Shown piece after piece: positions 1 to 64,000 of a DNA stretch of 64,000 nucleotides. The notes beneath the pieces were generated by a model. It saw only the letters and a program-made list of their open reading frames with translations, did no database searches and was not told the origin of the DNA. The DNA is from Niveispirillum irakense DSM 11586 (GTDB taxonomy: Bacteria > Pseudomonadota > Alphaproteobacteria > Azospirillales > Azospirillaceae), in assembly GCF_000429645.1 (NCBI RefSeq), contig NZ_KE386934.1:434001-498000 (forward strand). The letters run 5' to 3'. The number at the start of each line of letters is the position of its first letter. Position 1 is the first letter of the stretch. The position numbers and the translations under genes were made by a program.

Positions 1-2563
1 CCATGGCCTGGATGGCGGCACCGGAACTGAACCCCGGCAACGTATTGCCCTGCAACTCCGCCGCCGGGAACAGGTTATAGCGCAGCACCCGGTCCGGCCC
101 CGTCACGAAACGGGCATCGACGAAGGAGCCTAGCTGCACCATGTCGCCATTGCCGTTGCGGGTCTGGAGTTTGCCGATCTGTTCCGGGTCCAGACGATAT
201 TGCCAGTCAGCCTGCGCCGCCACCTGGAAGGTACGGCCAAACAAGTTGGTATCATTCACATAAGCCGACCCCAGATAGACCGACAGGGTCTGGAAGACCG
301 ACGTCATCGGCACATTCAGCATCTGCGCCTTCACCCGGTCCACATCCAGGAAAAGCTGGGGCGCCTTGGCACTGAAGGGCGTGAAGACGCTGGTCAGGCC
401 CTGGACCTGATTGCCTGCCATGGCCACAGCCCAGGTCGCCTCCTCCAGGGCCGCCGGCCCGGCGCTGGCCATATCCAGGATGCGCATGGTGAAGCCACCA
501 GACGTTCCCAGCCCGCGCACCGGCGGCGGCGGCACCACAACCAGACGTGCCTCCGGGATCGCCATCAGGCGCTTTTGCAGATCCTGCACAATGACATCCG
601 CCGTCAGGCCCAGGGGCAAACGCTCCTCATACGGCTGAAGGGGGGTGAAGATGGCGCCGGCATTGGCCGCCACCGTGCGGGTGGCGCCGGAGAAGCCAGA
701 GAACTGCACCGTATGGCCGACGCCCGGCGTCTCCCGCGCGATGCGGGACGCCTCCTGCACCACCTTGTCCGTATTGGCCAGCGAGGCGCCTTCCGGCAAC
801 TGCGCCACCACGATCAGATAGCCCTGATCCTGCTGCGGGATGAAGCCGGGGGCGATACGGGTGAACAGGAACCCGGTGCCGATAATCAGCAGGACATAGA
901 CCACGATCATCATCATCGGGGCCCGGGTCACCCCGCTCACCATGCGACCATACCTGTCAGCCATCCGGTCGAAGGCGCGGTTGAACCCGTCAAAGAAGCG
1001 GTTGGTCAGCGATGACACCATGGCCAGCCGCCCGGTGGCCTGTGCATGGCCGTCTGTATGGGATTTCAGCAGCATAGCGCAGAGCGCCGGGCTGAGGGTC
1101 AGCGAGTTGAAGGCCGAAATGATGGTCGCCACCGCGATGGTGACCGCGAACTGGCGATAGAACTGCCCCTGGATACCATCAATGAAGGCGGTGGGAATGA
1201 ACACGGCTGACAGCACAAGCGCAATGGACACCAGCGCGCCGCCAACCTCGTCCATGGTGATGCGCGCCGCTTCAATCGGGGAATGGCCAAGCCCCAGATT
1301 GCGCTCCACATTCTCCACCACCACGATGGCGTCATCGACCACGATGCCAACCGCCAGCACCAGCCCGAAAAGGGTCAGGTTATTGATGGTGAAGCCCAGC
1401 GCCGCCATGATGGCAAAGGTGCCGATCAGCGATACGGGGATGGCGACGACCGGGATGATGGTGGCCCGCCAGCGCTGCAGGAACAGTAGCACGACCAGCA
1501 CCACCAGCAGCACCGCCTCGCCGATCGTCTTCACCAGTTCATGCACAGACTCAGCGATGAAGGTCGTCGTGTCGTAGACGATGCGATATTCCAGGCCGGG
1601 CGGGAAATCCTGGCTCAGTTCCTCAATCGCCTGTTTGATATTGGCTGCTGTTTCCAGCGCGTTGGAGCCGGGTAACTGAGAGATGGCGAGCGCCACCGCC
1701 GGTTTGCCGTCGAGATAGGAATTGCGCACATAATCGCGCGCACCCAGTTCCACCCGCGCCACATCCCGCAGCCGGACGATACGGCCGTCAGTACCGCTTT
1801 TAACGATGATGTTCTCAAATTCCTGCGGTTCGGTCAGGCGCCCCTGCAGGGTGATATTATATTGATAGTCGCGGGGCATTTCCGTGGGCGGGGCACCCAA
1901 CTGGCCGCCCGCGACCTGCACATTCTGCGCCTGAACGGCGGCCAGCACTTCCGGTGCCGTCATACCCAGGGACGCGATCTTCTGCGGATCCAACCACAGG
2001 CGCATGGAGTAATCGCGTGCCCCGAAAATGGTGATGTCGCCGACACCGGCCACGCGGCTCAATGCATCGCGCACCCGCAACAGGCCGTAATTGGAGATAT
2101 AAAGCTGGTCATAGGTATCGTCCGGCGAGATCAGGTGGATCACCAGCATCAGGTCGGGCGAATTTTTGCGGGTGACGATACCGTTACGCCGCACTTCTTC
2201 GGGCAGGCGCGGTTCCGCTACCGCCACCCGGTTCTGCACCAGCACCTGGGCCTGATCCAGATCCGTTCCCAGCTTGAAGGTGACGGTCAGGTTCATCTGC
2301 CCGTCGGAGGTGGATTGGGACGACATGTAGAGCATGCCCTCCACCCCGTTCACCTCCTGCTCAATGGGTGACGCGACGGTGGCAGCCACCGTTTCCGCAT
2401 TCGCGCCCGGATAGGATGCGCGCACCGTCACGGTCGGCGGCACCACTTCGGGATATTGCGAGACCGGCAGGGCCAGATAGGAGATCGCACCGATCGCGAT
2501 GATGATGATCGAGATCACCATCGCGAAAATCGGACGATCAATGAAAAAACGCCCGATCTTCAT
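1..2563 (-). CDS. RND multidrug efflux permease (AcrB/MexB type), 3' end outside window
   Basis: Inner-membrane pump of a tripartite efflux system. Reading the minus strand from the ATG at 2563 gives an N-terminus starting MKIGRFFIDRPIFA, one hydrophobic segment, then QYPEVVPPTVTVRASYPGA, the porter-domain start typical of HAE1-family RND permeases. The frame stays open to the window edge (about 854 codons seen of the usual 1030-1050), so the C-terminal membrane half is incomplete. Its ATG overlaps the stop of the adaptor gene in an ATGA junction (2560-2563), implying translational coupling. Substrates cannot be inferred. An outer-membrane channel gene, if linked, would lie beyond position 1. 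Confidence 0.93.
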   Translation of the reverse strand, partial: MKIGRFFIDRPIFAMVISIIIIAIGAISYLALPVSQYPEVVPPTVTVRASYPGANAETVAATVASPIEQEVNGVEGMLYMSSQSTSDGQMNLTVTFKLGTDLDQAQVLVQNRVAVAEPRLPEEVRRNGIVTRKNSPDLMLVIHLISPDDTYDQLYISNYGLLRVRDALSRVAGVGDITIFGARDYSMRLWLDPQKIASLGMTAPEVLAAVQAQNVQVAGGQLGAPPTEMPRDYQYNITLQGRLTEPQEFENIIVKSGTDGRIVRLRDVARVELGARDYVRNSYLDGKPAVALAISQLPGSNALETAANIKQAIEELSQDFPPGLEYRIVYDTTTFIAESVHELVKTIGEAVLLVVLVVLLFLQRWRATIIPVVAIPVSLIGTFAIMAALGFTINNLTLFGLVLAVGIVVDDAIVVVENVERNLGLGHSPIEAARITMDEVGGALVSIALVLSAVFIPTAFIDGIQGQFYRQFAVTIAVATIISAFNSLTLSPALCAMLLKSHTDGHAQATGRLAMVSSLTNRFFDGFNRAFDRMADRYGRMVSGVTRAPMMMIVVYVLLIIGTGFLFTRIAPGFIPQQDQGYLIVVAQLPEGASLANTDKVVQEASRIARETPGVGHTVQFSGFSGATRTVAANAGAIFTPLQPYEERLPLGLTADVIVQDLQKRLMAIPEARLVVVPPPPVRGLGTSGGFTMRILDMASAGPAALEEATWAVAMAGNQVQGLTSVFTPFSAKAPQLFLDVDRVKAQMLNVPMTSVFQTLSVYLGSAYVNDTNLFGRTFQVAAQADWQYRLDPEQIGKLQTRNGNGDMVQLGSFVDARFVTGPDRVLRYNLFPAAELQGNTLPGFSSGAAIQAM

Positions 2564-3738
2564 GGTTGCGCCCCCCGATCAGCGACGCCGATCGGCTTTT
2601 CCACCGGCGTGACGGTCGCGCCGGGGCGTACCCGCATCAGGCCTGCCGTGATGATCCGGTCCTTGGCCTGCAAGCCCTCGCGGACCACCCGCAAACCGTC
2701 AATGACCGGACCAAGGGTGACAGGCCGTGTACCAACCTTATTGTCGCCGTCCACCACCATGACGAAACGGCGATTCTGATCAGTGCCGATGGCGCTGTCG
2801 GGCACCAGCAATCCATCATAATCGGCGCGACCGACAAGATGCAGCCGACCGAACAGGCCGGGGGTGAAACCATTATCGCCATTTTCGAAAATGGCCCGCA
2901 GGCGGATGGTGCCGGTGCTGGGGTCGATACGGTTATCGACAAAGTCCAGCCGGCCCTTATGGACAAAGCCATTCTCGCCCGGCAAAGCCAGTTCCACCTC
3001 GTGCGCCAGGTCCCGGTTGCTGGGCCGGTCGCCGGCCTGGTTCAGCCGCTGATAGCGCAGATAGGAGGCCTGATCGGCATCGAAGTAGAAATGGATCGGG
3101 TCCAGGGAGACGATGGTCGTCAACAGCGTCGATTCCGCCGAGCCGCCACCGACCAGATTGCCGATGGAAACCCGGTGGTTGGAGACGCGGCCGCTGACCG
3201 GCGAGCGAATTTCCGTGAATTCAAGGTTCAGCGCGGCCGCGCGGGCATCTGCCTCGGCTGCCATCAGGGCGGCTTGCGCTGCCTGCAATTGCTGTGACCG
3301 CGTATCCAGCACCGATTGCGACACCGCCTGGGTGCGCCGCAGATCCGATGCGCGGTCAAGCTCCCGCTGGGCCAGCGTTACCTGTGACTTCGCCTGGGCT
3401 ACCTGGGCCCGTGCCGCGTCCAGCGCGGCCTGATAAGGGCGGGGGTCGATAACGAAAAGCAGATCGCCCTTCAGGACGGTGTCGCCATCCTTGAAATGGA
3501 TGGCGGTGAGATAGCCGCTGACCCGGGCACGGATTTCCACCTCGTCAAGGGCGGCGAAGCGGCCGGTATATTCGTCCCATTCCCGCACCTTCTTTTGCAC
3601 GGGATGGCTGACGACAACCTGGGGCGCCGCCTGGGCAGCGCCATTTTCCTGGTTGCTCTGGCCACAACCCGCCAATGCCAGCAGCATGACCGCCAGCCCG
3701 ACGCCAGCGGTCCGGCCGCGCGCGTCCTGCCTCTTCAT
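2560..3738 (-). CDS. RND efflux periplasmic adaptor (membrane fusion protein) lipoprotein
   Basis: AcrA/MexA-family adaptor linking the RND permease to an outer-membrane channel. The 392-residue protein begins with a lipoprotein signal ending in LALAGC, followed by a biotinyl-lipoyl-like segment (RARVSGYLTAIHFKDGD), an alpha-helical hairpin rich in Q, A and L (about residues 95-170), and beta-barrel and membrane-proximal segments. It is first in a two-gene operon and overlaps the permease by 4 nt. Upstream, GGAGAG precedes the ATG and a perfect 14-bp palindrome lies 18-31 nt before the start. No regulator gene is adjacent. Confidence 0.93.
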   Translation of the reverse strand: MKRQDARGRTAGVGLAVMLLALAGCGQSNQENGAAQAAPQVVVSHPVQKKVREWDEYTGRFAALDEVEIRARVSGYLTAIHFKDGDTVLKGDLLFVIDPRPYQAALDAARAQVAQAKSQVTLAQRELDRASDLRRTQAVSQSVLDTRSQQLQAAQAALMAAEADARAAALNLEFTEIRSPVSGRVSNHRVSIGNLVGGGSAESTLLTTIVSLDPIHFYFDADQASYLRYQRLNQAGDRPSNRDLAHEVELALPGENGFVHKGRLDFVDNRIDPSTGTIRLRAIFENGDNGFTPGLFGRLHLVGRADYDGLLVPDSAIGTDQNRRFVMVVDGDNKVGTRPVTLGPVIDGLRVVREGLQAKDRIITAGLMRVRPGATVTPVEKPIGVADRGAQP

Positions 3739-3755
3739 AATGCTCTCCGCCTCTT

Positions 3756-3769
3756 CCTTGAATTCAAGG
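3756..3769. promoter_or_regulatory. Perfect palindrome upstream of the efflux operon (putative operator)
   Basis: CCTTGAATTCAAGG is its own reverse complement and sits just upstream of the ribosome-binding site of the adaptor gene. It could be a repressor operator or a small RNA hairpin in the 5' leader. No protein is assigned to it. Confidence 0.35.
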
Positions 3770-3891
3770 CGGTAGCATGGCAGCGGTAACGCGCCCTGTT
3801 TTACATTTTCTTGCTGTTAAGGCACCCGCCGCACGCAACGCAGGAATTTTGCATGGAAACGGTTTGCCGCATGCATAAATCGCATGGACAT

Positions 3892-4968
3892 TCACGCGGG
3901 GCGATTGATATGCCCCATCTTGCGGCCAGGGCGTGCTTCACCCTTGCCATAGAGGTGGAGATGCGTGCCCGGTTCCGCAAGATAGTCAGCCCAATGATCC
4001 GCATCAGCGCCGATCAAATTGGTCATGACGCAGGCGCCACGGGCTGAGGTTGAGCCCAAGGGCAGGCCGCAAACCGCCCGAACAAGTTGTTCGAACTGGC
4101 AGGTTTCTGCGAAATCCATTGTCCAATGGCCGGAATTATGCGGCCGGGGTGCCATCTCGTTCACCAGCACCCGCCCGTCCGGCGTAACGAACATCTCCAC
4201 CGCCAGCAGGCCAACCACCTCCAGCTTTTCAGCCATCAGCAGGGCAATCCGCGTTGCCTCCGCCGCCACGGGCGCCGTCACACGGGCCGGCACGGTCGTG
4301 GTGTCCAGTATGCCGTCGCGGTGCCGGTTCTCGGCCACCGGATAGGCGGCCGTGGCGCCGTTGGCGCTGCGGGCGACGATGACGGAAATTTCGCAGGTGA
4401 AATCGACAAACCCTTCCAGAACGGCCATATCGGCGCCCAGCGATTCCCATGCCGCGACAAGATCACTGTCGGGAGCAAGCCGGACCTGCCCGCGACCATC
4501 ATAGCCCATGCGCGTGGATTTCAGGATGGCCCGCCCGCCGATTGCGGCCATCGCCTCTTTCAACGCGGCGACGCCATCCACGGCATGGAAAGGGGCCGTG
4601 CCGATGCCAAGGCTGTTGGCAAAGCGCTTTTCCGCCAGACGGTCCTGCGCCACGGCCAGCACCGGGGCACCGGGATGGACACCGACATGGCGGGACAGGA
4701 ATTCCACCGTCTCCGTTGGCACATTCTCCCATTCCAGCGTGATGACATCGACATCATCGGCAAACCGGGCCAGGGCCAGCCGGTCATGCCAGCCTGCCTG
4801 GGTGTGGTAGGCCACAACCTGCCCACAGGAACTGTCCATGCTCTCCGGCGCGAAGACATGCACCTTGTAACCGAGACGGGCGGCGGCAAGGGCCGTCATG
4901 CGGCCAAGCTGACCGGCACCAAGCATGCCGATGGTGGAGCCGGGCGGGATCATGGTCACGGGAGACAT
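3892..4968 (-). CDS. purK: N5-carboxyaminoimidazole ribonucleotide synthase
   Basis: ATP-dependent carboxylation of AIR to N5-CAIR in de novo purine synthesis. The N-terminus carries the ATP-grasp pre-domain motif GMLGAGQLGRM; the middle has typical PurK sequence (KSTRMGYDGRGQ) and the C-terminal half has NEMAPRPHNSGHWT. With the ATG at 4968 the protein is 358 residues, normal for PurK. A longer frame up to 5073 would overlap purE and is unlikely; an ATG at 4953 is an alternative. It lies 47 nt downstream of purE and is presumably cotranscribed with it. Confidence 0.95.
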   Translation of the reverse strand: MSPVTMIPPGSTIGMLGAGQLGRMTALAAARLGYKVHVFAPESMDSSCGQVVAYHTQAGWHDRLALARFADDVDVITLEWENVPTETVEFLSRHVGVHPGAPVLAVAQDRLAEKRFANSLGIGTAPFHAVDGVAALKEAMAAIGGRAILKSTRMGYDGRGQVRLAPDSDLVAAWESLGADMAVLEGFVDFTCEISVIVARSANGATAAYPVAENRHRDGILDTTTVPARVTAPVAAEATRIALLMAEKLEVVGLLAVEMFVTPDGRVLVNEMAPRPHNSGHWTMDFAETCQFEQLVRAVCGLPLGSTSARGACVMTNLIGADADHWADYLAEPGTHLHLYGKGEARPGRKMGHINRPA

Positions 4969-5015
4969 CCTTGATGGTCGGGCAGCAATCAGACAGGTTT
5001 GGCCGAGTGGATAAG

Positions 5016-5534
5016 TCAGCCGACGGGATCGACCGGCACTTCCGCCACACTTTCGGTCTGGCGGCGACGCCAATCGGTCAGGGCGCGGTCCAGCGCGGGA
5101 TCGGAAAGGGCCAGGATAGAGGCTGCCAGCAAACCGGCATTGATGGCCCCGGCTTTGCCGATGGCCAGCGTGCCCACCGGCACCCCACCGGGCATCTGGA
5201 CGATGGACAGCAGGCTGTCCTGCCCCTTCAAGGCATGGCTTTCCACGGGCACGCCCAGGACAGGCAAGGTCGTCATGGAAGCGGCCATGCCGGGCAGATG
5301 GGCAGCCCCGCCAGCACCGGCGATGATCACCTTCAACCCGCGCTCCTTCGCGCTGCTGGCATAATCATAAAGCCGCTGTGGGGTACGATGGGCGGAAACG
5401 ATCCGCGTCTCGAACGCCACGCCCAGTTCCTTCAGGATGGCCGCGGCATGGCCCATCGTGGCCCAGTCGGATTGACTGCCCATAATGATGCCAACGGGCA
5501 CGGGCGCGTCCGCTTGGGGGATGGTGTCGGGCAT
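5016..5534 (-). CDS. purE: N5-carboxyaminoimidazole ribonucleotide mutase
   Basis: Converts N5-CAIR to CAIR, the step after PurK. It shows the PurE core [13 protein letters not shown], the loop [13 protein letters not shown] and the glycine-rich [13 protein letters not shown]. The ATG at 5534 is preferred because GAGGAG lies 9 nt upstream; the frame extends further upstream but without family similarity. The product is 172 residues. It is the first gene of purEK and has a good sigma-70-like promoter about 50 nt upstream. Confidence 0.96.
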
Positions 5535-5580
5535 GGGAACCTGCTCCTCATTGTCAGACAAAGGACGCGAGAAGCGGCGC

Positions 5581-5608
5581 ATTATAGGCAGCGGCGGATC
5601 ATTCACAA
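5581..5608 (-). promoter_or_regulatory. purEK promoter
   Basis: On the minus strand a TTGTGA box (5608-5603) and a perfect TATAAT box (5586-5581) are 16 nt apart, giving a predicted start near 5574 and a leader of about 40 nt. No operator could be recognised. Confidence 0.55.
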
Positions 5609-5666
5609 CCACCGGGGGCGCAAGGGAGCCCGGCGGATTTTCATGCCGGGGCGCTTGCACCCGTCA

Positions 5667-5867
5667 TCAGGCGATGATGTCGGGGACAAGCTGGCTTTCC
5701 AGCCGGGCAATCATATCCTTCAACAGAAGCTTGCGCTTCTTCAGCCGCTGGATTTGAAGCTGATCGATGGGAAGCTGCGCGGCGAGGCGCTGGATGACAT
5801 CATCCAGGTCGCGATGCTCGGTCCGTAGCGTCGCGAGCTTCTCCTTCAGCGCATGTTGATCGTTCAT
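5667..5867 (-). CDS. YdcH family protein (DUF465)
   Basis: A 66-residue, highly charged, mostly helical protein starting MNDQHALKEKLATL and containing LQIQRLKKRKLLLKDMI, the typical DUF465 signature. The ATG at 5867 is chosen because family members begin just before such a helix; the frame extends 8 codons upstream. Function unknown; these proteins are small, cytoplasmic and probably coiled coils. It stands alone upstream of purE on the same strand. Confidence 0.82.
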   Translation of the reverse strand: MNDQHALKEKLATLRTEHRDLDDVIQRLAAQLPIDQLQIQRLKKRKLLLKDMIARLESQLVPDIIA

Positions 5868-5973
5868 CGGATTCCGCGTCGCACACACCATTCAGTGCGG
5901 CATCAACGCCGCCCGGCGACTGCATATCACAAAAGCCGGTCAAGGTGGTGCAGGCAATTTTCAGCGCCTGGGA

Positions 5974-6558
5974 TCAGGAGCCGACATGCGGTCCCGCCGC
6001 AAGACGGGACAAGGGAAGCAGGTCCGTCCAGCCATAGGCCACTTCCGCCAGACGGGTATTGGCGAAGCTGATCGGCTGTTCAGCCAGCAGCGCGCCGCCC
6101 AGACGCTCATAAAAAAATCGGCTGGGATTATCGCGCAGCACCCAGACCAGAGCGGCTTGCGTCCCCTGCCCCAGCAGATCCTGAGCCATGGTGGCCAATA
6201 GCCGCCGTCCCGCCCCCTTGCCCTGCACCTGGTCCAGCAGATAGATGGCGTAGAATTCACCGCCATAGCCGGTAAGGCCGGTACGCTGCGGCCCGCAGGA
6301 AGCGAAGCCGACGATCTGGGAGGACCCGCCGGCCGGGTTCGGTTCCCCATCCAGCATAACATAGGTGCGCCGCTTCGCCCCCCCAGCGCCGGTCAGCAGG
6401 GCCTGCCAGCGCCGCTCATGCACTTTCGCCGAAAGGCCCACCAGATAACGGTCAGGGAGCAGGCCGGCATAGGTGGAGCGCCAGCTTTCCACATGGACAG
6501 CAGCAATCCCGGCGGCGTCGGCCACTGTGGCGGGACGGATCAGCGGTAAAGCGGTCAT
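5974..6558 (-). CDS. GNAT family N-acetyltransferase
   Basis: A 194-residue acyl-CoA-dependent N-acetyltransferase of unknown substrate. It starts with the beta1-alpha1 pattern IRPATVADAAGIAAVHVESW and has the acetyl-CoA pyrophosphate loop QVQGKGAGRRLL (motif A, consensus Q/RxxGxG/A), followed by VLRDNPSRFFYERLGG (motif B). The ATG at 6558 places the domain at the N-terminus; an upstream start at 6606 would add 16 residues. It is divergent from the acylphosphatase gene. Confidence 0.85.
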   Translation of the reverse strand: MTALPLIRPATVADAAGIAAVHVESWRSTYAGLLPDRYLVGLSAKVHERRWQALLTGAGGAKRRTYVMLDGEPNPAGGSSQIVGFASCGPQRTGLTGYGGEFYAIYLLDQVQGKGAGRRLLATMAQDLLGQGTQAALVWVLRDNPSRFFYERLGGALLAEQPISFANTRLAEVAYGWTDLLPLSRLAAGPHVGS

Positions 6559-6721
6559 TCTCATCCCCTCCGGCAAGGTCGACCCGGTTCCGCCATGCTG
6601 CCGCATAAAACCGGCGCTGACCAGTCCCCGCCCTTACCATAGCGCCACTCCGGGACCGTGATTGACAAGCGCGGCCATGTCGGGCTGGATTGCGTCAACA
6701 AATGCGAGACGGATGGACGAT

Positions 6722-7012
6722 ATGGGCATGGATGAAAGACGCGCCGTTACGGTGCGCATCACCGGCAAAGTGCAAGGCGTGTGGTATCGCGGCTGGACAG
6801 TGGAACAGGCGCGCCGGCGGGGCCTTGACGGTTGGGTGCGCAACCTGTCCGATGGCAGTGTGGAAGCTGTTTTTGCCGGCCCTGCCCCGGATGTCGATGC
6901 GATGCTGGATGCCTGCTGGCAGGGGCCGCCATCGGCCATGGTTATCAATGTCAAGGTCCTGGAAACGGAGGATACCGGCGTGACCGGTTTCGACCAGCGC
7001 CCCTCCGCATAA
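6722..7012 (+). CDS. Acylphosphatase
   Basis: Small hydrolase of carboxyl-phosphate bonds. The sequence VRITGKVQGVWYRGW carries the catalytic arginine in the VQGVxYR loop, and WVRNLSDGSVEAVF carries the catalytic asparagine. Length is about 96 residues, as expected. ATGs at 6713, 6722 and 6728 are all possible starts and none has a strong ribosome-binding site. It probably forms a single-gene unit. Confidence 0.92.
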   Translation: MGMDERRAVTVRITGKVQGVWYRGWTVEQARRRGLDGWVRNLSDGSVEAVFAGPAPDVDAMLDACWQGPPSAMVINVKVLETEDTGVTGFDQRPSA

Positions 7013-7026
7013 ACAGCCGCGATTCT

Positions 7027-7464
7027 TCATCCAGGGTCATTGTCCACCATAAATCGGTCCTCCTGCCATCGAATGGAAAAGCGCTTTCCATCGGGGCGGG
7101 TGACAAGGATACCGATGGCCCGGCTGCCATTTTCACGGTCAGTATATGTGAAGCGGGCTGCCGCAGCCTGATCAGCGCCCAGGCCGGCAACGGGGAAATG
7201 GCGCACGGCGCCATGCAGTCCGCCCAGGCTCACCCAGATCATGGCGTCGCCCTGCCCGTCCTGGCGCAGCACGCGCACTGTATCAATCACGCCATCCCCG
7301 TTGAAATCACCGAGGAGCTGCATGGAATTGGCAACGCGACGCCATTCACCGGGAAGCGGCAGGTCCCCCTGTGCCCAGACAGGTGCGGGCACGATGACGG
7401 CCAGCATCGCCAGCATCCAGCGGCGGGCACCCCTTGATATCAACGCAGGCTTCCCGCCAGGCAT
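7027..7464 (-). CDS. Secreted protein with a DxNGDG calcium-loop-like segment
   Basis: A 145-residue protein with a signal peptide (hydrophobic MLAMLAVIVPAPVWAQ, cleavage after PVWA). The mature part holds DFNGDGVIDTV, resembling the calcium-binding loop of dockerin, FG-GAP or VCBS repeats, and otherwise beta-strand-rich sequence. No family was recognised. Its start lies 25 nt inside the end of the upstream lipoprotein gene, so the two are probably cotranslated. Likely periplasmic. Confidence 0.7.
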   Translation of the reverse strand: MPGGKPALISRGARRWMLAMLAVIVPAPVWAQGDLPLPGEWRRVANSMQLLGDFNGDGVIDTVRVLRQDGQGDAMIWVSLGGLHGAVRHFPVAGLGADQAAAARFTYTDRENGSRAIGILVTRPDGKRFSIRWQEDRFMVDNDPG

Positions 7465-7670
7465 CCATTCTCCACCGATTGGGCGGCCAGTTCCTGGAAA
7501 CGGCTGATATAGCGGCCGTCACCGGCAATGGCAGGGTCGCGGATAGTATCGGCGTTCAACTGCCGGATTTCCGCATCAATCCGGTCGCAGGGGCTGGTGC
7601 AACCCCCGGCGAGAAGCAGGGAGGCGCCGATCACAAACGGCATCACGCCGCGAACGTGGAAAATATGCAT
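7440..7670 (-). CDS. Small putative lipoprotein
   Basis: A 76-residue protein with a lipoprotein signal: hydrophobic FVIGASLLLAGGC places the lipobox cysteine near residue 24. The mature part (about 53 residues) has two further cysteines and the pattern DRIDAEIRQLNADTIRDPAIAG. No family recognised. It lies directly upstream of, and overlaps by 25 nt, the secreted-protein gene, forming a two-gene unit downstream of the lexA terminator. Confidence 0.65.
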   Translation of the reverse strand: MHIFHVRGVMPFVIGASLLLAGGCTSPCDRIDAEIRQLNADTIRDPAIAGDGRYISRFQELAAQSVENGCLAGSLR

Positions 7671-7697
7671 TGATCTGGTCATGCCTTTGGCAAACGG

Positions 7698-7723
7698 AAA
7701 AAGGGTCAGCGTGACGCTGACCC
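7698..7723 (-). terminator. Rho-independent terminator of lexA
   Basis: Perfect 9-bp stem GGGTCAGCG/CGCTGACCC with a 3-nt loop, followed on the minus strand by TTTTT. It lies 79 nt past the lexA stop codon, in the correct orientation for lexA. Confidence 0.8.
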
Positions 7724-7802
7724 ATGGTCCCGGCTAAAGCACGGCGGCATGATGACGGGATTACGGCGGGACAGACCGCCGGTAAACCCATTTTGCTTTC
7801 GT

Positions 7803-8546
7803 TTATGAATAACGCCGGATCAAACCGATCAACCTGCCCTGCACATTGACCCGGTCCGACCCGAAAACCCGGGTTTCGTAGGAGGGATTGGCCGGCTCCA
7901 AAGCGATAGAGTTTCCCTTGCGACGCAGACGCTTCAGGGTCACTTCCTGCCCGTCGACAAGGGCCACGACGATGGTCCCATTTTCCGCCGTCTCACAGCG
8001 CTGGATCACCACGGTGTCACCATCCAGGATGCCCGCTTCGATCATGCTGTCACCGGCCACCTCAAGCGCATAATGATCGCCGGCGGCCAACATGCTGACC
8101 GGTACATCAATACTGGCGCTGTGGTCGCGCAAAGCCTCAATCGGCAAACCGGCAGCGATACGGCCATAAAGCGGCAGCGAAACCGCCTCCACATCATTAC
8201 TGGCCGCACGGCCCGGCAGGGCGCCCCGAAAATCACCCCGAATGACATTGGGCTTGAAACGGGCGGCGTCGGGCGGCGGCATATCGGACGGGGGGGCCGG
8301 CGTTGCGGCCTTGGTCGCACGGGGCGCCGGCTTTTCCGGCAGGCGCAGCACTTCCAGCGCCCGGGCGCGGTGCGGAAGACGCCGGATGAAGCCACGCTCC
8401 TCCAGGCCCGTGATCAGCCGATGGATGCCGGATTTAGACTTCAAGCCCAGCGCATCCTTCATCTCGTCGAAAGAGGGTGAAACACCACCATCATTCAGCT
8501 TCTCATTGATGAAGATCAGCAATTCCTGTTGCTTGCGCGTCAGCAT
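7803..8546 (-). CDS. lexA: LexA repressor, SOS regulator
   Basis: Represses SOS genes until RecA-stimulated self-cleavage. The N-terminal winged helix-turn-helix is present ([40 protein letters not shown]). After a proline-rich linker comes the S24 protease domain, with the catalytic serine in [12 protein letters not shown] and the lysine in [10 protein letters not shown]. At 247 residues it is longer than E. coli LexA because of the linker, which is usual in alphaproteobacteria. The promoter has two LexA boxes (8609-8623 and 8635-8649), so autoregulation is expected. Confidence 0.97.
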
Positions 8547-8600
8547 CTTCTTCCTCGCCCTTTCATCCCGCCCGGCACCGCCCTGGTTCCAGCACCCGCA

Positions 8601-8628
8601 ACTATATAGAACAATCCCGGAACGTCAA
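8601..8628 (-). promoter_or_regulatory. lexA promoter
   Basis: On the minus strand TTGACG (8628-8623) and TATAGT (8606-8601) are separated by 16 nt. The proximal LexA box fills almost the whole spacer, so bound repressor would exclude RNA polymerase. Confidence 0.65.
8609..8623 (-). promoter_or_regulatory. LexA box (proximal)
   Basis: GTTCCGGGATTGTTC on the minus strand is an exact match to the alphaproteobacterial direct-repeat SOS box GTTC-N7-GTTC. It lies 63-77 nt upstream of the lexA start codon. Confidence 0.85.
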
Positions 8629-8634
8629 TTAAAT

Positions 8635-8649
8635 GTTCCGCCTTGGTTC
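8635..8649 (+). promoter_or_regulatory. LexA box (distal)
   Basis: GTTCCGCCTTGGTTC on the plus strand is a second exact GTTC-N7-GTTC match, 11 nt beyond the proximal box and in opposite orientation. It could strengthen lexA autorepression or act on plus-strand transcription toward the chemoreceptor gene. The rest of the 334-nt gap 8547-8880 shows no further gene or clear signal apart from AAGGA before the start at 8881. Confidence 0.7.
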
Positions 8650-8880
8650 ACCAATGATCATCGTGTTCGGGCAAGAGGCTGGCGCAGAAGGATGTGATAT
8701 CCCTCCGCATAGTCGACCACCCACCAAGCGATACTTTAAAGTTCGCCATGGACGCCCCGAAACCACAATCTCTCACTTTAAGTAAACAACAATATCCGCA
8801 TCCCCGAAAATACAAATAAATACCCCACCAATAAATCCAACGACTTCAGCACCACCGCCCCGAAACCGAAGGACATCCCC

Positions 8881-10560
8881 ATGTTCAACCTCTTCACCCG
8901 CAGTGTCGAGAAAACGGATCTGGCGTTGATAAATGCCATCAACGCCAGTCAATGCGTTATTGCCTTCGATACCAACCGGCGGGTCATCGAAGTGAATGAC
9001 CTGTTCCTTCAGGCAACGGGTTATCGGCGGGAAGAGGTTCTGGGCCAGCCGCATATGCTGTTCATGGACAAAGAGGAGGCTGGCGGCAGCGCCTACGCCA
9101 CTTTCTGGGGCCGCCTGCTGGCGGGGGAGCCGACGGGAGGGGAATTCCGCCGTCTCGGGCGCGACGGGCGCGAAATCTGGATTCAGGCCACTTATACGCC
9201 CGTCAAGGATGCGAGCGGTCGGGTCACCCGGATTGTAAAGCTGGCCAGCGACATCACAGTCCAGAAGCAGCGCGCCATTGATGTCGCGGGACAATTACAG
9301 GCGTTGAACCGGTCCCAGGCGGTCATCACATTCAATCTCGACGGCACCATCCTGGACGCCAACGATAATTTTCTGAGCGCGGTGGGCTATAGGCGGGAAG
9401 ACATTGTCGGGCGCCATCACCGGATGTTCGTGGCCGAGTCCGAGCGTGAGGGGACTGACTACCGCACGTTCTGGAGCCGGCTGTCCAAAGGGGAGTTCTT
9501 CGACGGCATTTTCAAGCGTATCGCCAAGGATGGACGGGAGATCTATATCCGCGCCACCTATAATCCGATTCTGGATACCCATGGGCGGCCCGTGAAGGTG
9601 GTGAAGTTTGCTGCCGATATTACGGAATTACGGCTCGACATGGCTGACAAGTCCGGCCAGATCGAAGCCATCAACCGCAGCCAAGCGGTCATCGAGTTCG
9701 CCCTGGATGGCACCGTCCTGCGCGCCAATGCCAATTTCCTTGCCCTGATGAACTACCATGAGGAGGAGATCAAAGGGCGCCACCATCGCCTGTTCATGCC
9801 CGCAGAAGAGGTCGATAGCCAGGCCTATCGGGATTTCTGGAAAGCGCTGGCCAGGGGTGAATATCGCACCGGCACGTTCCGCCGGGTGGCAAAGGACGGG
9901 CATGATGTCTGGATCAATGCAAGCTACAACGCCATTTTCGATCCAGACGGCAAGCCCTTCAAGGTGGTGAAATACGCCTCCGACGTCACCCAGAATGTGC
10001 TGGCCCGCAAACGCAGCGAGCATGTCGGCGCCATGCTGGAAAACGTGGCCGCCGGCGCGGAAGAAATGAGCAGCTCTGTGCGGGAGATCGCCACCAGCAT
10101 GGTCCGCTCCCGCGACACGGCGGAGGCGGCCGACCACACGGCAGAATCGGCAACGGGCGCCACCCGGCGGCTGGCCAGCGTTACCGAATCCGTCGGCGGC
10201 ATTGTCAATGTCATCGCCGATATCGCCGGTCAGATCAATCTGCTGGCCCTGAACGCCACCATCGAAAGTGCGCGGGCCGGGGAAGCCGGCAAGGGCTTCG
10301 CCGTTGTGGCAACGGAGGTGAAGAACCTTGCCAATCAGGCCCGCGCCGCAACTGAGCGTATCAATGCGGAAATTGGCGATCTGCGCGGGGCCTCCAGTGA
10401 GGTGGTGGAAGCGCTGACCAGCATCCGGGCCGCTATCGACAATGTGCGCCAATATGTGACCTCCACCGCCGCCGCTGTTGAGGAACAGAGCGCGGTAGCC
10501 GCCGAAATGTCCGGCAGCATGCAGCGCGCCGCCAAGGAAGCCGCGTCAATCGTCGGGTAA
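8881..10560 (+). CDS. Soluble triple-PAS methyl-accepting chemotaxis protein
   Basis: Cytoplasmic chemoreceptor of 559 residues. Three homologous PAS domains (about residues 10-130, 135-255, 260-375) each contain a Y-R/H-E-E/D segment and end in a PAC-like V-K-x-A-S/A-D-I/V-T block. The signalling domain follows, with the hairpin tip [20 protein letters not shown] and helix [19 protein letters not shown]. No transmembrane segment is visible, so it must sense an internal or diffusible signal, perhaps through haem or flavin in a PAS domain (inference). No C-terminal methyltransferase-tether pentapeptide is seen. AAGGA lies 7 nt before the ATG. It interrupts the usual moeA-lexA adjacency. Confidence 0.93.
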
Positions 10561-10567
10561 CCGGGAG

Positions 10568-10583
10568 GGCGGAAATAACCGCC
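10568..10583. terminator. Short hairpin between convergent genes
   Basis: GGCGG-AAATAA-CCGCC forms a 5-bp stem between the chemoreceptor stop and the moeA stop. It has no T-tract, so termination is only a possibility. Confidence 0.3.
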
Positions 10584-11813
10584 TTACAGCGCATCCAGCG
10601 GCATGATCCGGACCTTTTCCCCCGCCACCACCGGCGGGGCGTGCGGGTCGCGCAGGATCAGGCAGTCGGCCCAGGCCAGCCGGCTTAGCATGCCGCTATC
10701 CTGTTTCGGGAAGGGAGTGGCCACCTCCCTTCCCTGCGCATCGCGGGAAAGCTTGGCGCGGATGAAATCCGCCCGGCTGTCATTCCTCCCCAAATTCCCG
10801 CCCAATATTACTTCCCGCGTCTCATCCGCCGTCGGCAGCCCCTGCATGCCCAACAGCAGCGGGCGCAGGAACAGCCAGGCACAGACCAGGGCGGAGACCG
10901 GGTTGCCCGGCAGGCCCAGCATGGGCACACCCTTGATGCGACCAAACATCAGGGGCTTGCCGGGCCGCATGGCGATTTTCCAGAAATCCAGCTCCAGCCC
11001 GGCATGGCCCAGCACGGAGCGCACCAGATCATGCTCCCCCACCGACGCGCCGCCGATCGTCACCAGCAGGTCGGTACCGCTGGCAGCAGCAGCCAGTTCC
11101 GCCAGACTGTCGCGGTTATCCCCGGCAATGCCCAGATCCACCGCCTCCCCGCCCAACTGGCGCACCAGGGCGCAGAGTGCCAGGGAATTGGAGCTGACAA
11201 TCTGCCCCGGCGCCAGCGTGTCGCCGGGCATCACCACCTCATCCCCCGTGGCGAGGATGGAAACGCGGGGGCGACGGCGAACCTTCAGCCAGGGCACATT
11301 CATGGAAGCCGCCAGCGCCAGATCGCGCACGGTCAGCCGCCGCCCCGCCGGCACGCCGACATCGCCAATGCTGAAATCCTGCCCCGCCGGCCGTATCCAG
11401 CGCCCCGGCCCGCTGCCATCTTTCAAGGTGACGGTGGCGCCGTGATCGTCTGCATCCTCCTGCACCACCACCGTATCGGCCCCATCGGGCAAGGCCCCGC
11501 CGGTGAAAATCCGCACCGCCTGCCCCGGCCCCACCCCGCCGGCAAAGGGCCGGCCCGCCGGCGCCTCGCCGATGCGGGCCAGCGTGACGGGGAAACTGGC
11601 GATGTCCGCCGTGCGCACGGCCCAGCCATCCATGGCCGAAACAGCCGTCGGCGGATGTGTAACCCGCGCCACCACATCCGCCGCCAGCACCCGGCCCAGC
11701 CCCTGGGTCAAGGGCACCTGTTCCGCCGGCAGCGGTTGGATATTGGCCAGGATACGGGCGCGGGCTTCGGAAAGGGGGATCAAGCGGGGGCTCCGTGAGT
11801 CAGGTCGGACCAA
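10584..11813 (-). CDS. moeA: Molybdopterin molybdenumtransferase
   Basis: Inserts molybdate into adenylylated molybdopterin in the last step of molybdenum cofactor synthesis. The protein has 409 residues. Domain III motifs are clear: TGDEVVMPGD, TIGGASVGEHDLV and LPGNPVSALVC, with AMRPGKPLMFG between them. The N-terminal part has AVSAMDGWAVR, the conserved MDG(Y/W)A segment. In related genomes it usually follows moaC; here an SRPBCC/LysR pair lies between them. Confidence 0.96.
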   Translation of the reverse strand: MVRPDSRSPRLIPLSEARARILANIQPLPAEQVPLTQGLGRVLAADVVARVTHPPTAVSAMDGWAVRTADIASFPVTLARIGEAPAGRPFAGGVGPGQAVRIFTGGALPDGADTVVVQEDADDHGATVTLKDGSGPGRWIRPAGQDFSIGDVGVPAGRRLTVRDLALAASMNVPWLKVRRRPRVSILATGDEVVMPGDTLAPGQIVSSNSLALCALVRQLGGEAVDLGIAGDNRDSLAELAAAASGTDLLVTIGGASVGEHDLVRSVLGHAGLELDFWKIAMRPGKPLMFGRIKGVPMLGLPGNPVSALVCAWLFLRPLLLGMQGLPTADETREVILGGNLGRNDSRADFIRAKLSRDAQGREVATPFPKQDSGMLSRLAWADCLILRDPHAPPVVAGEKVRIMPLDAL

Positions 11814-11862
11814 GAGATATCTGGGACCTTATCCATCGCGCAATAGGTCGCACCATCCCCGT

Positions 11863-12375
11863 TCAAACGAGATGGCAGCGGGCATACGTTACCATGCCGA
11901 CGATCCATTCCTGGTGCCCATTGATCATCGGATTGGGGATTGCCGCCGCCAATTCGCGCGCCGGCTGTCCGTTTTGCGTTTCCTGGGTCAGGATACGCAC
12001 ACGCCCATCGGACAGATCCTCTATCAACCAGGCATGGTGGACATCCAACCGCCGATGCGCGTCTCCTTCCACCCAACCGTGCCAAGCCAGTCGCGCCGGT
12101 TGCCCCTCCACCGGTTCCACATATTCGACAACTTCGGCTTCCACGGAAAAACCAAAGGTTACGAACCTAAACCGGGTTCCAAGGGCCAATGCCGGTCCCT
12201 GCCCATCGTAAAACCATATGTCGCTAACATTGCTATAATAACGCGGCCAGATTGTAGTTTTTGCAAGCGCAGGCCAGACTTGGTGGGCTGAAAGATCGGC
12301 AACGATAATCTCGTTGGATGCAAAATTATCGCTGAAGCCGGGCACATAGCCATCAGGCCAATGGATCATGTTCAT
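11863..12375 (-). CDS. SRPBCC (START-like) domain protein
   Basis: A 170-residue single-domain protein of the polyketide cyclase/START-like superfamily. The N-terminal strand-helix (SNEIIVADLSAHQVWPALA), the following TTIWPRYYSNV and the C-terminal helix region fit a helix-grip fold that binds hydrophobic ligands. Substrate unknown. It is divergent from a LysR-type regulator across 105 nt that hold a perfect inverted repeat, which suggests it is the regulator's target. Confidence 0.75.
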   Translation of the reverse strand: MNMIHWPDGYVPGFSDNFASNEIIVADLSAHQVWPALAKTTIWPRYYSNVSDIWFYDGQGPALALGTRFRFVTFGFSVEAEVVEYVEPVEGQPARLAWHGWVEGDAHRRLDVHHAWLIEDLSDGRVRILTQETQNGQPARELAAAIPNPMINGHQEWIVGMVTYARCHLV

Positions 12376-12404
12376 GTTCTTCTCCCAGGCGGCGCGGGTG
12401 GATT

Positions 12405-12421
12405 GTCAAGCGCCGCTTGAC
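12405..12421. promoter_or_regulatory. Inverted repeat in the SRPBCC/LysR divergent promoter
   Basis: GTCAAGCG-C-CGCTTGAC has two perfect 8-bp arms around one base. It lies between divergent start codons, the position expected for a LysR-type regulator operator. Confidence 0.5.
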
Positions 12422-12480
12422 CAGACATGACCGTTCCGCTGATATAGCTCAAATCGTGAATGGATATTTTCTTAATAAGA

Positions 12481-13419
12481 ATGACTGATATTAGCCGCCT
12501 TGACCTGAACCTTCTGAAGACGCTTGATGCGCTGCTGACGGAACGGAGTGTCACCAGGACGGCCGCGCGGCTGGGCCTGACCCAACCGGCGGTAAGCGGT
12601 ATGTTGACCCGCTTGCGCCAGCAATTTAGCGATCCGCTTTTCGTTCGAAGCCAACATGGCATGGTTCCGACGGCGCGGGCCACGGAACTGGCGACTACCC
12701 TTCGCCGCATTCTGGCCGATATAGAGACACTCCTGGTACCAGAACAGTTCGATCCAGTTCAGGCCAACCTGACGGTAACCTTGGCGGCTACCGATTATGC
12801 CTTGCAGGCGGTCATTGTCCCCTTCGTGGCACGGGTTCGTGTCTTTGCACCCGGCATCCGTATCGCGATACAACCAGTCGATGACAGCCGTATCCAAGAG
12901 CAATGCGAGCGCGGCACGATCGATATGGCGCTCAGCACACCCGAGCAGGCACCGCCTAGCCTGCGGTCGCGGCATCTCTTCGACGAGGATTATGTATGTG
13001 TCATGCGCCAACACCATCCCGATGCCGGGGCGACGCCTCTTTCCCTGGATCGGTTCTGCGCGCTTGATCACGCCTTGGTTTCTTACGGGGGCAACCGTTT
13101 CCAGGGCGTGACCGATTTGGCACTCGCGAGATTGGGGCGACAGCGGCGAACAGTGCTGAGCTTGGCCAGTTTTCTAGCCTTGGGTGACATTCTACGGGCC
13201 ACGGATCTGATCGCCGTCATTCCGCGCCGGATGGCGACACAGATGCAGAACATTGTCATCAGTGAGCCGCCAGTGGTGATCCCAGGATTCCAGAAGATCC
13301 TCGTCTGGCACGAACGCACTCAGCATGACCCGGCCCAGCGCTGGCTGCGATCACTGCTTGCCGATAGCTGCGCAATAGTCCCTGGCCATCAAAGCCCTCA
13401 CCCAAGCGGCCCGATATAG
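12481..13419 (+). CDS. LysR family transcriptional regulator
   Basis: About 312 residues. The N-terminal winged helix-turn-helix reads [13 protein letters not shown]...[24 protein letters not shown], followed by the LysR effector-binding domain ([34 protein letters not shown]). The start at 12481 gives the usual M-x-x-I-S-R-L-D-L-N beginning; an ATG at 12460 in the same frame is the alternative. Its 3' end overlaps the convergent moaC end by 22 nt, a sign of a later insertion. Probable target: the divergent SRPBCC gene and itself. Confidence 0.93.
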
Positions 13420-13883
13420 GTCCCGCTCTTGCCGCCTTCCTTATAGGCAAGCTGAACGGCGCCGATCACCATGCCCTTATCGACCGCCTTGCACATGTCA
13501 TAGATGGTGAGCGCGGCGACGGAGACCGCCGTCAGCGCTTCCATCTCCACGCCCGTGCGGCCTTTCAGCTTCACGGTGGCGCTGATCTCCACCTTTGCTC
13601 CCGCCTCATCCAGGGTGAAATCCACCGAGACCTTGGACAGGGCCAGCGGGTGGCAGAGCGGGATCAGGTCGGCGGTTTTCTTGGCAGCCATGATGCCGGC
13701 CAGCCGCGCCACGCCCAGCACATCGCCCTTTTCCATGCCGCCCGCGCGGATCAGGGCCAGGGTTGCAGGATTCATGGCGATATGGCCGCGCGCGGTGGCG
13801 ATGCGCACCGTCTCCTCCTTGGCGGACACATCCACCATGGCGGCGTTGCCGGCCTCATCAAAATGGGTCAGGCGGCCCGCCAT
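13398..13883 (-). CDS. moaC: Cyclic pyranopterin monophosphate synthase
   Basis: Second step of molybdenum cofactor synthesis, forming cPMP from the MoaA product. The 161-residue protein contains [13 protein letters not shown], the conserved active-site segment, and [20 protein letters not shown], then AYKEGGKSG with the catalytic lysine. It follows trpC by 3 nt and is cotranscribed with trpGDC, an arrangement common in alphaproteobacteria. Confidence 0.97.
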
Positions 13884-13886
13884 GGC

Positions 13887-14705
13887 TCAGGCCGCCGGGG
13901 CGAAGGGGGTGGAGAGCAAAGCGCGGGTGGCGGCCACCACGTCCGGCTTGGCCATCAGCGATTCCCCGATCAGGAAGCGGCGCGCCCCGGCAGCGGCCAG
14001 CCGCGACAGGTCGGCCGGGCTGTGGATACCGCTTTCCGCCACGAGATGCCGGCCCGCCGGCACCATGGCCGCCAGCCGTTCCGTGGTGGCAAGATCGATG
14101 GAAAGGGTCTTCAGGTTGCGGTTATTCACCCCCAGCAGACCGCCGGGCAGCTTCAAGGCCCGCTCCATCTCCGGCTCGTCATGCACCTCCACCAGCACAT
14201 CCATGCCGTAGCCGATGGCGGCGTCATAAAGGTCACGCGCCAGCGCATCATCCAGGCAGGCCATGATCAACAGGATGCAGTCAGCCCCCAGCGCCCGGCT
14301 TTCCGTGATCTGATAGGGATCGATCATGAAATCCTTGCGCAGGGCCGGCAGGTCCACAGCCGCGCGGGCGGCCTGCAAAAAGGCGTCGTCGCCCTGGAAA
14401 TAGGGGATATCGGTCAGTACCGACAGGCAGGTGGCGCCAGCTTCCTTATAGGCCCGCGCCAGGGTCGGCGGGTCAAAATCGGCACGGATCAGGCCCTTGG
14501 ACGGGCTCGCCTTCTTGATCTCCGCGATCAAGGCCCAGCGCCCGTCGGCCACAGTGCGGGAAAGCGCATTGACGAAACCACGCGGGGCCGGCTGGGCCTT
14601 CGCCGCTTCTTCCACCAGCGCCAGGGGGCGGGCGGCTTTGGCGCGGGCCACATGCTCGGCCTTATCGGCACAGATACGGGCCAGAACGTCGGGGGTGCTG
14701 TTCAT
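13887..14705 (-). CDS. trpC: Indole-3-glycerol phosphate synthase
   Basis: Ring closure of CdRP to indole-3-glycerol phosphate in tryptophan synthesis. A TIM barrel of 272 residues with [11 protein letters not shown] (catalytic lysine), GVNNRNLKT and [12 protein letters not shown], all classic TrpC motifs. It is monofunctional, not fused to TrpF. Its ATG overlaps the trpD stop in TAATG. Confidence 0.97.
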
Positions 14706-15742
14706 TATTCGGTCACCGGAATGTGGGTGATGCTGGCCAGGCGTTCCAGGGCCAGGGTGGCCTGACCGCTGTCAATGGCATCAGCCGCCTTAGCCACACC
14801 TGCCTTCAGGTCAGGTGCGGCGTCGGCCACCACCAGGGCAGCGGCAGCGTTCAGCAGCACGATGTCACGATAAGGGCCCTTGGCCCCAGAGAGCACAGCG
14901 CGCAAGGCCTGGGCATTTTCCTCCGGCGTGCCGCCGCGGAGGTCATCCGCCGTGGCGCGGGGCAGGCCCGCATCCTCCGGCGTAATCTCAAACGTGCGCA
15001 CCACACCATGGCGTAACTCCGCCACATGGGTGGGGCCGGTGGTGGTGATCTCATCCAGCCCGTCGCTGCCATTCACCACCCAGGCCGTCTGCGAGCCCAG
15101 ATTGTGCAGCACATGGGCCAGCGGCTCGATCCACTGGCGGGAGAAGACACCCAGCAATTGCCGCTTCGCCCCGGCAGGGTTGGAGAGCGGCCCCATCAGG
15201 TTGAAGATGGTGCGCGTGCCCAGCTCCACCCGCGTCGGCCCGACATTGCGCATGGCGGTGTGGTGGCGGGTGGCCAGCAGAAAGCCGATGCCGGCATCAA
15301 ACAAAGCCCGCCGTACCAGGGTGAAATCGGCATCCAGGTTCACCCCCAGCGCCGACAGCACATCCGCCGCCCCCGATTTCGAGGAAATCGCCCGGTTGCC
15401 ATGCTTGGCCACCGGCACACCGCAGCCGGCAATCACAAAGGCCACGGCGGTGGAGATATTATAGGTATGGGCCCCATCGCCGCCGGTGCCACACGTATCA
15501 ATAATGCCTTCCGGCGCTTCGATCCCGATGGCCTTGGCGCGCATGGCGCGCACGGCCCCGGTGATCTCCGCCACACTCTCCCCGCGCACCCGCAGCGCCA
15601 TCAGGAAGCCGCCCATCTGCGATGGTGTGGCATTGCCGGACATGATGATGGCGAAGGCATGTTCCGCCTCCGCCTCGCTGAGACTGGCTCCGGTGGCGAC
15701 CTTCGCCAGCAGCGCCTTGAAATCCCCCATATCGCCGGTCAT
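14705..15742 (-). CDS. trpD: Anthranilate phosphoribosyltransferase
   Basis: Transfers phosphoribose from PRPP to anthranilate. The 345-residue protein carries the PRPP-binding glycine-rich loop [17 protein letters not shown] and the anthranilate-binding [21 protein letters not shown]. It lies 12 nt after trpG and overlaps trpC by one base. It is separate from TrpG rather than fused to it. Confidence 0.97.
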
Positions 15743-15754
15743 CGGCCCCCGCCT

Positions 15755-16360
15755 TCAGGCAACGGTACGCAGGCGGGGCCCGCGCGTGATGTTGGCCAGT
15801 TCCAGGAAGTTATCCAGAATCTTGTGACCATTCTCGGACGCGATGCTTTCCGGGTGGAATTGCACGCCATGGATGGGCAGCGTCTTGTGTGACAGCGCCA
15901 TGATCATCCCATCATCCAGCCATGCCGTGCTTTCCAGACAATCGGGCAGCGTCTCCTTCTCCACGATCAGGGAGTGGTAGCGCGTGGCCTGGAACGGGCT
16001 GGGCAGCCCTTTCATCAGGGTACGGCCTTCATGAAACACGGTGCCCATCTTGCCATGCATCGGCTGGGGTGCGCGCACCACCTTGCCGCCAAAGGCCTGA
16101 CCGATGGCCTGGTGCCCCAGGCAGACACCCATCAGCGGAATCTTATGTTCGGCGGCGGCATGGATCAGCGGCAGGCAGATGCCGGCCTTGTCCGGGTCGC
16201 AGGGGCCGGGCGACAGCATGATGGCCTGCGGCTTCAGGTCCAACGCCTGTTCCAGCTTCAGCGCGTCGTTGCGCCACACCTGCACGTCAGCGCCCAATTC
16301 GCCCAGGTAATGCACCAGATTCCAGGTGAAGCTGTCGTAATTGTCGATGAAGAGCAGCAT
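15755..16360 (-). CDS. trpG: Anthranilate synthase glutamine amidotransferase component
   Basis: Supplies ammonia from glutamine to TrpE. Class I amidotransferase of 201 residues: nucleophile in [16 protein letters not shown], His-Glu of the triad in [10 protein letters not shown], and the family start [20 protein letters not shown]. The ATG at 16360 is chosen on this family start; the open frame runs back to 16735 but the extension is low-complexity and overlaps the divergent gene. trpE is not in the window. The upstream region has two mutually exclusive stem-loops (16396-16422). Confidence 0.95.
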
Positions 16361-16395
16361 GGCGGTGTTCTTGACCCTTGGAATATGCCACGGAA

Positions 16396-16422
16396 GCGGC
16401 CCGTGAATGGCCGCCGGGCGGC
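16396..16422 (-). other. Overlapping alternative stem-loops upstream of trpG
   Basis: GCGGCC (16396-16401) pairs with GGCCGC (16409-16414). The segment GCCGC (16410-16414) can pair instead with GCGGC (16418-16422). The two hairpins share one arm and so exclude each other, 36-62 nt before the trpG start. No T-tract and no separate leader ORF is seen, so attenuation is unproven. Confidence 0.25.
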
Positions 16423-16586
16423 AGCCTATAGGCGTTGCCGGGGGAATTCCAGCCCATGCGACGGGCCAAGCCCCCTGCCAGAACGTTAACCGCCCTGCGG
16501 TGACGGCATTGCAGCCGGTTGAGGTTTGTTCCATATCTGGCGCTGATTTATGAATTTGCGCCCGCCTTGCAGGGATCGACAGCCCC

Positions 16587-17864
16587 ATGTCCGACCAGCG
16601 CCGATCCCCCGGCCCCCGTATCAAACAACCCCAGAAGCGTCGGGGCACGAGCGGCCCCCTGCCCAGACCCAGGGTCCGGGCCCGCAAAGGCCATATCCGC
16701 GATCGTGGCCGTTCCTGGCTGACCCGGCTGGGCAAAGGCGGGCAAGCGCTGCTGGTGCTGCTGGCACTGGTGGCCGTCGCCGGTGGGCTTTATGCGTTGA
16801 ACAGCAATGATGGGCCTTACCGCCCCGTCGCCGCCGGCCCCGCCCTGACACCGGCGGAGGAAATGGCCGATTCCCAAGCCGAGGACGAGGTGGAAGAGGC
16901 TGTGGACGAGGACGCGGCGGAGGAAAAAGGCGCCGGCCCGACAAAGCCGGACCGCGCCCCCACACCGCCGCCTGCCGCCCAGCCAACAGCACCGCCCGCC
17001 CCTGCCCCGCCGGAACCCCAGCCCCCGGCAGCAAGCACGGAGCCGGCACGGCCCGCACCGGAAAAAGCCCAGGTCGCGGCAGTGCCCCGCCCGCCCAAGC
17101 CGCTGCCCCCCGTCCCGCCGCCGCCGGCAGGGGTGCCCGCTTGGCGCCATTATGCCGTCCAGGCCCCCGCCGCCGATGGGCGGCCCCGCATCGTCATCGT
17201 GATTGACGATATGGGGCTGGACCGCCGGCGCAGCGACAAGGTGGTGGGCCTTCCCGGCCCGCTGACGCTGGCCTGGCTGCCCTATGCCCGCGATCTCGGC
17301 ACCCAGACGGCCCAGGCCCATGGCGGGGGCCATGAACTGATTGTCCATATGCCCATGGAACCGTCGGGCAAGGAGAATCCGGGGCCGAATGCGCTGTTCA
17401 CCCAGTTAGGGGAAACGGAACTGCGTCAGCGTCTGGCCCATAACCTGTCGGCTTTCAGCGGCTTTGTCGGCATCAACAACCATATGGGCAGCCGCTTCAC
17501 AGCCGATAGCACGGGCATGGCAGTGGTCTTGTCTGAACTGTCTGGCCGGGGCCTGCTGTTCCTGGACAGCCGCACCACGGCCGACAGCAAGGCAGCCTCG
17601 CTGGCCAGCCATTATCAGGTGCCGATGCAGGCGCGCGACGTGTTTCTGGACCATGTGCAGACACCGGAAGCCGTTGCCAAGGCCCTGGCCCAGGTGGAAA
17701 GCATCGCCCGACGCAAGGGCAGCGCCATCGCCATTGGCCACCCCCATGATGTGACCATCGCCGCCCTGACCAGATGGCTGCCAACCCTGGAGGCAAAAGG
17801 CTTCCAGCTTGTGCCCCTTACAGCGGTCGTCAATCCGCCGGCTGGCCGTATGGACGGGCTTTGA
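16587..17864 (+). CDS. Divergent polysaccharide deacetylase family protein (YibQ type)
   Basis: A 425-residue envelope protein. It has an Arg/Pro-rich cytoplasmic N-terminus, one membrane anchor ([17 protein letters not shown], about residues 53-69), and a long acidic then Pro/Ala-rich linker (about residues 85-180). The C-terminal domain starts at [17 protein letters not shown] and contains [17 protein letters not shown] and AIGHPHDVT, typical of the divergent polysaccharide deacetylase (COG2861) family. Its substrate is unestablished. It is divergent from trpG and convergent with comEC (3 nt between stop codons). Confidence 0.9.
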
Positions 17865-17867
17865 TGG

Positions 17868-19988
17868 TTAATACCAGGGCCGCGCGCCCGGTTCGGGGCG
17901 TACCTTCGCCAGCCTGATTCCGGCCGGATCAAGATAAAGCGCATGGGCCCCATGGGCCGCCCGCTCCGCAGGACCCACGATGATCGGCCCGGGACAGTCC
18001 GGTGCGCCACGCAAGGCCAGCACAGCCCCCGCGCCCGTCGGGCAGGCGGCACCCGGCCCCAGCAAAAGGGCCACCTGCTGGCCGTCTTTCTCGTAAAGGC
18101 AGGTTTCACCGTCGCAGCGCAGCCCATCCGCCGGACTGCCGGCAGGCTGCCAGCGTTTGGGCGGGTTGGCCAACCCATCGCGCTGCGCCCAGGCATCGCT
18201 GTCGAAACGGCTGGCCCGCCGGGTGGAAACCAGCAGCCCGCCATCCTGGGTGCGGATGGCCGCCACCACCCCGTCGCTGCTGACCCGGATATCCGGCATC
18301 GGCGCCAGCGGGAGGGAGAGAAGGGCCGCACCAATCCCCAAGCCACCCAGCCACCGCCACCGGCCCTGCCACAGGCCGATCCACAAAGCACCCACGGTAA
18401 AAGCCGCCATGCCCCAGAGCGGGATTGCCGGCACCCGCACCGCCGCCCCCGGCAGGCCCGTTACCCAATGGGCAGTCCACAGGATCAACTCCACGCCCCA
18501 GCCCATGGCGATGATGGCTGGCCCCTCCAGCCCCAGCGGCATCAACAGATAAACCAGCAAGCCCCAGGGCATGACCCAGAAGGAGGTGACGGGCACGGCG
18601 ATCATGTTGGCCAGCACCCCGTAATTGGCCATCTGCTGGAAATGGTACAGGCCATAGGGCGTGGTCGCGAGGCTGGCGACGAGCGAGGTGAAGGCAAGCC
18701 CGATCGCCCCGCGCAGGATGCGCCCCACCCGCCCCTCCCCCCGCGGATAGCGGGCCAGGATCGGGGTGATCGCCTCATAAACCAGAATCAAGGCTGCCAC
18801 GGCAGCAAAGGACATCTGGAAGCTGGGGCCAAGGATGGCTTCCGGCTGGGTCAGCATCACCGCCAGCGCCGCCACCGCAATGACGCGGATGGAGAAGGGA
18901 TTGCGATCCGCCAGGATGGCCAGCAGCATGACACCGGTCATCAGAACCGACCGCTGGGTCGGCACCGGCGACCCGACCATCAGCATATAGAAGAAGGCCG
19001 CCGCCAGCGCGATGATGGCCGCGAATTTCTTGATCGGATAGCGCAGGGCGAAAGGCGGCCACAGGGCCAGCAACGCCCGCACCGCCAGCAGGACCAGCCC
19101 CGCCACCAGCCCGACATGCAGGCCCGAGATGGAAAGCAGATGCTGCAAACCGGATTGCCGCATCGCCTCCAGATCCGCTTCGGGAATGGCGCTGGGCTGG
19201 CCATTGAGCAGGGCAGCGGTCATACCCGATACAGCCCCGTCCAACCGCGCGTCCACCTTGCCCGCCATGGCCTGACGCAGGCCTTCCAGCCGCACGGTAA
19301 AAGGCGGATCGGGCGCCATCCCCCGCACCTGCACCCGCCCCCTGGCATAGCCGACCGCACCGATCTTCTGGAAATAGAGGTGGCGGCGAAAATCAAAGGC
19401 GCCCGGCTCCACCGCATCACCCGGAGGGCCGATCACCGCCCATACCCTGACGCGCTGCCCCGGCTTGGGCAGATTATCATCGGCACGCAGGCGGATGCGG
19501 GCGCGGGCCGGCGTCTGCGATGTGGCAAGGCCTGGAATGGTGAGATCCTGCATCAGGATACGGCCGCCTTTTTCCAGCGGTTCCTGCGCGATAACGGTGC
19601 CGATCACGTCAACTGGCCCGATCTCCGCCGCCAGCACCGGGGCACGCACCTGATCTGTGCGTATCTGTGCCGCCAGCAGGCCCAGCACGGGCATGACCAG
19701 CAGAATGACCATCGCCTGAACAGCCAGCGGTCGGAATCGCCGCAGCCTCAGTTCGACGAAAAACAGCATGGCAAGCAGGACAGGGGCGATCCAGGCCGGT
19801 GGCTCCGCCGGCAAGGCGAAGTAAAAGCCGATCCCGGCCCCCAGCGTGACAGGCGACCAAAGCAGCCAGCGTCCCTGTTCCGCCAGGATCGACGCCCCCA
19901 GCCAATCCCAGATAGGACGCCCCAGCGGCAGGGCAAGCGACATTGCCGCCCTCCGCCCCGCAAATCCTGATTGCGTGCTTTGTCCCAT
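17868..19988 (-). CDS. comEC: ComEC/Rec2 family DNA-uptake channel protein
   Basis: Inner-membrane protein of 706 residues, related to the channel that brings transforming single-stranded DNA into the cytoplasm. It has an N-terminal pair of membrane helices, a DUF4131/OB-like periplasmic domain (about residues 110-215), then a competence domain with many helices, including QHLLSISGLHVGLVAG, the family hallmark. The C-terminal beta-lactamase-like region is present but the metal-binding HxHxDH motif is not visible, so it is probably inactive as a nuclease. No other competence genes are in the window. Divergent from gltX. Confidence 0.92.
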   Translation of the reverse strand: MGQSTQSGFAGRRAAMSLALPLGRPIWDWLGASILAEQGRWLLWSPVTLGAGIGFYFALPAEPPAWIAPVLLAMLFFVELRLRRFRPLAVQAMVILLVMPVLGLLAAQIRTDQVRAPVLAAEIGPVDVIGTVIAQEPLEKGGRILMQDLTIPGLATSQTPARARIRLRADDNLPKPGQRVRVWAVIGPPGDAVEPGAFDFRRHLYFQKIGAVGYARGRVQVRGMAPDPPFTVRLEGLRQAMAGKVDARLDGAVSGMTAALLNGQPSAIPEADLEAMRQSGLQHLLSISGLHVGLVAGLVLLAVRALLALWPPFALRYPIKKFAAIIALAAAFFYMLMVGSPVPTQRSVLMTGVMLLAILADRNPFSIRVIAVAALAVMLTQPEAILGPSFQMSFAAVAALILVYEAITPILARYPRGEGRVGRILRGAIGLAFTSLVASLATTPYGLYHFQQMANYGVLANMIAVPVTSFWVMPWGLLVYLLMPLGLEGPAIIAMGWGVELILWTAHWVTGLPGAAVRVPAIPLWGMAAFTVGALWIGLWQGRWRWLGGLGIGAALLSLPLAPMPDIRVSSDGVVAAIRTQDGGLLVSTRRASRFDSDAWAQRDGLANPPKRWQPAGSPADGLRCDGETCLYEKDGQQVALLLGPGAACPTGAGAVLALRGAPDCPGPIIVGPAERAAHGAHALYLDPAGIRLAKVRPEPGARPWY

Positions 19989-20076
19989 GCGTGATGCCCG
20001 TCACGGTGCATAAGCCCCCTGGCTGTGCTAAACCAGCCGCAGCGGACCCTTTTCCTTGCAGAAGATTGTATTAATC

Positions 20077-21480
20077 ATGACGATTGTCACCCGTTTCGCG
20101 CCATCACCCACTGGTTTTCTGCATATTGGTGGTGGCCGGACCGCCTTGTTCAACTGGCTACTGGCGCGCCGGCATGGCGGCAAGTTCCTGCTGCGCATCG
20201 AGGATACCGACCGCGCCCGTTCCACCCAGGCTGCCGTGGATGCGATCCTGGACGGGTTGAAGTGGCTGGGCCTGGATTGGGACGGCGACGCGATCAGCCA
20301 GTTTGAACGCAAGGACCGCCACGCCGCCGTGGTGGAGGAAATGCTGGCCAATGGCAGCGCCTATCGCTGCTACTGCACGCCGGAAGAACTGGATGCGATG
20401 CGCGAGGCGCAGAAGGCCGCCGGCCAGCAGCCGCGCTATGATGGCCGCTGGCGCGACCGTGACCCGTCAGAAGCCCCCGCCGGGATTGCCCCTGCCATCC
20501 GCCTGAAGGCCCCGCGTGAAGGCGAAACCGTGGTCAAGGACCATGTGCAGGGTGAAGTGCGGGTGCAGAACAGCCAGTTGGATGATCTGATTCTGCTGCG
20601 GTCCGACGGCACGCCTACATATCTGCTGGCCGTGGTGGTGGACGATTATGACATGGGCGTGACCCATGTGGTGCGTGGTGATGACCACCTGACCAACACG
20701 TTCCGCCAGCTCCAGATTTACAATGCCATGGGTTGGAAGGCGCCGGAATTCGCCCATATCCCGCTGATCCACGGTCCGGACGGGGCCAAGCTGTCCAAGC
20801 GCCATGGGGCGCTGGGGATTGAAGCTTACCGCGACATGGGCTTCCTGCCGGAAACGATGCGCAATTATCTGCTGCGTCTGGGCTGGGGGCATGGCGATGC
20901 GGAGATCATCCCGACCGAACAGGCGATTGAGTGGTTTGATCTGGAAGGGATTGGCCGGTCGCCCTCGCGGCTGGACTTCGCCAAGATGGAAAATCTGAAC
21001 GGCCATTATATCCGCGAGGCCTCCGACGCACGGCTGGTGGACTTGACCGTTCCCTTCATTGAACAGCGCCTGGGCCGCGCCCTGACGCCGGCTGATAAGG
21101 ATCGTCTGCTGCAATCCGTGCCCGGCTTCAAGCCCAGGGTGAAAACTCTGGTGGAACTGGCGGACGGGTCGCTTTATCTCTTTGCAAATCGTCCGCTGCC
21201 GCTTGATGAAAAGGCGGCGGGCCTGCTGACGGCCGATGCACGGTCGCAGCTTGGCGCGCTGGCAGAAGCGTTCGCCGCAAGTACCGAATGGACCGCCGCT
21301 GCCCTGGAACAGATCGTTCGGGAGCAGGCGGAGCGTACGGGACTGAAGCTGGGGAAACTGGCCCAGCCCCTGCGCGCGGCCCTGACCGGCAGCACCGTTT
21401 CGCCGCCGATTTTCGAGGTGGCGGAAATTCTCGGTCGTGTAGAGAGCCTTGCGCGACTGGAAGATGTGACAAAGGGGTGA
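20077..21480 (+). CDS. gltX: Glutamate-tRNA ligase
   Basis: Class I aminoacyl-tRNA synthetase of 467 residues. HIGH-type motif in [22 protein letters not shown], conserved [12 protein letters not shown], and KMSKS-type loop [12 protein letters not shown]. The ATG at 20077 matches the family start; a TTG at 20056 is an unlikely alternative. gltX-gltA adjacency is common in alphaproteobacteria. Genomes of this group often have two GltX proteins, one able to charge tRNA-Gln with Glu; this cannot be decided here. Confidence 0.97.
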
Positions 21481-21499
21481 TTAAAGTCGTGCTGTTGCG

Positions 21500-21528
21500 T
21501 TGCGCTCGCTGCGTTGCGGCATTACACT
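21500..21528 (+). promoter_or_regulatory. Putative gltA promoter
   Basis: TTGCGC (21500-21505) and TACACT (21523-21528) are 17 nt apart in the 111-nt gltX-gltA gap. The match is moderate. Confidence 0.35.
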
Positions 21529-21591
21529 CCGCCCGAAAATAAAGAACCCGGGGCAGCGCCCCACCCAAGAAACCCTTGAGGACGTGCCGAC

Positions 21592-22920
21592 ATGAGCCAG
21601 ACTCCCCAGACGGCGGGCGATGGAACCGCCGATACGGTGACCCTGATCGATAACCGGAACGGCAAGCAAGTGACCTTGCCCATCCTGCACGGCGCGACGG
21701 GACCGGACGTCATCGACATCCGCAAGCTCTATGCGGCCACCGGGTGCTTCACCTACGATCCCGGCTTCACGTCCACCGGCTCCTGCGAATCGGCGATCAC
21801 CTACATTGATGGCGATGAAGGCGTGCTGCTGCATCGCGGCTACCCGATCGAGCAGTTGGCCGAGAAGAGCGACTTCCTGGAAGTCTGCTACCTGCTGCTG
21901 AATGGCGAACTGCCGAATGCCGAGCAGAAGGCCAAGTTCGAACAGACCATCACGCGCCACACCATGGTGCATGAGCAGTTGGCGAACTTCTTCCGTGGCT
22001 TCCGCCGCGATGCCCACCCGATGGCCATCATGTGCGGCGTCGTCGGCGCCCTGTCGGCCTTCTATCATGACAGCACGGACATCAACGACCCGACCCAGCG
22101 CATCATCGCGTCGCACCGGCTGATCGCCAAGGTGCCGACCATTGCTGCCATGGCCTACAAATATTCGGTCGGTCAGCCTTTCGTCTATCCGCGCAATGAC
22201 CTCGGTTTTGCTGAGAACTTCCTGTACATGACCTTCGCGGTCCCGTGCGAGGAATATAAGGTGAACCCGGTCATCGCCGAGGCGATGGACAAGATCTTCA
22301 TCCTGCACGCCGATCACGAGCAGAACGCTTCGACCTCCACCGTCCGTCTGGCTGGTTCGTCGGGCGCCAACCCGTTCGCCTGTATCGCCGCCGGCATCGC
22401 CTCCCTGTGGGGTCCCGCCCATGGTGGTGCGAACGAAGCCGTGCTGAAGATGCTGGAAGAGATCAAGACCGTTGATCGCATTCCGGAATTCATCAAGCGC
22501 GCCAAGGACAAGAACGACAATTTCCGTCTGATGGGCTTTGGTCACCGGGTCTATAAGAATTATGACCCGCGCGCCAAGGTGATGCAGCAGACCTGTAAGG
22601 AAGTGCTGGCCGAACTGGGCATCAAGGACGATCCGCTGCTGGACATCGCGGTGGAGCTGGAGCGTATCGCCCTTTCCGATGAATATTTCATCGAGAAGAA
22701 GCTGTACCCGAACGTGGACTTCTATTCCGGCATCATCCTGAAGGCGATTGGCTTCCCGACCAGCATGTTCACCGTGCTGTTCGCGCTGGCCCGTACCGTC
22801 GGCTGGATCAGCCAGTGGAAGGAGATGATCGAGGATCCCGGCCAGAAGATCGGTCGCCCGCGCCAGCTCTATACCGGTCACACGGTGCGGGACTTCACCC
22901 CGCTGAACGAGCGTGGCTGA
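21592..22920 (+). CDS. gltA: Citrate synthase
   Basis: Condenses oxaloacetate and acetyl-CoA, entering the TCA cycle. The 442-residue hexameric type II enzyme has [19 protein letters not shown] (active-site histidine) and [19 protein letters not shown], plus the N-terminal beta domain of the NADH-sensitive Gram-negative form. GAGGA lies about 10 nt upstream of the ATG. Followed by a small membrane protein gene overlapping its stop. Confidence 0.98.
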
Positions 22921-23134
22921 GCAGCAGCATAAGCGGCATCAAACGGGCGGCCCCAATGGGGCCGCCCGCGATTCTTATCTGTTTTCTGGTGCCAGACCGT
23001 TCAGATGGCGCCCGCCCGCCCCGGTCAACGACAATCCCGCGCCCATCGGCAAAAGGCTGGCGCGCATCGCCAAGCTGGGATTGATCCTGGGGATCATCGG
23101 ATTGCTGGGCTATTCGGCTTTTTACTACCGTTAA
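22913..23134 (+). CDS. Small single-pass membrane protein overlapping the gltA end
   Basis: A 73-residue frame beginning with GTG inside the last codons of gltA (8-nt overlap). The N-terminal half is polar; the C-terminus has one hydrophobic segment, [16 protein letters not shown], ending in YYR, fitting a C-tail anchor. No family recognised. Evidence is only the frame, the overlap and the hydrophobic segment. Confidence 0.45.
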
Positions 23135-23209
23135 GACCGGACACTTTCCGGCCCCCTGGCGACCCACAAACGGGCTGCCGGAGATGAACCGCCGGATTAT
23201 TCCCCGTCG

Positions 23210-24262
23210 TCAGGCTACGGCCATGGGGCGGCCCAGAAGGTATCCCTGCACAAGATCGGCCCCTGCGTCGCGTACCCAGGCCAGTTCCCCGCCGGTCTCG
23301 ATCCCTTCCGCCACGACCTTCGCGCCGCAATCATGCGCGATGCCGATCAGATGGCGGACAATGCTCTGCTTATAGCCATCCGTATCGACATCACGGATCA
23401 GGGCCATATCGATCTTCATGAAATCCGGCTGCAGAAGCTGAAGCAGGTTGAGCCCGGAAAAGCCCGCGCCAATATCGTCCAGAGCCACCTGGAAACCTGC
23501 CGCCCGATAATAATCAAGGATGGCCCGCAGATGGTTCTCATCATGGGCCCGCGTCGTCTCTGTCACTTCAAAGACGATATTCTCCGGAATCAACCCAACA
23601 CGGCGAACCAGATCCCGCGTTGTCCGCAGGCAGAAATCCGGGTCATAGATAGAAGATGGATTAAAATTTACGAAGAGATGCGCCCCATCATTCGGTCGGC
23701 GGGCCATGGTGTTGATGGCCGACTGGCGGGCCTTCAGGTCCAGCGCGAATAATAGCCCCGCTTCCTCCGCCATGCCGAACAAGGCATGGGGCGCCAGGAT
23801 GTTCCCCTCCTCAGACCGGCCCCGAAACAGGGCCTCATAGCCAAAGGGCGCCCCATCTGCGCCATAGATCGGCTGCAACATGGAAAAATAGCGATCTTCC
23901 TGCAAAAGCTGGGTCAACCACTGACCACGGATATTGGCAATCGCCTGACGTAGCGTGATGGCCGCCAACAGGTCGCTGATCCCAGGCTCCCGATCCACAG
24001 GCAGGATGACACAACGGGAATGGGCAAGCTCCTCCCCCGTCAACCCGTCTGACAAAGCCACCATCAGTTCAATCAGCGTGGTTTCCGACAAGTAAAAACG
24101 ATAGCAGAGCGGGTCCTCCATCCGTCCCGTATCCACCCCCAGGCATTGGACGATTGTCCGCATCTTGGAAACGCTATGGGCGGTGGGCAGACGGATAAGC
24201 ACGAGATTCTGTGAAAATATGGAGAAAGGCAATGTTTCGCATTCAGGGCAAGTCATTGCCAT
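23210..24262 (-). CDS. EAL domain cyclic-di-GMP phosphodiesterase
   Basis: A 350-residue protein predicted to cleave c-di-GMP to pGpG. The C-terminal EAL domain (about residues 120-350) keeps the catalytic set: GYEALFRG, VNFNPSS, FEVTETT, LDDIGAGFSG, MKIDMALIRD, VVAEGIET and QGYLLGRP. So it is probably active, although DDIGAG departs from the usual DDFGTG loop. The N-terminal 115 residues are unlike known sensors and begin MAMTCPECETLP, a CxxC pair that could bind metal. A strong promoter with an overlapping inverted repeat lies upstream. Convergent with the gltA unit and downstream of lpxB. Confidence 0.9.
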   Translation of the reverse strand: MAMTCPECETLPFSIFSQNLVLIRLPTAHSVSKMRTIVQCLGVDTGRMEDPLCYRFYLSETTLIELMVALSDGLTGEELAHSRCVILPVDREPGISDLLAAITLRQAIANIRGQWLTQLLQEDRYFSMLQPIYGADGAPFGYEALFRGRSEEGNILAPHALFGMAEEAGLLFALDLKARQSAINTMARRPNDGAHLFVNFNPSSIYDPDFCLRTTRDLVRRVGLIPENIVFEVTETTRAHDENHLRAILDYYRAAGFQVALDDIGAGFSGLNLLQLLQPDFMKIDMALIRDVDTDGYKQSIVRHLIGIAHDCGAKVVAEGIETGGELAWVRDAGADLVQGYLLGRPMAVA

Positions 24263-24308
24263 AACGTCTTCATCCTCAGGCTATCGCGGGGAGGCACTCC
24301 ATACTTTT

Positions 24309-24336
24309 ATCATAGAACGACCACGGTTCCTGTTAA
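24309..24336 (-). promoter_or_regulatory. Promoter of the EAL gene
   Basis: On the minus strand TTAACA (24336-24331) and TATGAT (24314-24309) are 16 nt apart, each matching the sigma-70 consensus at 5 of 6 positions. The predicted start is about 45 nt before the ATG. Confidence 0.6.
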
Positions 24337-24348
24337 GGAATCCCTTAA
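24333..24348. promoter_or_regulatory. Inverted repeat overlapping the -35 box of the EAL gene
   Basis: TTAAGG-AATC-CCTTAA has perfect 6-bp arms and overlaps the -35 hexamer by 4 nt, where a repressor would block transcription. The regulator is unknown. Confidence 0.45.
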
Positions 24349-24376
24349 GATTAGTCTGTTCGCTTTACGCCATCGA

Positions 24377-25558
24377 CTAAAAGACAGCGCCGTCCGCTTG
24401 GTGGCCGATGACATTCAGCACAACCTGGGCTGCACGACGGCTTGGCGCGCGCGCGTCGCCCTGCCCCAGCCAGCGGGCCACCTCGGCCACGCCGTCAATC
24501 TGGTGCTGCCGCGCCGCCGGGTCACACAGCAGGCGGTCAACCGCATCCGCCAGCTTGTCCGGCACGCAATCACCCTGCAAATATTCCGGCACCAGCATCT
24601 GGTCTTGCATGATGTTAACCAGATTGGCGTATTTGACCCGGATCAACCGTCGGTAAAGCCGGTAGGTCAGCGGGTGAATGCGATAGGCGATAATGGCCGG
24701 CAGACGTGCCAGCGCCAGCTCCAGGGCCACAGTACCGCTTGCTGCCAAGGCCGCCGTGCTGGCCGCAAAGGCATCATATTTTTCCCGGTCGCCTTCCACC
24801 ACAATCGGGGCCAGCGGCCAGCCGGCAATGGCTTCCCGGACGGCACCGGCAACCTTGCCCAAGGTCGGCACCACAACGCGCAGATCAGAATGGCGGCCCG
24901 CCAGAATGGACAGCGTATGGCCGAAATCAGGCAACAGAACCTTGATCTCGCTGCGCCGGCTGCCGGGAAGAACCGTCAGCAACCGGGTATCCGCCGGGAT
25001 GCCGTGCCGGGCGCGGAAGGCTGCGCCATCCCCCTGCTCAACCCCGGCCTCGACGATGGAATGGCCGACAAAAGTGGCCGGCAACCCCACCTTCTCAAAG
25101 TAAGGCGGCTCAAAGGGCAGCAGTACCAGCAGGTGATCCAGGAAGGCCGCGATCTTCTTTGCCCGTCCCGGCCGCCAGGCCCAGACGGTCGGCGCCACAT
25201 AATGGATCAGCTTGATCGAGGGGTCCGCCTTGCGAACCTTCTTCGCCACCCGGAAACAAAAATCCGGCGCATCAATGGTGACAACCGCATCCGGCTTCAG
25301 GGCCAGCACGGTATCAGCCGTCTGCCGGATGCGGCGCAGGATATTGGGCAGCTTCGGCAGAAGTTCGGCAAGACCGAACAGGGTCAGTTCCTCCATCGGG
25401 AAAAGGCTGGTCAGCCCTTCCGCGATCATACGCTCCCCGCCGATACCGGCAAAGCGCACCTGCCCGCCGGTCACCTCTTTCAGCCCCGCCATCAGACGGG
25501 CGCCCAACACATCGCCCGACGGCTCTCCCGCGACGAGAAAAATCAGCGGTGCGGTCAT
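24377..25558 (-). CDS. lpxB: Lipid-A-disaccharide synthase
   Basis: GT19 glycosyltransferase joining UDP-2,3-diacylglucosamine and lipid X in lipid A synthesis. The 393-residue protein has the start FLVAGEPSGDVLGARLM, YVAPTVWAWRPGR and LPGSRRSEIKVLLP, followed by ASGTVALELALARLPAI. Its ATG overlaps the lpxI stop by 4 nt. It is the last gene of the lpxD-fabZ-lpxA-lpxI-lpxB cluster. Confidence 0.97.
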   Translation of the reverse strand: MTAPLIFLVAGEPSGDVLGARLMAGLKEVTGGQVRFAGIGGERMIAEGLTSLFPMEELTLFGLAELLPKLPNILRRIRQTADTVLALKPDAVVTIDAPDFCFRVAKKVRKADPSIKLIHYVAPTVWAWRPGRAKKIAAFLDHLLVLLPFEPPYFEKVGLPATFVGHSIVEAGVEQGDGAAFRARHGIPADTRLLTVLPGSRRSEIKVLLPDFGHTLSILAGRHSDLRVVVPTLGKVAGAVREAIAGWPLAPIVVEGDREKYDAFAASTAALAASGTVALELALARLPAIIAYRIHPLTYRLYRRLIRVKYANLVNIMQDQMLVPEYLQGDCVPDKLADAVDRLLCDPAARQHQIDGVAEVARWLGQGDARAPSRRAAQVVLNVIGHQADGAVF

Positions 25559-26373
25559 GGCGTGATCCCCAGCAGGAACAGGCCGGCGGCATCAGCGGCT
25601 GTCACCGCTTTGTCGCGGCCCAGGAAAAGGGTGTTGCCGGCCTGGGCGGCAATCCCGGCAAAACCGGCCGCGATACAATTATCCACCGTATCCGGACCCA
25701 GGGCCGGCAAATCCAGCCGCCGATCCTGTTGTGGCTTGGCACATTTCACCAGCACCGGCCCCGGCCCTGGTCGGCGCAGGGCGCCGCAACGCTGGATCAG
25801 CGCATCGGTACCCTCAATCGCCTCAACGCCCAGCACCACGCCCTGCTGCACCACAACCGACTGGCCGATATCCAGGCCCCCGAGCGCCCGGGCAACCGTG
25901 ATGCCATGGGCAATATCAGCCAGCGCCTGCTCATCCGCCCGGTGCGTACCGAGCGGGCCTTCCGGGGTCAGAAGGCCGGTGATCAGGGTTTGCACGCCGA
26001 CGACGCGGAACCCCTCTTCCTCCAGCACCTGAGCCACGCCGCGCAGCAATCCATCATCACCCAGGGCCTTCAGGCCGATGCGGGCGAAGAACTGGGTAGC
26101 CTTCCAGTCGGGACGCAATTCGGTCAGGGAGGGCCGGCGAACGCGGCCAGCCATGACAATGTCGCCCACCCCCTCGGCCTTCAACCGATCCAGGATGGCC
26201 CCTGCCGCCCCCAGGCGGAACCAGGCATGGGGAATGTCGGGCGACAACCATTCCGGCGTCGCCTGCCCTTCCAGCGCGATCAGAAAAAAGTCCCGCCCGT
26301 CCCGGCGGCAGGTCTCAACAAGATTGGCCGGCAGATCGCCCCCGCCTGCCAGGATGCCGAGCTTCGGCGCCAT
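25555..26373 (-). CDS. lpxI: UDP-2,3-diacylglucosamine diphosphatase LpxI
   Basis: Hydrolyses UDP-2,3-diacylglucosamine to lipid X; it replaces LpxH in most alphaproteobacteria. The 272-residue DUF1009 protein begins PKLGILAGGGDLP and contains IVMAGRVRRPSL, DDGLLRGVAQVLEEEGF and, near the C-terminus, GPDTVDNCIAAGFAGIA with the conserved aspartate region. It lies 9 nt after lpxA and overlaps lpxB by 4 nt. Confidence 0.95.
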   Translation of the reverse strand: MAPKLGILAGGGDLPANLVETCRRDGRDFFLIALEGQATPEWLSPDIPHAWFRLGAAGAILDRLKAEGVGDIVMAGRVRRPSLTELRPDWKATQFFARIGLKALGDDGLLRGVAQVLEEEGFRVVGVQTLITGLLTPEGPLGTHRADEQALADIAHGITVARALGGLDIGQSVVVQQGVVLGVEAIEGTDALIQRCGALRRPGPGPVLVKCAKPQQDRRLDLPALGPDTVDNCIAAGFAGIAAQAGNTLFLGRDKAVTAADAAGLFLLGITP

Positions 26374-26382
26374 GATGCCGCC

Positions 26383-27174
26383 TCAGCGCGGCAGGGTCAG
26401 GGCGCGCGACCCGCGCTTGGCCAGGAAATCCAGCATGGACGCGACCAACTCACTGTCGGCGAACTCCTTGCCCGCTGCTTCCATACGCTCCGCCATCGTG
26501 CCATCAGCCGTGGTGAAAATACGCTTGAAGCCATTGCGCAACGCGCCGATCTGCTCCCGCGAGAAACCGCGACGCTCCAGCCCGACCAGGTTAAGCCCGG
26601 CCAGGAAGGCGCGTTCGCCCTTCACCAGACCATAGGGGATCACGTCAGCCTCAACGCCGGACATGCCGCCGATCATGGCATGGGCGCCGATGCGGACCCA
26701 TTGATGCACCGCTGACAGGCCGCCCAGCACAGCATGATCCCCCACCTCGACATGACCGCCCAGCGTCGCGTTGTTGGCGAAAATCACATTATTGCCGACG
26801 ATGCAGTCATGGCCGATATGGACACCGACCATGAACAGGCCGCCATCGCCCACGCGTGTGACCATGCCGCCACCCTCGGTGCCGGGATTCATGGTCACCT
26901 GCTCCCGGATACGATTGTTGGACCCGATGATCAGTTCCGACGGCTCGCCCTTATATTTCAGGTCCTGTGGCGGATGCCCCAGGGACGCAAAAGGATAAAC
27001 CACCGTGCCGGAGCCAATGCGGGTCCGTCCCTCTACCGAGACGTGACTGACCAGCCGGACATTGTCCCCCAGCACCACATCGGGGCCGACGACGCAGAAC
27101 GGACCGATGGTCACGCCTTCGCCGATCCGGGCGGCAGGGTCGATGATGGAAGAGGGATGGATATTGCTGCTCAT
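26383..27174 (-). CDS. lpxA: UDP-N-acetylglucosamine O-acyltransferase
   Basis: First step of lipid A synthesis, adding 3-hydroxyacyl to UDP-GlcNAc. The 263-residue left-handed beta-helix has hexapeptide repeats (IHPSSIIDPAARIGEGVTIG) and the catalytic histidine region in FMVGVHIGHDCIVGNNVIFA, with the C-terminal helical domain (ALRNGFKRIFT). The ATG at 27174 fits the family start MSSNIHP; the frame runs open to 27243. Confidence 0.97.
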   Translation of the reverse strand: MSSNIHPSSIIDPAARIGEGVTIGPFCVVGPDVVLGDNVRLVSHVSVEGRTRIGSGTVVYPFASLGHPPQDLKYKGEPSELIIGSNNRIREQVTMNPGTEGGGMVTRVGDGGLFMVGVHIGHDCIVGNNVIFANNATLGGHVEVGDHAVLGGLSAVHQWVRIGAHAMIGGMSGVEADVIPYGLVKGERAFLAGLNLVGLERRGFSREQIGALRNGFKRIFTTADGTMAERMEAAGKEFADSELVASMLDFLAKRGSRALTLPR

Positions 27175-27239
27175 GTCCGGGTCATTCCGTCGAAGGGGGA
27201 TTGGGGGGCTGCCGGGATGATAGCCATCCCGGCAAAGCC

Positions 27240-27719
27240 TCACGCCTTCTCGCTATCCATGACAATCATGGCAGAATAAGTGGCTTCGGCGTGCAGATTG
27301 CCATCCACATAGGCCTCACCCTTGAACTTCCACACATTGCGGCGGTTCTGCAGGCGCTGGACCTTGATATGGATCTGGTCGCCGGGAACGATGGGGCGGC
27401 GGAATTTCGCCTCCTCAATCCCCATGAAATAGACCAGACGGCCTTCCGCCTCCTGACCCAGCGTGTGCATCACCAGGATGGCCGAGGTCTGGGCCATCGC
27501 TTCCACGATCATGACACCGGGAAATACCGGCTTCTGCGGGAAATGGCCGGTGAAGATCGGCTCATTCACGGTGACATTCTTGATGCCGGTGCAGCTTTCG
27601 CCCGACACGATATCCCGTACCTTGTCCACCAACAGCATCGGATAGCGATGCGGGATCATCTGCATGATCCGCAGGATGTCGAGCTGTTCCAAAACCTGAT
27701 TATCCGCCGTCGCGTTCAT
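27240..27719 (-). CDS. fabZ: 3-hydroxyacyl-[ACP] dehydratase FabZ
   Basis: Dehydrates 3-hydroxyacyl-ACP in fatty acid elongation, competing with LpxA/LpxD for the same substrates. The hot-dog fold protein has 159 residues with [12 protein letters not shown] and the catalytic pair in [20 protein letters not shown]. The ATG at 27719 is preferred over an upstream TTG at 27746. It overlaps the end of lpxD by 20 nt. Confidence 0.96.
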
Positions 27720-28746
27720 CGCCTTGTCCACTTTTGCCCCTGACAAGCCGGCCCATCATGGCGACCTGGCGGAAATATTGGCGCTTCGGCAAAGCGGGGG
27801 TGCCAAACACCTCCGTGCCGGGCTCCACGTCCCGCATGACGCCGCTTTGTGCCGCGATACGCGCCCCGGCGCCGATGGTCAAATGACCGGCAACGCCCGC
27901 CTGCGCCGCCAGCACGGCATGATGGCCAAACTTGGTACTTCCCGAAATTCCGGACTGGGCCACGATGACGCAGCCTGCCCCGAGCTGGACGTTGTGCCCG
28001 ATCTGCACCAGATTATCAATCATACAACCCCGGCCGATCACCGTATCGGGGCCGGCACCGCGGTCGATGGTGACATTGGCCCCCACTTCCACGTCGTCTT
28101 CAATGATGACGCGGCCGAGCTGGGGCACCCGGACATGGCGGTCAATATCCATGGCAAAGCCAAAACCGTCCTGCCCGATACGGGCGCCGGGATAGATCAT
28201 CACCCGCGCGCCGATGATGCAGTGGGACAGTGAAGCGCACGCACCGATGATGCTGTCGGCACCGATCTGCACATTCCGTCCGATCACGGCGTTGGGGGCC
28301 ACGCGCACCCGGTCGCCCAGCACGGCCCCCGCTTCCACCACCGCGCCGGCTGCAATCTCCACATCCTGGCCCAGCACAGCGGCGGGGTCCACATGGGCCG
28401 CGGCAGAAATCAGGCCATTGGCCTGGGGCAAAGGATAAAAGGCCTGCGCGCACAAGGCATAGGACCGGTACGGCTTCTTGGACAAAAGCAGCGCCATCCC
28501 CGCCGGTGCCTTGTCAGCCAGGGCCGGATGCACCACGCAGGCAGCCGCCTTGGAGGCGTTGAACGCCTCGACATATTTCCGATTATCCAGGAAAGAGAGT
28601 TGCCCCTCCCCCGCCGCATCCAGGGAGGCTACGTCGTTCAGCAGCAAGTCCGGATCGGCACCGGGGGCCAGTTCGCTGCCGGAAAGGGTTGCCAGCGCCG
28701 CGAGCGTGAAAGGGCCGGCGCGGTCGAAGAAACGGGGATCAGCCAT
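27700..28746 (-). CDS. lpxD: UDP-3-O-(3-hydroxyacyl)glucosamine N-acyltransferase
   Basis: Third step of lipid A synthesis. The 348-residue trimeric beta-helix enzyme has an N-terminal uridine-binding domain ([13 protein letters not shown]), many hexapeptide repeats ([30 protein letters not shown]) and the active-site segment [20 protein letters not shown]. Positioned between skp (20 nt gap) and fabZ (overlap). Confidence 0.97.
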
Positions 28747-28766
28747 GATCGGCTCCGCAGATGGGA

Positions 28767-29453
28767 TCAGGGGGGCGGTAGATTGACGGCGATTGTTGGC
28801 AGGCGGGCATTCATCCGCTCCAACACTTCCAGCGTGATATCGCCGGCATTGCCTGATTGATAGACGATGAACTGGCGTGAGATGACCAGCGTGGCGCCCG
28901 TTTCCTTGGCGACCTCCGCAATCACCTGGTCCAGCGTATTGATGGCGGAATTGCGCGCCTGGTTGAAAGCCACATCCAAGCGGCGGGTCCGTTCCTGCAG
29001 CGCTCGCCCCATGGCAGAGACCTGGGATTCGAATTCTGTCCGCTTGCGGTCGAACTCCTCAGCCGCCACGGTCTGGCGCATGCGCGCCAGATCCTGTTCG
29101 GCCAGACGCAGCGTTTCCTGTTGCGCCGCCACCTCGCGCTGGAACTGGTCCTTCTGCGCATCAAGCTGCTGCTGGATGGATTGCATCACCGCCGCTTCCT
29201 GAAGGATGCGGGGAATATCGACAATGGCCACCTGGGCATAAGGCAGGCCACCACGCCGCCCCGGTGACGCAGGCGCCGTACTGGCCGTGGGCTGGGCCAC
29301 CACGGGGCCATCCTGAACCAGCGTCACATGAGGGGCCGATTGCAGGGGGGAACCCTGTGCATAAGCAGGGCCCATAAAGGCCACCGGCCCGACCGCAAGG
29401 GTCAGGCCGGCAACTGCCAGATAATGGGGTCGGAACAAAGCCGCCCCCCGCAT
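28767..29453 (-). CDS. skp: OmpH/Skp family periplasmic chaperone
   Basis: Holds unfolded outer-membrane proteins on their way to BamA. The 228-residue protein has a signal peptide ending near PAYAQG, a proline-rich spacer, [13 protein letters not shown]-like start of the core ([12 protein letters not shown]), a long charged coiled coil (about residues 95-175) and the C-terminal [19 protein letters not shown]. It is longer than E. coli Skp because of the spacer. Its start overlaps the bamA stop by one base (TGATG), the standard bamA-skp-lpxD order. Confidence 0.9.
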
Positions 29454-31780
29454 CAGAAGCGCGTACCGAAGCTGAATTTCAGCGTCTCGGTCTGGTCATA
29501 ATCTTCCTTGGCAATCGGATAGGCCAAGTCGAGACGGATGGGGCCGAACGGCGATTTCCAGGACACACCCACACCGGCGGCCATGCGGATCTTGTTGCTG
29601 TCGCGGAACACGTCACCCTGGCCCGGCGTCTCCTTCGATGCGGTCAAGGTACCAGCATCGTAGAAGGCGTGGGCCTTCACGCCCAACTCGTCCGGCAGGC
29701 CGAGCTTGGTGGTCAGTTCCAGGCTGGCACGGGTGAAGATCGTGCCGCCCAACGCGTCGCTGTTATTCGGATTATTGGGGTCGGGCACGTTACGCGGACC
29801 GATACCACCAATCTCGAAGCCGCGCAGCGTATCGCCACCCAGGAAGAACCGGTCATTAATGCGCAGGCGCTTGCCCATGCCCCAGATATGACCAGCTTCC
29901 GTCGTCAGGCCCAGTACCACCTCTTCAAACGGCTCCCAGTAGTTACCAGCGGTGACGCGGTTACGCAGATAGCGCGTATCACCGCCCAGGCCGGCAAACT
30001 CATTGGAAATCAGGAAGTAGTAACCCGACGTCGGTTCCAGACGACTGTCACGCGCGTCATAGAGCAACTGGCTTTCCACCGACGAGGTGATGGTCGAGCC
30101 AAGCTGGTCCAGCAAGAAGCGCGAGGAGCCGAAATAGACATTGTCGATCTTGTTCTGCGACAGCGAGTAGGACACACGCTGACGCAACCGTTCCGACAGG
30201 GGATAGCCCATGCGCAGCACCACGCCGGTGCTTTCCAGGTCATAAGCGATGCTGTCACGGTTATCGCGCACCACGCGGAACACATCGACGCCGGCGGCCA
30301 GATCGCGGTCGAGGAAATAGGGCTCCGTAAAGCCCAGATCGACCTCGAAACTGCGTGATGACAGCAGGGTGGACAGGCGGAGATCCTGGCCCTTGCCCAA
30401 GAGGTTGCGCTGACGGATCGAGAAGTCCAGCAGTGCACCATCGGTCGTGGAATAGCCGGCACCGAGCTGGATTTCACCGGTCGGCTGCTCTTCCACTTCC
30501 ACCGTAACAACGGTCTGGTCACGGTTACTGCCTTCAGCCGTCTTCACGGTGGCTTCCAGGAAATAACCGAGATCTTTCACGCGCTGTTCGGACCGTCTGA
30601 TCTTGGAAATACTGAACGGGTCGCCTTCGACCAGCAGCATTTCGCGCCGGATCACCTTGTCGAGCGTGGAATAGTTGCCGACAATGTCGATCCGCTCAAC
30701 GAAGACGCGCGGCGTCTCCTTCAGTTCGAACACCAGATCGATCGTCTGATCTTCCTGGTTCCGCTCCAGCAGCGGGTCGATATCGACGAACGCATATTGC
30801 AGATCGCCAAGGCGGTCGGTCAGGGCGGTGATCGATTCCTCGATCTTGTCGCCATTGTACCATTCGCCGCTGACGGTATTCAGCGCCTGATAGAGCGGAC
30901 CAACATCGACACCGGGGATGTCGCTGGTGATCTCGATCTTGCCGAACTTGTAGCGCTTGCCCTCATCCACCGTGACGGTGATGAAGAAATCCTCGCGGTC
31001 GGGCGTCAGTTCCGCCACGGCCGTCAGCACCTTGAAATCGGCATAGCCATTGCGCAGGTAGTGACGGCGGATCTGTTCCTGGTCGTAGCGCAGACGCTCC
31101 GGATCATAATTGTCGTTGGACGACAGGAACCGCCACCAGCGCGATTCCTTGGTGATCATGATGTCGCGCAGATCGTCATCGTCATAAATGTTGTTATTGA
31201 CGAAGCTGATCGATTCCACGCCGGTCATCTGGCCTTCGTCGATCTCGAAAATCAGATCGACACGGTTCTGCTCAAGCTGAACGATCTTCGGCTCGATCCG
31301 GGCGGCAAAGCGGCCCTTGCGGCGGTAGATTTCCTGGATACGCTCCAGGTCCGCCTGCACGCGGGACCGGGTATAGACCGTGCGCGGGCGCAGTTGCACC
31401 TCTGGCGCAATATCCTCGGTCTTGACCCGCTTATTTCCTTCGAAGGCAATGCGGTTGATGATGGGATTTTCCACCACCGCAATGACCAGCGTGCCTGCGT
31501 CGCGGCGAAGCGAAACGTCAGCGAACAGACCGGTCGCAAAAAGCGACTTCAGCGACTGGTCGATCTTGGCCGGATCGAACGGGTCACCGGGCTGCACCGT
31601 CAGGTACGAGCGGACAGTCGTCCCCTCGATGCGCTGCGTGCCCTCGACACGGATGTCGCGAATGATGCCGCCATCAAACGCCTCCTGGGCCATGGCGCCG
31701 CTGGACAGCGCGATGACGGACGTTGCGGTCGTGCCGCCGAACAGCAAGCACAGCGCCGCGAACCTGGAAACCGAACCCAA
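29453..31780 (-). CDS. bamA: Outer-membrane protein assembly factor BamA
   Basis: Central pore of the beta-barrel assembly machine. It has five POTRA repeats (the first around IRDIRVEGTQRIEGTTVRS) and a 16-strand Omp85 barrel ending in a C-terminal phenylalanine (FSFGTRF). The start is uncertain. A TTG at 31780 has GGGGGAA 5 nt before it and gives a clean signal peptide ending SGAMAQ, without overlapping rseP (775 residues). An upstream ATG at 31855 would add 25 residues and overlap rseP by 58 nt. Signal-peptide logic favours 31780. Confidence 0.95.
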   Translation of the reverse strand: MGSVSRFAALCLLFGGTTATSVIALSSGAMAQEAFDGGIIRDIRVEGTQRIEGTTVRSYLTVQPGDPFDPAKIDQSLKSLFATGLFADVSLRRDAGTLVIAVVENPIINRIAFEGNKRVKTEDIAPEVQLRPRTVYTRSRVQADLERIQEIYRRKGRFAARIEPKIVQLEQNRVDLIFEIDEGQMTGVESISFVNNNIYDDDDLRDIMITKESRWWRFLSSNDNYDPERLRYDQEQIRRHYLRNGYADFKVLTAVAELTPDREDFFITVTVDEGKRYKFGKIEITSDIPGVDVGPLYQALNTVSGEWYNGDKIEESITALTDRLGDLQYAFVDIDPLLERNQEDQTIDLVFELKETPRVFVERIDIVGNYSTLDKVIRREMLLVEGDPFSISKIRRSEQRVKDLGYFLEATVKTAEGSNRDQTVVTVEVEEQPTGEIQLGAGYSTTDGALLDFSIRQRNLLGKGQDLRLSTLLSSRSFEVDLGFTEPYFLDRDLAAGVDVFRVVRDNRDSIAYDLESTGVVLRMGYPLSERLRQRVSYSLSQNKIDNVYFGSSRFLLDQLGSTITSSVESQLLYDARDSRLEPTSGYYFLISNEFAGLGGDTRYLRNRVTAGNYWEPFEEVVLGLTTEAGHIWGMGKRLRINDRFFLGGDTLRGFEIGGIGPRNVPDPNNPNNSDALGGTIFTRASLELTTKLGLPDELGVKAHAFYDAGTLTASKETPGQGDVFRDSNKIRMAAGVGVSWKSPFGPIRLDLAYPIAKEDYDQTETLKFSFGTRF

Positions 31781-31797
31781 GCGTTCCCCCAAAAAGG

Positions 31798-32952
31798 CTA
31801 AGACAGGACACCCTTGACGAAATCCACGACACGAAGCGACCGAAGATCGTTCCATGTCACGAAAACCACCAAGGTCAATACCAAAGCCAGACCGAGCCGC
31901 AAACCATATTCCTGGACCCTCTCATTCAGGGGCCGCCCGCGAATAGCTTCCATTGCGTAATACAGCAGATGCCCGCCGTCCAGCATCGGAATAGGAAACA
32001 GGTTCAACAAGCCCAGGCTGACGGAAAGCGCAGCCACAAACCAGATCATTGTCACAAAGCTGGTCTGCGCCACCTGACCGGTCATCTGTGCGATACGGAT
32101 GGGGCCGCCCAGCTCATTCGTGCTGCGCACACCCATGACGATCTGCCAGACGGATGTCAGCGTATCTTCTGTCAAACGCACCGTGCCCTTGGTGGCTTCC
32201 CAAATGGCAATCAGAGGCGTCTGACGGCGATATTCATCACTTCCACGCAAAACCCCCAGCCGGCCTATCGTATGGACATTGCCGAACCGGTCTTCAAGCT
32301 GGACCGAACGCGGCGTCACCGACATTTCGATCTGCTTGCCCGCATCCGGATTGGCCGGATCAGGCCGTTCCACCACAGCCGCCACAGGGCGACCGGGATT
32401 CATCACAACGACGCTCAGGATATCCTCAAACCGCGGTGTGCTCCGTCCATCCATGGACAGGATGCGATCACCGGCCAGCATACCCGCTTCCGCCGCCGCC
32501 CCGTCGGGCATCACTTCCTTGATCACCGGGGGCGTGTAGGGCTGCCCATAAACGATGAACATGAAGGCAAGCGCGATGATGGCGAAGATGAAATTCGCCG
32601 CCGGTCCTGCCACCACAATCGCCATACGCTGCCACACGCGCTTATGGTGGAAGGAAACAGCCTTCTCCTCCGCGCTCATGGACTGGACGGCAGCGTCAGG
32701 GGCGCTGGCCGCATTGGCGTCGCCAAACATCTTCACATAGCCGCCAAGCGGGATGGCGCTGAACTTCCAGCGCGTCCCCGCGCTGTCCGTGAAGCCGAAA
32801 AGCTCACGCCCGAAGCCGATGGAGAAGACCTCCACCCGAACCCCGTTGCGACGCGCCACCCAATAGTGGCCGAACTCGTGAACGAACACGAGGACGGTCA
32901 ACACGACCAGGAACATCACGCCGTAATTCCAGATGAAGCCGAAGACTTCCAT
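31798..32952 (-). CDS. rseP: Site-2 intramembrane metalloprotease RseP
   Basis: Zinc protease in the inner membrane that cleaves anti-sigma factors and leftover signal peptides. The 384-residue protein has the HExxH motif VFVHEFGHY in its first helix, the GFGRELFGF and PLGGYVKMFGD segments, a PDZ domain (about residues 125-200, VMPDGAAAEAGMLAGDRIL), and LDGG in NLFPIPMLDGGHL near the C-terminus. The ATG at 32952 directly follows a TTG at 32955. It sits between dxr and bamA as in most proteobacteria. Confidence 0.97.
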   Translation of the reverse strand: MEVFGFIWNYGVMFLVVLTVLVFVHEFGHYWVARRNGVRVEVFSIGFGRELFGFTDSAGTRWKFSAIPLGGYVKMFGDANAASAPDAAVQSMSAEEKAVSFHHKRVWQRMAIVVAGPAANFIFAIIALAFMFIVYGQPYTPPVIKEVMPDGAAAEAGMLAGDRILSMDGRSTPRFEDILSVVVMNPGRPVAAVVERPDPANPDAGKQIEMSVTPRSVQLEDRFGNVHTIGRLGVLRGSDEYRRQTPLIAIWEATKGTVRLTEDTLTSVWQIVMGVRSTNELGGPIRIAQMTGQVAQTSFVTMIWFVAALSVSLGLLNLFPIPMLDGGHLLYYAMEAIRGRPLNERVQEYGLRLGLALVLTLVVFVTWNDLRSLRVVDFVKGVLS

Positions 32953-32988
32953 CAATACGCCTCGCAGCTCCGTTAAGGCCTCGCTGGC

Positions 32989-34161
32989 CTAACCCGCAAT
33001 TTCGGCAAAGGCATGGCGACGCGCTTCACTATCCGCCGTCACCACATCTTCCAGCGACCCCAGGGCCGCATGCGGCAGGGCCGCCAATGTCCGTTCCACA
33101 ATCCGTTCAATATCCAGGAAGCCGATGCGCCCTTCCAGGAAAGCGGAGACGGCCACCTCATTCGCGGCGTTCAGCACTGTAGGGGCCGCCCCCCCCGTAC
33201 GCAAGGCCTGCCGCGTCAGCGCCAGGGCCGGAAAACGCGCCGGATCGGGCGACTCGAAATCAAGGCGTCCCGCGCGGATCAAATCCAGCCGTTCCCCCGG
33301 CGTGGCGATCCGTTCCGGCCAGGCAAGGGCAACAGCGATGGGCGTGCGCATATCCGGCGTGCCAAGCTGGGCCAGGACAGAACCATCGATATATTCGACC
33401 AGACTGTGGATCACGGATTGGGGGTGGACCAGAACCTCGATCCGCGCCTCCGGGATGGCGAACAGGTGATGGGCTTCGATCAGCTCCAACCCCTTATTCA
33501 TCATCGTGGCACTATCGACCGAAATCTTGGCGCCCATCGACCAGTTGGGATGGGCGCAGGCCTGTGCGGGCGTCACCGCGGCCATGCGGACGCGGTCCCA
33601 GGTGCGGAAAGGCCCGCCGGACGCGGTCAGAACCAGCCGCGACACAGCATCGCGCCGCGCCTCGTCGAACACCTGGAAAATGGCGCTATGTTCGCTGTCC
33701 ACCGGCAGCAGGGTAGCCCCGTGCCGCCGCACTTCCGCCATCACCAGCTCGCCGGCGCACACCAGCACTTCCTTGTTGGCAAAAGCCACCGTGGCCCCGC
33801 GGCGGATAGCCGCCAGGGTGGGGGCAAGGCCGGCAGCACCGACGATGGAAGCCATGACCCAATCCGCAGGGCGGGCCGCAGCCTCCACCACGGCCTGGGG
33901 CCCGGCGGCAACTTCCGTGTCGGTTCCTGCCAGGGCTGCCTTCAACTCTTCATAGCGGGAAGCATCAGCAGTCACAGCCAGACGCGGCCGCAACAGGCGG
34001 ACCTGCTCGGCCAGTTTGGCAATATTGCCATTGGCGACAAGCGCCTCAACCCGATACCGATCAGGATAAAGGGCCAGCAACTCCACCGTATTGGATCCGA
34101 CAGAACCGGTGCTTCCCAGCACCGTCACCGATCGCAGAGCTGATACCGACTCCGCCGTCAT
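32989..34161 (-). CDS. dxr: 1-deoxy-D-xylulose-5-phosphate reductoisomerase
   Basis: NADPH-dependent conversion of DXP to MEP in the non-mevalonate isoprenoid pathway. Motifs: [16 protein letters not shown] (NADPH site), [25 protein letters not shown] (metal and substrate) and [17 protein letters not shown]. The ATG at 34161 overlaps the cdsA stop as TGATG and gives 390 residues; in-frame ATGs at 34170 and 34179 are possible. Neighbouring uppS uses isoprenoid precursors. Confidence 0.97.
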
Positions 34162-34994
34162 CACCACCATTGCAGCCATTCCCCGGCAAGGGCATGGATC
34201 AGGGCAAAGAGCGGAGCTGCGAAGATCAACCCATCAATGCGGTCCAGAATACCGCCATGGCCGGGGATCAACTTGCCGCTATCCTTCACATCCACCCGCC
34301 GCTTCATATGCGATTCGAAAAGGTCACCCGCCTGCCCGGCTACCGCCAGCAAGGCGGCAATGATGAAGGCCACACCGGGCCGGGCCGCATCGGCAATCAG
34401 TGCCACGACAAACCCGACCAGCGCGGCCGAGAGCATGCCCCCGATCAGACCAGCCCAGGTCTTTTTCGGGCTGATGCGTGGTGCCAGTTTCGGCCCGCCA
34501 ATCGTCCGGCCCGCAGCATAGGCACCGATATCGGTCGCCCAGATCGCCAGAAGCAGGAACAGGAACAGGGCCAGCCCGTCCGTGCCATTCTCTGTACGCA
34601 GCCAGTCCAGAGCTACACACGACAGCGCAATATAGGGAACCGCTGCCGCCAATAGCAGCCGATGCTTCATCCGTGTCACCAGGGCAGCGACAAAAAGCAG
34701 CGGTGTCGCCGCGAGCGCGACGAGCACCGCATCGCCGGCCCCCCGGAACAGGTCCGTCGCCACCACAGCCACCACGGCCAGCAGGGAAAGGGTGAAAGGC
34801 ACAGCCTGGTGCCCCGGCTCTGCCAGACGCACCCATTCCCGCACGCCCAGCACTGCCACCAGCATCACCAGAAGATCGAAGGCGGGGCCACCGAGCCAGA
34901 CAGCCGCCAGAACCGGCGGCCCCAGGACAAGGGCGGAAATAACGCGCAGGCGCAGCTCGGCTTTTTTGGAGAGGGGAGCAGGGTTATCGGCCAC
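34161..34994 (-). CDS. cdsA: Phosphatidate cytidylyltransferase
   Basis: Makes CDP-diacylglycerol from phosphatidate and CTP. The 277-residue polytopic membrane protein has about eight hydrophobic segments. The family signature is at its C-terminal end: [24 protein letters not shown], preceded by [13 protein letters not shown]. It lies 3 nt after uppS and its stop overlaps the dxr start. Confidence 0.96.
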
Positions 34995-34997
34995 GGA

Positions 34998-35738
34998 TCA
35001 GCGGCTTCCAACCGTGGCGCCGAACCGACGGTCGCGCCGATGATATTCCTGGATCGCTTCTTCCAGATCGCGTCGGCCAAAATCCGGCCACAGCGTATCC
35101 AGGAAGACCATCTCGGCATAAGCGAGTTGCCAGAGCAGGAAATTGCTCACCCGTTTCTCCCCGCTGGTCCGGATCATCAGATCAGGATCGGGGATATCAT
35201 CCCCGGTAGAAAGATGGGCTGCGAACAGTTCCGCCGTCACCGCTTCAGCCGCAAGCTCACCATCCCGGACCGCGACAGCAATTTTGCGAGCCGCTTCCAC
35301 CAGTTCCTGACGTCCACCATAAGACAGGGCGATAACAAGGGTCATCTGTGTGTTGCCGGCCGTCAGCGACTCAGCATTCTCGATCAGAGCCTGGATATCA
35401 GCCGACAGTCGCTGCCGTTCACCGATGATACGCACACGGATGCCGTTACGGTGCAGCTTCGCGATTTCCCCCCGAAGGTAGAAACGCAGAAGCTGCATCA
35501 GGGCGGAAACTTCATCCTGCGGACGGGTCCAGTTCTCCGTCGAAAAACTGTAAAGCGTCAGGTACCGCACGCCCAGTTCGCGAGCGGCCTCAACTGCGGC
35601 GCGAACCGCCTCCACACCTTTTTTATGACCAACGGTACGCGGCAGGCCTCGTGCCGTCGCCCAGCGACCATTGCCATCCATGATGATGGCAATATGCGCC
35701 GGCGGCGTACCGAAACCAGTATTACTGGAACCAGGCAT
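34998..35738 (-). CDS. uppS: Undecaprenyl diphosphate synthase
   Basis: Cis-prenyltransferase making the C55 carrier for peptidoglycan and O-antigen. The 246-residue protein has [13 protein letters not shown] (catalytic aspartate and P-loop), the helix [27 protein letters not shown] and the C-terminal [20 protein letters not shown]. Located 30 nt after frr. Confidence 0.97.
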
Positions 35739-35768
35739 GGTGAACGGACCCCTTTCCTGACAGGTCCG

Positions 35769-36326
35769 TCAGACCTGCAGGATCTCTTTTTCCTTGGTCG
35801 CGAGCGCCTCGTCGATCTTCTTGATATGGGCATCGGTCACGGCCTGGATCTTCTCAGACCATTGCTTCTGCTCGTCCTCGGACAGATCGCCGTCCTTCTG
35901 CGCCTTCTTGGCGGCATCCATGCCATCACGACGCACGTTGCGCACGGCAACACGGGTCTGTTCGGCATATTTGGCGGCAACCTTGGTCAGTTCCTTGCGC
36001 CGCTCGGAATTCAGTTCCGGGATCGGCACGCGGATGGTGGACCCTTCGGTCTGCGGGTTCAGACCCAGACCACCGTCACGGATCGCCTTCTCAACAGCCT
36101 TGACCGTGCTGCGGTCGAAGACCTGGACCGTGATCAGGCGCGGCTCCGGCACGGAGATATTGGCCACCTGATTGAGCGGCACAGTCGTGCCATAGGCATC
36201 AACCATCACCGGTTCCAGCAGGTTCGCAGAAGCGCGGCCGGTACGCAGGCCGGCAAACTCCTTACGAAGCGTCTCCAGGGCGCCGGCCATGCGGCGTTCG
36301 ATATCCTTGAGGTCGGGAGCGGCCAC
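35769..36326 (-). CDS. frr: Ribosome recycling factor
   Basis: Splits post-termination ribosomes with EF-G. The 185-residue protein shows the three-helix-bundle sequence with [20 protein letters not shown] and [21 protein letters not shown]. It begins 1 nt after the pyrH stop, so the two are tightly coupled. Confidence 0.97.
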
Positions 36327-36327
36327 C

Positions 36328-37068
36328 TTATGCCTCTTCGGTTATGATGGTGAACGTGCCCTGCCCGGCCATCACTTCGGCAAAGGCCCCATCGGTCACG
36401 ATGGAGAACACCAGGATGGGGATCTTGTTCTCGCGGGCAAGGGAAATTGCCGACGCATCCATCACGGCGAGATCGCGCGACAGAACGTCCAGATATGTCA
36501 GGCGGTCGTAACGGACCGCATCCTTCACCTTCTTCGGGTCGGCGCTGTAGACGCCATCCACCTTCGTCGCCTTCAACAGCGCGTCGCAGCCCATTTCGGA
36601 CGCGCGCAACGCCGCGGCAGTATCGGTGGTGAAGAAGGGGTTGCCGGTGCCGGCGGCGAAAATCACCACGCGGCCCTTTTCCATATGCCGTTCCGCCCGG
36701 CGGCGGATATAGGGTTCGCAGACGCTGGCCATGGGAATGGCCGATTGCACCCGCGTCGGCACGCCGGCCTTTTCCAGGGCATTCTGCACAGCCAGCGCGT
36801 TCATCACGGTGGCCAGCATGCCCATATAGTCAGCGGTCGCCCGCTCCATGCCCGATGCGGCGCCGGAAATACCCCGGAAGATATTCCCGCCGCCGATCAC
36901 GGCACAGACTTCGACCCCCATATCGATGACCGACTTGATCTCCCGCGCCATCCGATCGACGACGTTGGGATCAAGACCATATTCCCGTTCACCCATAAGG
37001 GCTTCGCCTGAGAGCTTCAGAAGAACGCGCTTGTATCGAGCGGAAGCGGGCACGGTTGGTCCTTTCAA
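36328..37068 (-). CDS. pyrH: UMP kinase
   Basis: Phosphorylates UMP in pyrimidine nucleotide synthesis. Amino acid kinase fold of 246 residues with [40 protein letters not shown] and [12 protein letters not shown]. The standard tsf-pyrH-frr order is kept; the gap to tsf is 39 nt. Confidence 0.97.
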
Positions 37069-37107
37069 ATGAGGGTCGGCAGCCTGAAAACGACGATCTA
37101 GAGGCCC

Positions 37108-38031
37108 TTAGCGGGCCATCGAGGCCACTTCGGCCGCGAAATCGGTCGCTTCCTTCTCAATGCCTTCACCCAGGGTGAAACGCACGAAGCCGGTCAGGGC
37201 AACCGGGGCGCCCACGTCCTTGGCGGCGTTTTCCACGACCTTGCGGATCTTGGTTTCGCCGTCGATGACATAGAGCTGCTCCAGCAGCACCACTTCTTCA
37301 TAGTACTTGCGGACGCGGCCTTCGACCATCTTCTCGATGATGTTGGCCGGCTTGCCGGAAGCGGCAGCCTGTTCGCTGAGCACGGCGCGCTCACGGTCCA
37401 GGGCGGTCGGATCGACATCGGCGATGTCGAGCGCTTCCGGACGGGCGGCGGCGATGTGCATGGCGATCTGCTTGCCCAGATCGGCCAGCTTGGCCTTGTC
37501 ACCGGTAGATTCCAGCGCGACCAGCACGCCGATCTTGCCCAGGCCAGGGACCAAAGCGGAGTGGACATAGGAGGCGACGATGCCGTCCTTGACTTCCAGC
37601 TTGGCGACGCGGCGCAGGTTCATGTTCTCGCCGATCGTGGCGACGAGGTGGGTCAGTTCCTCACCGACGGTGCGGCCGGTGCCCGGATAGGCAACGCCCT
37701 TCAGCGTCTCCAGATCGCCATTGCTGTCCAGCGCCAGGGTGGTGACGGTGGAAACGGCGTTCTGGAAGGCATCGTTGCGGGCAACGAAGTCGGTTTCGGC
37801 GTTCAGCTCGACGGCAGCGCCCACGAGACCGTTGGTGGCAACACCAACCAGACCCTCGGCGGCGACGCGGCCGGACTTCTTGGCGGCGGCGGCGAGGCCC
37901 TTCTTGCGCAGCCAGTCAACCGCGCCTTCCATGTCGCCTTCGGTCTCTGCCAGCGCCTTCTTGCAGTCCATCATGCCGGCACCGGTCTTCTCGCGCAGCT
38001 CTTTGACGAGCGCAGCAGTGATCTCGGCCAT
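37108..38031 (-). CDS. tsf: Elongation factor Ts
   Basis: Nucleotide exchange factor for EF-Tu. The 307-residue protein has the N-terminal UBA-like domain with [33 protein letters not shown] in the core and [11 protein letters not shown] in the dimerisation region. It follows rpsB after 145 nt that contain a strong stem-loop. Confidence 0.97.
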
Positions 38032-38124
38032 CTTCGCCTCTCTATCCGCTAGGGGAATGGGTGGTATAGGAATCGGGCGGACCCGCCGGCACCCTTACAG
38101 CATCGGCAGGCCCTGAACAGCATA

Positions 38125-38164
38125 ACGGCCGGACCGCCCCGGATGTCGGGTGCGGCCCGGCCGT
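38125..38164 (-). terminator. Strong stem-loop between rpsB and tsf (attenuator or processing site)
   Basis: ACGGCCGGACCGC (38125-38137) faces GCGGCCCGGCCGT (38152-38164), a 13-bp stem. The single mismatch on the plus strand becomes a G-U pair in the minus-strand transcript, so the stem is complete in the mRNA. No T-tract follows. It may be a partial terminator or an RNA-stabilising element that sets the S2 to EF-Ts ratio. Confidence 0.5.
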
Positions 38165-38176
38165 CATCACGCAAAA

Positions 38177-38956
38177 TCAGGCCTGGGCCTCGGCAGCAGC
38201 CTCTTCCGGCAGCGCCTCAACCGGGGCTTCTTCCTGGGCGCCGACATCGATGCCAGCGGCCGACATTTCGGCCTGCAGGCCGTCCAGCACGGAGCCAGCC
38301 AGCAGATCGCAATAGGTCTCGATGGCGCGCAGGGCGTCGTCGTTACCCGGCACCGGGAAGGTGATGCCGTCCGGATCGCTGTTGCTGTCGACGATGGCGA
38401 CAACCGGGATACCCAGCTTGTTGGCTTCCTGGATGGCCAGGCTTTCCTTGTTGGTGTCGATGATCACCAGCAGGTCGGGCAGGCCGCCCATGTCACGGAT
38501 ACCGCCCAGCGCGCGCTCCAGCTTATCGCGGTCGCGGGTCATGTTGAGCAGCTCCTTCTTGGTGCGACCGGAATGCTCACCGGCGACCAGCTGCTCATCC
38601 ATTTCCTTCAGGCGGCGGATGGACTGGGAAATGGTCTTCCAGTTGGTCAGCATGCCGCCGAGCCAACGATGGTTGACATAGTACTGGCCACAACGCTTGG
38701 CGGCGTCAGCCACCTTTTCCTGGGCGGCGCGCTTGGTGCCGACGAACAGGACGCGACCACCGCCGGCAACCACGTCACGAACAGCCTGCATCGAGCGATG
38801 CAGCATCGGAACGGTCTGCTCCAGGTCGATGATGTGCACGCCATTGCGCACGCCGAAGATGTACGGGGCCATCTTCGGGTTCCAACGACGGGTGTGGTGA
38901 CCGAAATGGACGCCAGCTTCCAGGAGCTGACGCATGGTAAAGGTCGGCATAGCCAT
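38177..38956 (-). CDS. rpsB: Small ribosomal subunit protein S2 (uS2)
   Basis: Structural protein of the 30S subunit, needed for S1 binding. The 259-residue protein has [49 protein letters not shown] and [12 protein letters not shown]. The ATG at 38956 is preceded by AGGAAG; the upstream in-frame extension to 39076 is leader RNA. The acidic Ala/Glu-rich tail is common in alphaproteobacteria. A promoter and a leader of about 150 nt lie upstream. Confidence 0.98.
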
Positions 38957-38988
38957 AGGAAAACTTCCTTTTCCGGTTCTTCCTCCGC

Positions 38989-39015
38989 GGGCGACGCCCC
39001 CCGGACACCATGTCC
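38989..39015 (-). promoter_or_regulatory. Hairpins in the rpsB leader
   Basis: Two adjacent stem-loops, GGGCG-A-CGCCC (38989-38999) and GGACA-CCA-TGTCC (39003-39015), lie 33-59 nt before the rpsB start. Ribosomal protein leaders often bind their own product; S2 autoregulation is known in other bacteria, but no match to a known motif can be claimed here. Confidence 0.35.
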
Positions 39016-39116
39016 AAGGAGACACCGGATCGATCTGCCTGCCACGACCCAACGGATATCCGCCGGGTAAAAGCATGCAGACCGCAAGCCCACGTGTGGG
39101 ATTAACGACGGGCGCC

Positions 39117-39145
39117 TAGATACTCCGGCCTCCCACGCATTGCAA
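39117..39145 (-). promoter_or_regulatory. rpsB promoter
   Basis: TTGCAA (39145-39140) and TATCTA (39122-39117) on the minus strand are exactly 17 nt apart. The predicted start near 39110 would give a leader of about 150 nt for the rpsB-tsf operon. Confidence 0.6.
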
Positions 39146-39263
39146 CCCCGCAACATCGAAAGGATGAGCGATGCCGCCATGCCTTGGCAGGGGGGCAAGG
39201 GGTGCCGTATGGTCCGGTCCCAAAAATCATTCAGCATCCCTACTCTATATCAAGCAGATCACG

Positions 39264-39830
39264 ATGTCCCTGCCCGCCTCCGCCCGTCCTGCCGATCTGG
39301 ATTTACTGACGGGCTTCCTGCGCCGTCAGTCGGGCGGCGATGCCTTGCCCGTCCCTCATTGGGTTGAACCCGGCCTGCTGCCCGAGACGGCACGAAACCT
39401 GTTGGCCCATGACCATGGGATGACCGCGACGCTGGAAGCCTATTGGGGCGAGTCGATGCGCCTTTCCGTGCTGCATGCGGAAGAGGCGGCCGGTCTCCTG
39501 CGCCGTCACGTCTTGCTGTCCGGGGGCCAAAGCGGGATGCCGGCAGAACTGGGGCTGATCGAAATCAGGCTGGACGCCCTGCCCGCCGCTGCGCAATTCG
39601 CGGTGCGCCAGCGCAAGATCCCCTTCGGCGCCATCCTCTCCGCCTGTGGGGTCACCTTCAACAGCCGGCCCGCCGGCTTTCTGGTGCTGAAGGCTGACAA
39701 TGCCGTAGCAGCATTGCTGCGCATCGTCGCGGGCGATCTGGTGCATGGCCGCGCCACCACCCTTTATGATCGCGATGGCCGGATGCTGGCCACGGCCGTG
39801 GAACTGTTGAGCGGCCACCGCCCGGCCTGA
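39264..39830 (+). CDS. Chorismate-lyase-like (UbiC-fold) protein
   Basis: A 188-residue protein of uncertain function. The pattern LLAHDHGMTATLEAYWG, then RRHVLLSGGQSGMPAELG, IPFGAILSACGVTFNSRPAGF and GRATTLYDRDGRMLATAVEL resembles the chorismate pyruvate-lyase/UTRA-like fold. There a ligand-binding arginine precedes the VLL strand and a PxGxIL motif caps the pocket. If enzymatic it could supply 4-hydroxybenzoate for ubiquinone, but overall similarity to UbiC is weak. The ATG at 39264 is chosen because similarity begins there; the frame opens at 39171. Divergent from rpsB, convergent with dnaE. Confidence 0.6.
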   Translation: MSLPASARPADLDLLTGFLRRQSGGDALPVPHWVEPGLLPETARNLLAHDHGMTATLEAYWGESMRLSVLHAEEAAGLLRRHVLLSGGQSGMPAELGLIEIRLDALPAAAQFAVRQRKIPFGAILSACGVTFNSRPAGFLVLKADNAVAALLRIVAGDLVHGRATTLYDRDGRMLATAVELLSGHRPA

Positions 39831-39843
39831 AGGCGGGGCGGTG
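39816..39843. terminator. Extended hairpin between convergent genes
   Basis: CACCGCCC (39816-39823) pairs with GGGCGGTG (39836-39843), enclosing a second stem GCC-TGAA-GGC. It overlaps the stop of the chorismate-lyase-like gene and lies 18 nt past the dnaE stop. No T-tract, so it may serve as a barrier in both directions. Confidence 0.4.
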
Positions 39844-39861
39844 CCGTTCGGCAGGTTGGCC

Positions 39862-42800
39862 TTACAACTCCTGAACCTCCACCACCCCATGGAGGGATTT
39901 GATGGCGGCACGGCCGCTGCCATCAATCTGGAATGTCTTGGGCAGGGAAATCTCCACCTCCCGCAGGGCGTCCATCTCCACCGTGAGCATTACCTTGCCC
40001 CGGCCCGGCGGCAGACGTGACAGGGTGTTCTTGATCCCCTCCACGGCGCGCAGATCATCCACCAGAATGCGCAGGCCGGCCGCACTCTTGGCGACCTCCT
40101 CCTCCAGCAACTGCACGCCCTGGCAGGTCAGGCGGATTTCTTCACCATTGCGCTGGGCGTCTACGGCGACCAGTACAGCCTTACCGGCCTCCAGCATCTC
40201 CCGGCTCTGCGCCAGGGTTTCCTGGAACAGGGTCACCTCATAGACGCCGGTGGCGTCCGATAATGTGACGAAAGCAAAACGGTTACCGCTTTTGGCCGTT
40301 CGTTCCTGACGGGCAACGACGATGCCCGCCATCTTGTAGCGCGTGGATTTGGCGTCGCGCAGGGCCTTGGGCAGGTCAGCGTGCTTGACCACCTTCATCC
40401 GCGTCAAAGCGGGGGAGAAACTGTCCAGCGGGTGGGCCGAGAGGAAGAAGCCGATCGCTTCAAACTCGTGCCGCAGCTTCTCCAACGGCTCCCAATCCGG
40501 CACCTTGGGCAGGTCGGGTGTCTTCAGCGCTTCGGTGGCTCCGAACAGGCTGGCCATGCCGCTTTCCCGTTGCTGCGCCTCCGCCTGGGCGTAGCGCAGC
40601 ACCGTTTCCAGCCCCGCGAATAATTGCTGGCGGTTGCGCGACAGGCTGTCAAAGGCACCGGCGCAGACCAGCTTTTCCATCAGCCGCTTGTTCATCACCG
40701 TGTGATCAACCCGGCGGGCAAAGTCGAACACATCCTTGAACGGCCCGTTGGCGCGGCGCTCAGCCACCACCGACTCCATCGCCTGCGCGCCCACCCCCTT
40801 GATGGCGGCGAGCGCATAGCGCACCGCCCGGCTGCCATCGGGCAGGGTTTCCACGGCAAAACGGGCGGCAGAGGCATTCACGTCCGGTGGCAGCAGCTTG
40901 ATGCGCAGCCGCATCAGTTCCTGGCGGAACTGGTTCAGTTTGTCGGTATTGCCCATATCATAGGTCATGGTCGCCGCCATGAACTCGACCGGGTAATTGG
41001 CCTTCATAAAGGCCGTCTGATACGCCACCAGCGCATAGGCCGCCGCGTGGGATTTATTGAAGCCGTAACCGGCGAATTTATTCACCTGATCGAAGATCAG
41101 ACCGGACTGTTCTTCCGGCACAGCCAGCTTTTCCGCTGAACCAGCGATGAATTTCGCCCGTTCCTTCTCCATCTCCTCCTTGATCTTCTTACCCATGGCG
41201 CGGCGCAGCAGGTCAGCGCCGCCAAGGCTATAGCCCGCCAGCACCTGGGCGATCTGCATCACCTGTTCCTGGTACACCATGATCCCGAAGGTTTCCTCCA
41301 GGATGGGCTGCAAGGCCGGATGCATGTAATCCGGCGCTTCCTGGCCGAACTTCACCTTGATGTATTTGGGGATATTATCCATCGGGCCGGGGCGATAGAG
41401 CGAGACCAGCGCGATAATGTCCTCAATCCGGTTCGGCTTCATGCGGCGCAGCACGTCGCGCATGCCCGAACTTTCAAGCTGGAACACGCCGGAACTCTCT
41501 GCCCGGCCCAGGATATCGTAGGACTTCTTGTCCTCCATATCCAGATCCAGCAGGTCCAGTTCCGGGCCTAGATCCCTCACATGGTCCACCGCCGTTTTCA
41601 ACACGGTCAGCGTCTTCAGGCCCAGAAAGTCGAACTTCACCAGTCCCGCCAGTTCGACATATTTCATGTTGAACTGGGTAACGGGCATGTCGGACCGCGG
41701 ATCGCGGTACATCGGCACCAGTTCATAAAGCGGGCGGTCGCCGATCACCACGCCGGCGGCGTGGGTGGAGGCGTGGCGATACAGCCCTTCCAGCCGCAGC
41801 GCGATGGTCAGCAGGCGGGCCACCGTCTCATCCCCGCGCTGCATCTCCTGCAACTGCGGCTCCCCGTCCAGCGCTTGTTGCAGGGTGACGGGGTTGGCCG
41901 GGTTGTTGGGAATCAGTTTGCAGATACGGTCCACCTGACCATAGGGCATCTGCAACGTACGCCCCACATCGCGCACCACGGCGCGGGCCTGCAATTTACC
42001 AAAGGTGATGATCTGGCCGACCTTGTCGTACCCGTATTTCTGCTGAACATATTTGATCACCTCTTCCCGGCGATCCTGGCAGAAATCGATATCGAAGTCG
42101 GGCATCGACACGCGTTCCGGGTTCAGGAAGCGTTCGAACAGCAGGCCATAACGAATGGGGTCCAGGTCGGTGATCAGCAATGACCAGGCGACCAGCGACC
42201 CGGCACCTGAACCACGGCCCGGCCCCACGGGAATGGCGTGATCCTTGGCCCATTTGATGAAGTCCGACACGATCAGGAAGTAGCCGGGGAATTTCATCTT
42301 GATGATGGTTTCCAGCTCAAAATCCAGCCGGTCCCGGTATTCCTTCTCGATCTTCTCCTTCTCATCCTGCGCCATGCCGCTGGTGAACACATATTTGTTC
42401 AGGCGGTAGGTCAGGCCATCATGGGCCTGCACGCGCAATTCATCCTCTTCCAGCCGCCCGCCCTCACACGGGAAGGGCGGCAGGATGGGGTTCACCTTGC
42501 GCGGCATGTAGGCGCAGCGCTTGGCAATCACCACGGTGTTATCCACCGCCTCCGGTAAGTCGGCGAACAGTTCCCGCATCTCGGCGGCGGTCTTGAAATA
42601 ATGCTGCGGGGTGACGCGGCGGCGATCCTCCTGCATCACATAGGCACCATCGGCGATGCAGAGCAGCACATCGTGCGCCTCATACATGTCCGCCGTGGCG
42701 AAATAGGCATCGTTGGTGGCGACCAGCGGAATGTCGTGGGCATAGGCCAGATCGATCAGATCCGGCTCCACCTTGGCTTCCGCCTGCCCGATCGGCCCTT

Positions 42801-43350
42801 CGGCATGACGCATCAGCTCAATATAAAGCCGGCCAGGGAACAGGGCTTTCAGCTTTTCCAGCAGGTCCAGCGCGTGCGGCTTCTGCCCGTCCAGCAGCAA
42901 CCGGTTCAGCCCGCCGCCGAACCCGCCGGTCAGGCAGATCAACCCATCCGTCAGCCCCTCCATATCCTCCAGCGAGACCTGGGGCAGCAGGCCGGGATCG
43001 GTATCCATGAAGGCCTTGGAGACCAGCCGCATCAGGTTGCGGTATCCCTGCTCGCTCTGCACCAGCAGGATAAGCTGGTCGGCTCCAGGTCCCTGCACCC
43101 GTCCCGCCACCTTTTTCAAGGGACCGAAGGGGGTGATCCACATCTGGCAGCCGATAATGGGCTGGATACCATCGTCGGATGCCGCCATGGCAAATTCCAG
43201 GCAGCCGAACAGGTTGCCGGTATCGGTGACGGCCACCGCCGGGAAGCCGTGCTTCTTGCACAGCTTCACCAGTTCCTTGGGCTTGATCGCCCCTTCTGCC
43301 AGGGAATAGGCGGAATGGACGCGCAGATGAATGAAACCGGGGTCAGACAA
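39862..43350 (-). CDS. dnaE: DNA polymerase III subunit alpha
   Basis: Replicative polymerase catalytic subunit, 1162 residues as usual. The N-terminal PHP domain starts FIHLRVHSAYSLAEGA; the C-family palm has VGPGRGSGAGSLVAW and the aspartates in PDFDIDFCQDRREEVI. A helix-hairpin-helix region and a C-terminal OB domain (RYKMAGIVVARQERTAKSGNRFAFV) follow. Two stem-loops lie in the 202-nt region before its start. In related genomes it neighbours lolD. Confidence 0.98.
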   Translation of the reverse strand: MSDPGFIHLRVHSAYSLAEGAIKPKELVKLCKKHGFPAVAVTDTGNLFGCLEFAMAASDDGIQPIIGCQMWITPFGPLKKVAGRVQGPGADQLILLVQSEQGYRNLMRLVSKAFMDTDPGLLPQVSLEDMEGLTDGLICLTGGFGGGLNRLLLDGQKPHALDLLEKLKALFPGRLYIELMRHAEGPIGQAEAKVEPDLIDLAYAHDIPLVATNDAYFATADMYEAHDVLLCIADGAYVMQEDRRRVTPQHYFKTAAEMRELFADLPEAVDNTVVIAKRCAYMPRKVNPILPPFPCEGGRLEEDELRVQAHDGLTYRLNKYVFTSGMAQDEKEKIEKEYRDRLDFELETIIKMKFPGYFLIVSDFIKWAKDHAIPVGPGRGSGAGSLVAWSLLITDLDPIRYGLLFERFLNPERVSMPDFDIDFCQDRREEVIKYVQQKYGYDKVGQIITFGKLQARAVVRDVGRTLQMPYGQVDRICKLIPNNPANPVTLQQALDGEPQLQEMQRGDETVARLLTIALRLEGLYRHASTHAAGVVIGDRPLYELVPMYRDPRSDMPVTQFNMKYVELAGLVKFDFLGLKTLTVLKTAVDHVRDLGPELDLLDLDMEDKKSYDILGRAESSGVFQLESSGMRDVLRRMKPNRIEDIIALVSLYRPGPMDNIPKYIKVKFGQEAPDYMHPALQPILEETFGIMVYQEQVMQIAQVLAGYSLGGADLLRRAMGKKIKEEMEKERAKFIAGSAEKLAVPEEQSGLIFDQVNKFAGYGFNKSHAAAYALVAYQTAFMKANYPVEFMAATMTYDMGNTDKLNQFRQELMRLRIKLLPPDVNASAARFAVETLPDGSRAVRYALAAIKGVGAQAMESVVAERRANGPFKDVFDFARRVDHTVMNKRLMEKLVCAGAFDSLSRNRQQLFAGLETVLRYAQAEAQQRESGMASLFGATEALKTPDLPKVPDWEPLEKLRHEFEAIGFFLSAHPLDSFSPALTRMKVVKHADLPKALRDAKSTRYKMAGIVVARQERTAKSGNRFAFVTLSDATGVYEVTLFQETLAQSREMLEAGKAVLVAVDAQRNGEEIRLTCQGVQLLEEEVAKSAAGLRILVDDLRAVEGIKNTLSRLPPGRGKVMLTVEMDALREVEISLPKTFQIDGSGRAAIKSLHGVVEVQEL

Positions 43351-43386
43351 GGCGGCAACAACGATCAGGCTACGGAGCGGAAATCA

Positions 43387-43414
43387 GTCGGGGTCAGCGA
43401 CAGCCAACCCCGAC
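43387..43414 (-). other. Stem-loop upstream of dnaE
   Basis: GTCGGGGT (43387-43394) and ACCCCGAC (43407-43414) form a perfect 8-bp stem with a 12-nt loop, 37-64 nt before the dnaE start codon. It may be part of the dnaE leader RNA. Confidence 0.35.
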
Positions 43415-43477
43415 CAGACCCTACCGCAAAGCGGGGGGCGGATGCGACTCCCCCGCTAGCATTTCGCTTTCCTCAGT

Positions 43478-43513
43478 CCCCGGCACTGCATCCGCAGCCT
43501 GGCTGCGCCGGGG
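43478..43513. other. Two-tier stem-loop upstream of dnaE
   Basis: CCCCGGC (43478-43484) pairs with GCCGGGG (43507-43513), enclosing the inner hairpin GCAGCC-T-GGCTGC. It lies 40 nt past the stop of the membrane protein gene and may end its transcript, although there is no T-tract. Confidence 0.35.
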
Positions 43514-43552
43514 TCACGGTGGAGGTTGGTCCAACCTAAACCTGACAAACGC

Positions 43553-43975
43553 TTAATCCTGGCCCCGCAACGCCCGGCGCATCCACAGGCCACAGCCGAT
43601 ATCCGTGGCGGCGGCCAGCAGCAGTGCCACCTCCCCCGCCAGCGACAGATGGCCCCAGCCGATACCCAGCAGCACCAGGGTGGACGCCCCCGCCGCAAAG
43701 GCCAGCAGCGGTGCAATGCCCACAGCCCGGGTGGGGGCCAGCAGCCACAGGACCGCGCCCAGCGCCAGACAGGAAAGCCCCAGGCCGCGCAGCACCCACG
43801 AAATCTCCAGCATCGCCGCCAGCACCGGATCCGTGAAAGCCATTGGGGCAATCCAGGCCGGCAGCAGCAGCATATCCAGCCCCAGCAGGGCGAGGATGGC
43901 CGCGTAAATCCGCACCGGGCGATAAGCGGCAATGGGCATGGCGGCAAGCGGGGTACTCTGGTCGAAACTGGTCAT
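43553..43975 (-). CDS. Four-helix membrane protein of unknown function
   Basis: A 140-residue protein with four hydrophobic segments (IYAAILALLGLDMLLLPAW; LRGLGLSCLALGAVLWLLA; IAPLLAFAAGASTLVLLGIG; GEVALLLAAATDIGCGLWM) and a short polar N-terminus. No family recognised. The ATG at 43975 is chosen because the upstream extension is not membrane-like. It is divergent from an XRE-type regulator with two inverted repeats in the 110 nt between them, so it is likely that regulator's target. Confidence 0.7.
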   Translation of the reverse strand: MTSFDQSTPLAAMPIAAYRPVRIYAAILALLGLDMLLLPAWIAPMAFTDPVLAAMLEISWVLRGLGLSCLALGAVLWLLAPTRAVGIAPLLAFAAGASTLVLLGIGWGHLSLAGEVALLLAAATDIGCGLWMRRALRGQD

Positions 43976-44033
43976 GGCATCCTCCTTCGCCGGGTTGATG
44001 GCGCCATGCTCTCCCACAGCCCCAGGTGCCGCA

Positions 44034-44050
44034 ATTACCAGCCAGGTAAT
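44034..44050. promoter_or_regulatory. Inverted repeat in the XRE/membrane-protein divergent region
   Basis: ATTACC-AGCCA-GGTAAT has perfect 6-bp arms around 5 nt, midway between the divergent starts, the geometry expected for a dimeric helix-turn-helix repressor. Confidence 0.45.
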
Positions 44051-44069
44051 AGACGCCACACTGACGCCA

Positions 44070-44082
44070 TGCCACCGTGGCA
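44070..44082. promoter_or_regulatory. Second inverted repeat at the XRE gene start
   Basis: TGCCAC-C-GTGGCA lies just before the chosen ATG (44086) and includes the GTG at 44077. It is different in sequence from the repeat at 44034, so it may be an mRNA hairpin rather than a second copy of one operator. Confidence 0.25.
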
Positions 44083-44085
44083 ATC

Positions 44086-44913
44086 ATGACAATGCCCAGC
44101 CATTCTACCCCATCCCCCACCATTCGCCGGCCAGCCGATGGATTCGGCCCCCTGCTGCGCCAATGGCGACGGGCCCGCGGCACCAGCCAGCTTGATCTTG
44201 CGCTGACCTGCGCCACCAGCCAGCGCCATCTCAGCTTTCTGGAATCAGGCCGTGCCCGGCCATCGCGCGGCATGGTGCTGCAACTGGCCGAAGCGCTGTC
44301 AGTGCCCCTGCGGCACCAGAACGCCCTGTTGCTGGCCGCCGGTTTCGCCCCGGCCTGGGAGGAGAGCAGACTGGAGGGCGTGGCGATGGAGCCGGTGCGC
44401 GCTGCCATTGCCCATATGCTGGCCGGACAAGCCCCTTATCCCGCCATATTGATCAACCGCACCTATGACCTGATGCAGGCCAATGAAGGTGCCGGGAAAT
44501 TGCTGGGATTTCTGCTGGACGCGCAGGCGGTGGCGGACCCCTCACCCAATCTGGTGCGCCTGATGCTCAGCCCGGCGCTACGGCACCTGCTGGTCAATTT
44601 CGACGAAGTGGCCGCCTGGATGATCCGCCGCATCCGGGCAGAAGCCATGCTGACCGATCCGCTGGGGGCGGACCCGGCCCTGCTCGCCCTGCTGGATGAT
44701 CCGGCGGTGGCCGGATTGAGGCCCGCCGATCTGGAACAGCGCCCGGACAGCCCCACCCTCTATCTGCGCTTTGCCAAGGATGGGGTGCAGTTGGCGCTGT
44801 TTTCCGTCATCGCCATGCTGGGCACCCCGCTGGATGCCGGCCTGCAGGATATGCGGGTGGAACTGTTCTACCCCGCCGATGCGGCGACGGCAGACTGGTT
44901 CAGAAAAGAATAA
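44086..44913 (+). CDS. XRE family regulator with MmyB-like ligand-binding domain
   Basis: A 275-residue transcription factor. The N-terminal helix-turn-helix reads GPLLRQWRRARGTSQLDLAL, then SQRHLSFLESGRARPSR. The C-terminal PAS-like MmyB domain has ILINRTYDLMQANEGAGKLL and DSPTLYLRFAKDGVQLALFSV, known in relatives to bind fatty-acid-like ligands. Such regulators commonly control a divergent neighbour, here the four-helix membrane protein. Starts at GTG 44077, ATG 44086 and ATG 44092 are possible. Confidence 0.9.
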   Translation: MTMPSHSTPSPTIRRPADGFGPLLRQWRRARGTSQLDLALTCATSQRHLSFLESGRARPSRGMVLQLAEALSVPLRHQNALLLAAGFAPAWEESRLEGVAMEPVRAAIAHMLAGQAPYPAILINRTYDLMQANEGAGKLLGFLLDAQAVADPSPNLVRLMLSPALRHLLVNFDEVAAWMIRRIRAEAMLTDPLGADPALLALLDDPAVAGLRPADLEQRPDSPTLYLRFAKDGVQLALFSVIAMLGTPLDAGLQDMRVELFYPADAATADWFRKE

Positions 44914-44946
44914 GCCGGGGCAGCCATCCGCCGCGGCCCAACGAGT

Positions 44947-45699
44947 TTACTGCTGATCGTTCACCACCTGCCAGACACCATCGGGCATACGGCAGGCCGT
45001 GCCATAGGCATCTTCCGCACGACCGCCGATCATGACCGTCTGCTGGAATTCCCGACAATAACCACCATCGCCGGTCCGGCCTTCCCGCAAGGCCACCACC
45101 TGACCATTGGCGCCGCTGTCCGACCAGTAAATCGGCTGGCCGATGGGGGCGGCGGTGGCGCGGATCTGCGCATCCTCCAGGCTCCGCTGCTGCCCTTCAT
45201 TCAAGGAATTCAGGATCGCCAGGGTGATGCCGGTCAGGCCCAGCCAAAGAAAGGCATCATTATCGCGGTGATGGTGGCCATAACCGCTGTACCAATGGCC
45301 ATAGGGCCGGGCTACGACCACATCGCGATAGACGCGGTGGCGGGCGGGCGGCACATGGTAATGCACCACGGGGCGGCGGTCATGGTTCCACCAGCCCGGC
45401 GGCGGACCGGGACGGTATACATGCACATCCCGATGGACATGCACATCCGGGCGACGGTCCGGCCCGCGATAATCACGACGGTCCCAATCTTGGCGGTCAT
45501 GACGGTCGCGGTAATCGCGACGATCACGGTCGGGACCACGATCAGGTCCGCGGCCCCGATCATCGTGGCGATGCTCATACCGGCCACGACCACGATCATC
45601 ATCATCGCGGTCCCCAGGACGGGCAAAGGATGGTGGGGTTGCCAGGGACAGAACCAGACCAGCCGTAACGGCCAGGGAACCGAAATTGCGGAAGCGCAT
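44947..45699 (-). CDS. Secreted Asp/Arg/His-rich protein with C-terminal surface-antigen-like domain
   Basis: A 250-residue exported protein. Signal peptide MRFRNFGSLAVTAGLVLSLA with cleavage near PSFA. Residues about 28-120 are a low-complexity D/R/H-rich tract with repeated DRRDYR- and HVHRDVHV-like units. A hydrophobic segment follows (AFLWLGLTGITLAILNSL). The C-terminal 65 residues hold YCREFQQTVMIGGRAEDAYG, resembling the 17-kDa surface antigen tail. The charged tract could bind metal or anionic polymers (inference). The start at 45699 is set by the signal peptide. Confidence 0.75.
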   Translation of the reverse strand: MRFRNFGSLAVTAGLVLSLATPPSFARPGDRDDDDRGRGRYEHRHDDRGRGPDRGPDRDRRDYRDRHDRQDWDRRDYRGPDRRPDVHVHRDVHVYRPGPPPGWWNHDRRPVVHYHVPPARHRVYRDVVVARPYGHWYSGYGHHHRDNDAFLWLGLTGITLAILNSLNEGQQRSLEDAQIRATAAPIGQPIYWSDSGANGQVVALREGRTGDGGYCREFQQTVMIGGRAEDAYGTACRMPDGVWQVVNDQQ

Positions 45700-45822
45700 G
45701 ACAACCTCACCGTAACAAGCCCGCCAGGGGCCTTGATCATGATGACGATGAACCTTGCTCAAGGCAAAATCTGGGCATGATCGCGGTGAAGAAGCGGATT
45801 CCGCCGTCTTACCCCTTTTTTG

Positions 45823-46701
45823 TTACCCCGCCGACCAACCGGCCCATAGATGCGCCGTCGCCAGGGACCGCCAGGGCGCGAAACGGCGCATCAAGTCGCC
45901 CTGCTCCACCGGTGTCGGCCGACGGTCCCAAGCGTTGAAATTTTGCAGGGCCGCCGCAAGCCCGGCATCACCTAAGGGCGCGATATCCGGCATGGCGCAG
46001 GCCCGCAACAGCACATAGGCCCGCGTCCAGGGGCCAATGCCCTTGATGCCGGTCAGCGCCGCCTCTGCCGCATCGGGGGCCAGATGCGGCAAGCTTTCAT
46101 AATCCACCCCGGCGCTGGCGGCATTGATCAGATAGGCTGCCTTGGCGCGGGAAAATTTCAGCCGGCCCAACAGGTCCGGGTCCAGGGCCGCGATCCCCGC
46201 GGGCGTGGGATGGGCCTTCATGCCTGACGGATGGTCCAGCCCCGCCAGTTCAATCAACGTGCGCCGCAACTGGCCAGCGAAGCGCAAATTGACCTGCTGC
46301 CCGACAATGGCCCAGCACAAAGCCTCAAACACACTGGCCGTCTGGGGCAAGCGCAGGCCGGGGCCACAGCGGGACAGCAGGCGGGCCACTTCCGCATCCG
46401 TTGCCGCCAGCGCCTCAAACCCCGCCCCGTCCAGGGACAGGCCCAACATGCGCGCGGCTGCATCGGCCAGGAAGGCCGCCTCCCCCGCGCTCAGATCCGT
46501 CGGATCAGCAGTAAGGCGGGCGACATCGGCCTTAATCTCAATCTCCAGCCGGATGGCCCGGCCTGCCGGGGCCAACAGCTTGGTGATGCGGTTGCCCGTC
46601 ACCCGCTCCGACACCCCGTCCGGGTCGCGGCCATGGTAGGCCAGCACCCAATCGGCCCGGTATCCCGCCGGTAAATCCAGGTCCGGCAGCGCGCCAGCCA
46701 T
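45823..46701 (-). CDS. alkA: DNA-3-methyladenine glycosylase II
   Basis: Base-excision repair enzyme removing a broad set of alkylated purines and pyrimidines. The 292-residue protein has an N-terminal AlkA-type domain (about residues 1-95), then the HhH-GPD fold with [20 protein letters not shown], hairpin [19 protein letters not shown] and the catalytic aspartate in APLGDAGL. The ATG at 46701 is 1 nt past the lolD stop, so it reads as the last gene of the lol operon; the open frame to 46890 is antisense-like noise. First of three alkylation glycosylases in this window. Confidence 0.92.
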
Positions 46702-46702
46702 C

Positions 46703-47416
46703 TCAGCGCTCCACCAGCACGCCGTCACGCATTTCCACAATCCGGTCCATGCGCTGGGCCAGTTCCATATTATGGGTGGCAACCAGGGCGCCCAGCCGGG
46801 CCCCGCCCGCCGCCTCCCCGCGCACCAGTAGCTGGAACATGGCGAAGACCGCTTCCGCCGTGTGCAGATCAAGATTGCCGGTCGGCTCATCCGCGATCAG
46901 CAGGGCCGGACGGTTGGCCAGCGCGCGGGCAATAGCCACGCGCTGCTGTTCCCCGCCCGACAGTTTGGCCGGGCGGTGATCGGCGCGGGCCGCCAGGCCC
47001 ACCCGGTCCAGCAATTCCCGCGCACGGATTTCCGCCTGCTTACGGGCCACACCGGCAATCATCTGCGGCAGCACGATATTTTCCAGGGCGGAGAATTCCG
47101 GCAGCAGATGGTGGAACTGATAGACAAAGCCGATGCGGTCGCGGCGCAGCGCCGTGCGCCCGGCATCATCCAGGGAAGATGCCACCTGGCCCGCGATGCG
47201 GATTTCCCCGCCATCGGCCTTTTCCAGCAAGCCGGCGATCTGCAGCAGCGTGGATTTACCGGCCCCGGACGGGCCGACCAGGGCCACCAACTCCCCCGCC
47301 TTCACGGCGGCATTCACGCCGCGCAGCACATCCAGCCGGCCATTGGCCTGCGGGAAGGAACGGCGGATATCGGACAGGTGCAGGACGGTATCGGTGCCGT
47401 TCATCACATCACTCAT
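46703..47416 (-). CDS. lolD: Lipoprotein-releasing ABC transporter ATPase
   Basis: Powers release of outer-membrane lipoproteins from the inner membrane. The 237-residue ABC protein has Walker [10 protein letters not shown], signature [15 protein letters not shown], Walker [14 protein letters not shown], and the LolD-type [16 protein letters not shown]. The ATG at 47416 overlaps the end of the lolC-like gene by 8 nt. Confidence 0.96.
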
Positions 47417-48653
47417 AACGCAGCGCCTCCACGGGATCGAGCCGGGCGGCGCGCCAGGACGGGTAGAAAGTGGCAAGCAATGACAGGCAGACAGAGGTAA
47501 GCGCCACCAGCGCCACCTGCATCGGGTCCGTCCAGCTTGGCAGGGTGGAGAGATAATAGATGTCGGCGTTGAACGGGTCCGTCCCCGTCACGGCCTGCAC
47601 CATGCGGCGCACATCTTCCACATGATGGGCCGCCAGAACACCCAGCACCACCCCGGCCGCCGTACCGGCAATGCCGATGGAGGCGCCTGAGAGCAGGAAG
47701 ATGCGCAAGATCATGCCCCGCCCGGCCCCCATGGTGCGCAGGATAGCGATTTCCCGCCCCTTATCCTGCACCATCATGATCATGCCGGAGATGATGTTGA
47801 AGGCGGCGACGATGACGATCATCGTCAGGATCAGCGTCACCACATTGCGCTGGGTGTCGATGACGCTGAAAAAGGCGCCATTCACCTGCTGCCAATCCTG
47901 CACAAACATGCCATCCGGCATCAGCACGGCAATATCCGGTCGCATGCCGGGCGCCAGGGTCGGGTCAGTGGTGAAAATCTCCAACCCTGTCACCGCATCC
48001 CCCAGTTCGAAGAAGGATTGCGCTGCCGGCAGGTCCATCAGCACCAGAGTATTGTCATAATCCGACACGCCCATATCCAGGATGCCGGCCACGGGAAAGC
48101 TGCGCGACCGTGGCGCGCCTTCCATGCCGATACGGGGGCTGAGGATGGTGATCCGGTCACCCACCTTGATGCCGCCCCGCTCCGCCAGCCGGGCACCGAT
48201 GGCCACCCCGTCGCCCTGCGGCAGGGCGCCCTGTTTCAGCGCCTCTTTAAAAGCATTCCGCCGCGCGATGTCCTGTGCTGCCAGGGCCTTGACCAGCACA
48301 CCATCGGCAAAATCCCGGTAGGAGGCCAGGCCCTGTCCGTCAATATTGGGCATGACGGCGGCCACCCCGGCCATCTGTTCCAGCCGCGCATTCAAACCCG
48401 CATCCGGGATGAAAGGGCCGCTGCGGCTGAACGCCACGATATGGCCCTGGAAGCCCAGCACGCGGGACAGCAGATCCCGCTGGAAACCATTGAAGACGGA
48501 GAGCGACACCAGCAGCGTCGCCACCCCCAGCATGATGCCCAGGAAGGAGAAGCCGGCAATGACGGAGATGAACCCCTCCTGCCGGCGGGCGCGCAGATAG
48601 CGGCTGGCGATCCAGCGCTCCACCACGGAGAAAGGTGCAGGGGTCTTAGCCAT
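47409..48653 (-). CDS. LolC/LolE family lipoprotein-releasing permease (second copy)
   Basis: A 414-residue four-helix permease with a large periplasmic domain. The N-terminus RYLRARRQEGFISVIAGFSF and first helix GIMLGVATLLVSLSVFNGF are typical. FtsX-like C-terminal helices include REIAILRTMGAGRGMILRIF and the end [16 protein letters not shown]. It is a clear paralogue of the next upstream gene, and overlaps it by 8 nt. LolC/E assignment within the pair is not possible from motifs alone. Confidence 0.93.
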   Translation of the reverse strand: MAKTPAPFSVVERWIASRYLRARRQEGFISVIAGFSFLGIMLGVATLLVSLSVFNGFQRDLLSRVLGFQGHIVAFSRSGPFIPDAGLNARLEQMAGVAAVMPNIDGQGLASYRDFADGVLVKALAAQDIARRNAFKEALKQGALPQGDGVAIGARLAERGGIKVGDRITILSPRIGMEGAPRSRSFPVAGILDMGVSDYDNTLVLMDLPAAQSFFELGDAVTGLEIFTTDPTLAPGMRPDIAVLMPDGMFVQDWQQVNGAFFSVIDTQRNVVTLILTMIVIVAAFNIISGMIMMVQDKGREIAILRTMGAGRGMILRIFLLSGASIGIAGTAAGVVLGVLAAHHVEDVRRMVQAVTGTDPFNADIYYLSTLPSWTDPMQVALVALTSVCLSLLATFYPSWRAARLDPVEALRYE

Positions 48654-49884
48654 GGCGCAAAGCCTCCACCGGGTCCATCCGCGAGGCCCGCAGGGCCGGG
48701 TAAATCGTGGCACCCACCGACAGGGCCAAGCCCATCGCCACCACCAGGGCCACCTGATCCCATTCAATGATGGCGGGCAGCGATGTCAGGAAAGCCAGCA
48801 TGGAGATATTGCCAGCCCCGGGCAGCGAGGCCAGCGCATGGCCAATGGCCTGGGCATTGAGGGTCAGCAGGATGCCCAGCGCAAAGCCTGCCAGCGTGCC
48901 GATGGCGCCGATGGAGGCCCCGGCCAGCAGGAAAATTTTCAGCATGGCGCCCCGCGCCGCGCCCATGGTGCGCAGGATGGCAATGGCGGCTGACTTGCCG
49001 CGCACCAGCATGACCATGGAGGAGACGATATTGAAGCTGGCAACCAGAATGATGAGGGTCAGCACGATGAACATCGCCACCCTTTCCACCCCCAGCGCCG
49101 TGACCAGGGCGCCATTGGCCTGCTGCCAGTCGGTGATCTTGTAGCCATCACCCACCACGCCAGACAGCAGGCGGCGCAATGCCACCACATCATTGGGGTG
49201 ATCGACGAACACGTCGATCCCGGTCACCGCGTCCGGCAGGCGGAAAAAGCTCTGCGCCGCGACCAGCGGCATGTAAAGCGTGGCGACATCATGCTCGGGC
49301 ATCCGCACATCAGTGACGGCATAAACCGAAAAATCCTTGCGCCGCAGCATGGTGCCAAACGGGGTGGGCGTGCCCTTGGGGCTGATCAATGTAACCGTGC
49401 CACCCACGGAAATGCCCAGCGTGCGCGACAGGCCGAAGCCCAGCGCCACCCCCTCATCCCCCAGATCAGGCAGCCCCCGGATGACGGAGCGGCCAACCAC
49501 GGGGCGGCGCTTGAAATCCTCAGGATCCATAGCCCGCACCTTCACCCCGGACGCCCGGCCATTGACGGTGGCCATCGCCTGTCCCTCAATCACCGGCATG
49601 ACCATGGTGACGCCGGGGGTTGCCGCCAGTTTGGCCAGCAGGTCGGGATAATCGGTCAACGGGCCCTTGGGTGCCGTGATGCTGGCATGGGCGCCAATGC
49701 CCTGGATACGGGCGATCAGCTCTGCCCGGAACCCGTTCATCACCGACATGACGATGATCAGCGTCGCCACGCCCAGCGCCACCCCAATGAAGGAAAAGCC
49801 GGCAATCACCGACACCGTCCCCTCCTGCCGCCGCGCCCGCAGATAGCGGAAGGCGACCATGCGTTCAAACGGCGTGAAGATCAT
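48646..49884 (-). CDS. LolC/LolE family lipoprotein-releasing permease (first copy)
   Basis: A 412-residue paralogue of the following gene: MVAFRYLRARRQEGTVSVIAGFSF, helix VALGVATLIIVMSVMNGF, MacB-like periplasmic domain with VMPVIEGQAMATVNG, FtsX-type helices and the end LRASRMDPVEALRHG. Many alphaproteobacteria carry a single such protein that works as a homodimer with LolD; here two adjacent copies suggest a LolC/LolE-like heterodimer. It is the first gene of lolC/E-lolC/E-lolD-alkA and is divergent from tetR. Confidence 0.94.
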   Translation of the reverse strand: MIFTPFERMVAFRYLRARRQEGTVSVIAGFSFIGVALGVATLIIVMSVMNGFRAELIARIQGIGAHASITAPKGPLTDYPDLLAKLAATPGVTMVMPVIEGQAMATVNGRASGVKVRAMDPEDFKRRPVVGRSVIRGLPDLGDEGVALGFGLSRTLGISVGGTVTLISPKGTPTPFGTMLRRKDFSVYAVTDVRMPEHDVATLYMPLVAAQSFFRLPDAVTGIDVFVDHPNDVVALRRLLSGVVGDGYKITDWQQANGALVTALGVERVAMFIVLTLIILVASFNIVSSMVMLVRGKSAAIAILRTMGAARGAMLKIFLLAGASIGAIGTLAGFALGILLTLNAQAIGHALASLPGAGNISMLAFLTSLPAIIEWDQVALVVAMGLALSVGATIYPALRASRMDPVEALRHG

Positions 49885-49990
49885 GGGCTCTCAAAGGACA
49901 AGGGGCACCGAACCGGACGGGCATAGCCTTGCTTATAGGCGGAAATGGGGCGCAGGGGAAACCCCGGACACGGCGCTTTGATCCTCGCCC

Positions 49991-50019
49991 TTGACTTGTT
50001 AGGTCGAGCGACCTAGAAA
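49991..50019 (+). promoter_or_regulatory. Promoter of the tetR-yciI-tag operon
   Basis: TTGACT (49991-49996) and TAGAAA (50014-50019) are 17 nt apart. One palindromic operator fills the spacer and a second covers the predicted start site near 50026. Confidence 0.6.
50000..50015. promoter_or_regulatory. TetR operator O1
   Basis: TAGGTCG-AG-CGACCTA: 7-bp perfect arms around 2 nt, lying between the -35 and -10 boxes. It shares the half-site TAGGTC with O2. Confidence 0.75.
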
Positions 50020-50021
50020 TA

Positions 50022-50037
50022 TAGGTCAATTGACCTA
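50022..50037. promoter_or_regulatory. TetR operator O2
   Basis: TAGGTCAATTGACCTA is a perfect 16-bp palindrome. Its centre is 22 bp from that of O1, about two helix turns, so two dimers would sit on the same DNA face. Confidence 0.78.
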
Positions 50038-50048
50038 GACATACTGAA

Positions 50049-50669
50049 ATGAATGCTCCGTCCACACGGGAACAGATTGTCGCTGCGGCTGATACGCTGT
50101 TCTACCAGCGCGGGTTTGAGCCGACCTCCCTTGCCGATATCGCCGGCGCGGTCGGTATCGCCAGGGGCAACCTGACCTATCATTTCAAGGCGAAGGACGA
50201 GATTCTGACCGCCGTCATTGACCGGCGCTTCACCCATACCGCCGCGATGCTGGCGGCCTGGGAAGCGGAAGGCAACCATCCGGCAGCCCGCATCCTTAGC
50301 TTTATCCAAATCCTGATCGCCAACCGCGCAAAGATCATGCGGCATGGGTGCCCAGTGGGCACGCTCTGCAATGAATTGGCCAAGCTGGACCATGCCGCGC
50401 AATCGGATGCCACCCGCCTGTTCACCCTGTTCGCGGACTGGCTGGAACGGCAATTCATCCAACTGGGCCATCCGGATAAGGCCAGGGAACTGGCCTTGCA
50501 TCTGCTGGCCCGTAGCCAAGGGGTGGCAACCCTGGCAACCGCGCTGCGGGATGAAGGTTTCATCCGCCAGGAAGTGGCGCTGATGACGGCATGGCTGGAC
50601 GCGCTGACGCCAGCCCGAGATAAAAGGGAGGGAACAGATGCACATCATCTTCCTGCGCTTCACGGCTGA
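50049..50669 (+). CDS. TetR family transcriptional repressor
   Basis: A 206-residue regulator. The DNA-binding domain reads REQIVAAADTLFYQRGFEPTSL, then DIAGAVGIARGNLTYHFKAKDEIL, typical of TetR. The ligand-binding half (RAKIMRHGCPVGTLCNELAKL) resembles TetR members that sense small electrophiles or lipophilic compounds through a conserved CPxG region, but the ligand is unknown. Two operators directly upstream imply autoregulation. No clear ribosome-binding site is seen. Its 3' end overlaps the YciI gene by 32 nt. Confidence 0.94.
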   Translation: MNAPSTREQIVAAADTLFYQRGFEPTSLADIAGAVGIARGNLTYHFKAKDEILTAVIDRRFTHTAAMLAAWEAEGNHPAARILSFIQILIANRAKIMRHGCPVGTLCNELAKLDHAAQSDATRLFTLFADWLERQFIQLGHPDKARELALHLLARSQGVATLATALRDEGFIRQEVALMTAWLDALTPARDKREGTDAHHLPALHG

Positions 50670-50928
50670 AAAGGCCCGCGCCGGCGCGTTCATGGCCGCG
50701 CATAATGCATGGCTGCAGCACGGCTTCGATGACGGGATTTTCCTGATGTCGGGCGGGCTGGCCCCGGGCCTGGGGGGCGTGATCCTGGCCCATGGCTCCT
50801 CCGCCGCGGAAATCCACGCCCGTGTCGCCGCTGACCCTTTTGTGATTGAGGGTATTGTGACGGCTGAAATAAACGAAGTGACACCGGGCCGCCTGGATGA
50901 GCGATTGAACTTCCTGCGCGCCGCCTGA
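50638..50928 (+). CDS. YciI family protein
   Basis: A 96-residue ferredoxin-like fold protein with the YciI layout: first strand MHIIFLRF, then FMAAHNAWLQHGFDDGIFLMSGG (conserved histidine, substrate-pocket region) and VAADPFVIEGIVTAEINEV. Function of the family is poorly defined, sometimes dehalogenase-like or dioxygenase-linked. A strong GGGAGGG lies 5 nt before the ATG, inside tetR. Operon with tetR and tag. Confidence 0.87.
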   Translation: MHIIFLRFTAEKARAGAFMAAHNAWLQHGFDDGIFLMSGGLAPGLGGVILAHGSSAAEIHARVAADPFVIEGIVTAEINEVTPGRLDERLNFLRAA

Positions 50929-50942
50929 AAACAGGGCCCGTG

Positions 50943-51554
50943 ATGGACAAGACCCTGCCCGGCCCGGATGGCCGACCCCGCTGCCGCTGGTGTGCCACGG
51001 CACCGGAATTTCCGCACTACCATGATACGGAATGGGGCTTCCCCGTGGCCGATGACCGGCGGCTGTTTGAGAAACTCTGCCTGGAAGGGTTCCAGTCTGG
51101 CCTGTCCTGGCGCACCATCCTGGCCAAGCGGGAGAATTTCCGGGGCGCCTTCCACCGGTTCGACATTGATACGGTGGCCGCATTCGGGCCGGCGGATGTC
51201 GAACGTCTGCTGGCCGATGCCAGCATCGTGCGCCATCGCGGCAAGATCGAAGCCGTTCTCAACAATGCCCGCCGCGCCCAGGAATTGATTGCCGAAGAAG
51301 GATCACTGGCTGCGTATTTCTGGCGGCATGAACCGCCGCCGGGGGAGCATGGGGAGCCCCAATCGGCCTCCACCTCCCCCACTTCTGTGAGGCTGTCCAA
51401 GGACCTGCTGAAACGCGGCTGGAAATTCGTCGGCCCCACGACGATCTTCGCCTTCATGCAGGCCATGGGGCTGATCAACGATCATGCGGAGGGTTGCGTG
51501 ATCCGTGAAGAGGCCGCGAAGGACCGGTCAGTATTCCAGGCGCCGCGGCGGTAA
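50943..51554 (+). CDS. tag: DNA-3-methyladenine glycosylase I (first copy)
   Basis: Removes 3-methyladenine from DNA. The 203-residue protein carries the zinc-binding set of Tag: cysteines near the start (RCRWCATAPEF), histidine in YHDTEWGFP, and the C-terminal HAEGC. The base-recognition glutamate lies in LEGFQSGLSW. It ends KDRSVFQAPRR. An in-frame GTG lies one codon upstream. Being in a TetR-controlled operon suggests induction by a chemical signal rather than by SOS. Convergent with a ParE-type toxin. Confidence 0.93.
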   Translation: MDKTLPGPDGRPRCRWCATAPEFPHYHDTEWGFPVADDRRLFEKLCLEGFQSGLSWRTILAKRENFRGAFHRFDIDTVAAFGPADVERLLADASIVRHRGKIEAVLNNARRAQELIAEEGSLAAYFWRHEPPPGEHGEPQSASTSPTSVRLSKDLLKRGWKFVGPTTIFAFMQAMGLINDHAEGCVIREEAAKDRSVFQAPRR

Positions 51555-51560
51555 ACGATC

Positions 51561-51854
51561 TTACAGCCGCGCCTGCAAAGCCAAGGGATCACGGCGTTCA
51601 TGCAAGACGGCGACAATCACAATCAAATCATCATCCGCGCGAAAATAGACGCAATAGGGGAAACGACGCAGCCGCACGAGCCGGAGAGAAGCCACGCGCT
51701 CCTGATAAATCAGCGGCGTCTTGACGAGGCGGTTGCGAACGTAGCGGAGCTGATTCAGAAAAGCCTGCACCAAACCGGACGCCTGACCCTCATACCATTC
51801 GGCAGCAACCAGAATATCCTGTTGCGCCTGAGGCGTGACAATCAACCGGGCCAT
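51561..51854 (-). CDS. RelE/ParE family toxin
   Basis: A 97-residue type II toxin. It has the ParE/RelE pattern MARLIVTPQAQQDILVAAEWYE, NRLVKTPLIYQER and RLRRFPYCVYFRADDDLIVIVAVLHERRDP. ParE-type members block gyrase and RelE-type cleave mRNA; the sequence does not decide which. The ATG overlaps the antitoxin stop (TGATG). Confidence 0.9.
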   Translation of the reverse strand: MARLIVTPQAQQDILVAAEWYEGQASGLVQAFLNQLRYVRNRLVKTPLIYQERVASLRLVRLRRFPYCVYFRADDDLIVIVAVLHERRDPLALQARL

Positions 51855-52063
51855 CAACCGAACCGCTTTTGCAGGCTGATGTCCAGATCCTCCCAGGAAA
51901 TCCCATCGGCAATATCGGCCTCAAGGGTTTTTAACCGCCGCTCCAGCTCCTCCCGATGCCCCTCCGGCAAAGGGATATCAGCCGGCTCCAGGCTGTCGAC
52001 CAGACGCTCGATCAGCTCCAGCTTCTCCTCTGGGGTCAGATGGTCGATGGCAATGGCCGGCAT
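51854..52063 (-). CDS. Addiction-module antitoxin (putative addiction module component family)
   Basis: A 69-residue antitoxin: IDHLTPEEKLELIERLVDSLE, then PEGHREELERRLKTLEAD and GISWEDLDISLQKRFG, the usual layout of this antitoxin family paired with ParE/RelE toxins. A strong GGAGGG lies 5 nt before the ATG at 52063. No separate DNA-binding domain is visible. The unit lies just past the proS terminator. Confidence 0.88.
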   Translation of the reverse strand: MPAIAIDHLTPEEKLELIERLVDSLEPADIPLPEGHREELERRLKTLEADIADGISWEDLDISLQKRFG

Positions 52064-52126
52064 GGTTCCCTCCATAAACAGCACCGGATGGTCGCATCTG
52101 CTGATATGGCTGTCGAGCCGGCAATG

Positions 52127-52156
52127 AAAAAGGGGCGGCACCATTGGCACCGCCCC
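52127..52156 (-). terminator. Rho-independent terminator of proS
   Basis: In the minus-strand RNA GGGGCGGUGCC pairs with GGUGCCGCCCC through 11 positions including two G-U pairs, with a 3-nt loop, then TTTTT (52131-52127). It lies 25 nt past the proS stop. Confidence 0.8.
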
Positions 52157-52180
52157 CTCTTCAATCACCCCAGAACCCGC

Positions 52181-53494
52181 TTACGCCGTCACCTTGGCCA
52201 GCGCCTCTTCCAGCGACAGCTCCAGCTTCTCGCCCGTGGCGCGGCGCTTCAGTTCCACCGTGCCGGCCTTCAGGCCGCGCGGGCCGACGGTCAACTGCCA
52301 GGGAATGCCGATCAGGTCCATATCGGCGAACTTGGCGCCCGGCCGCTCGTTGCGGTCATCATAGATCACCTCAACGCCCGCTGCGTTCAGCTTGGCATAG
52401 AGGTCATCGCAGGTGCTGCGGCAGGCCTCGTCATCGGCCTTCAGGTTGATCAGCGCCACTTTGAACGGGGCCACCTGGTCCGGCCAGATGATGCCGGCAT
52501 CGTCATGGCTGGCCTCGATCAAGGCCGCGACAACGCGGGACACGCCGATACCATAGGAACCCATCTCCACCGTCACCGGCTGGCCATCCGGCCCCGTGAC
52601 GACGGCCCCCATGGGGGCGGAATATTTGGTGCCGAAATAGAAGATGTGCCCCACCTCGATCCCGCGCGCGGTTTCTAATTGCTCAGCCGGAACCGGGCAA
52701 TTGGCGGCGTCGTGCATCTCTTCCGTCGCGGCATAGACGGAGGTGTATTTGGCGAAGAAATCCTTCAGGTCGCCATTGGCGTCCGGATTGTCGGCCAGCA
52801 CATCCAGTTCCAGCCACTTCTTGTCGCAGAACACCTGGCTTTCGCCCGTCTCGGCCAGGATGATGAATTCGTGAGAGAGATCACCGCCGATCGGGCCGGT
52901 ATCGGCGCGCATCGGGATGGCCTTGATGCCCATGCGGGCGAAGGTGCGCAGATAGGCCAGGAACATCCGGCGATAGGAGAGGCGCGCGCCCTCGGCATCC
53001 AGATCGAAGGAGTAATTATCCTTCATCAGGAATTCGCGGCCACGCATCACGCCGAAGCGGGGACGCACCTCGTCCCGGAACTTCCACTGGATATGGTACA
53101 GATTCTTCGGCAGGTCTTTGTAGGACTTCACGAAGGTCTTGACGATATCGGTGATCATCTCCTCATTCGTGGGGCCGAACAGCATCTCGCGGTCATGCCG
53201 GTCGGTGATGCGCAGCATCTCCTTGCCATAGGCATCATACCGGCCCGACTGCTTCCACAGTTCCGCCGACTGGATGGTCGGCATCAACAGTTCCTGTGCC
53301 CCGGCGCGGTCCTGCTCCTCCCGCACGATCTGCGCCACCTTCTGCAGCACCTTCCAGCCCAGCGGCAGCCAGGCATAGATGCCGGCAGAGGTCTGCCGGA
53401 TCATGCCGGCGCGCAGCATCAGACGATGGCTGACAATCTGCGCCTCAGACGGCGTTTCCTTCAGCGTGGGCAGGAAATAAGTGGACATGCGCAT
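52181..53494 (-). CDS. proS: Proline-tRNA ligase (short form)
   Basis: Class II aminoacyl-tRNA synthetase of 437 residues. It starts [21 protein letters not shown], has motif 2 in [25 protein letters not shown] and motif 3 near [18 protein letters not shown]. The INS editing domain of the E. coli enzyme is absent, as is usual in alphaproteobacteria, so mischarged tRNA must be cleared in trans (inference). Toxin-antitoxin pairs lie on both sides. Confidence 0.97.
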
Positions 53495-53656
53495 GGTGGC
53501 GGACTCAAGGGCTGGAATGAAGGTCGTTCGGAAGGCCGGACTTTAGGCGCACATCCGCGCGGCGGCAAGGTGGATACGAGAAGACGCCATTAGGGATGAC
53601 TTGTCTTCGCCCACCACAAAAGCCATCATCCAAATAAATGGCACTGGAGCCACATG

Positions 53657-53911
53657 ATGACATCGGAAGCAAAAACGACATCCATGGCGGAAAACGGTCG
53701 GCTGGTTGTGCCGCTGGATATGCGGCGTGCGATGGGCCTGGATAAGGGCGGGCGCGTTATCCTTCGCGTGGAGGACGGTCGCCTTATCATGGAGACCGTG
53801 GATTCAGCCGTCGCCCGCGTCCAGGCGCTGGCGCGACAATTCGGCACCCCAGGAAGCAGTCTGGCGGATGAACTGATCGCAGATCGTCGCCGGGAAGCAC
53901 TCAATGAGTAA
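53657..53911 (+). CDS. vapB: AbrB/MazE-type antitoxin (VapB)
   Basis: An 84-residue antitoxin with the swapped-hairpin AbrB DNA-binding domain: MAENGRLVVPLDMRRAMGLDKG, then GRVILRVEDGRLIMET. The C-terminal part is the toxin-binding tail. The ATG at 53657 has GGAG 7 nt upstream; an ATG directly before it is possible. It overlaps vapC by 8 nt. Confidence 0.9.
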   Translation: MTSEAKTTSMAENGRLVVPLDMRRAMGLDKGGRVILRVEDGRLIMETVDSAVARVQALARQFGTPGSSLADELIADRRREALNE

Positions 53912-54302
53912 TCGGGTGGTTCTTGACGCCTCCGCCCTGCTGGCCCTGATTAAGAATGAGCCCGGGGCTAGCCTTGTGGCAGCCGCCCTAACCGAATCAA
54001 TGATGAGTGCTGTCAATTACGCAGAAGTGCTGGGTAAGCTGAGCGACGACGGTTGGCCGCATGACGTGGCGGCAAATGCCGTTCGTTCATTAGGATTTGA
54101 AGTGGTGGACTTCAATGTTGCCCAGGCGGAGGCCGCCGGACATTTGCGTTCACTTTCACGACAAGCCGGCCTATCCCTGGGTGACCGGGCCTGCCTCGCC
54201 TTGGGCTTGGCCTCGGGTCTGGAAATATTGACCGCCGATGCGGCGTGGGTTCGGATCGCCGATCAGGTGGGATTGACGATTACCGATATCCGCAACCGAT
54301 AG
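53904..54302 (+). CDS. vapC: PIN-domain ribonuclease toxin (VapC)
   Basis: A 132-residue PIN nuclease. The acidic set is complete: aspartate in VVLDASALLAL, glutamate in NYAEVLGKL, aspartates in LSLGDRACLALG and LTADAAW. VapC toxins usually cleave initiator tRNA or rRNA. Translationally coupled to vapB. Confidence 0.93.
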   Translation: MSNRVVLDASALLALIKNEPGASLVAAALTESMMSAVNYAEVLGKLSDDGWPHDVAANAVRSLGFEVVDFNVAQAEAAGHLRSLSRQAGLSLGDRACLALGLASGLEILTADAAWVRIADQVGLTITDIRNR

Positions 54303-54345
54303 ACTAGACACGAAGCCTGCCTGGGCTCGGAAAAGTCGGGCGGCC

Positions 54346-54543
54346 CTATTTACTTACAGCAGATTCTGCGCGCTTTTTGTCCCAACCAACCTTCAACGTC
54401 ACCAAAATAGCGATACCGAACTCGCCTCCGAAATTCACTCTGCCGTCATGCAAAAAGACATCGACCACCTGAATGGCAACGATCACAAACGCCGCCAACC
54501 ATACGAACTTCACCATCGATAAATTGATCAGCCAGTCTTTCAT
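54346..54543 (-). CDS. Small membrane protein coupled to adenine deaminase
   Basis: A 65-residue protein starting MKDWLINLSMVKFVW with one clear transmembrane helix (WLAAFVIVAIQVVDVFL) and a weaker hydrophobic segment (FGIAILVTLKVGW), ending in a charged tail. Its ATG overlaps the ade stop (TGATG), so it is translated after ade. No family recognised. Confidence 0.6.
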   Translation of the reverse strand: MKDWLINLSMVKFVWLAAFVIVAIQVVDVFLHDGRVNFGGEFGIAILVTLKVGWDKKRAESAVSK

Positions 54544-56258
54544 CACGCTGCCACCAGTTCAAATTTATCCACATCCACCAGCCCCATATCAGTGATCTTC
54601 AGGTGCGGGATCACCGGCAGGGGCAGGAAGGCCAGTTGCAGGAAGGGTTCGGCCAGCGGGCAGCCCAGCGCCTTGACAGAGGCGCGCAGGGCTTCCAGCT
54701 CATGCTCCACATCCTCGAACGGTTTCAGACTCATCAGCCCCGCCACCGGCAGGGCCAACTCGCCCACCACGGCCCCATCCTTCACCGCCACGAAGCCGCC
54801 GCCGATCTCGATCAGCCGGTTGATCGCCACCACCATGTCGGCGTCGCTGGAGCCGACAGCGCAGATATTATGGCTGTCATGGCCGACCGAACTGGCCAGC
54901 GCCCCCGACCGGATGCCGAAACCCTTCACAAAGCCCTTGCCGATATTGCGGGTGAAGCCGTGGCGTTCCACCACCACGATCTTCAGAATGTCATTCTCCG
55001 GGTCGGCATGGCGGCGGCCGTTGCGATAGGGCACGGACGCTTGCAACGCCTCCGTAATGATCTTGTTGGGCAGCACGCCGATCACCGGCGTGCCGGGGCC
55101 GCTGGCCGGGATGGCCAGATCTTCGGCCACAATCCGCGCCCGCTTGATCGACCCCAACCCCACCGGCGGCGGGGAGCGGCGACCGGCGAAACTCTCAGCA
55201 TTCACCGGCTTGCCGGCGCGGATCACCTGGGAAACGGTACATTGCGCCAGATCGTCCAGCAGCACGATATCCGCCAGATAGCCCGGCGCCACCAGCCCGC
55301 GATCCTTCAGCCCAAAGCCGCGCGCCGCCGACCATGTGGCCGTGCGGTATGTCGCGGCAATATCCGCCCCCTGGGCAATGGCGCGGCGGATCAAATGATC
55401 CAGATGCCCTTCCTCGGCAATATCCAGCGGGTTGCGGTCATCGGTGCAGAAGGCCAGGAAGGGGCTAGTCACGGGGTCGATCAGCCCCGCCAGGGAATCC
55501 ACATCCTTGGAGACGGAGCCATCGCGGATCAGTACCTGCATCCCCTTGGCAATCTTCTCCCGCGCTTCCGCCTGGGAGGTGCATTCATGGCAATTGCGGA
55601 TGCCGCAGGAGAGATAGGCGTTCAGTTCCTTGCCCGTCACCAGCGGGGAATGGCCGTCAATATGCGCGCCGTAAAACTCGGCCAGCTTGTCCAGCGTCTC
55701 CTCATCCTTCCACAGCACGCCGGGGAAGTTCATGAACTCCGCCAGGCCGATCACCTTGGGGTGGTGGCGATGGCGGGCCAGATCATCAGCGCTCAGCCGC
55801 GCGCCCGCCGTTTCCAGATGCGTGGCCGGCACGCAGGAAGATAGCTGCACCCGCAAATCCATTGCGGTGGAAAGGGAGCTGTCGAGGAAATATTGCAGCC
55901 CCGTCTCCCCCAGCACATTGCAAATTTCATGCGGGTCACAGATGGCCGTGGTCGTCCCCCGGCCCAGCACACAGCGGTCAAATTCGCTGGGGGCCACCAA
56001 GGTGCTTTCGCAATGGACATGGGTGTCGATGAAGCCGGGCACGGCAAAGCGGCCCTTGCCGTCAATTTCCACCAAACCATCATAGCGATCATAGGTGCCG
56101 ACGATGGTATCGCCGCAGATGGCGATATCAGTTTCGGCAATGGTGCCCGTCGCCACATTCAACAGCCGCACATTCTTGATCACCAGATCGGCGCGCGACC
56201 GGCCCATGGCCTGATCAATGCGCTGTTTCAGAATGGTCTTGGCGGTGGCGCGGTCCAT
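54543..56258 (-). CDS. ade: Adenine deaminase
   Basis: Converts adenine to hypoxanthine and ammonia. The 571-residue amidohydrolase has the metal motif GFIDTHVHCESTLV, HIDGHSPLVTGKELNAYLSCG, and the C-terminal domain with VVERHGFTRNIGKGFVKGFG and SVGHDSHNICAVG. The ATG at 56258 fits the family start. It is followed by a coupled small membrane protein; upstream lie a secreted protein on the same strand and a divergent purine permease. Confidence 0.95.
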   Translation of the reverse strand: MDRATAKTILKQRIDQAMGRSRADLVIKNVRLLNVATGTIAETDIAICGDTIVGTYDRYDGLVEIDGKGRFAVPGFIDTHVHCESTLVAPSEFDRCVLGRGTTTAICDPHEICNVLGETGLQYFLDSSLSTAMDLRVQLSSCVPATHLETAGARLSADDLARHRHHPKVIGLAEFMNFPGVLWKDEETLDKLAEFYGAHIDGHSPLVTGKELNAYLSCGIRNCHECTSQAEAREKIAKGMQVLIRDGSVSKDVDSLAGLIDPVTSPFLAFCTDDRNPLDIAEEGHLDHLIRRAIAQGADIAATYRTATWSAARGFGLKDRGLVAPGYLADIVLLDDLAQCTVSQVIRAGKPVNAESFAGRRSPPPVGLGSIKRARIVAEDLAIPASGPGTPVIGVLPNKIITEALQASVPYRNGRRHADPENDILKIVVVERHGFTRNIGKGFVKGFGIRSGALASSVGHDSHNICAVGSSDADMVVAINRLIEIGGGFVAVKDGAVVGELALPVAGLMSLKPFEDVEHELEALRASVKALGCPLAEPFLQLAFLPLPVIPHLKITDMGLVDVDKFELVAA

Positions 56259-56346
56259 GAAAAGCTACTCCGGGTAAACAAATATCAGGCCCCATCCTGC
56301 GCCGGATGGTGGATCGGGCGCAACCTACTAGGCGATGCGGGCCACC

Positions 56347-56769
56347 TTAGCGTCCGCGCCCCCGGCACAGGGCCAGCAGCTCTGTCTCCGCCTCCGGCTG
56401 CACCGGTCGACCGTTGAACAGCACCTCGTTCCCGCGCACGGTGACGGTGCCGATATAGGCCTCCCCCTTATAAAGGTCATTCTCAGGGATACCGAAGCGC
56501 TTGGCCGTATTCACGGTGATCGCGATATGGATGTCCTCTGGCAGATCAATTCCGCCACTGCCCGGCAGGTCAGCCGGGGCCACCTTCTTGCCATGCACAT
56601 CAACACCGGGCTTGTACTCCACATCGGCGGACGGGTGGTGGCGGGTTACCCATTGGCAGGCTGCCGGGTCGATGCGGATGGTCGGCTCGCGCCCTTGCGC
56701 ATGGGCAGACATCGTCACCAGCAGCAGCAACCCTATGGCGCCCCATGATTTTCCATTGAATACTGACAT
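56347..56769 (-). CDS. Small secreted protein of unknown function
   Basis: A 140-residue protein with a signal peptide (WGAIGLLLLVTMSAHAQG, cleavage after SAHA). The mature part has IRIDPAACQWVTRHHPSADVEY, GIDLPEDIHIAITVNTAKRFG and YIGTVTVRGNEVLFNGRPV, likely one beta-rich domain with two cysteines. No family recognised. AGAGGG lies 6 nt before the ATG at 56769. Only 40 nt separate it from the divergent permease start. Confidence 0.7.
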   Translation of the reverse strand: MSVFNGKSWGAIGLLLLVTMSAHAQGREPTIRIDPAACQWVTRHHPSADVEYKPGVDVHGKKVAPADLPGSGGIDLPEDIHIAITVNTAKRFGIPENDLYKGEAYIGTVTVRGNEVLFNGRPVQPEAETELLALCRGRGR

Positions 56770-56809
56770 ATCCATCCCTCTTTCCCGCCGCCCAGGGAGC
56801 GCCCCGACC

Positions 56810-58105
56810 GTGTTGGAATCCTACTTCAAATTGAAGGAGCTGGGCAGCGATGTCCGCACCGAGCTATTGGCCGGTTTCACAACATTTTTAACCATGGCCT
56901 ATATCGTGTTCGTGAACCCGCAAATATTGTCCGCGGCAGGCATGGATTCCGGGGCGGTGTTTGTCGCCACCTGCGTGGCGGCGGCACTGGGCTCCGCCAT
57001 CATGGGGCTTTATGCCAATTACCCCATCGCCCAGGCGCCGGGCATGGGGCTGAATGCTTACTTCGCCTTCACCGTCGTCGGGCAGATGGGCTACACATGG
57101 CAAGTGGCGCTGGGCGCCGTGTTCCTATCCGGCATCCTGTTTATCATCCTCTCCGTGCTGCCTGTGCGCGAAGCGGTGGTGAATGCTATCCCCAAAAGCC
57201 TGAAGCTGGCGATATCTGCCGGTATCGGCCTGTTCCTGGCCATCATCGCACTGGAAAATGCCGGCATCATCCAAGCCCATCCCGTTACGCTGGTCACGCT
57301 GGGCGACCTGACCAAGCCGCCGGCCATCCTGGCCGCCGGTGGTTTTATACTGCTCTGCGCCCTGGTGGCGCGGCGGGTCACGGGGGCGGTGATCATCACC
57401 ATTCTCGCCGTCGCCGTAATCGGCATGGCAACGGGCGTATCCCCTTTCAGCGGGCAGATTGTCTCCCTGCCGCCGGACCCCAGCCCCACCTTCCTGGCCA
57501 TGGACCTGAAAGGGGCGCTGAATATCGGGCTGATCACCGTGGTGTTCGCCTTCTTCTTTGTTGATCTGTTCGACACGGCCGGAACATTGGTTGGCGTCGC
57601 TCACCGGGCAGGATTGCTGGATGAACAGGGTCGCCTGCCCCGGCTGAAGCGGGCTTTATTTGCCGATGCCGCCGCCACGACGGTGGGGGCTGCCCTGGGT
57701 ACCAGCACCGTCACCTCCTATATCGAGAGCGCATCGGGCACCAATGTGGGTGGGCGGAGCGGCCTGACGGCTGTGACGGTCGCCGTCCTGTTCCTGGCTT
57801 GCCTGTTCCTGGCGCCGCTGGCCGCCAATATCCCCGCCTATGCCACGGCCCCTGCCCTGCTCTATATCGCCTGCCTGATGGCGCGGGGATTGAGTGAAAT
57901 TGACTGGGAAGAGGTTACAGAATATGCACCCGCCGTTGTGACAACGATTACAATGCCGCTTTCTTATTCAATTGCTCACGGAATAGCCTTCGGATTTATC
58001 GCGTATGCAGGCGTTAAAATCCTGGCCGGACGTTGGCGGGAACCCGGTCCGGTTGTGCTGCTGTTAGCGGCACTTTTCCTGGCAAAATTCGCTTTTCTGG
58101 GCTGA
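56810..58105 (+). CDS. AzgA/NCS2 family purine base permease
   Basis: A 431-residue inner-membrane transporter for adenine, hypoxanthine or guanine. The N-terminus LKELGSDVRTELLAGFTTFLTMAYIVFVNPQ is the AzgA signature in parts; APGMGLNAYFAFTVV, FFFVDLFDTAGTLVGVAHRAG and GTSTVTSYIESASGTNVGGR are conserved substrate-site regions. About 12-14 helices. The GTG at 56810, with GGGAG upstream, is the likely start; an open frame runs back to 56501 antisense to the secreted protein. Its role fits ade, importing adenine for deamination. Confidence 0.92.
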   Translation: MLESYFKLKELGSDVRTELLAGFTTFLTMAYIVFVNPQILSAAGMDSGAVFVATCVAAALGSAIMGLYANYPIAQAPGMGLNAYFAFTVVGQMGYTWQVALGAVFLSGILFIILSVLPVREAVVNAIPKSLKLAISAGIGLFLAIIALENAGIIQAHPVTLVTLGDLTKPPAILAAGGFILLCALVARRVTGAVIITILAVAVIGMATGVSPFSGQIVSLPPDPSPTFLAMDLKGALNIGLITVVFAFFFVDLFDTAGTLVGVAHRAGLLDEQGRLPRLKRALFADAAATTVGAALGTSTVTSYIESASGTNVGGRSGLTAVTVAVLFLACLFLAPLAANIPAYATAPALLYIACLMARGLSEIDWEEVTEYAPAVVTTITMPLSYSIAHGIAFGFIAYAGVKILAGRWREPGPVVLLLAALFLAKFAFLG

Positions 58106-58113
58106 GACACAAG

Positions 58114-58178
58114 AAGGTGCGCCGACCGGGTTACCACTGTTGCGCGAAGCACACAGCCGGAGAGGGCGCATCTTTTTT
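58114..58178 (+). terminator. Probable terminator of the purine permease gene
   Basis: AAGGTGCGCC (58114-58123) pairs with GGCGCATCTT (58165-58174), including one G-U, around an inner structured region, and runs into TCTTTTTT. It starts 9 nt past the permease stop. Confidence 0.55.
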
Positions 58179-58212
58179 GGGCGAAAAATTGATAATTCGT
58201 GAATTTCAGGGG

Positions 58213-58241
58213 TGGACGACGCGGCAGACTGCATCTATAGT
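58213..58241 (+). promoter_or_regulatory. Promoter of the candidate small RNA
   Basis: TGGACG (58213-58218) and TATAGT (58236-58241) are exactly 17 nt apart, downstream of the permease terminator and with no ORF behind them. Predicted start near 58248. Confidence 0.45.
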
Positions 58242-58247
58242 CCGCTG

Positions 58248-58407
58248 CACAAAAAGAAAGACCGCGCCGAAATGCAGCGCGGCCTGAGTTTAGGGAGGAA
58301 TCGCCACCAGGCGTGTCAAGAAGGGATCCAACCCCGCTCGACGAAGATTAGTTTTTCGTTTTTCTTGATTAAAGGCAAGCCGAAATCTCGGCTTGCCTTT
58401 TTCTTTT
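58248..58407 (+). ncRNA. Candidate small non-coding RNA, about 160 nt
   Basis: This is the only part of the 370-nt gap 58106-58475 that looks like an independent unit: a sigma-70-like promoter, no credible ORF, a hairpin CCGCGC-CGAAATGCA-GCGCGG (58262-58282), an exposed purine stretch AGGGAGGAAT (58292-58301), a small hairpin CGCC-ACCA-GGCG, and a strong intrinsic terminator. The purine stretch looks like a ribosome-binding site but no start codon follows at a suitable distance. It could act by base pairing or protein sequestration (inference). No known family was recognised. Confidence 0.45.
58371..58407 (+). terminator. Strong intrinsic terminator
   Basis: Perfect 13-bp stem AAAGGCAAGCCGA/TCGGCTTGCCTTT with loop AATC, followed by TTCTTTT. 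The permease already has its own terminator, so this one appears to end the candidate small RNA. Confidence 0.85.
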
Positions 58408-58429
58408 GTGCATTTTCTGCCTTTTTTGA

Positions 58430-58450
58430 CGCCACTTTGTGCAAGTGGCG
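58430..58450 (-). terminator. Hairpin past the second tag gene
   Basis: CGCCACTT-TGTGC-AAGTGGCG, perfect 8-bp arms, 25 nt past the stop of the second tag gene. No T-tract on the minus strand, so termination is only possible. Confidence 0.35.
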
Positions 58451-58475
58451 CGCATTCAGACAGGGGTTTGCCTAA

Positions 58476-59045
58476 TTAAAGGGCTCCATACCCAGGGTAA
58501 CCGCTATCAATCGCCTGTCGCCAGGGCTGATTCTGGGTGGAGAGTCGGATCTGTGCCGGGCAATCCGCCCGATGGGCGCCCGGCAGATAGCCAATGCTCA
58601 TCAGGAACTCACCCACGATCTCCCCGCCTGTGAAGCGGAAGGTTTTTGAAAACAGCTTCACCCATTCAGCCTTGGTGGCCGGATGATGGGCAGCAATCCA
58701 GGCATGGAATCCCCCATGGCTTACACGCATCCTTTGGATGACCTGGGCATTGTGAATGGCAGCCTGCACTTTCAGCCGATTGCGGATGATGCCGGGATCA
58801 GCCAGCAGGCGCGTAACATCGGCCTCGCCATAAGCGGCGACCTTATCAACATCAAATCCATCATAGGCAAGGCGGAAGCTTTCCCGCTTCTTCAATATCG
58901 TCAGCCAGGAAAGACCCGCCTGATTGATCTCCAGGATCAACCGCTCGAACAATTCCCGCTCGTCCGTCAGCGGCAATCCATATTCATGATCATGATAGGG
59001 GCCGTGCCATTCATGCCCCGGCGCTATATCGCAATAGCCCGACAT
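58476..59045 (-). CDS. DNA-3-methyladenine glycosylase I (second copy)
   Basis: A 189-residue Tag-family protein distinct from the copy at 50943. The zinc set is present (GYCDIAPGH start, YHDHEYGLP histidine, C-terminal HRADC) and the recognition glutamate lies in LILEINQAGLSWLTILKKRE. The ATG at 59045 has GAGG 6 nt upstream. The ILEINQAGLSW form marks a separate Tag subgroup, so the copies probably have different ancestry rather than arising by recent duplication. Confidence 0.9.
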   Translation of the reverse strand: MSGYCDIAPGHEWHGPYHDHEYGLPLTDERELFERLILEINQAGLSWLTILKKRESFRLAYDGFDVDKVAAYGEADVTRLLADPGIIRNRLKVQAAIHNAQVIQRMRVSHGGFHAWIAAHHPATKAEWVKLFSKTFRFTGGEIVGEFLMSIGYLPGAHRADCPAQIRLSTQNQPWRQAIDSGYPGYGAL

Positions 59046-59147
59046 CGCCATCCTCATCTCGCATAAGTGCGGGGGAGAGAATAGCGCAGACCACCATAGA
59101 GGTCACATGGAATGTTCTTGTTTTGTGCTTTTGAAAAAGCCGATGGT

Positions 59148-59393
59148 TCATTCACGCATCAGGGCGCGCCAATCCAGCAAGCCCGTTTTCGCCGCGGCCC
59201 AGGCCATCCCGACCAGAAGGGCCGAGATGATGCTGGTCCACAGGAATTTACGCAGAATTTGCGCCTTCACGGGCGCCCCCGGCTCATGCCCCGTGGCCGG
59301 GTTGTCATCCCGGCGCACGCCAAAGGGCAGCACCGCAAACAGGACGGTCCACCAGACGGTAAAATAAATGGCGGCCCAGGTTGCCCAGCCCAT
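59148..59393 (-). CDS. DUF1467 family membrane protein
   Basis: An 81-residue protein with two membrane helices (WAAIYFTVWWTVLFAVLPFG and LWTSIISALLVGMAWAAA) separated by a polar loop, with the family signature VLPFGVRRDDNPATGHEPGAP. The ATG at 59393 is set by the first helix. Function unknown; in this group it is commonly found next to mce, as here. Confidence 0.88.
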   Translation of the reverse strand: MGWATWAAIYFTVWWTVLFAVLPFGVRRDDNPATGHEPGAPVKAQILRKFLWTSIISALLVGMAWAAAKTGLLDWRALMRE

Positions 59394-59461
59394 CGTTCCA
59401 CTCAATGTTGGAGAAATCACTCGTCAAGCCCCTTCACACGGAAAGGGCCGTCATCAATCAA

Positions 59462-59866
59462 TCAAACCTGTTCAATCTCCACCAGGGTGCCATAAAGGTC
59501 CTTGGGATGCAGAAACAGGACGGGCTTGCCGTGAGCGCCGATCTTGGGCTCCCCATCACCCAATACGCGCAGACCGTCCGCCTTCAGCTTGTCACGGGCG
59601 GCCAGGATATCGGCCACCTCGTAACAGACATGGTGGATGCCACCAGCCGGGTTGTTGGCGAGGAACTTGGCAATCGGGCTGCCCTCCCCGAACGGGTGTA
59701 GCAACTCGATCTTCGTGTTCGGCAATTCGACAAAGACGGTGGTGACGCCATGTTCCGGCAGGTCCAGCGGGGCACTGACCGTCGCGCCCAGGGTGTCGCG
59801 ATAGGTGGCCGTTGCTGCCGCCAGATCCGGCACCGCGATAGCCACATGGTTCAACCGACCGATCAT
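59462..59866 (-). CDS. mce: Methylmalonyl-CoA epimerase
   Basis: Interconverts (R)- and (S)-methylmalonyl-CoA in propionyl-CoA use. The 134-residue vicinal-oxygen-chelate protein has LNHVAIAVPDLAAATATYRD, IELLHPFGEGSPIAKFL, GGIHHVCYEVAD and the end YGTLVEIEQV; the metal ligands are the two histidines and the C-terminal glutamate. The ATG at 59866 fits the family start. Located 142 nt past rnj on the same strand. Confidence 0.95.
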   Translation of the reverse strand: MIGRLNHVAIAVPDLAAATATYRDTLGATVSAPLDLPEHGVTTVFVELPNTKIELLHPFGEGSPIAKFLANNPAGGIHHVCYEVADILAARDKLKADGLRVLGDGEPKIGAHGKPVLFLHPKDLYGTLVEIEQV

Positions 59867-60008
59867 GTTCCCCGCCCCTTCTTGATTGCGCGTTCTATGC
59901 ACTCTTCCGTGCCCAGAGATAGCGGCGGGCGGGGATTGGGAAAACCCCTGCCCGCCGCGACAAATAGCATCACAAACGGTTCCGAGACCCAATATCCATC
60001 AGACCGGG

Positions 60009-61694
60009 TCAAATCCGGACCAGATGAACCTCGGTGATCGGCTTGCGCCCCTGGGTGCTGGAGAAATTGCGCCGTACAGCAACGCGCGCCGCCTCTTTCA
60101 CCGCCGCATCATCCTGGCGGGCGGAACGGGTGAGTTGCTCAACAGCCCCGCGCACACGCATGACCAGTTCGGCCTGTTCCTCCTCGTACTCATCCTCCTC
60201 CAGCAGCCCCATGACCGCGACCTTTGGGCCGGCCAGAAACTCACCACGCGGTGTCATGACCAGGGTGACCACGACCGCGCCGCTATGGGCCATGCGGGTA
60301 CGGGACCGCAGGGCCTGATTGTTCATGGGCACGATACGCTTGCCGTCGACACACAGGCGGCCCGCATGAACATGCCCCAGCACCCCTGCCGGCCCCGGTG
60401 CCAGACGGATGACAATCCCATCTTCCGGGATCAGCACCTCTGGCACCTGACAATCCTGGGCAAGATCGGCATGGGCTGCCAGATGGCGGGCCTCACCATG
60501 GACCGGGATGGCCACCTGCGGGCGCACCCACTGATACATCTGTACCAGCTCTTCCCGCGCAGGATGGCCGGAAACATGGACGAAAGCATCGTCGGCCGTT
60601 ACCACCTTGATGCCCCGGCGCAACAGATTGTTCTGGATCTTCGCAATGGCCTTCTCATTGCCGGGAATTTCCCGGGCAGAGAAGATCACCACATCATCAC
60701 GCTCCAGCGTAACATCAGGGTGGTCGCCGCTGGATACACGCGACAAGGCGGCGCGCGGTTCCCCCTGGCTGCCGGTGCAGATCAGCACCACCTTTTCCCG
60801 CGGTACATAGCCCGCCTCATTCTCGGTCAGGAAAGGCGGCAGATCGGCCAGATAACCATTGGCCCGGGCCGCTTCATTGATGCGCCATAGCGACCGGCCC
60901 ACCAATGCCACCTGCCGGTCATGGGCATGGGCCGCCTGGGCGATGGAATGCAGCCGCGCCACATTGCTGGCAAAGCAGGTCACGGCAATCCGGGTGTCAT
61001 GATACTGGCCGAACAACTCGACCAGACTATCCCGCACCTCTGCCTCTGATCCCGACCGACCGGGCACCAGGGCATTGGTACTGTCGCAGACCATCGCCGA
61101 TACGCCTTCCCGGCCCAGGCGCTGCAACGCTTCCTCATTGGTCAGCATGCCGACCACGGGATCGGGGTCCAGCTTCCAGTCCCCGGTATGCAGGACGGTG
61201 CCGGCGCCCGTGCGGATCACGACGCCATTCGGCTCCGGGATGGAATGGGTCAGGCTGATCAGTTCGATATCGAAAGGACCGATATTCGTCCGCCCGCCCA
61301 GCGGGATGATATGGACCGGCACTTTGTTTTGCAGGCCCTTTTCGACCAGTTTGGCCTTCAGGAAACTGGCCGCAAACGGCGTACACCAGACCGGAACGCG
61401 CAAATCCTCCCACAGATAGGGGATGGCACCGATATGGTCCTCATGGGCATGGGTGACCAGGATGCCCACCAGATTGGATAACCGCTCTTCAATAAAGCCG
61501 GTATCCGGCAGGATGATTTCCACGCCGGGGGTCGTTTCGTCACCGAAACTGACGCCAAGATCCACCATCAGCCATTTGCCGGCATGCTGGTACAGGTTCA
61601 GATTCATCCCGATTTCGCCAGACCCGCCCAGGGGCACGAAATGCAGGGCAGCGGGATCGAAATCCTTATCCGTCAGATGCTTCTTGTCTATCAT
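60009..61694 (-). CDS. rnj: Ribonuclease J
   Basis: Metallo-beta-lactamase/beta-CASP ribonuclease with endo- and 5' exonuclease activity in RNA turnover. The 561-residue protein has FVPLGGSGEIGMNLNLYQ, the zinc motif VTHAHEDHIGAIPYLW, CDSTNALVPGRSGSEAEV and the beta-CASP motifs with ICTGSQGEPRAALSR. Its start overlaps the end of coaX by 29 nt. Confidence 0.96.
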   Translation of the reverse strand: MIDKKHLTDKDFDPAALHFVPLGGSGEIGMNLNLYQHAGKWLMVDLGVSFGDETTPGVEIILPDTGFIEERLSNLVGILVTHAHEDHIGAIPYLWEDLRVPVWCTPFAASFLKAKLVEKGLQNKVPVHIIPLGGRTNIGPFDIELISLTHSIPEPNGVVIRTGAGTVLHTGDWKLDPDPVVGMLTNEEALQRLGREGVSAMVCDSTNALVPGRSGSEAEVRDSLVELFGQYHDTRIAVTCFASNVARLHSIAQAAHAHDRQVALVGRSLWRINEAARANGYLADLPPFLTENEAGYVPREKVVLICTGSQGEPRAALSRVSSGDHPDVTLERDDVVIFSAREIPGNEKAIAKIQNNLLRRGIKVVTADDAFVHVSGHPAREELVQMYQWVRPQVAIPVHGEARHLAAHADLAQDCQVPEVLIPEDGIVIRLAPGPAGVLGHVHAGRLCVDGKRIVPMNNQALRSRTRMAHSGAVVVTLVMTPRGEFLAGPKVAVMGLLEEDEYEEEQAELVMRVRGAVEQLTRSARQDDAAVKEAARVAVRRNFSSTQGRKPITEVHLVRI

Positions 61695-62493
61695 ACGATC
61701 CTGTTTTCAGTCGGGGGCTGTTGCGTTCATGGATTAACCGGAGACCCCGCAACGTCAGGTCTCCATCAATATGGTGGATCAGGTCGCTGCCCTCGGCGAA
61801 CAGGCGCACAAGGCCGCCCGTGCCGATCACTGTCACGGGGGTCAGCCCATCGGGTGACAATTCAGCGATGATCCGTTTCAAAATACCTTCGATCAGACCG
61901 GTATAGCCCCAGAACATACCCGACTGCATGGCGCCCACCGTCCCCCGGCCGATCGCCGTAGCGGGGCGCACAATATCAACCTTGGGCAATTGGGCGGCCA
62001 CCTTGTGCAAGGCGTCCAGGGACAGGGCGGGACCGGGGGCGATAACGCCACCCAGAAAATCGCCCGCGGCATCGACCACGTCAAACGTGGTGCCAGTGCC
62101 GATATCAATCACGATCAATGGCGTGGGATAAGCGGCAACGGCGGAAACCGCGTTGACCACCCGGTCTGCACCGGCCTCACGCGGGTTATCCAGCTTGATC
62201 CGGATGCCCAGATCGACATCCGGCGCACCCACACGCATCGGTTCGCAGCCGAAATGTTCTTCCGCCAGTTTAGTCAAAGCGTAAGTCTGGGAAGGCACCA
62301 CCGAGGACAGGATGGCATCGGTGATATCGGCCGGGGAAAGCCCCTTCATCCCCATCAGGCTGATCAGCCAGACGGCATATTCATCGGCGGTGCGGCGGCT
62401 GTCGGTGGAGATGCGCCAATGGGCCCGCTTCTCCGCCCCATCGAACACGGCGAACACGACATTGGTATTGCCGGCATCAATGGCCAACAGCAT
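61666..62493 (-). CDS. coaX: Type III pantothenate kinase
   Basis: First step of coenzyme A synthesis, not inhibited by CoA in this type. The 275-residue protein of the acetate/sugar kinase-like fold has LLAIDAGNTNVVFAVFD (phosphate 1), GADRVVNAVSA, VIDIGTGTTFDVVDAAGDFL (phosphate 2) and VIGTGGLVRLFAEGS. It lies 6 nt after birA. Confidence 0.97.
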   Translation of the reverse strand: MLLAIDAGNTNVVFAVFDGAEKRAHWRISTDSRRTADEYAVWLISLMGMKGLSPADITDAILSSVVPSQTYALTKLAEEHFGCEPMRVGAPDVDLGIRIKLDNPREAGADRVVNAVSAVAAYPTPLIVIDIGTGTTFDVVDAAGDFLGGVIAPGPALSLDALHKVAAQLPKVDIVRPATAIGRGTVGAMQSGMFWGYTGLIEGILKRIIAELSPDGLTPVTVIGTGGLVRLFAEGSDLIHHIDGDLTLRGLRLIHERNSPRLKTGSYDRQEASDG

Positions 62494-62499
62494 CGGCCC

Positions 62500-63285
62500 C
62501 TACCCCTCAACACCGAAAAAAATATCACCAGCGGTAACCCGCCGGACAACGCCGCTGCAATCCACCAGCAGCCCCCCGTCCATATCCAGATCAACCAGGG
62601 TGCCGGTGAAGGTTTCTGTTGCCAATCGCACCGTTACCGGCCCGCCCACGCCCTGCGCCGCATTCAACCACGCGGCACGGATGGGCGCGAACCCCTGCTC
62701 CAGCCACCGCCGGTACCAGATATGGAAATGGCGTGCATAGGATGCCATGACAAGTCGGGCATCAACATCTGGGGTCGCCCCCGCTGTCCGCAGGGACGTT
62801 GCGGGATAGGAAGCCTCAACGGGAAATGAGGCAACATTGATGCCGGTGCCCAACACCAGCCAGTCCACCGCCCCGCCGGGCCCAGGTTCGGACTCCAGCA
62901 GGATGCCTGATATTTTGGCCCCACCGACCAGAACATCGTTGGGCCATTTCAGGGTCGGACGACCAGGGATCAGCTCCGCAACGGCCTCCGCCACAGCCAG
63001 CGCCGCGACGAAGGAAACGAGCGCCGCCTGAGCCGGTGGCAGGCCGGGCCGCAGCACCAGGGAACAGGCGAGGTTACCTTCCGGGCTGGACCATTCCCGC
63101 CCCCGGCGGCCCCGCCCGGCTGTCTGCCGGTCGGCCCGAACCAATGTTCCTTCCGGCGCGCCCTGGCGGGCCAATTCCTTGGCCTCATCATTGGTGCTGC
63201 CGCAGCTTTCAAGCTCTACCAAATAGAAGAACGCGGGCAGCAGAGCTGCCCGCGTTGCTTCACCATGTTCCTGTGCCGCGGCCAT
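62500..63285 (-). CDS. birA: Biotin-[acetyl-CoA-carboxylase] ligase
   Basis: Activates biotin and attaches it to BCCP. The 261-residue protein is the catalytic-only form without a DNA-binding domain. Motifs: CGSTNDEAKELA, TAGRGRRGREWSSPEGNL and LKWPNDVLVGGAKISGILLE. The ATG at 63285 is 7 nt past the nuoN stop; the open frame to 63405 overlaps nuoN and is rejected. Confidence 0.96.
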   Translation of the reverse strand: MAAAQEHGEATRAALLPAFFYLVELESCGSTNDEAKELARQGAPEGTLVRADRQTAGRGRRGREWSSPEGNLACSLVLRPGLPPAQAALVSFVAALAVAEAVAELIPGRPTLKWPNDVLVGGAKISGILLESEPGPGGAVDWLVLGTGINVASFPVEASYPATSLRTAGATPDVDARLVMASYARHFHIWYRRWLEQGFAPIRAAWLNAAQGVGGPVTVRLATETFTGTLVDLDMDGGLLVDCSGVVRRVTAGDIFFGVEG

Positions 63286-63292
63286 GAACCGC

Positions 63293-64000
63293 TCAGCGAA
63301 GGCTGAACAGAGAGGCCGCCGCCGCCGCCGCACCACTGGTGATCGGCGACAGGAAGAAAATATAGACCGGGAAGACGAACAAAGCCGCGGCCGCAACCAC
63401 CACACCCGTCACCGGAGCCGGACGGTCGAGCGTCTCCGTCACATCATCAAAATACATGACCTTGATGACGCGCAGGTAATAGTAGCAGCTGATGCCCGAG
63501 GCGATGACGCCGATGATGGCCAGGATATACAGCTCGGACTGGATGGCCGGCAGGAACACCGCCCACTTGCCCCAGAAGCCCGCCGCCGGCGGCACACCCG
63601 CCAGCGACCACATGAAGATGGCCATGGCGAAGGCCATCATCGGGTGGGTCTTGGACAAGCCTGCCAGATCCGCAACCTCTTCCACCGCGCGGCCATTCTG
63701 ACGCATCGACAGGATGATGGCGAACACACCGACATTCATGGCGAGATAGATCGCCAGATAGATCAGCACGCCGCGCACACCTTCCTGGCTGCCGGCCGAC
63801 AGACCGACCAGCGCATAACCAATATGGCCGATGGAGCTGTAGGCCATCAGACGCTTGATGTTCTTCTGCTGGATGGCGCCAAGAGCACCCACGACCATGG
63901 AGGCCGCCGCGCAGAACCAGATGACCTGCTGCCACTGGGCCAGCATGTCCCCGAACGGACCGACCAGAACCCGGATGAACAGGGTCATGGCCGCCACCTT
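63293..64000 (-). CDS. nuoN: NADH-quinone oxidoreductase subunit N, 5' end outside window
   Basis: Antiporter-like membrane subunit of respiratory complex I. The visible C-terminal 235 residues contain [21 protein letters not shown] with the conserved lysine of the NuoL/M/N family, [27 protein letters not shown] and several further helices. The frame is open to the window edge, so the N-terminal half and the rest of the nuo operon lie beyond 64000. Confidence 0.95.

Follow-up and report, generated by a model that had tools for sequence, protein, structure and literature searches.

An inverted pair of LexA boxes at lexA of Niveispirillum irakense, its conservation in alphaproteobacteria, and an apparent change of promoter

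The lexA locus and its two boxes

The window, i.e. the whole 64,000-nt stretch of DNA that was analysed, belongs to a genome of 5.45 Mb and contains a lexA gene, a chemoreceptor gene divergent from it, and a moeA-like gene beyond the chemoreceptor gene (Table 1). The whole lexA product was assigned to LexA by TIGR00498 (168.9 bits against a cut-off of 110.95), and both the N-terminal DNA-binding domain (PF01726, 58.1 bits) and the S24 peptidase domain (PF00717, 107.7 bits) were detected. Ala-Gly, Ser, and Lys motifs are readable in the translation, which we take to be those of self-cleavage. The start of the gene is preceded, by eye, by AGGAAG. The closest named relatives of lexA among the matches listed were two Niveispirillum records (84 and 85% identity).

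Table 1. Genes, LexA boxes, and promoter-like hexamers around lexA (positions in the window)
Feature	Position	Strand	Remarks
lexA, LexA repressor, 247 aa	7803..8546	-	NCBIfam TIGR00498; Pfam LexA_DNA_bind and Peptidase_S24
P2 -10-like hexamer TATAGT	8601..8606	-	promoter scan
Proximal LexA box GTTCCGGGATTGTTC	8609..8623	-	in P2 spacer; exact match; position conserved at lexA
P2 -35-like hexamer TTGACG	8623..8628	-	promoter scan; final G also opens the proximal box
Distal LexA box GTTCCGCCTTGGTTC	8635..8649	+	exact match; GAACCAAGGCGGAAC on the lexA strand; counterpart of GAACCAAACTAGAAC
Chemoreceptor gene, three PAS domains and MCP signalling domain, divergent	8881..10560	+	beside lexA in 5/116 loci; outside the operator system
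moeA-like gene	10584..11813	-	best NCBIfam PRK10680 MoeA, 355.7 bits, below the cut-off of 440; beyond the chemoreceptor gene

A pattern match in the window bore out the two exact GTTC-N7-GTTC boxes of opposite orientation, 11 nt apart (8624-8634), that had been noticed in the initial annotation. Read on the lexA strand, the distal box GAACCAAGGCGGAAC (8649-8635) comes first and is followed, after this spacing, by the proximal box. A promoter scan of positions 8500-8900 yielded a single sigma-70-like site (shuffle mean, 0.4), namely TTGACG-16-TATAGT upstream of lexA, which has a 16-nt spacer, matches the consensus at 10 of 12 positions, and is hereafter called P2. One box had been described as filling the spacer between these hexamers; the hexamers do flank the proximal box, but the box does not lie wholly between them, as the G at 8623 also ends the -35 hexamer. 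This overlap of box and promoter, the latter recognised by its consensus match, is the architecture expected of an autoregulated promoter.

Exact boxes numbered three in the window against 1.24 expected, a count that on its own is weak evidence because three or more were reached in 8 of 100 shuffles. The third match (42121-42135, + strand) is probably coding and due to chance, since it is absent from the 60 sites with the lowest coding scores. In addition, GAACCAGGGCGGTGC (8575-8589, - strand), located 3' of the P2 -10 hexamer, agrees by eye with the distal box GAACCAAGGCGGAAC at 12 of 15 positions and is possibly a degenerate third site, or a chance resemblance.

The direct repeat GTTC-N7-GTTC is described as the established box of alphaproteobacterial LexA (PMC9578287, PMC12700426, PMC3323433), and lexA itself is reported to be LexA-regulated in Caulobacter (PMC12700426), as is predicted here for the window. 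Two LexA operators are also described at lexA of Escherichia coli, where they repress the gene and provide negative feedback (PMC7440846, PMC9210283); unlike the E. coli box, which is presented as a palindrome (PMC9578287), the boxes in the window are directional direct repeats that point in opposite ways. The LexA autoregulation described in Caulobacter and Rhodobacter sphaeroides involves the same type of direct-repeat box as that in the window. No description of head-to-head LexA boxes in alphaproteobacteria was found in the literature searched, and an earlier description is likely. At lexA of R. sphaeroides, both GTTCN7GTTC and GAACN7GAAC were reportedly described by Tapias in 2000.

Conservation of the pair at lexA

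For comparison, 30 and 17 lexA loci were taken from the 54 of 59 genomes with a match, seven matching genomes being left out for short, split, or weak matches, and the best 80 loci of a further search brought the set to 127. Eleven loci whose final 120 upstream bases duplicated those of another locus were then removed, leaving 116 loci (cited by our own L numbers, and genomes by G numbers) in a set weighted towards relatives of the organism of the window. An inverted pair, defined by at most one mismatch in the distal box, at most two in the proximal box, and an offset of 22-29 between the box starts, was present in 104 of the 116 distinct upstream regions, with one mismatch or none overall in 101. 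The same search returned no pair in the 116 reversed regions or in the first 300 nt of the 116 lexA genes, and a mean of 0.25 per 116 over 20 single-base shuffles. The offset was 25 in 65 pairs, 26 in 20, 24 in 14, 23 in three, and 22 and 28 in one each. The distal box has both half-sites complete (eight of eight bases) in 103 of the 104 pairs and a single mismatch in the remaining one. No recognisable pair was found in the other 12 regions (L050, L072, L074, L076, L077, L151, L165, L168, L173, L174, L180, and L187).

When the pair was extended by the TTGAC that precedes it in most relatives (see below), the compound pattern matched 114 of 385 sampled genomes of the class, twice in G413, a count that may include matches away from lexA; no non-zero entry was seen in the reversed control. 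A looser pair pattern matched 81 of the 82 genomes of the family, with single control matches in two (G003 and G020), and this figure does not reflect lexA alone because the microprotein site described below also matches.

The inverted pair at lexA is not a chance occurrence. Judging from its distribution, it is old and widely shared, and it is most likely the means by which LexA controls its own gene. That the boxes are LexA boxes in the lexA promoter, as initially annotated, agrees with the LexA family assignment, the two exact matches, the conservation at lexA, and the occurrence of the same motif at recA, ssb, and an imuA-like gene.

A further half-site-like element, GTAC, was observed upstream of lexA in L041, L042, L043, L045, and L055, in an 11-bp register with the distal box; four of these five loci belong to genus g2.

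Two predicted promoter arrangements around the pair

In the window, the predicted promoter lies around the proximal box, whereas in most of the relatives sampled the sequence suggests a promoter around the distal box. This usual promoter, P1, is taken to combine a -35 element TTGAC(G), whose first base lies 14 nt ahead of the distal box, with the TAGAAC of that box as its -10 element. TTGAC was found upstream of the distal box in 92 of the 104 pairs (exactly at -14 in 82), and in 96 the last six bases of this box are TAGAAC. The common distal-box counterpart in the relatives is GAACCAAACTAGAAC, and an alignment on the distal box of the 58 loci having P1 only and an offset of 25 gave cTTGACg-N8-GAACcAAAcTAGAACAt-N8-GTTt.ggtTTTGTTC. 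With its -10 element within the distal box, TTGACG-17-TAGAAC could be a reasonable promoter.

The proximal box also differs between the loci. Among the 88 loci with P1 only, it has one mismatch in 87 and two in one, the first half being GTTT in 70 and GTTG in 15, and it is exact in none. An exact proximal box was found in 13 loci, i.e. the nine loci of the core Niveispirillum lineage and four relatives (L040, L044, L046, and L047), and the latter four carry the -35 elements of both P1 and P2. The P1 -35 element (TTGAC upstream of the distal box) is missing from the window and eight congeners. At lexA of the window, no P1-like site was found even with two mismatches, and retention of P1 there was rejected on this ground. 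Three core loci (the window, L038, and L039) have lost the TTGAC upstream of the distal box, carry CGGAAC in place of TAGAAC, and show TTGACG 5 nt before the proximal box. The six remaining core congeners (L032-L037) also lack the upstream TTGAC and have a weak P2 -35 element (TTGGTG, TTGGCG, or CTGGCG), and four of them (L033, L034, L035, and L037) keep TAGAAC in the distal box; only the window and two congeners therefore show a clear P2, and the decay of P1 is incomplete. Three more distant loci without TTGAC (L163, L179, and L185) match neither promoter pattern.

A tree built from 41 LexA protein rows grouped the nine core loci in one clade (support, 95/95) and placed the four loci with both -35 elements near it, the order of these branches being weakly supported. 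The association of the exact proximal box with P2 is thus historical rather than statistical, because it reflects one or two evolutionary origins and not 13 independent ones. A TATAG-like sequence 3' of the proximal box also occurs in some relatives with P1 only, so P2 may be older than proposed. These patterns suggest that the promoter moved from P1 to P2 beneath a fixed operator pair in Niveispirillum, making the lexA locus a traceable case of an apparent promoter move under conserved operators.

Proposed function of the two boxes

We interpret the two boxes as a single bipartite operator through which LexA represses its own gene, with a hand-off from P1 to P2 in the lineage of the window, and assign this reading a probability of roughly 0.8; autoregulation of lexA is in itself ordinary. 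LexA bound to the proximal box would cover the spacer between the P2 -35 and -10 hexamers and exclude RNA polymerase, and LexA bound to the distal box, just upstream of the P2 -35 hexamer, would add occupancy and probably stabilise repression. Upon DNA damage, RecA would stimulate the self-cleavage of LexA, and the lexA promoter would open. In the core Niveispirillum lineage, P1 would have decayed and the promoter around the proximal box would have taken over, and this box, previously one mismatch off (mostly with GTTT or GTTG in the first half), would have become exact.

The distal box might instead be a vestige left after the loss of P1, functionless and kept by descent. The core lineage does lack the P1 -35 element, and the TAGAAC of the distal box now reads CGGAAC in the window; however, all nine core genomes have kept the eight half-site bases of this box while its flanks diverged, and we consider a vestige improbable.

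The chemoreceptor gene beside lexA

A bipartite lexA operator leaves to the distal box a role different from that initially annotated, in which the second, oppositely oriented box could extend SOS control to the chemoreceptor gene. The box does read toward that gene, 231 nt from its start, and 5 of the 11 genomes in the genus (L031, L033, L034, L035, and L037) have a chemoreceptor gene running divergently from lexA. The gene upstream of lexA is, however, a moeA homologue in the same direction as lexA in 75 of the 116 loci and a chemoreceptor gene in only five, with neither in 36 (the upstream spans examined vary by locus, being mostly 1-2.5 kb and in a few cases as short as 0.5 kb). In the genus, moeA lies immediately upstream of lexA in the other six genomes (L032, L036, L038, L039, L044, and L046), and the box pair is present in all 11. 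The distal box is thus found at the same place and in the same orientation without a chemoreceptor gene in six congeners and most of the relatives sampled, and across genomes it shows no association with that gene (pair in 104 of 116 loci, chemoreceptor gene in 5 of 116). On the chemoreceptor side, the promoter scan found no sigma-70-like site between the boxes and the gene, and in a comparison of the five loci bearing the chemoreceptor gene the invariant bases were concentrated in the boxes, with little conservation outside them. In recognised SOS-type genes of this genome, the exact boxes lie closer to the predicted start (22 nt for the imuA-like gene, 113 nt for ssb, and 127 nt for recA).

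Addition of the chemoreceptor gene to the SOS regulon through this box therefore appears very unlikely, and the initial proposal is not upheld. Orientation is a misleading cue at this locus because the distal box at lexA is, as a rule, inverted relative to the gene. Since the six congeners with moeA and no chemoreceptor gene keep both boxes, the distal box is very likely part of the operator of lexA itself and unrelated to the chemoreceptor gene, and it was probably in place before that gene arrived. The simplest reading is a lineage-specific insertion that placed the chemoreceptor gene between moeA and lexA when the two boxes were already there; alternatively, the pattern in the genus may have arisen from repeated loss. 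The chemoreceptor gene may have co-opted the distal box later, an idea that nothing in the sequence favours. A plausible inference, drawn from a LexA box that points at a neighbouring gene, was in this case answered by comparative genomics. Over the PAS part, the lexA-adjacent chemoreceptors of the genus are approximately 53% identical to that of the window.

A second twin box in front of a microprotein gene

A second inverted pair was identified elsewhere in the genome (G000:C1:381532-381574). The twin boxes and the microprotein gene behind them together span L006:1501-1677, i.e. G000:C1:381532-381708; the gene is a 31-codon hydrophobic ORF, located 3' of the pair and provided with a GGAGG-type ribosome site. 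An ORF of 31-32 aa was present downstream of the twin box in all 10 loci first inspected, and a profile was built from eight loci that had been found through their twin boxes. At an E value of 0.01, the profile matched 69 of the 82 genomes of the family; in the class sample it matched 2 of 142 genomes, one being that of the window and the other a member of the same family.

Among the best 30 of the family matches, 29 loci carry the twin box (L292 does not), a share that is partly selected because the profile was seeded from twin-box loci. All four half-sites are exact in 28 of these twin boxes, and the offset is 27 in 28 of them and 28 in one. Of the 29, 28 have TTG 5 nt ahead of the proximal box, which is the P2 arrangement found at lexA of the window, and in the putative microprotein promoter, too, the final G of the -35 element belongs to the proximal box as well.

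A search with two of the microproteins returned no Pfam family at an E value of 0.001. SidA of Caulobacter crescentus is described as a 29-aa, SOS-induced division inhibitor of the inner membrane (PMC4211646). The microprotein of Azospirillaceae, which is 31-32 aa long, hydrophobic, and encoded behind LexA boxes, is likened to this very short inner-membrane protein by size and predicted control and not by sequence; the profile search of the class gives no link between the two, as its matches are limited to the family of the window. By this analogy, the twin-operator microprotein, present in most of the family genomes searched, is a testable candidate for an SOS-induced division inhibitor of Azospirillaceae.

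More tentatively, directional boxes placed head to head at a narrow offset of 22-28 bp (mostly 24-27) may be an operator type of its own that works cooperatively; many alphaproteobacteria would employ it at lexA, and Azospirillaceae would have adopted it a second time, for a membrane microprotein under SOS control. The lexA promoter of Niveispirillum would then have shifted from the distal to the proximal box and come to resemble the microprotein promoter. We regard this wider scheme as possible, with odds somewhat against it.

Exact boxes in the rest of the genome

In total, 113 exact boxes were found in the genome, compared with 71 matches to the reversed pattern. The excess is confined to GTTCR boxes (74 versus 24 reversed), and GTTCY boxes, the type to which both lexA boxes belong, show none (39 versus 47 reversed), a finding that speaks against the proposed reading of the lexA boxes. 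Of the 113 sites, 32 have a low codon-usage score, and the A+T fraction of the N7 segment is 0.57 in these 32 boxes versus 0.35 in the other 81. Although the reversed matches and the 81 sites without a low coding score would fit a chance occurrence of so short a motif, such an origin of the pair at lexA is refuted by its conservation and by the controls given above, and its probability is negligible.

The 32 sites include those upstream of recA, ssb, and genes for an ImuA-like protein, a glyoxalase-fold protein, an AlkZ-like protein, RecR, exonuclease III, and a PA0069-type radical SAM protein. The ssb gene is divergent from a YjbR-like gene, and the ImuA-like protein is a partial one that scored 65.9 with the ImuA model, short of the cut-off of 150. 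The exact boxes near the predicted starts of recA, ssb, and the imuA-like gene are as expected of an alphaproteobacterial SOS regulon, and the sites near recR, the exonuclease III gene, and the radical SAM gene may be due to chance. Two different glyoxalase-like ORFs of the same genome (L244 and L011) are preceded by an exact box at a distance of 37 and 39 nt, respectively, and are possible members of the regulon.
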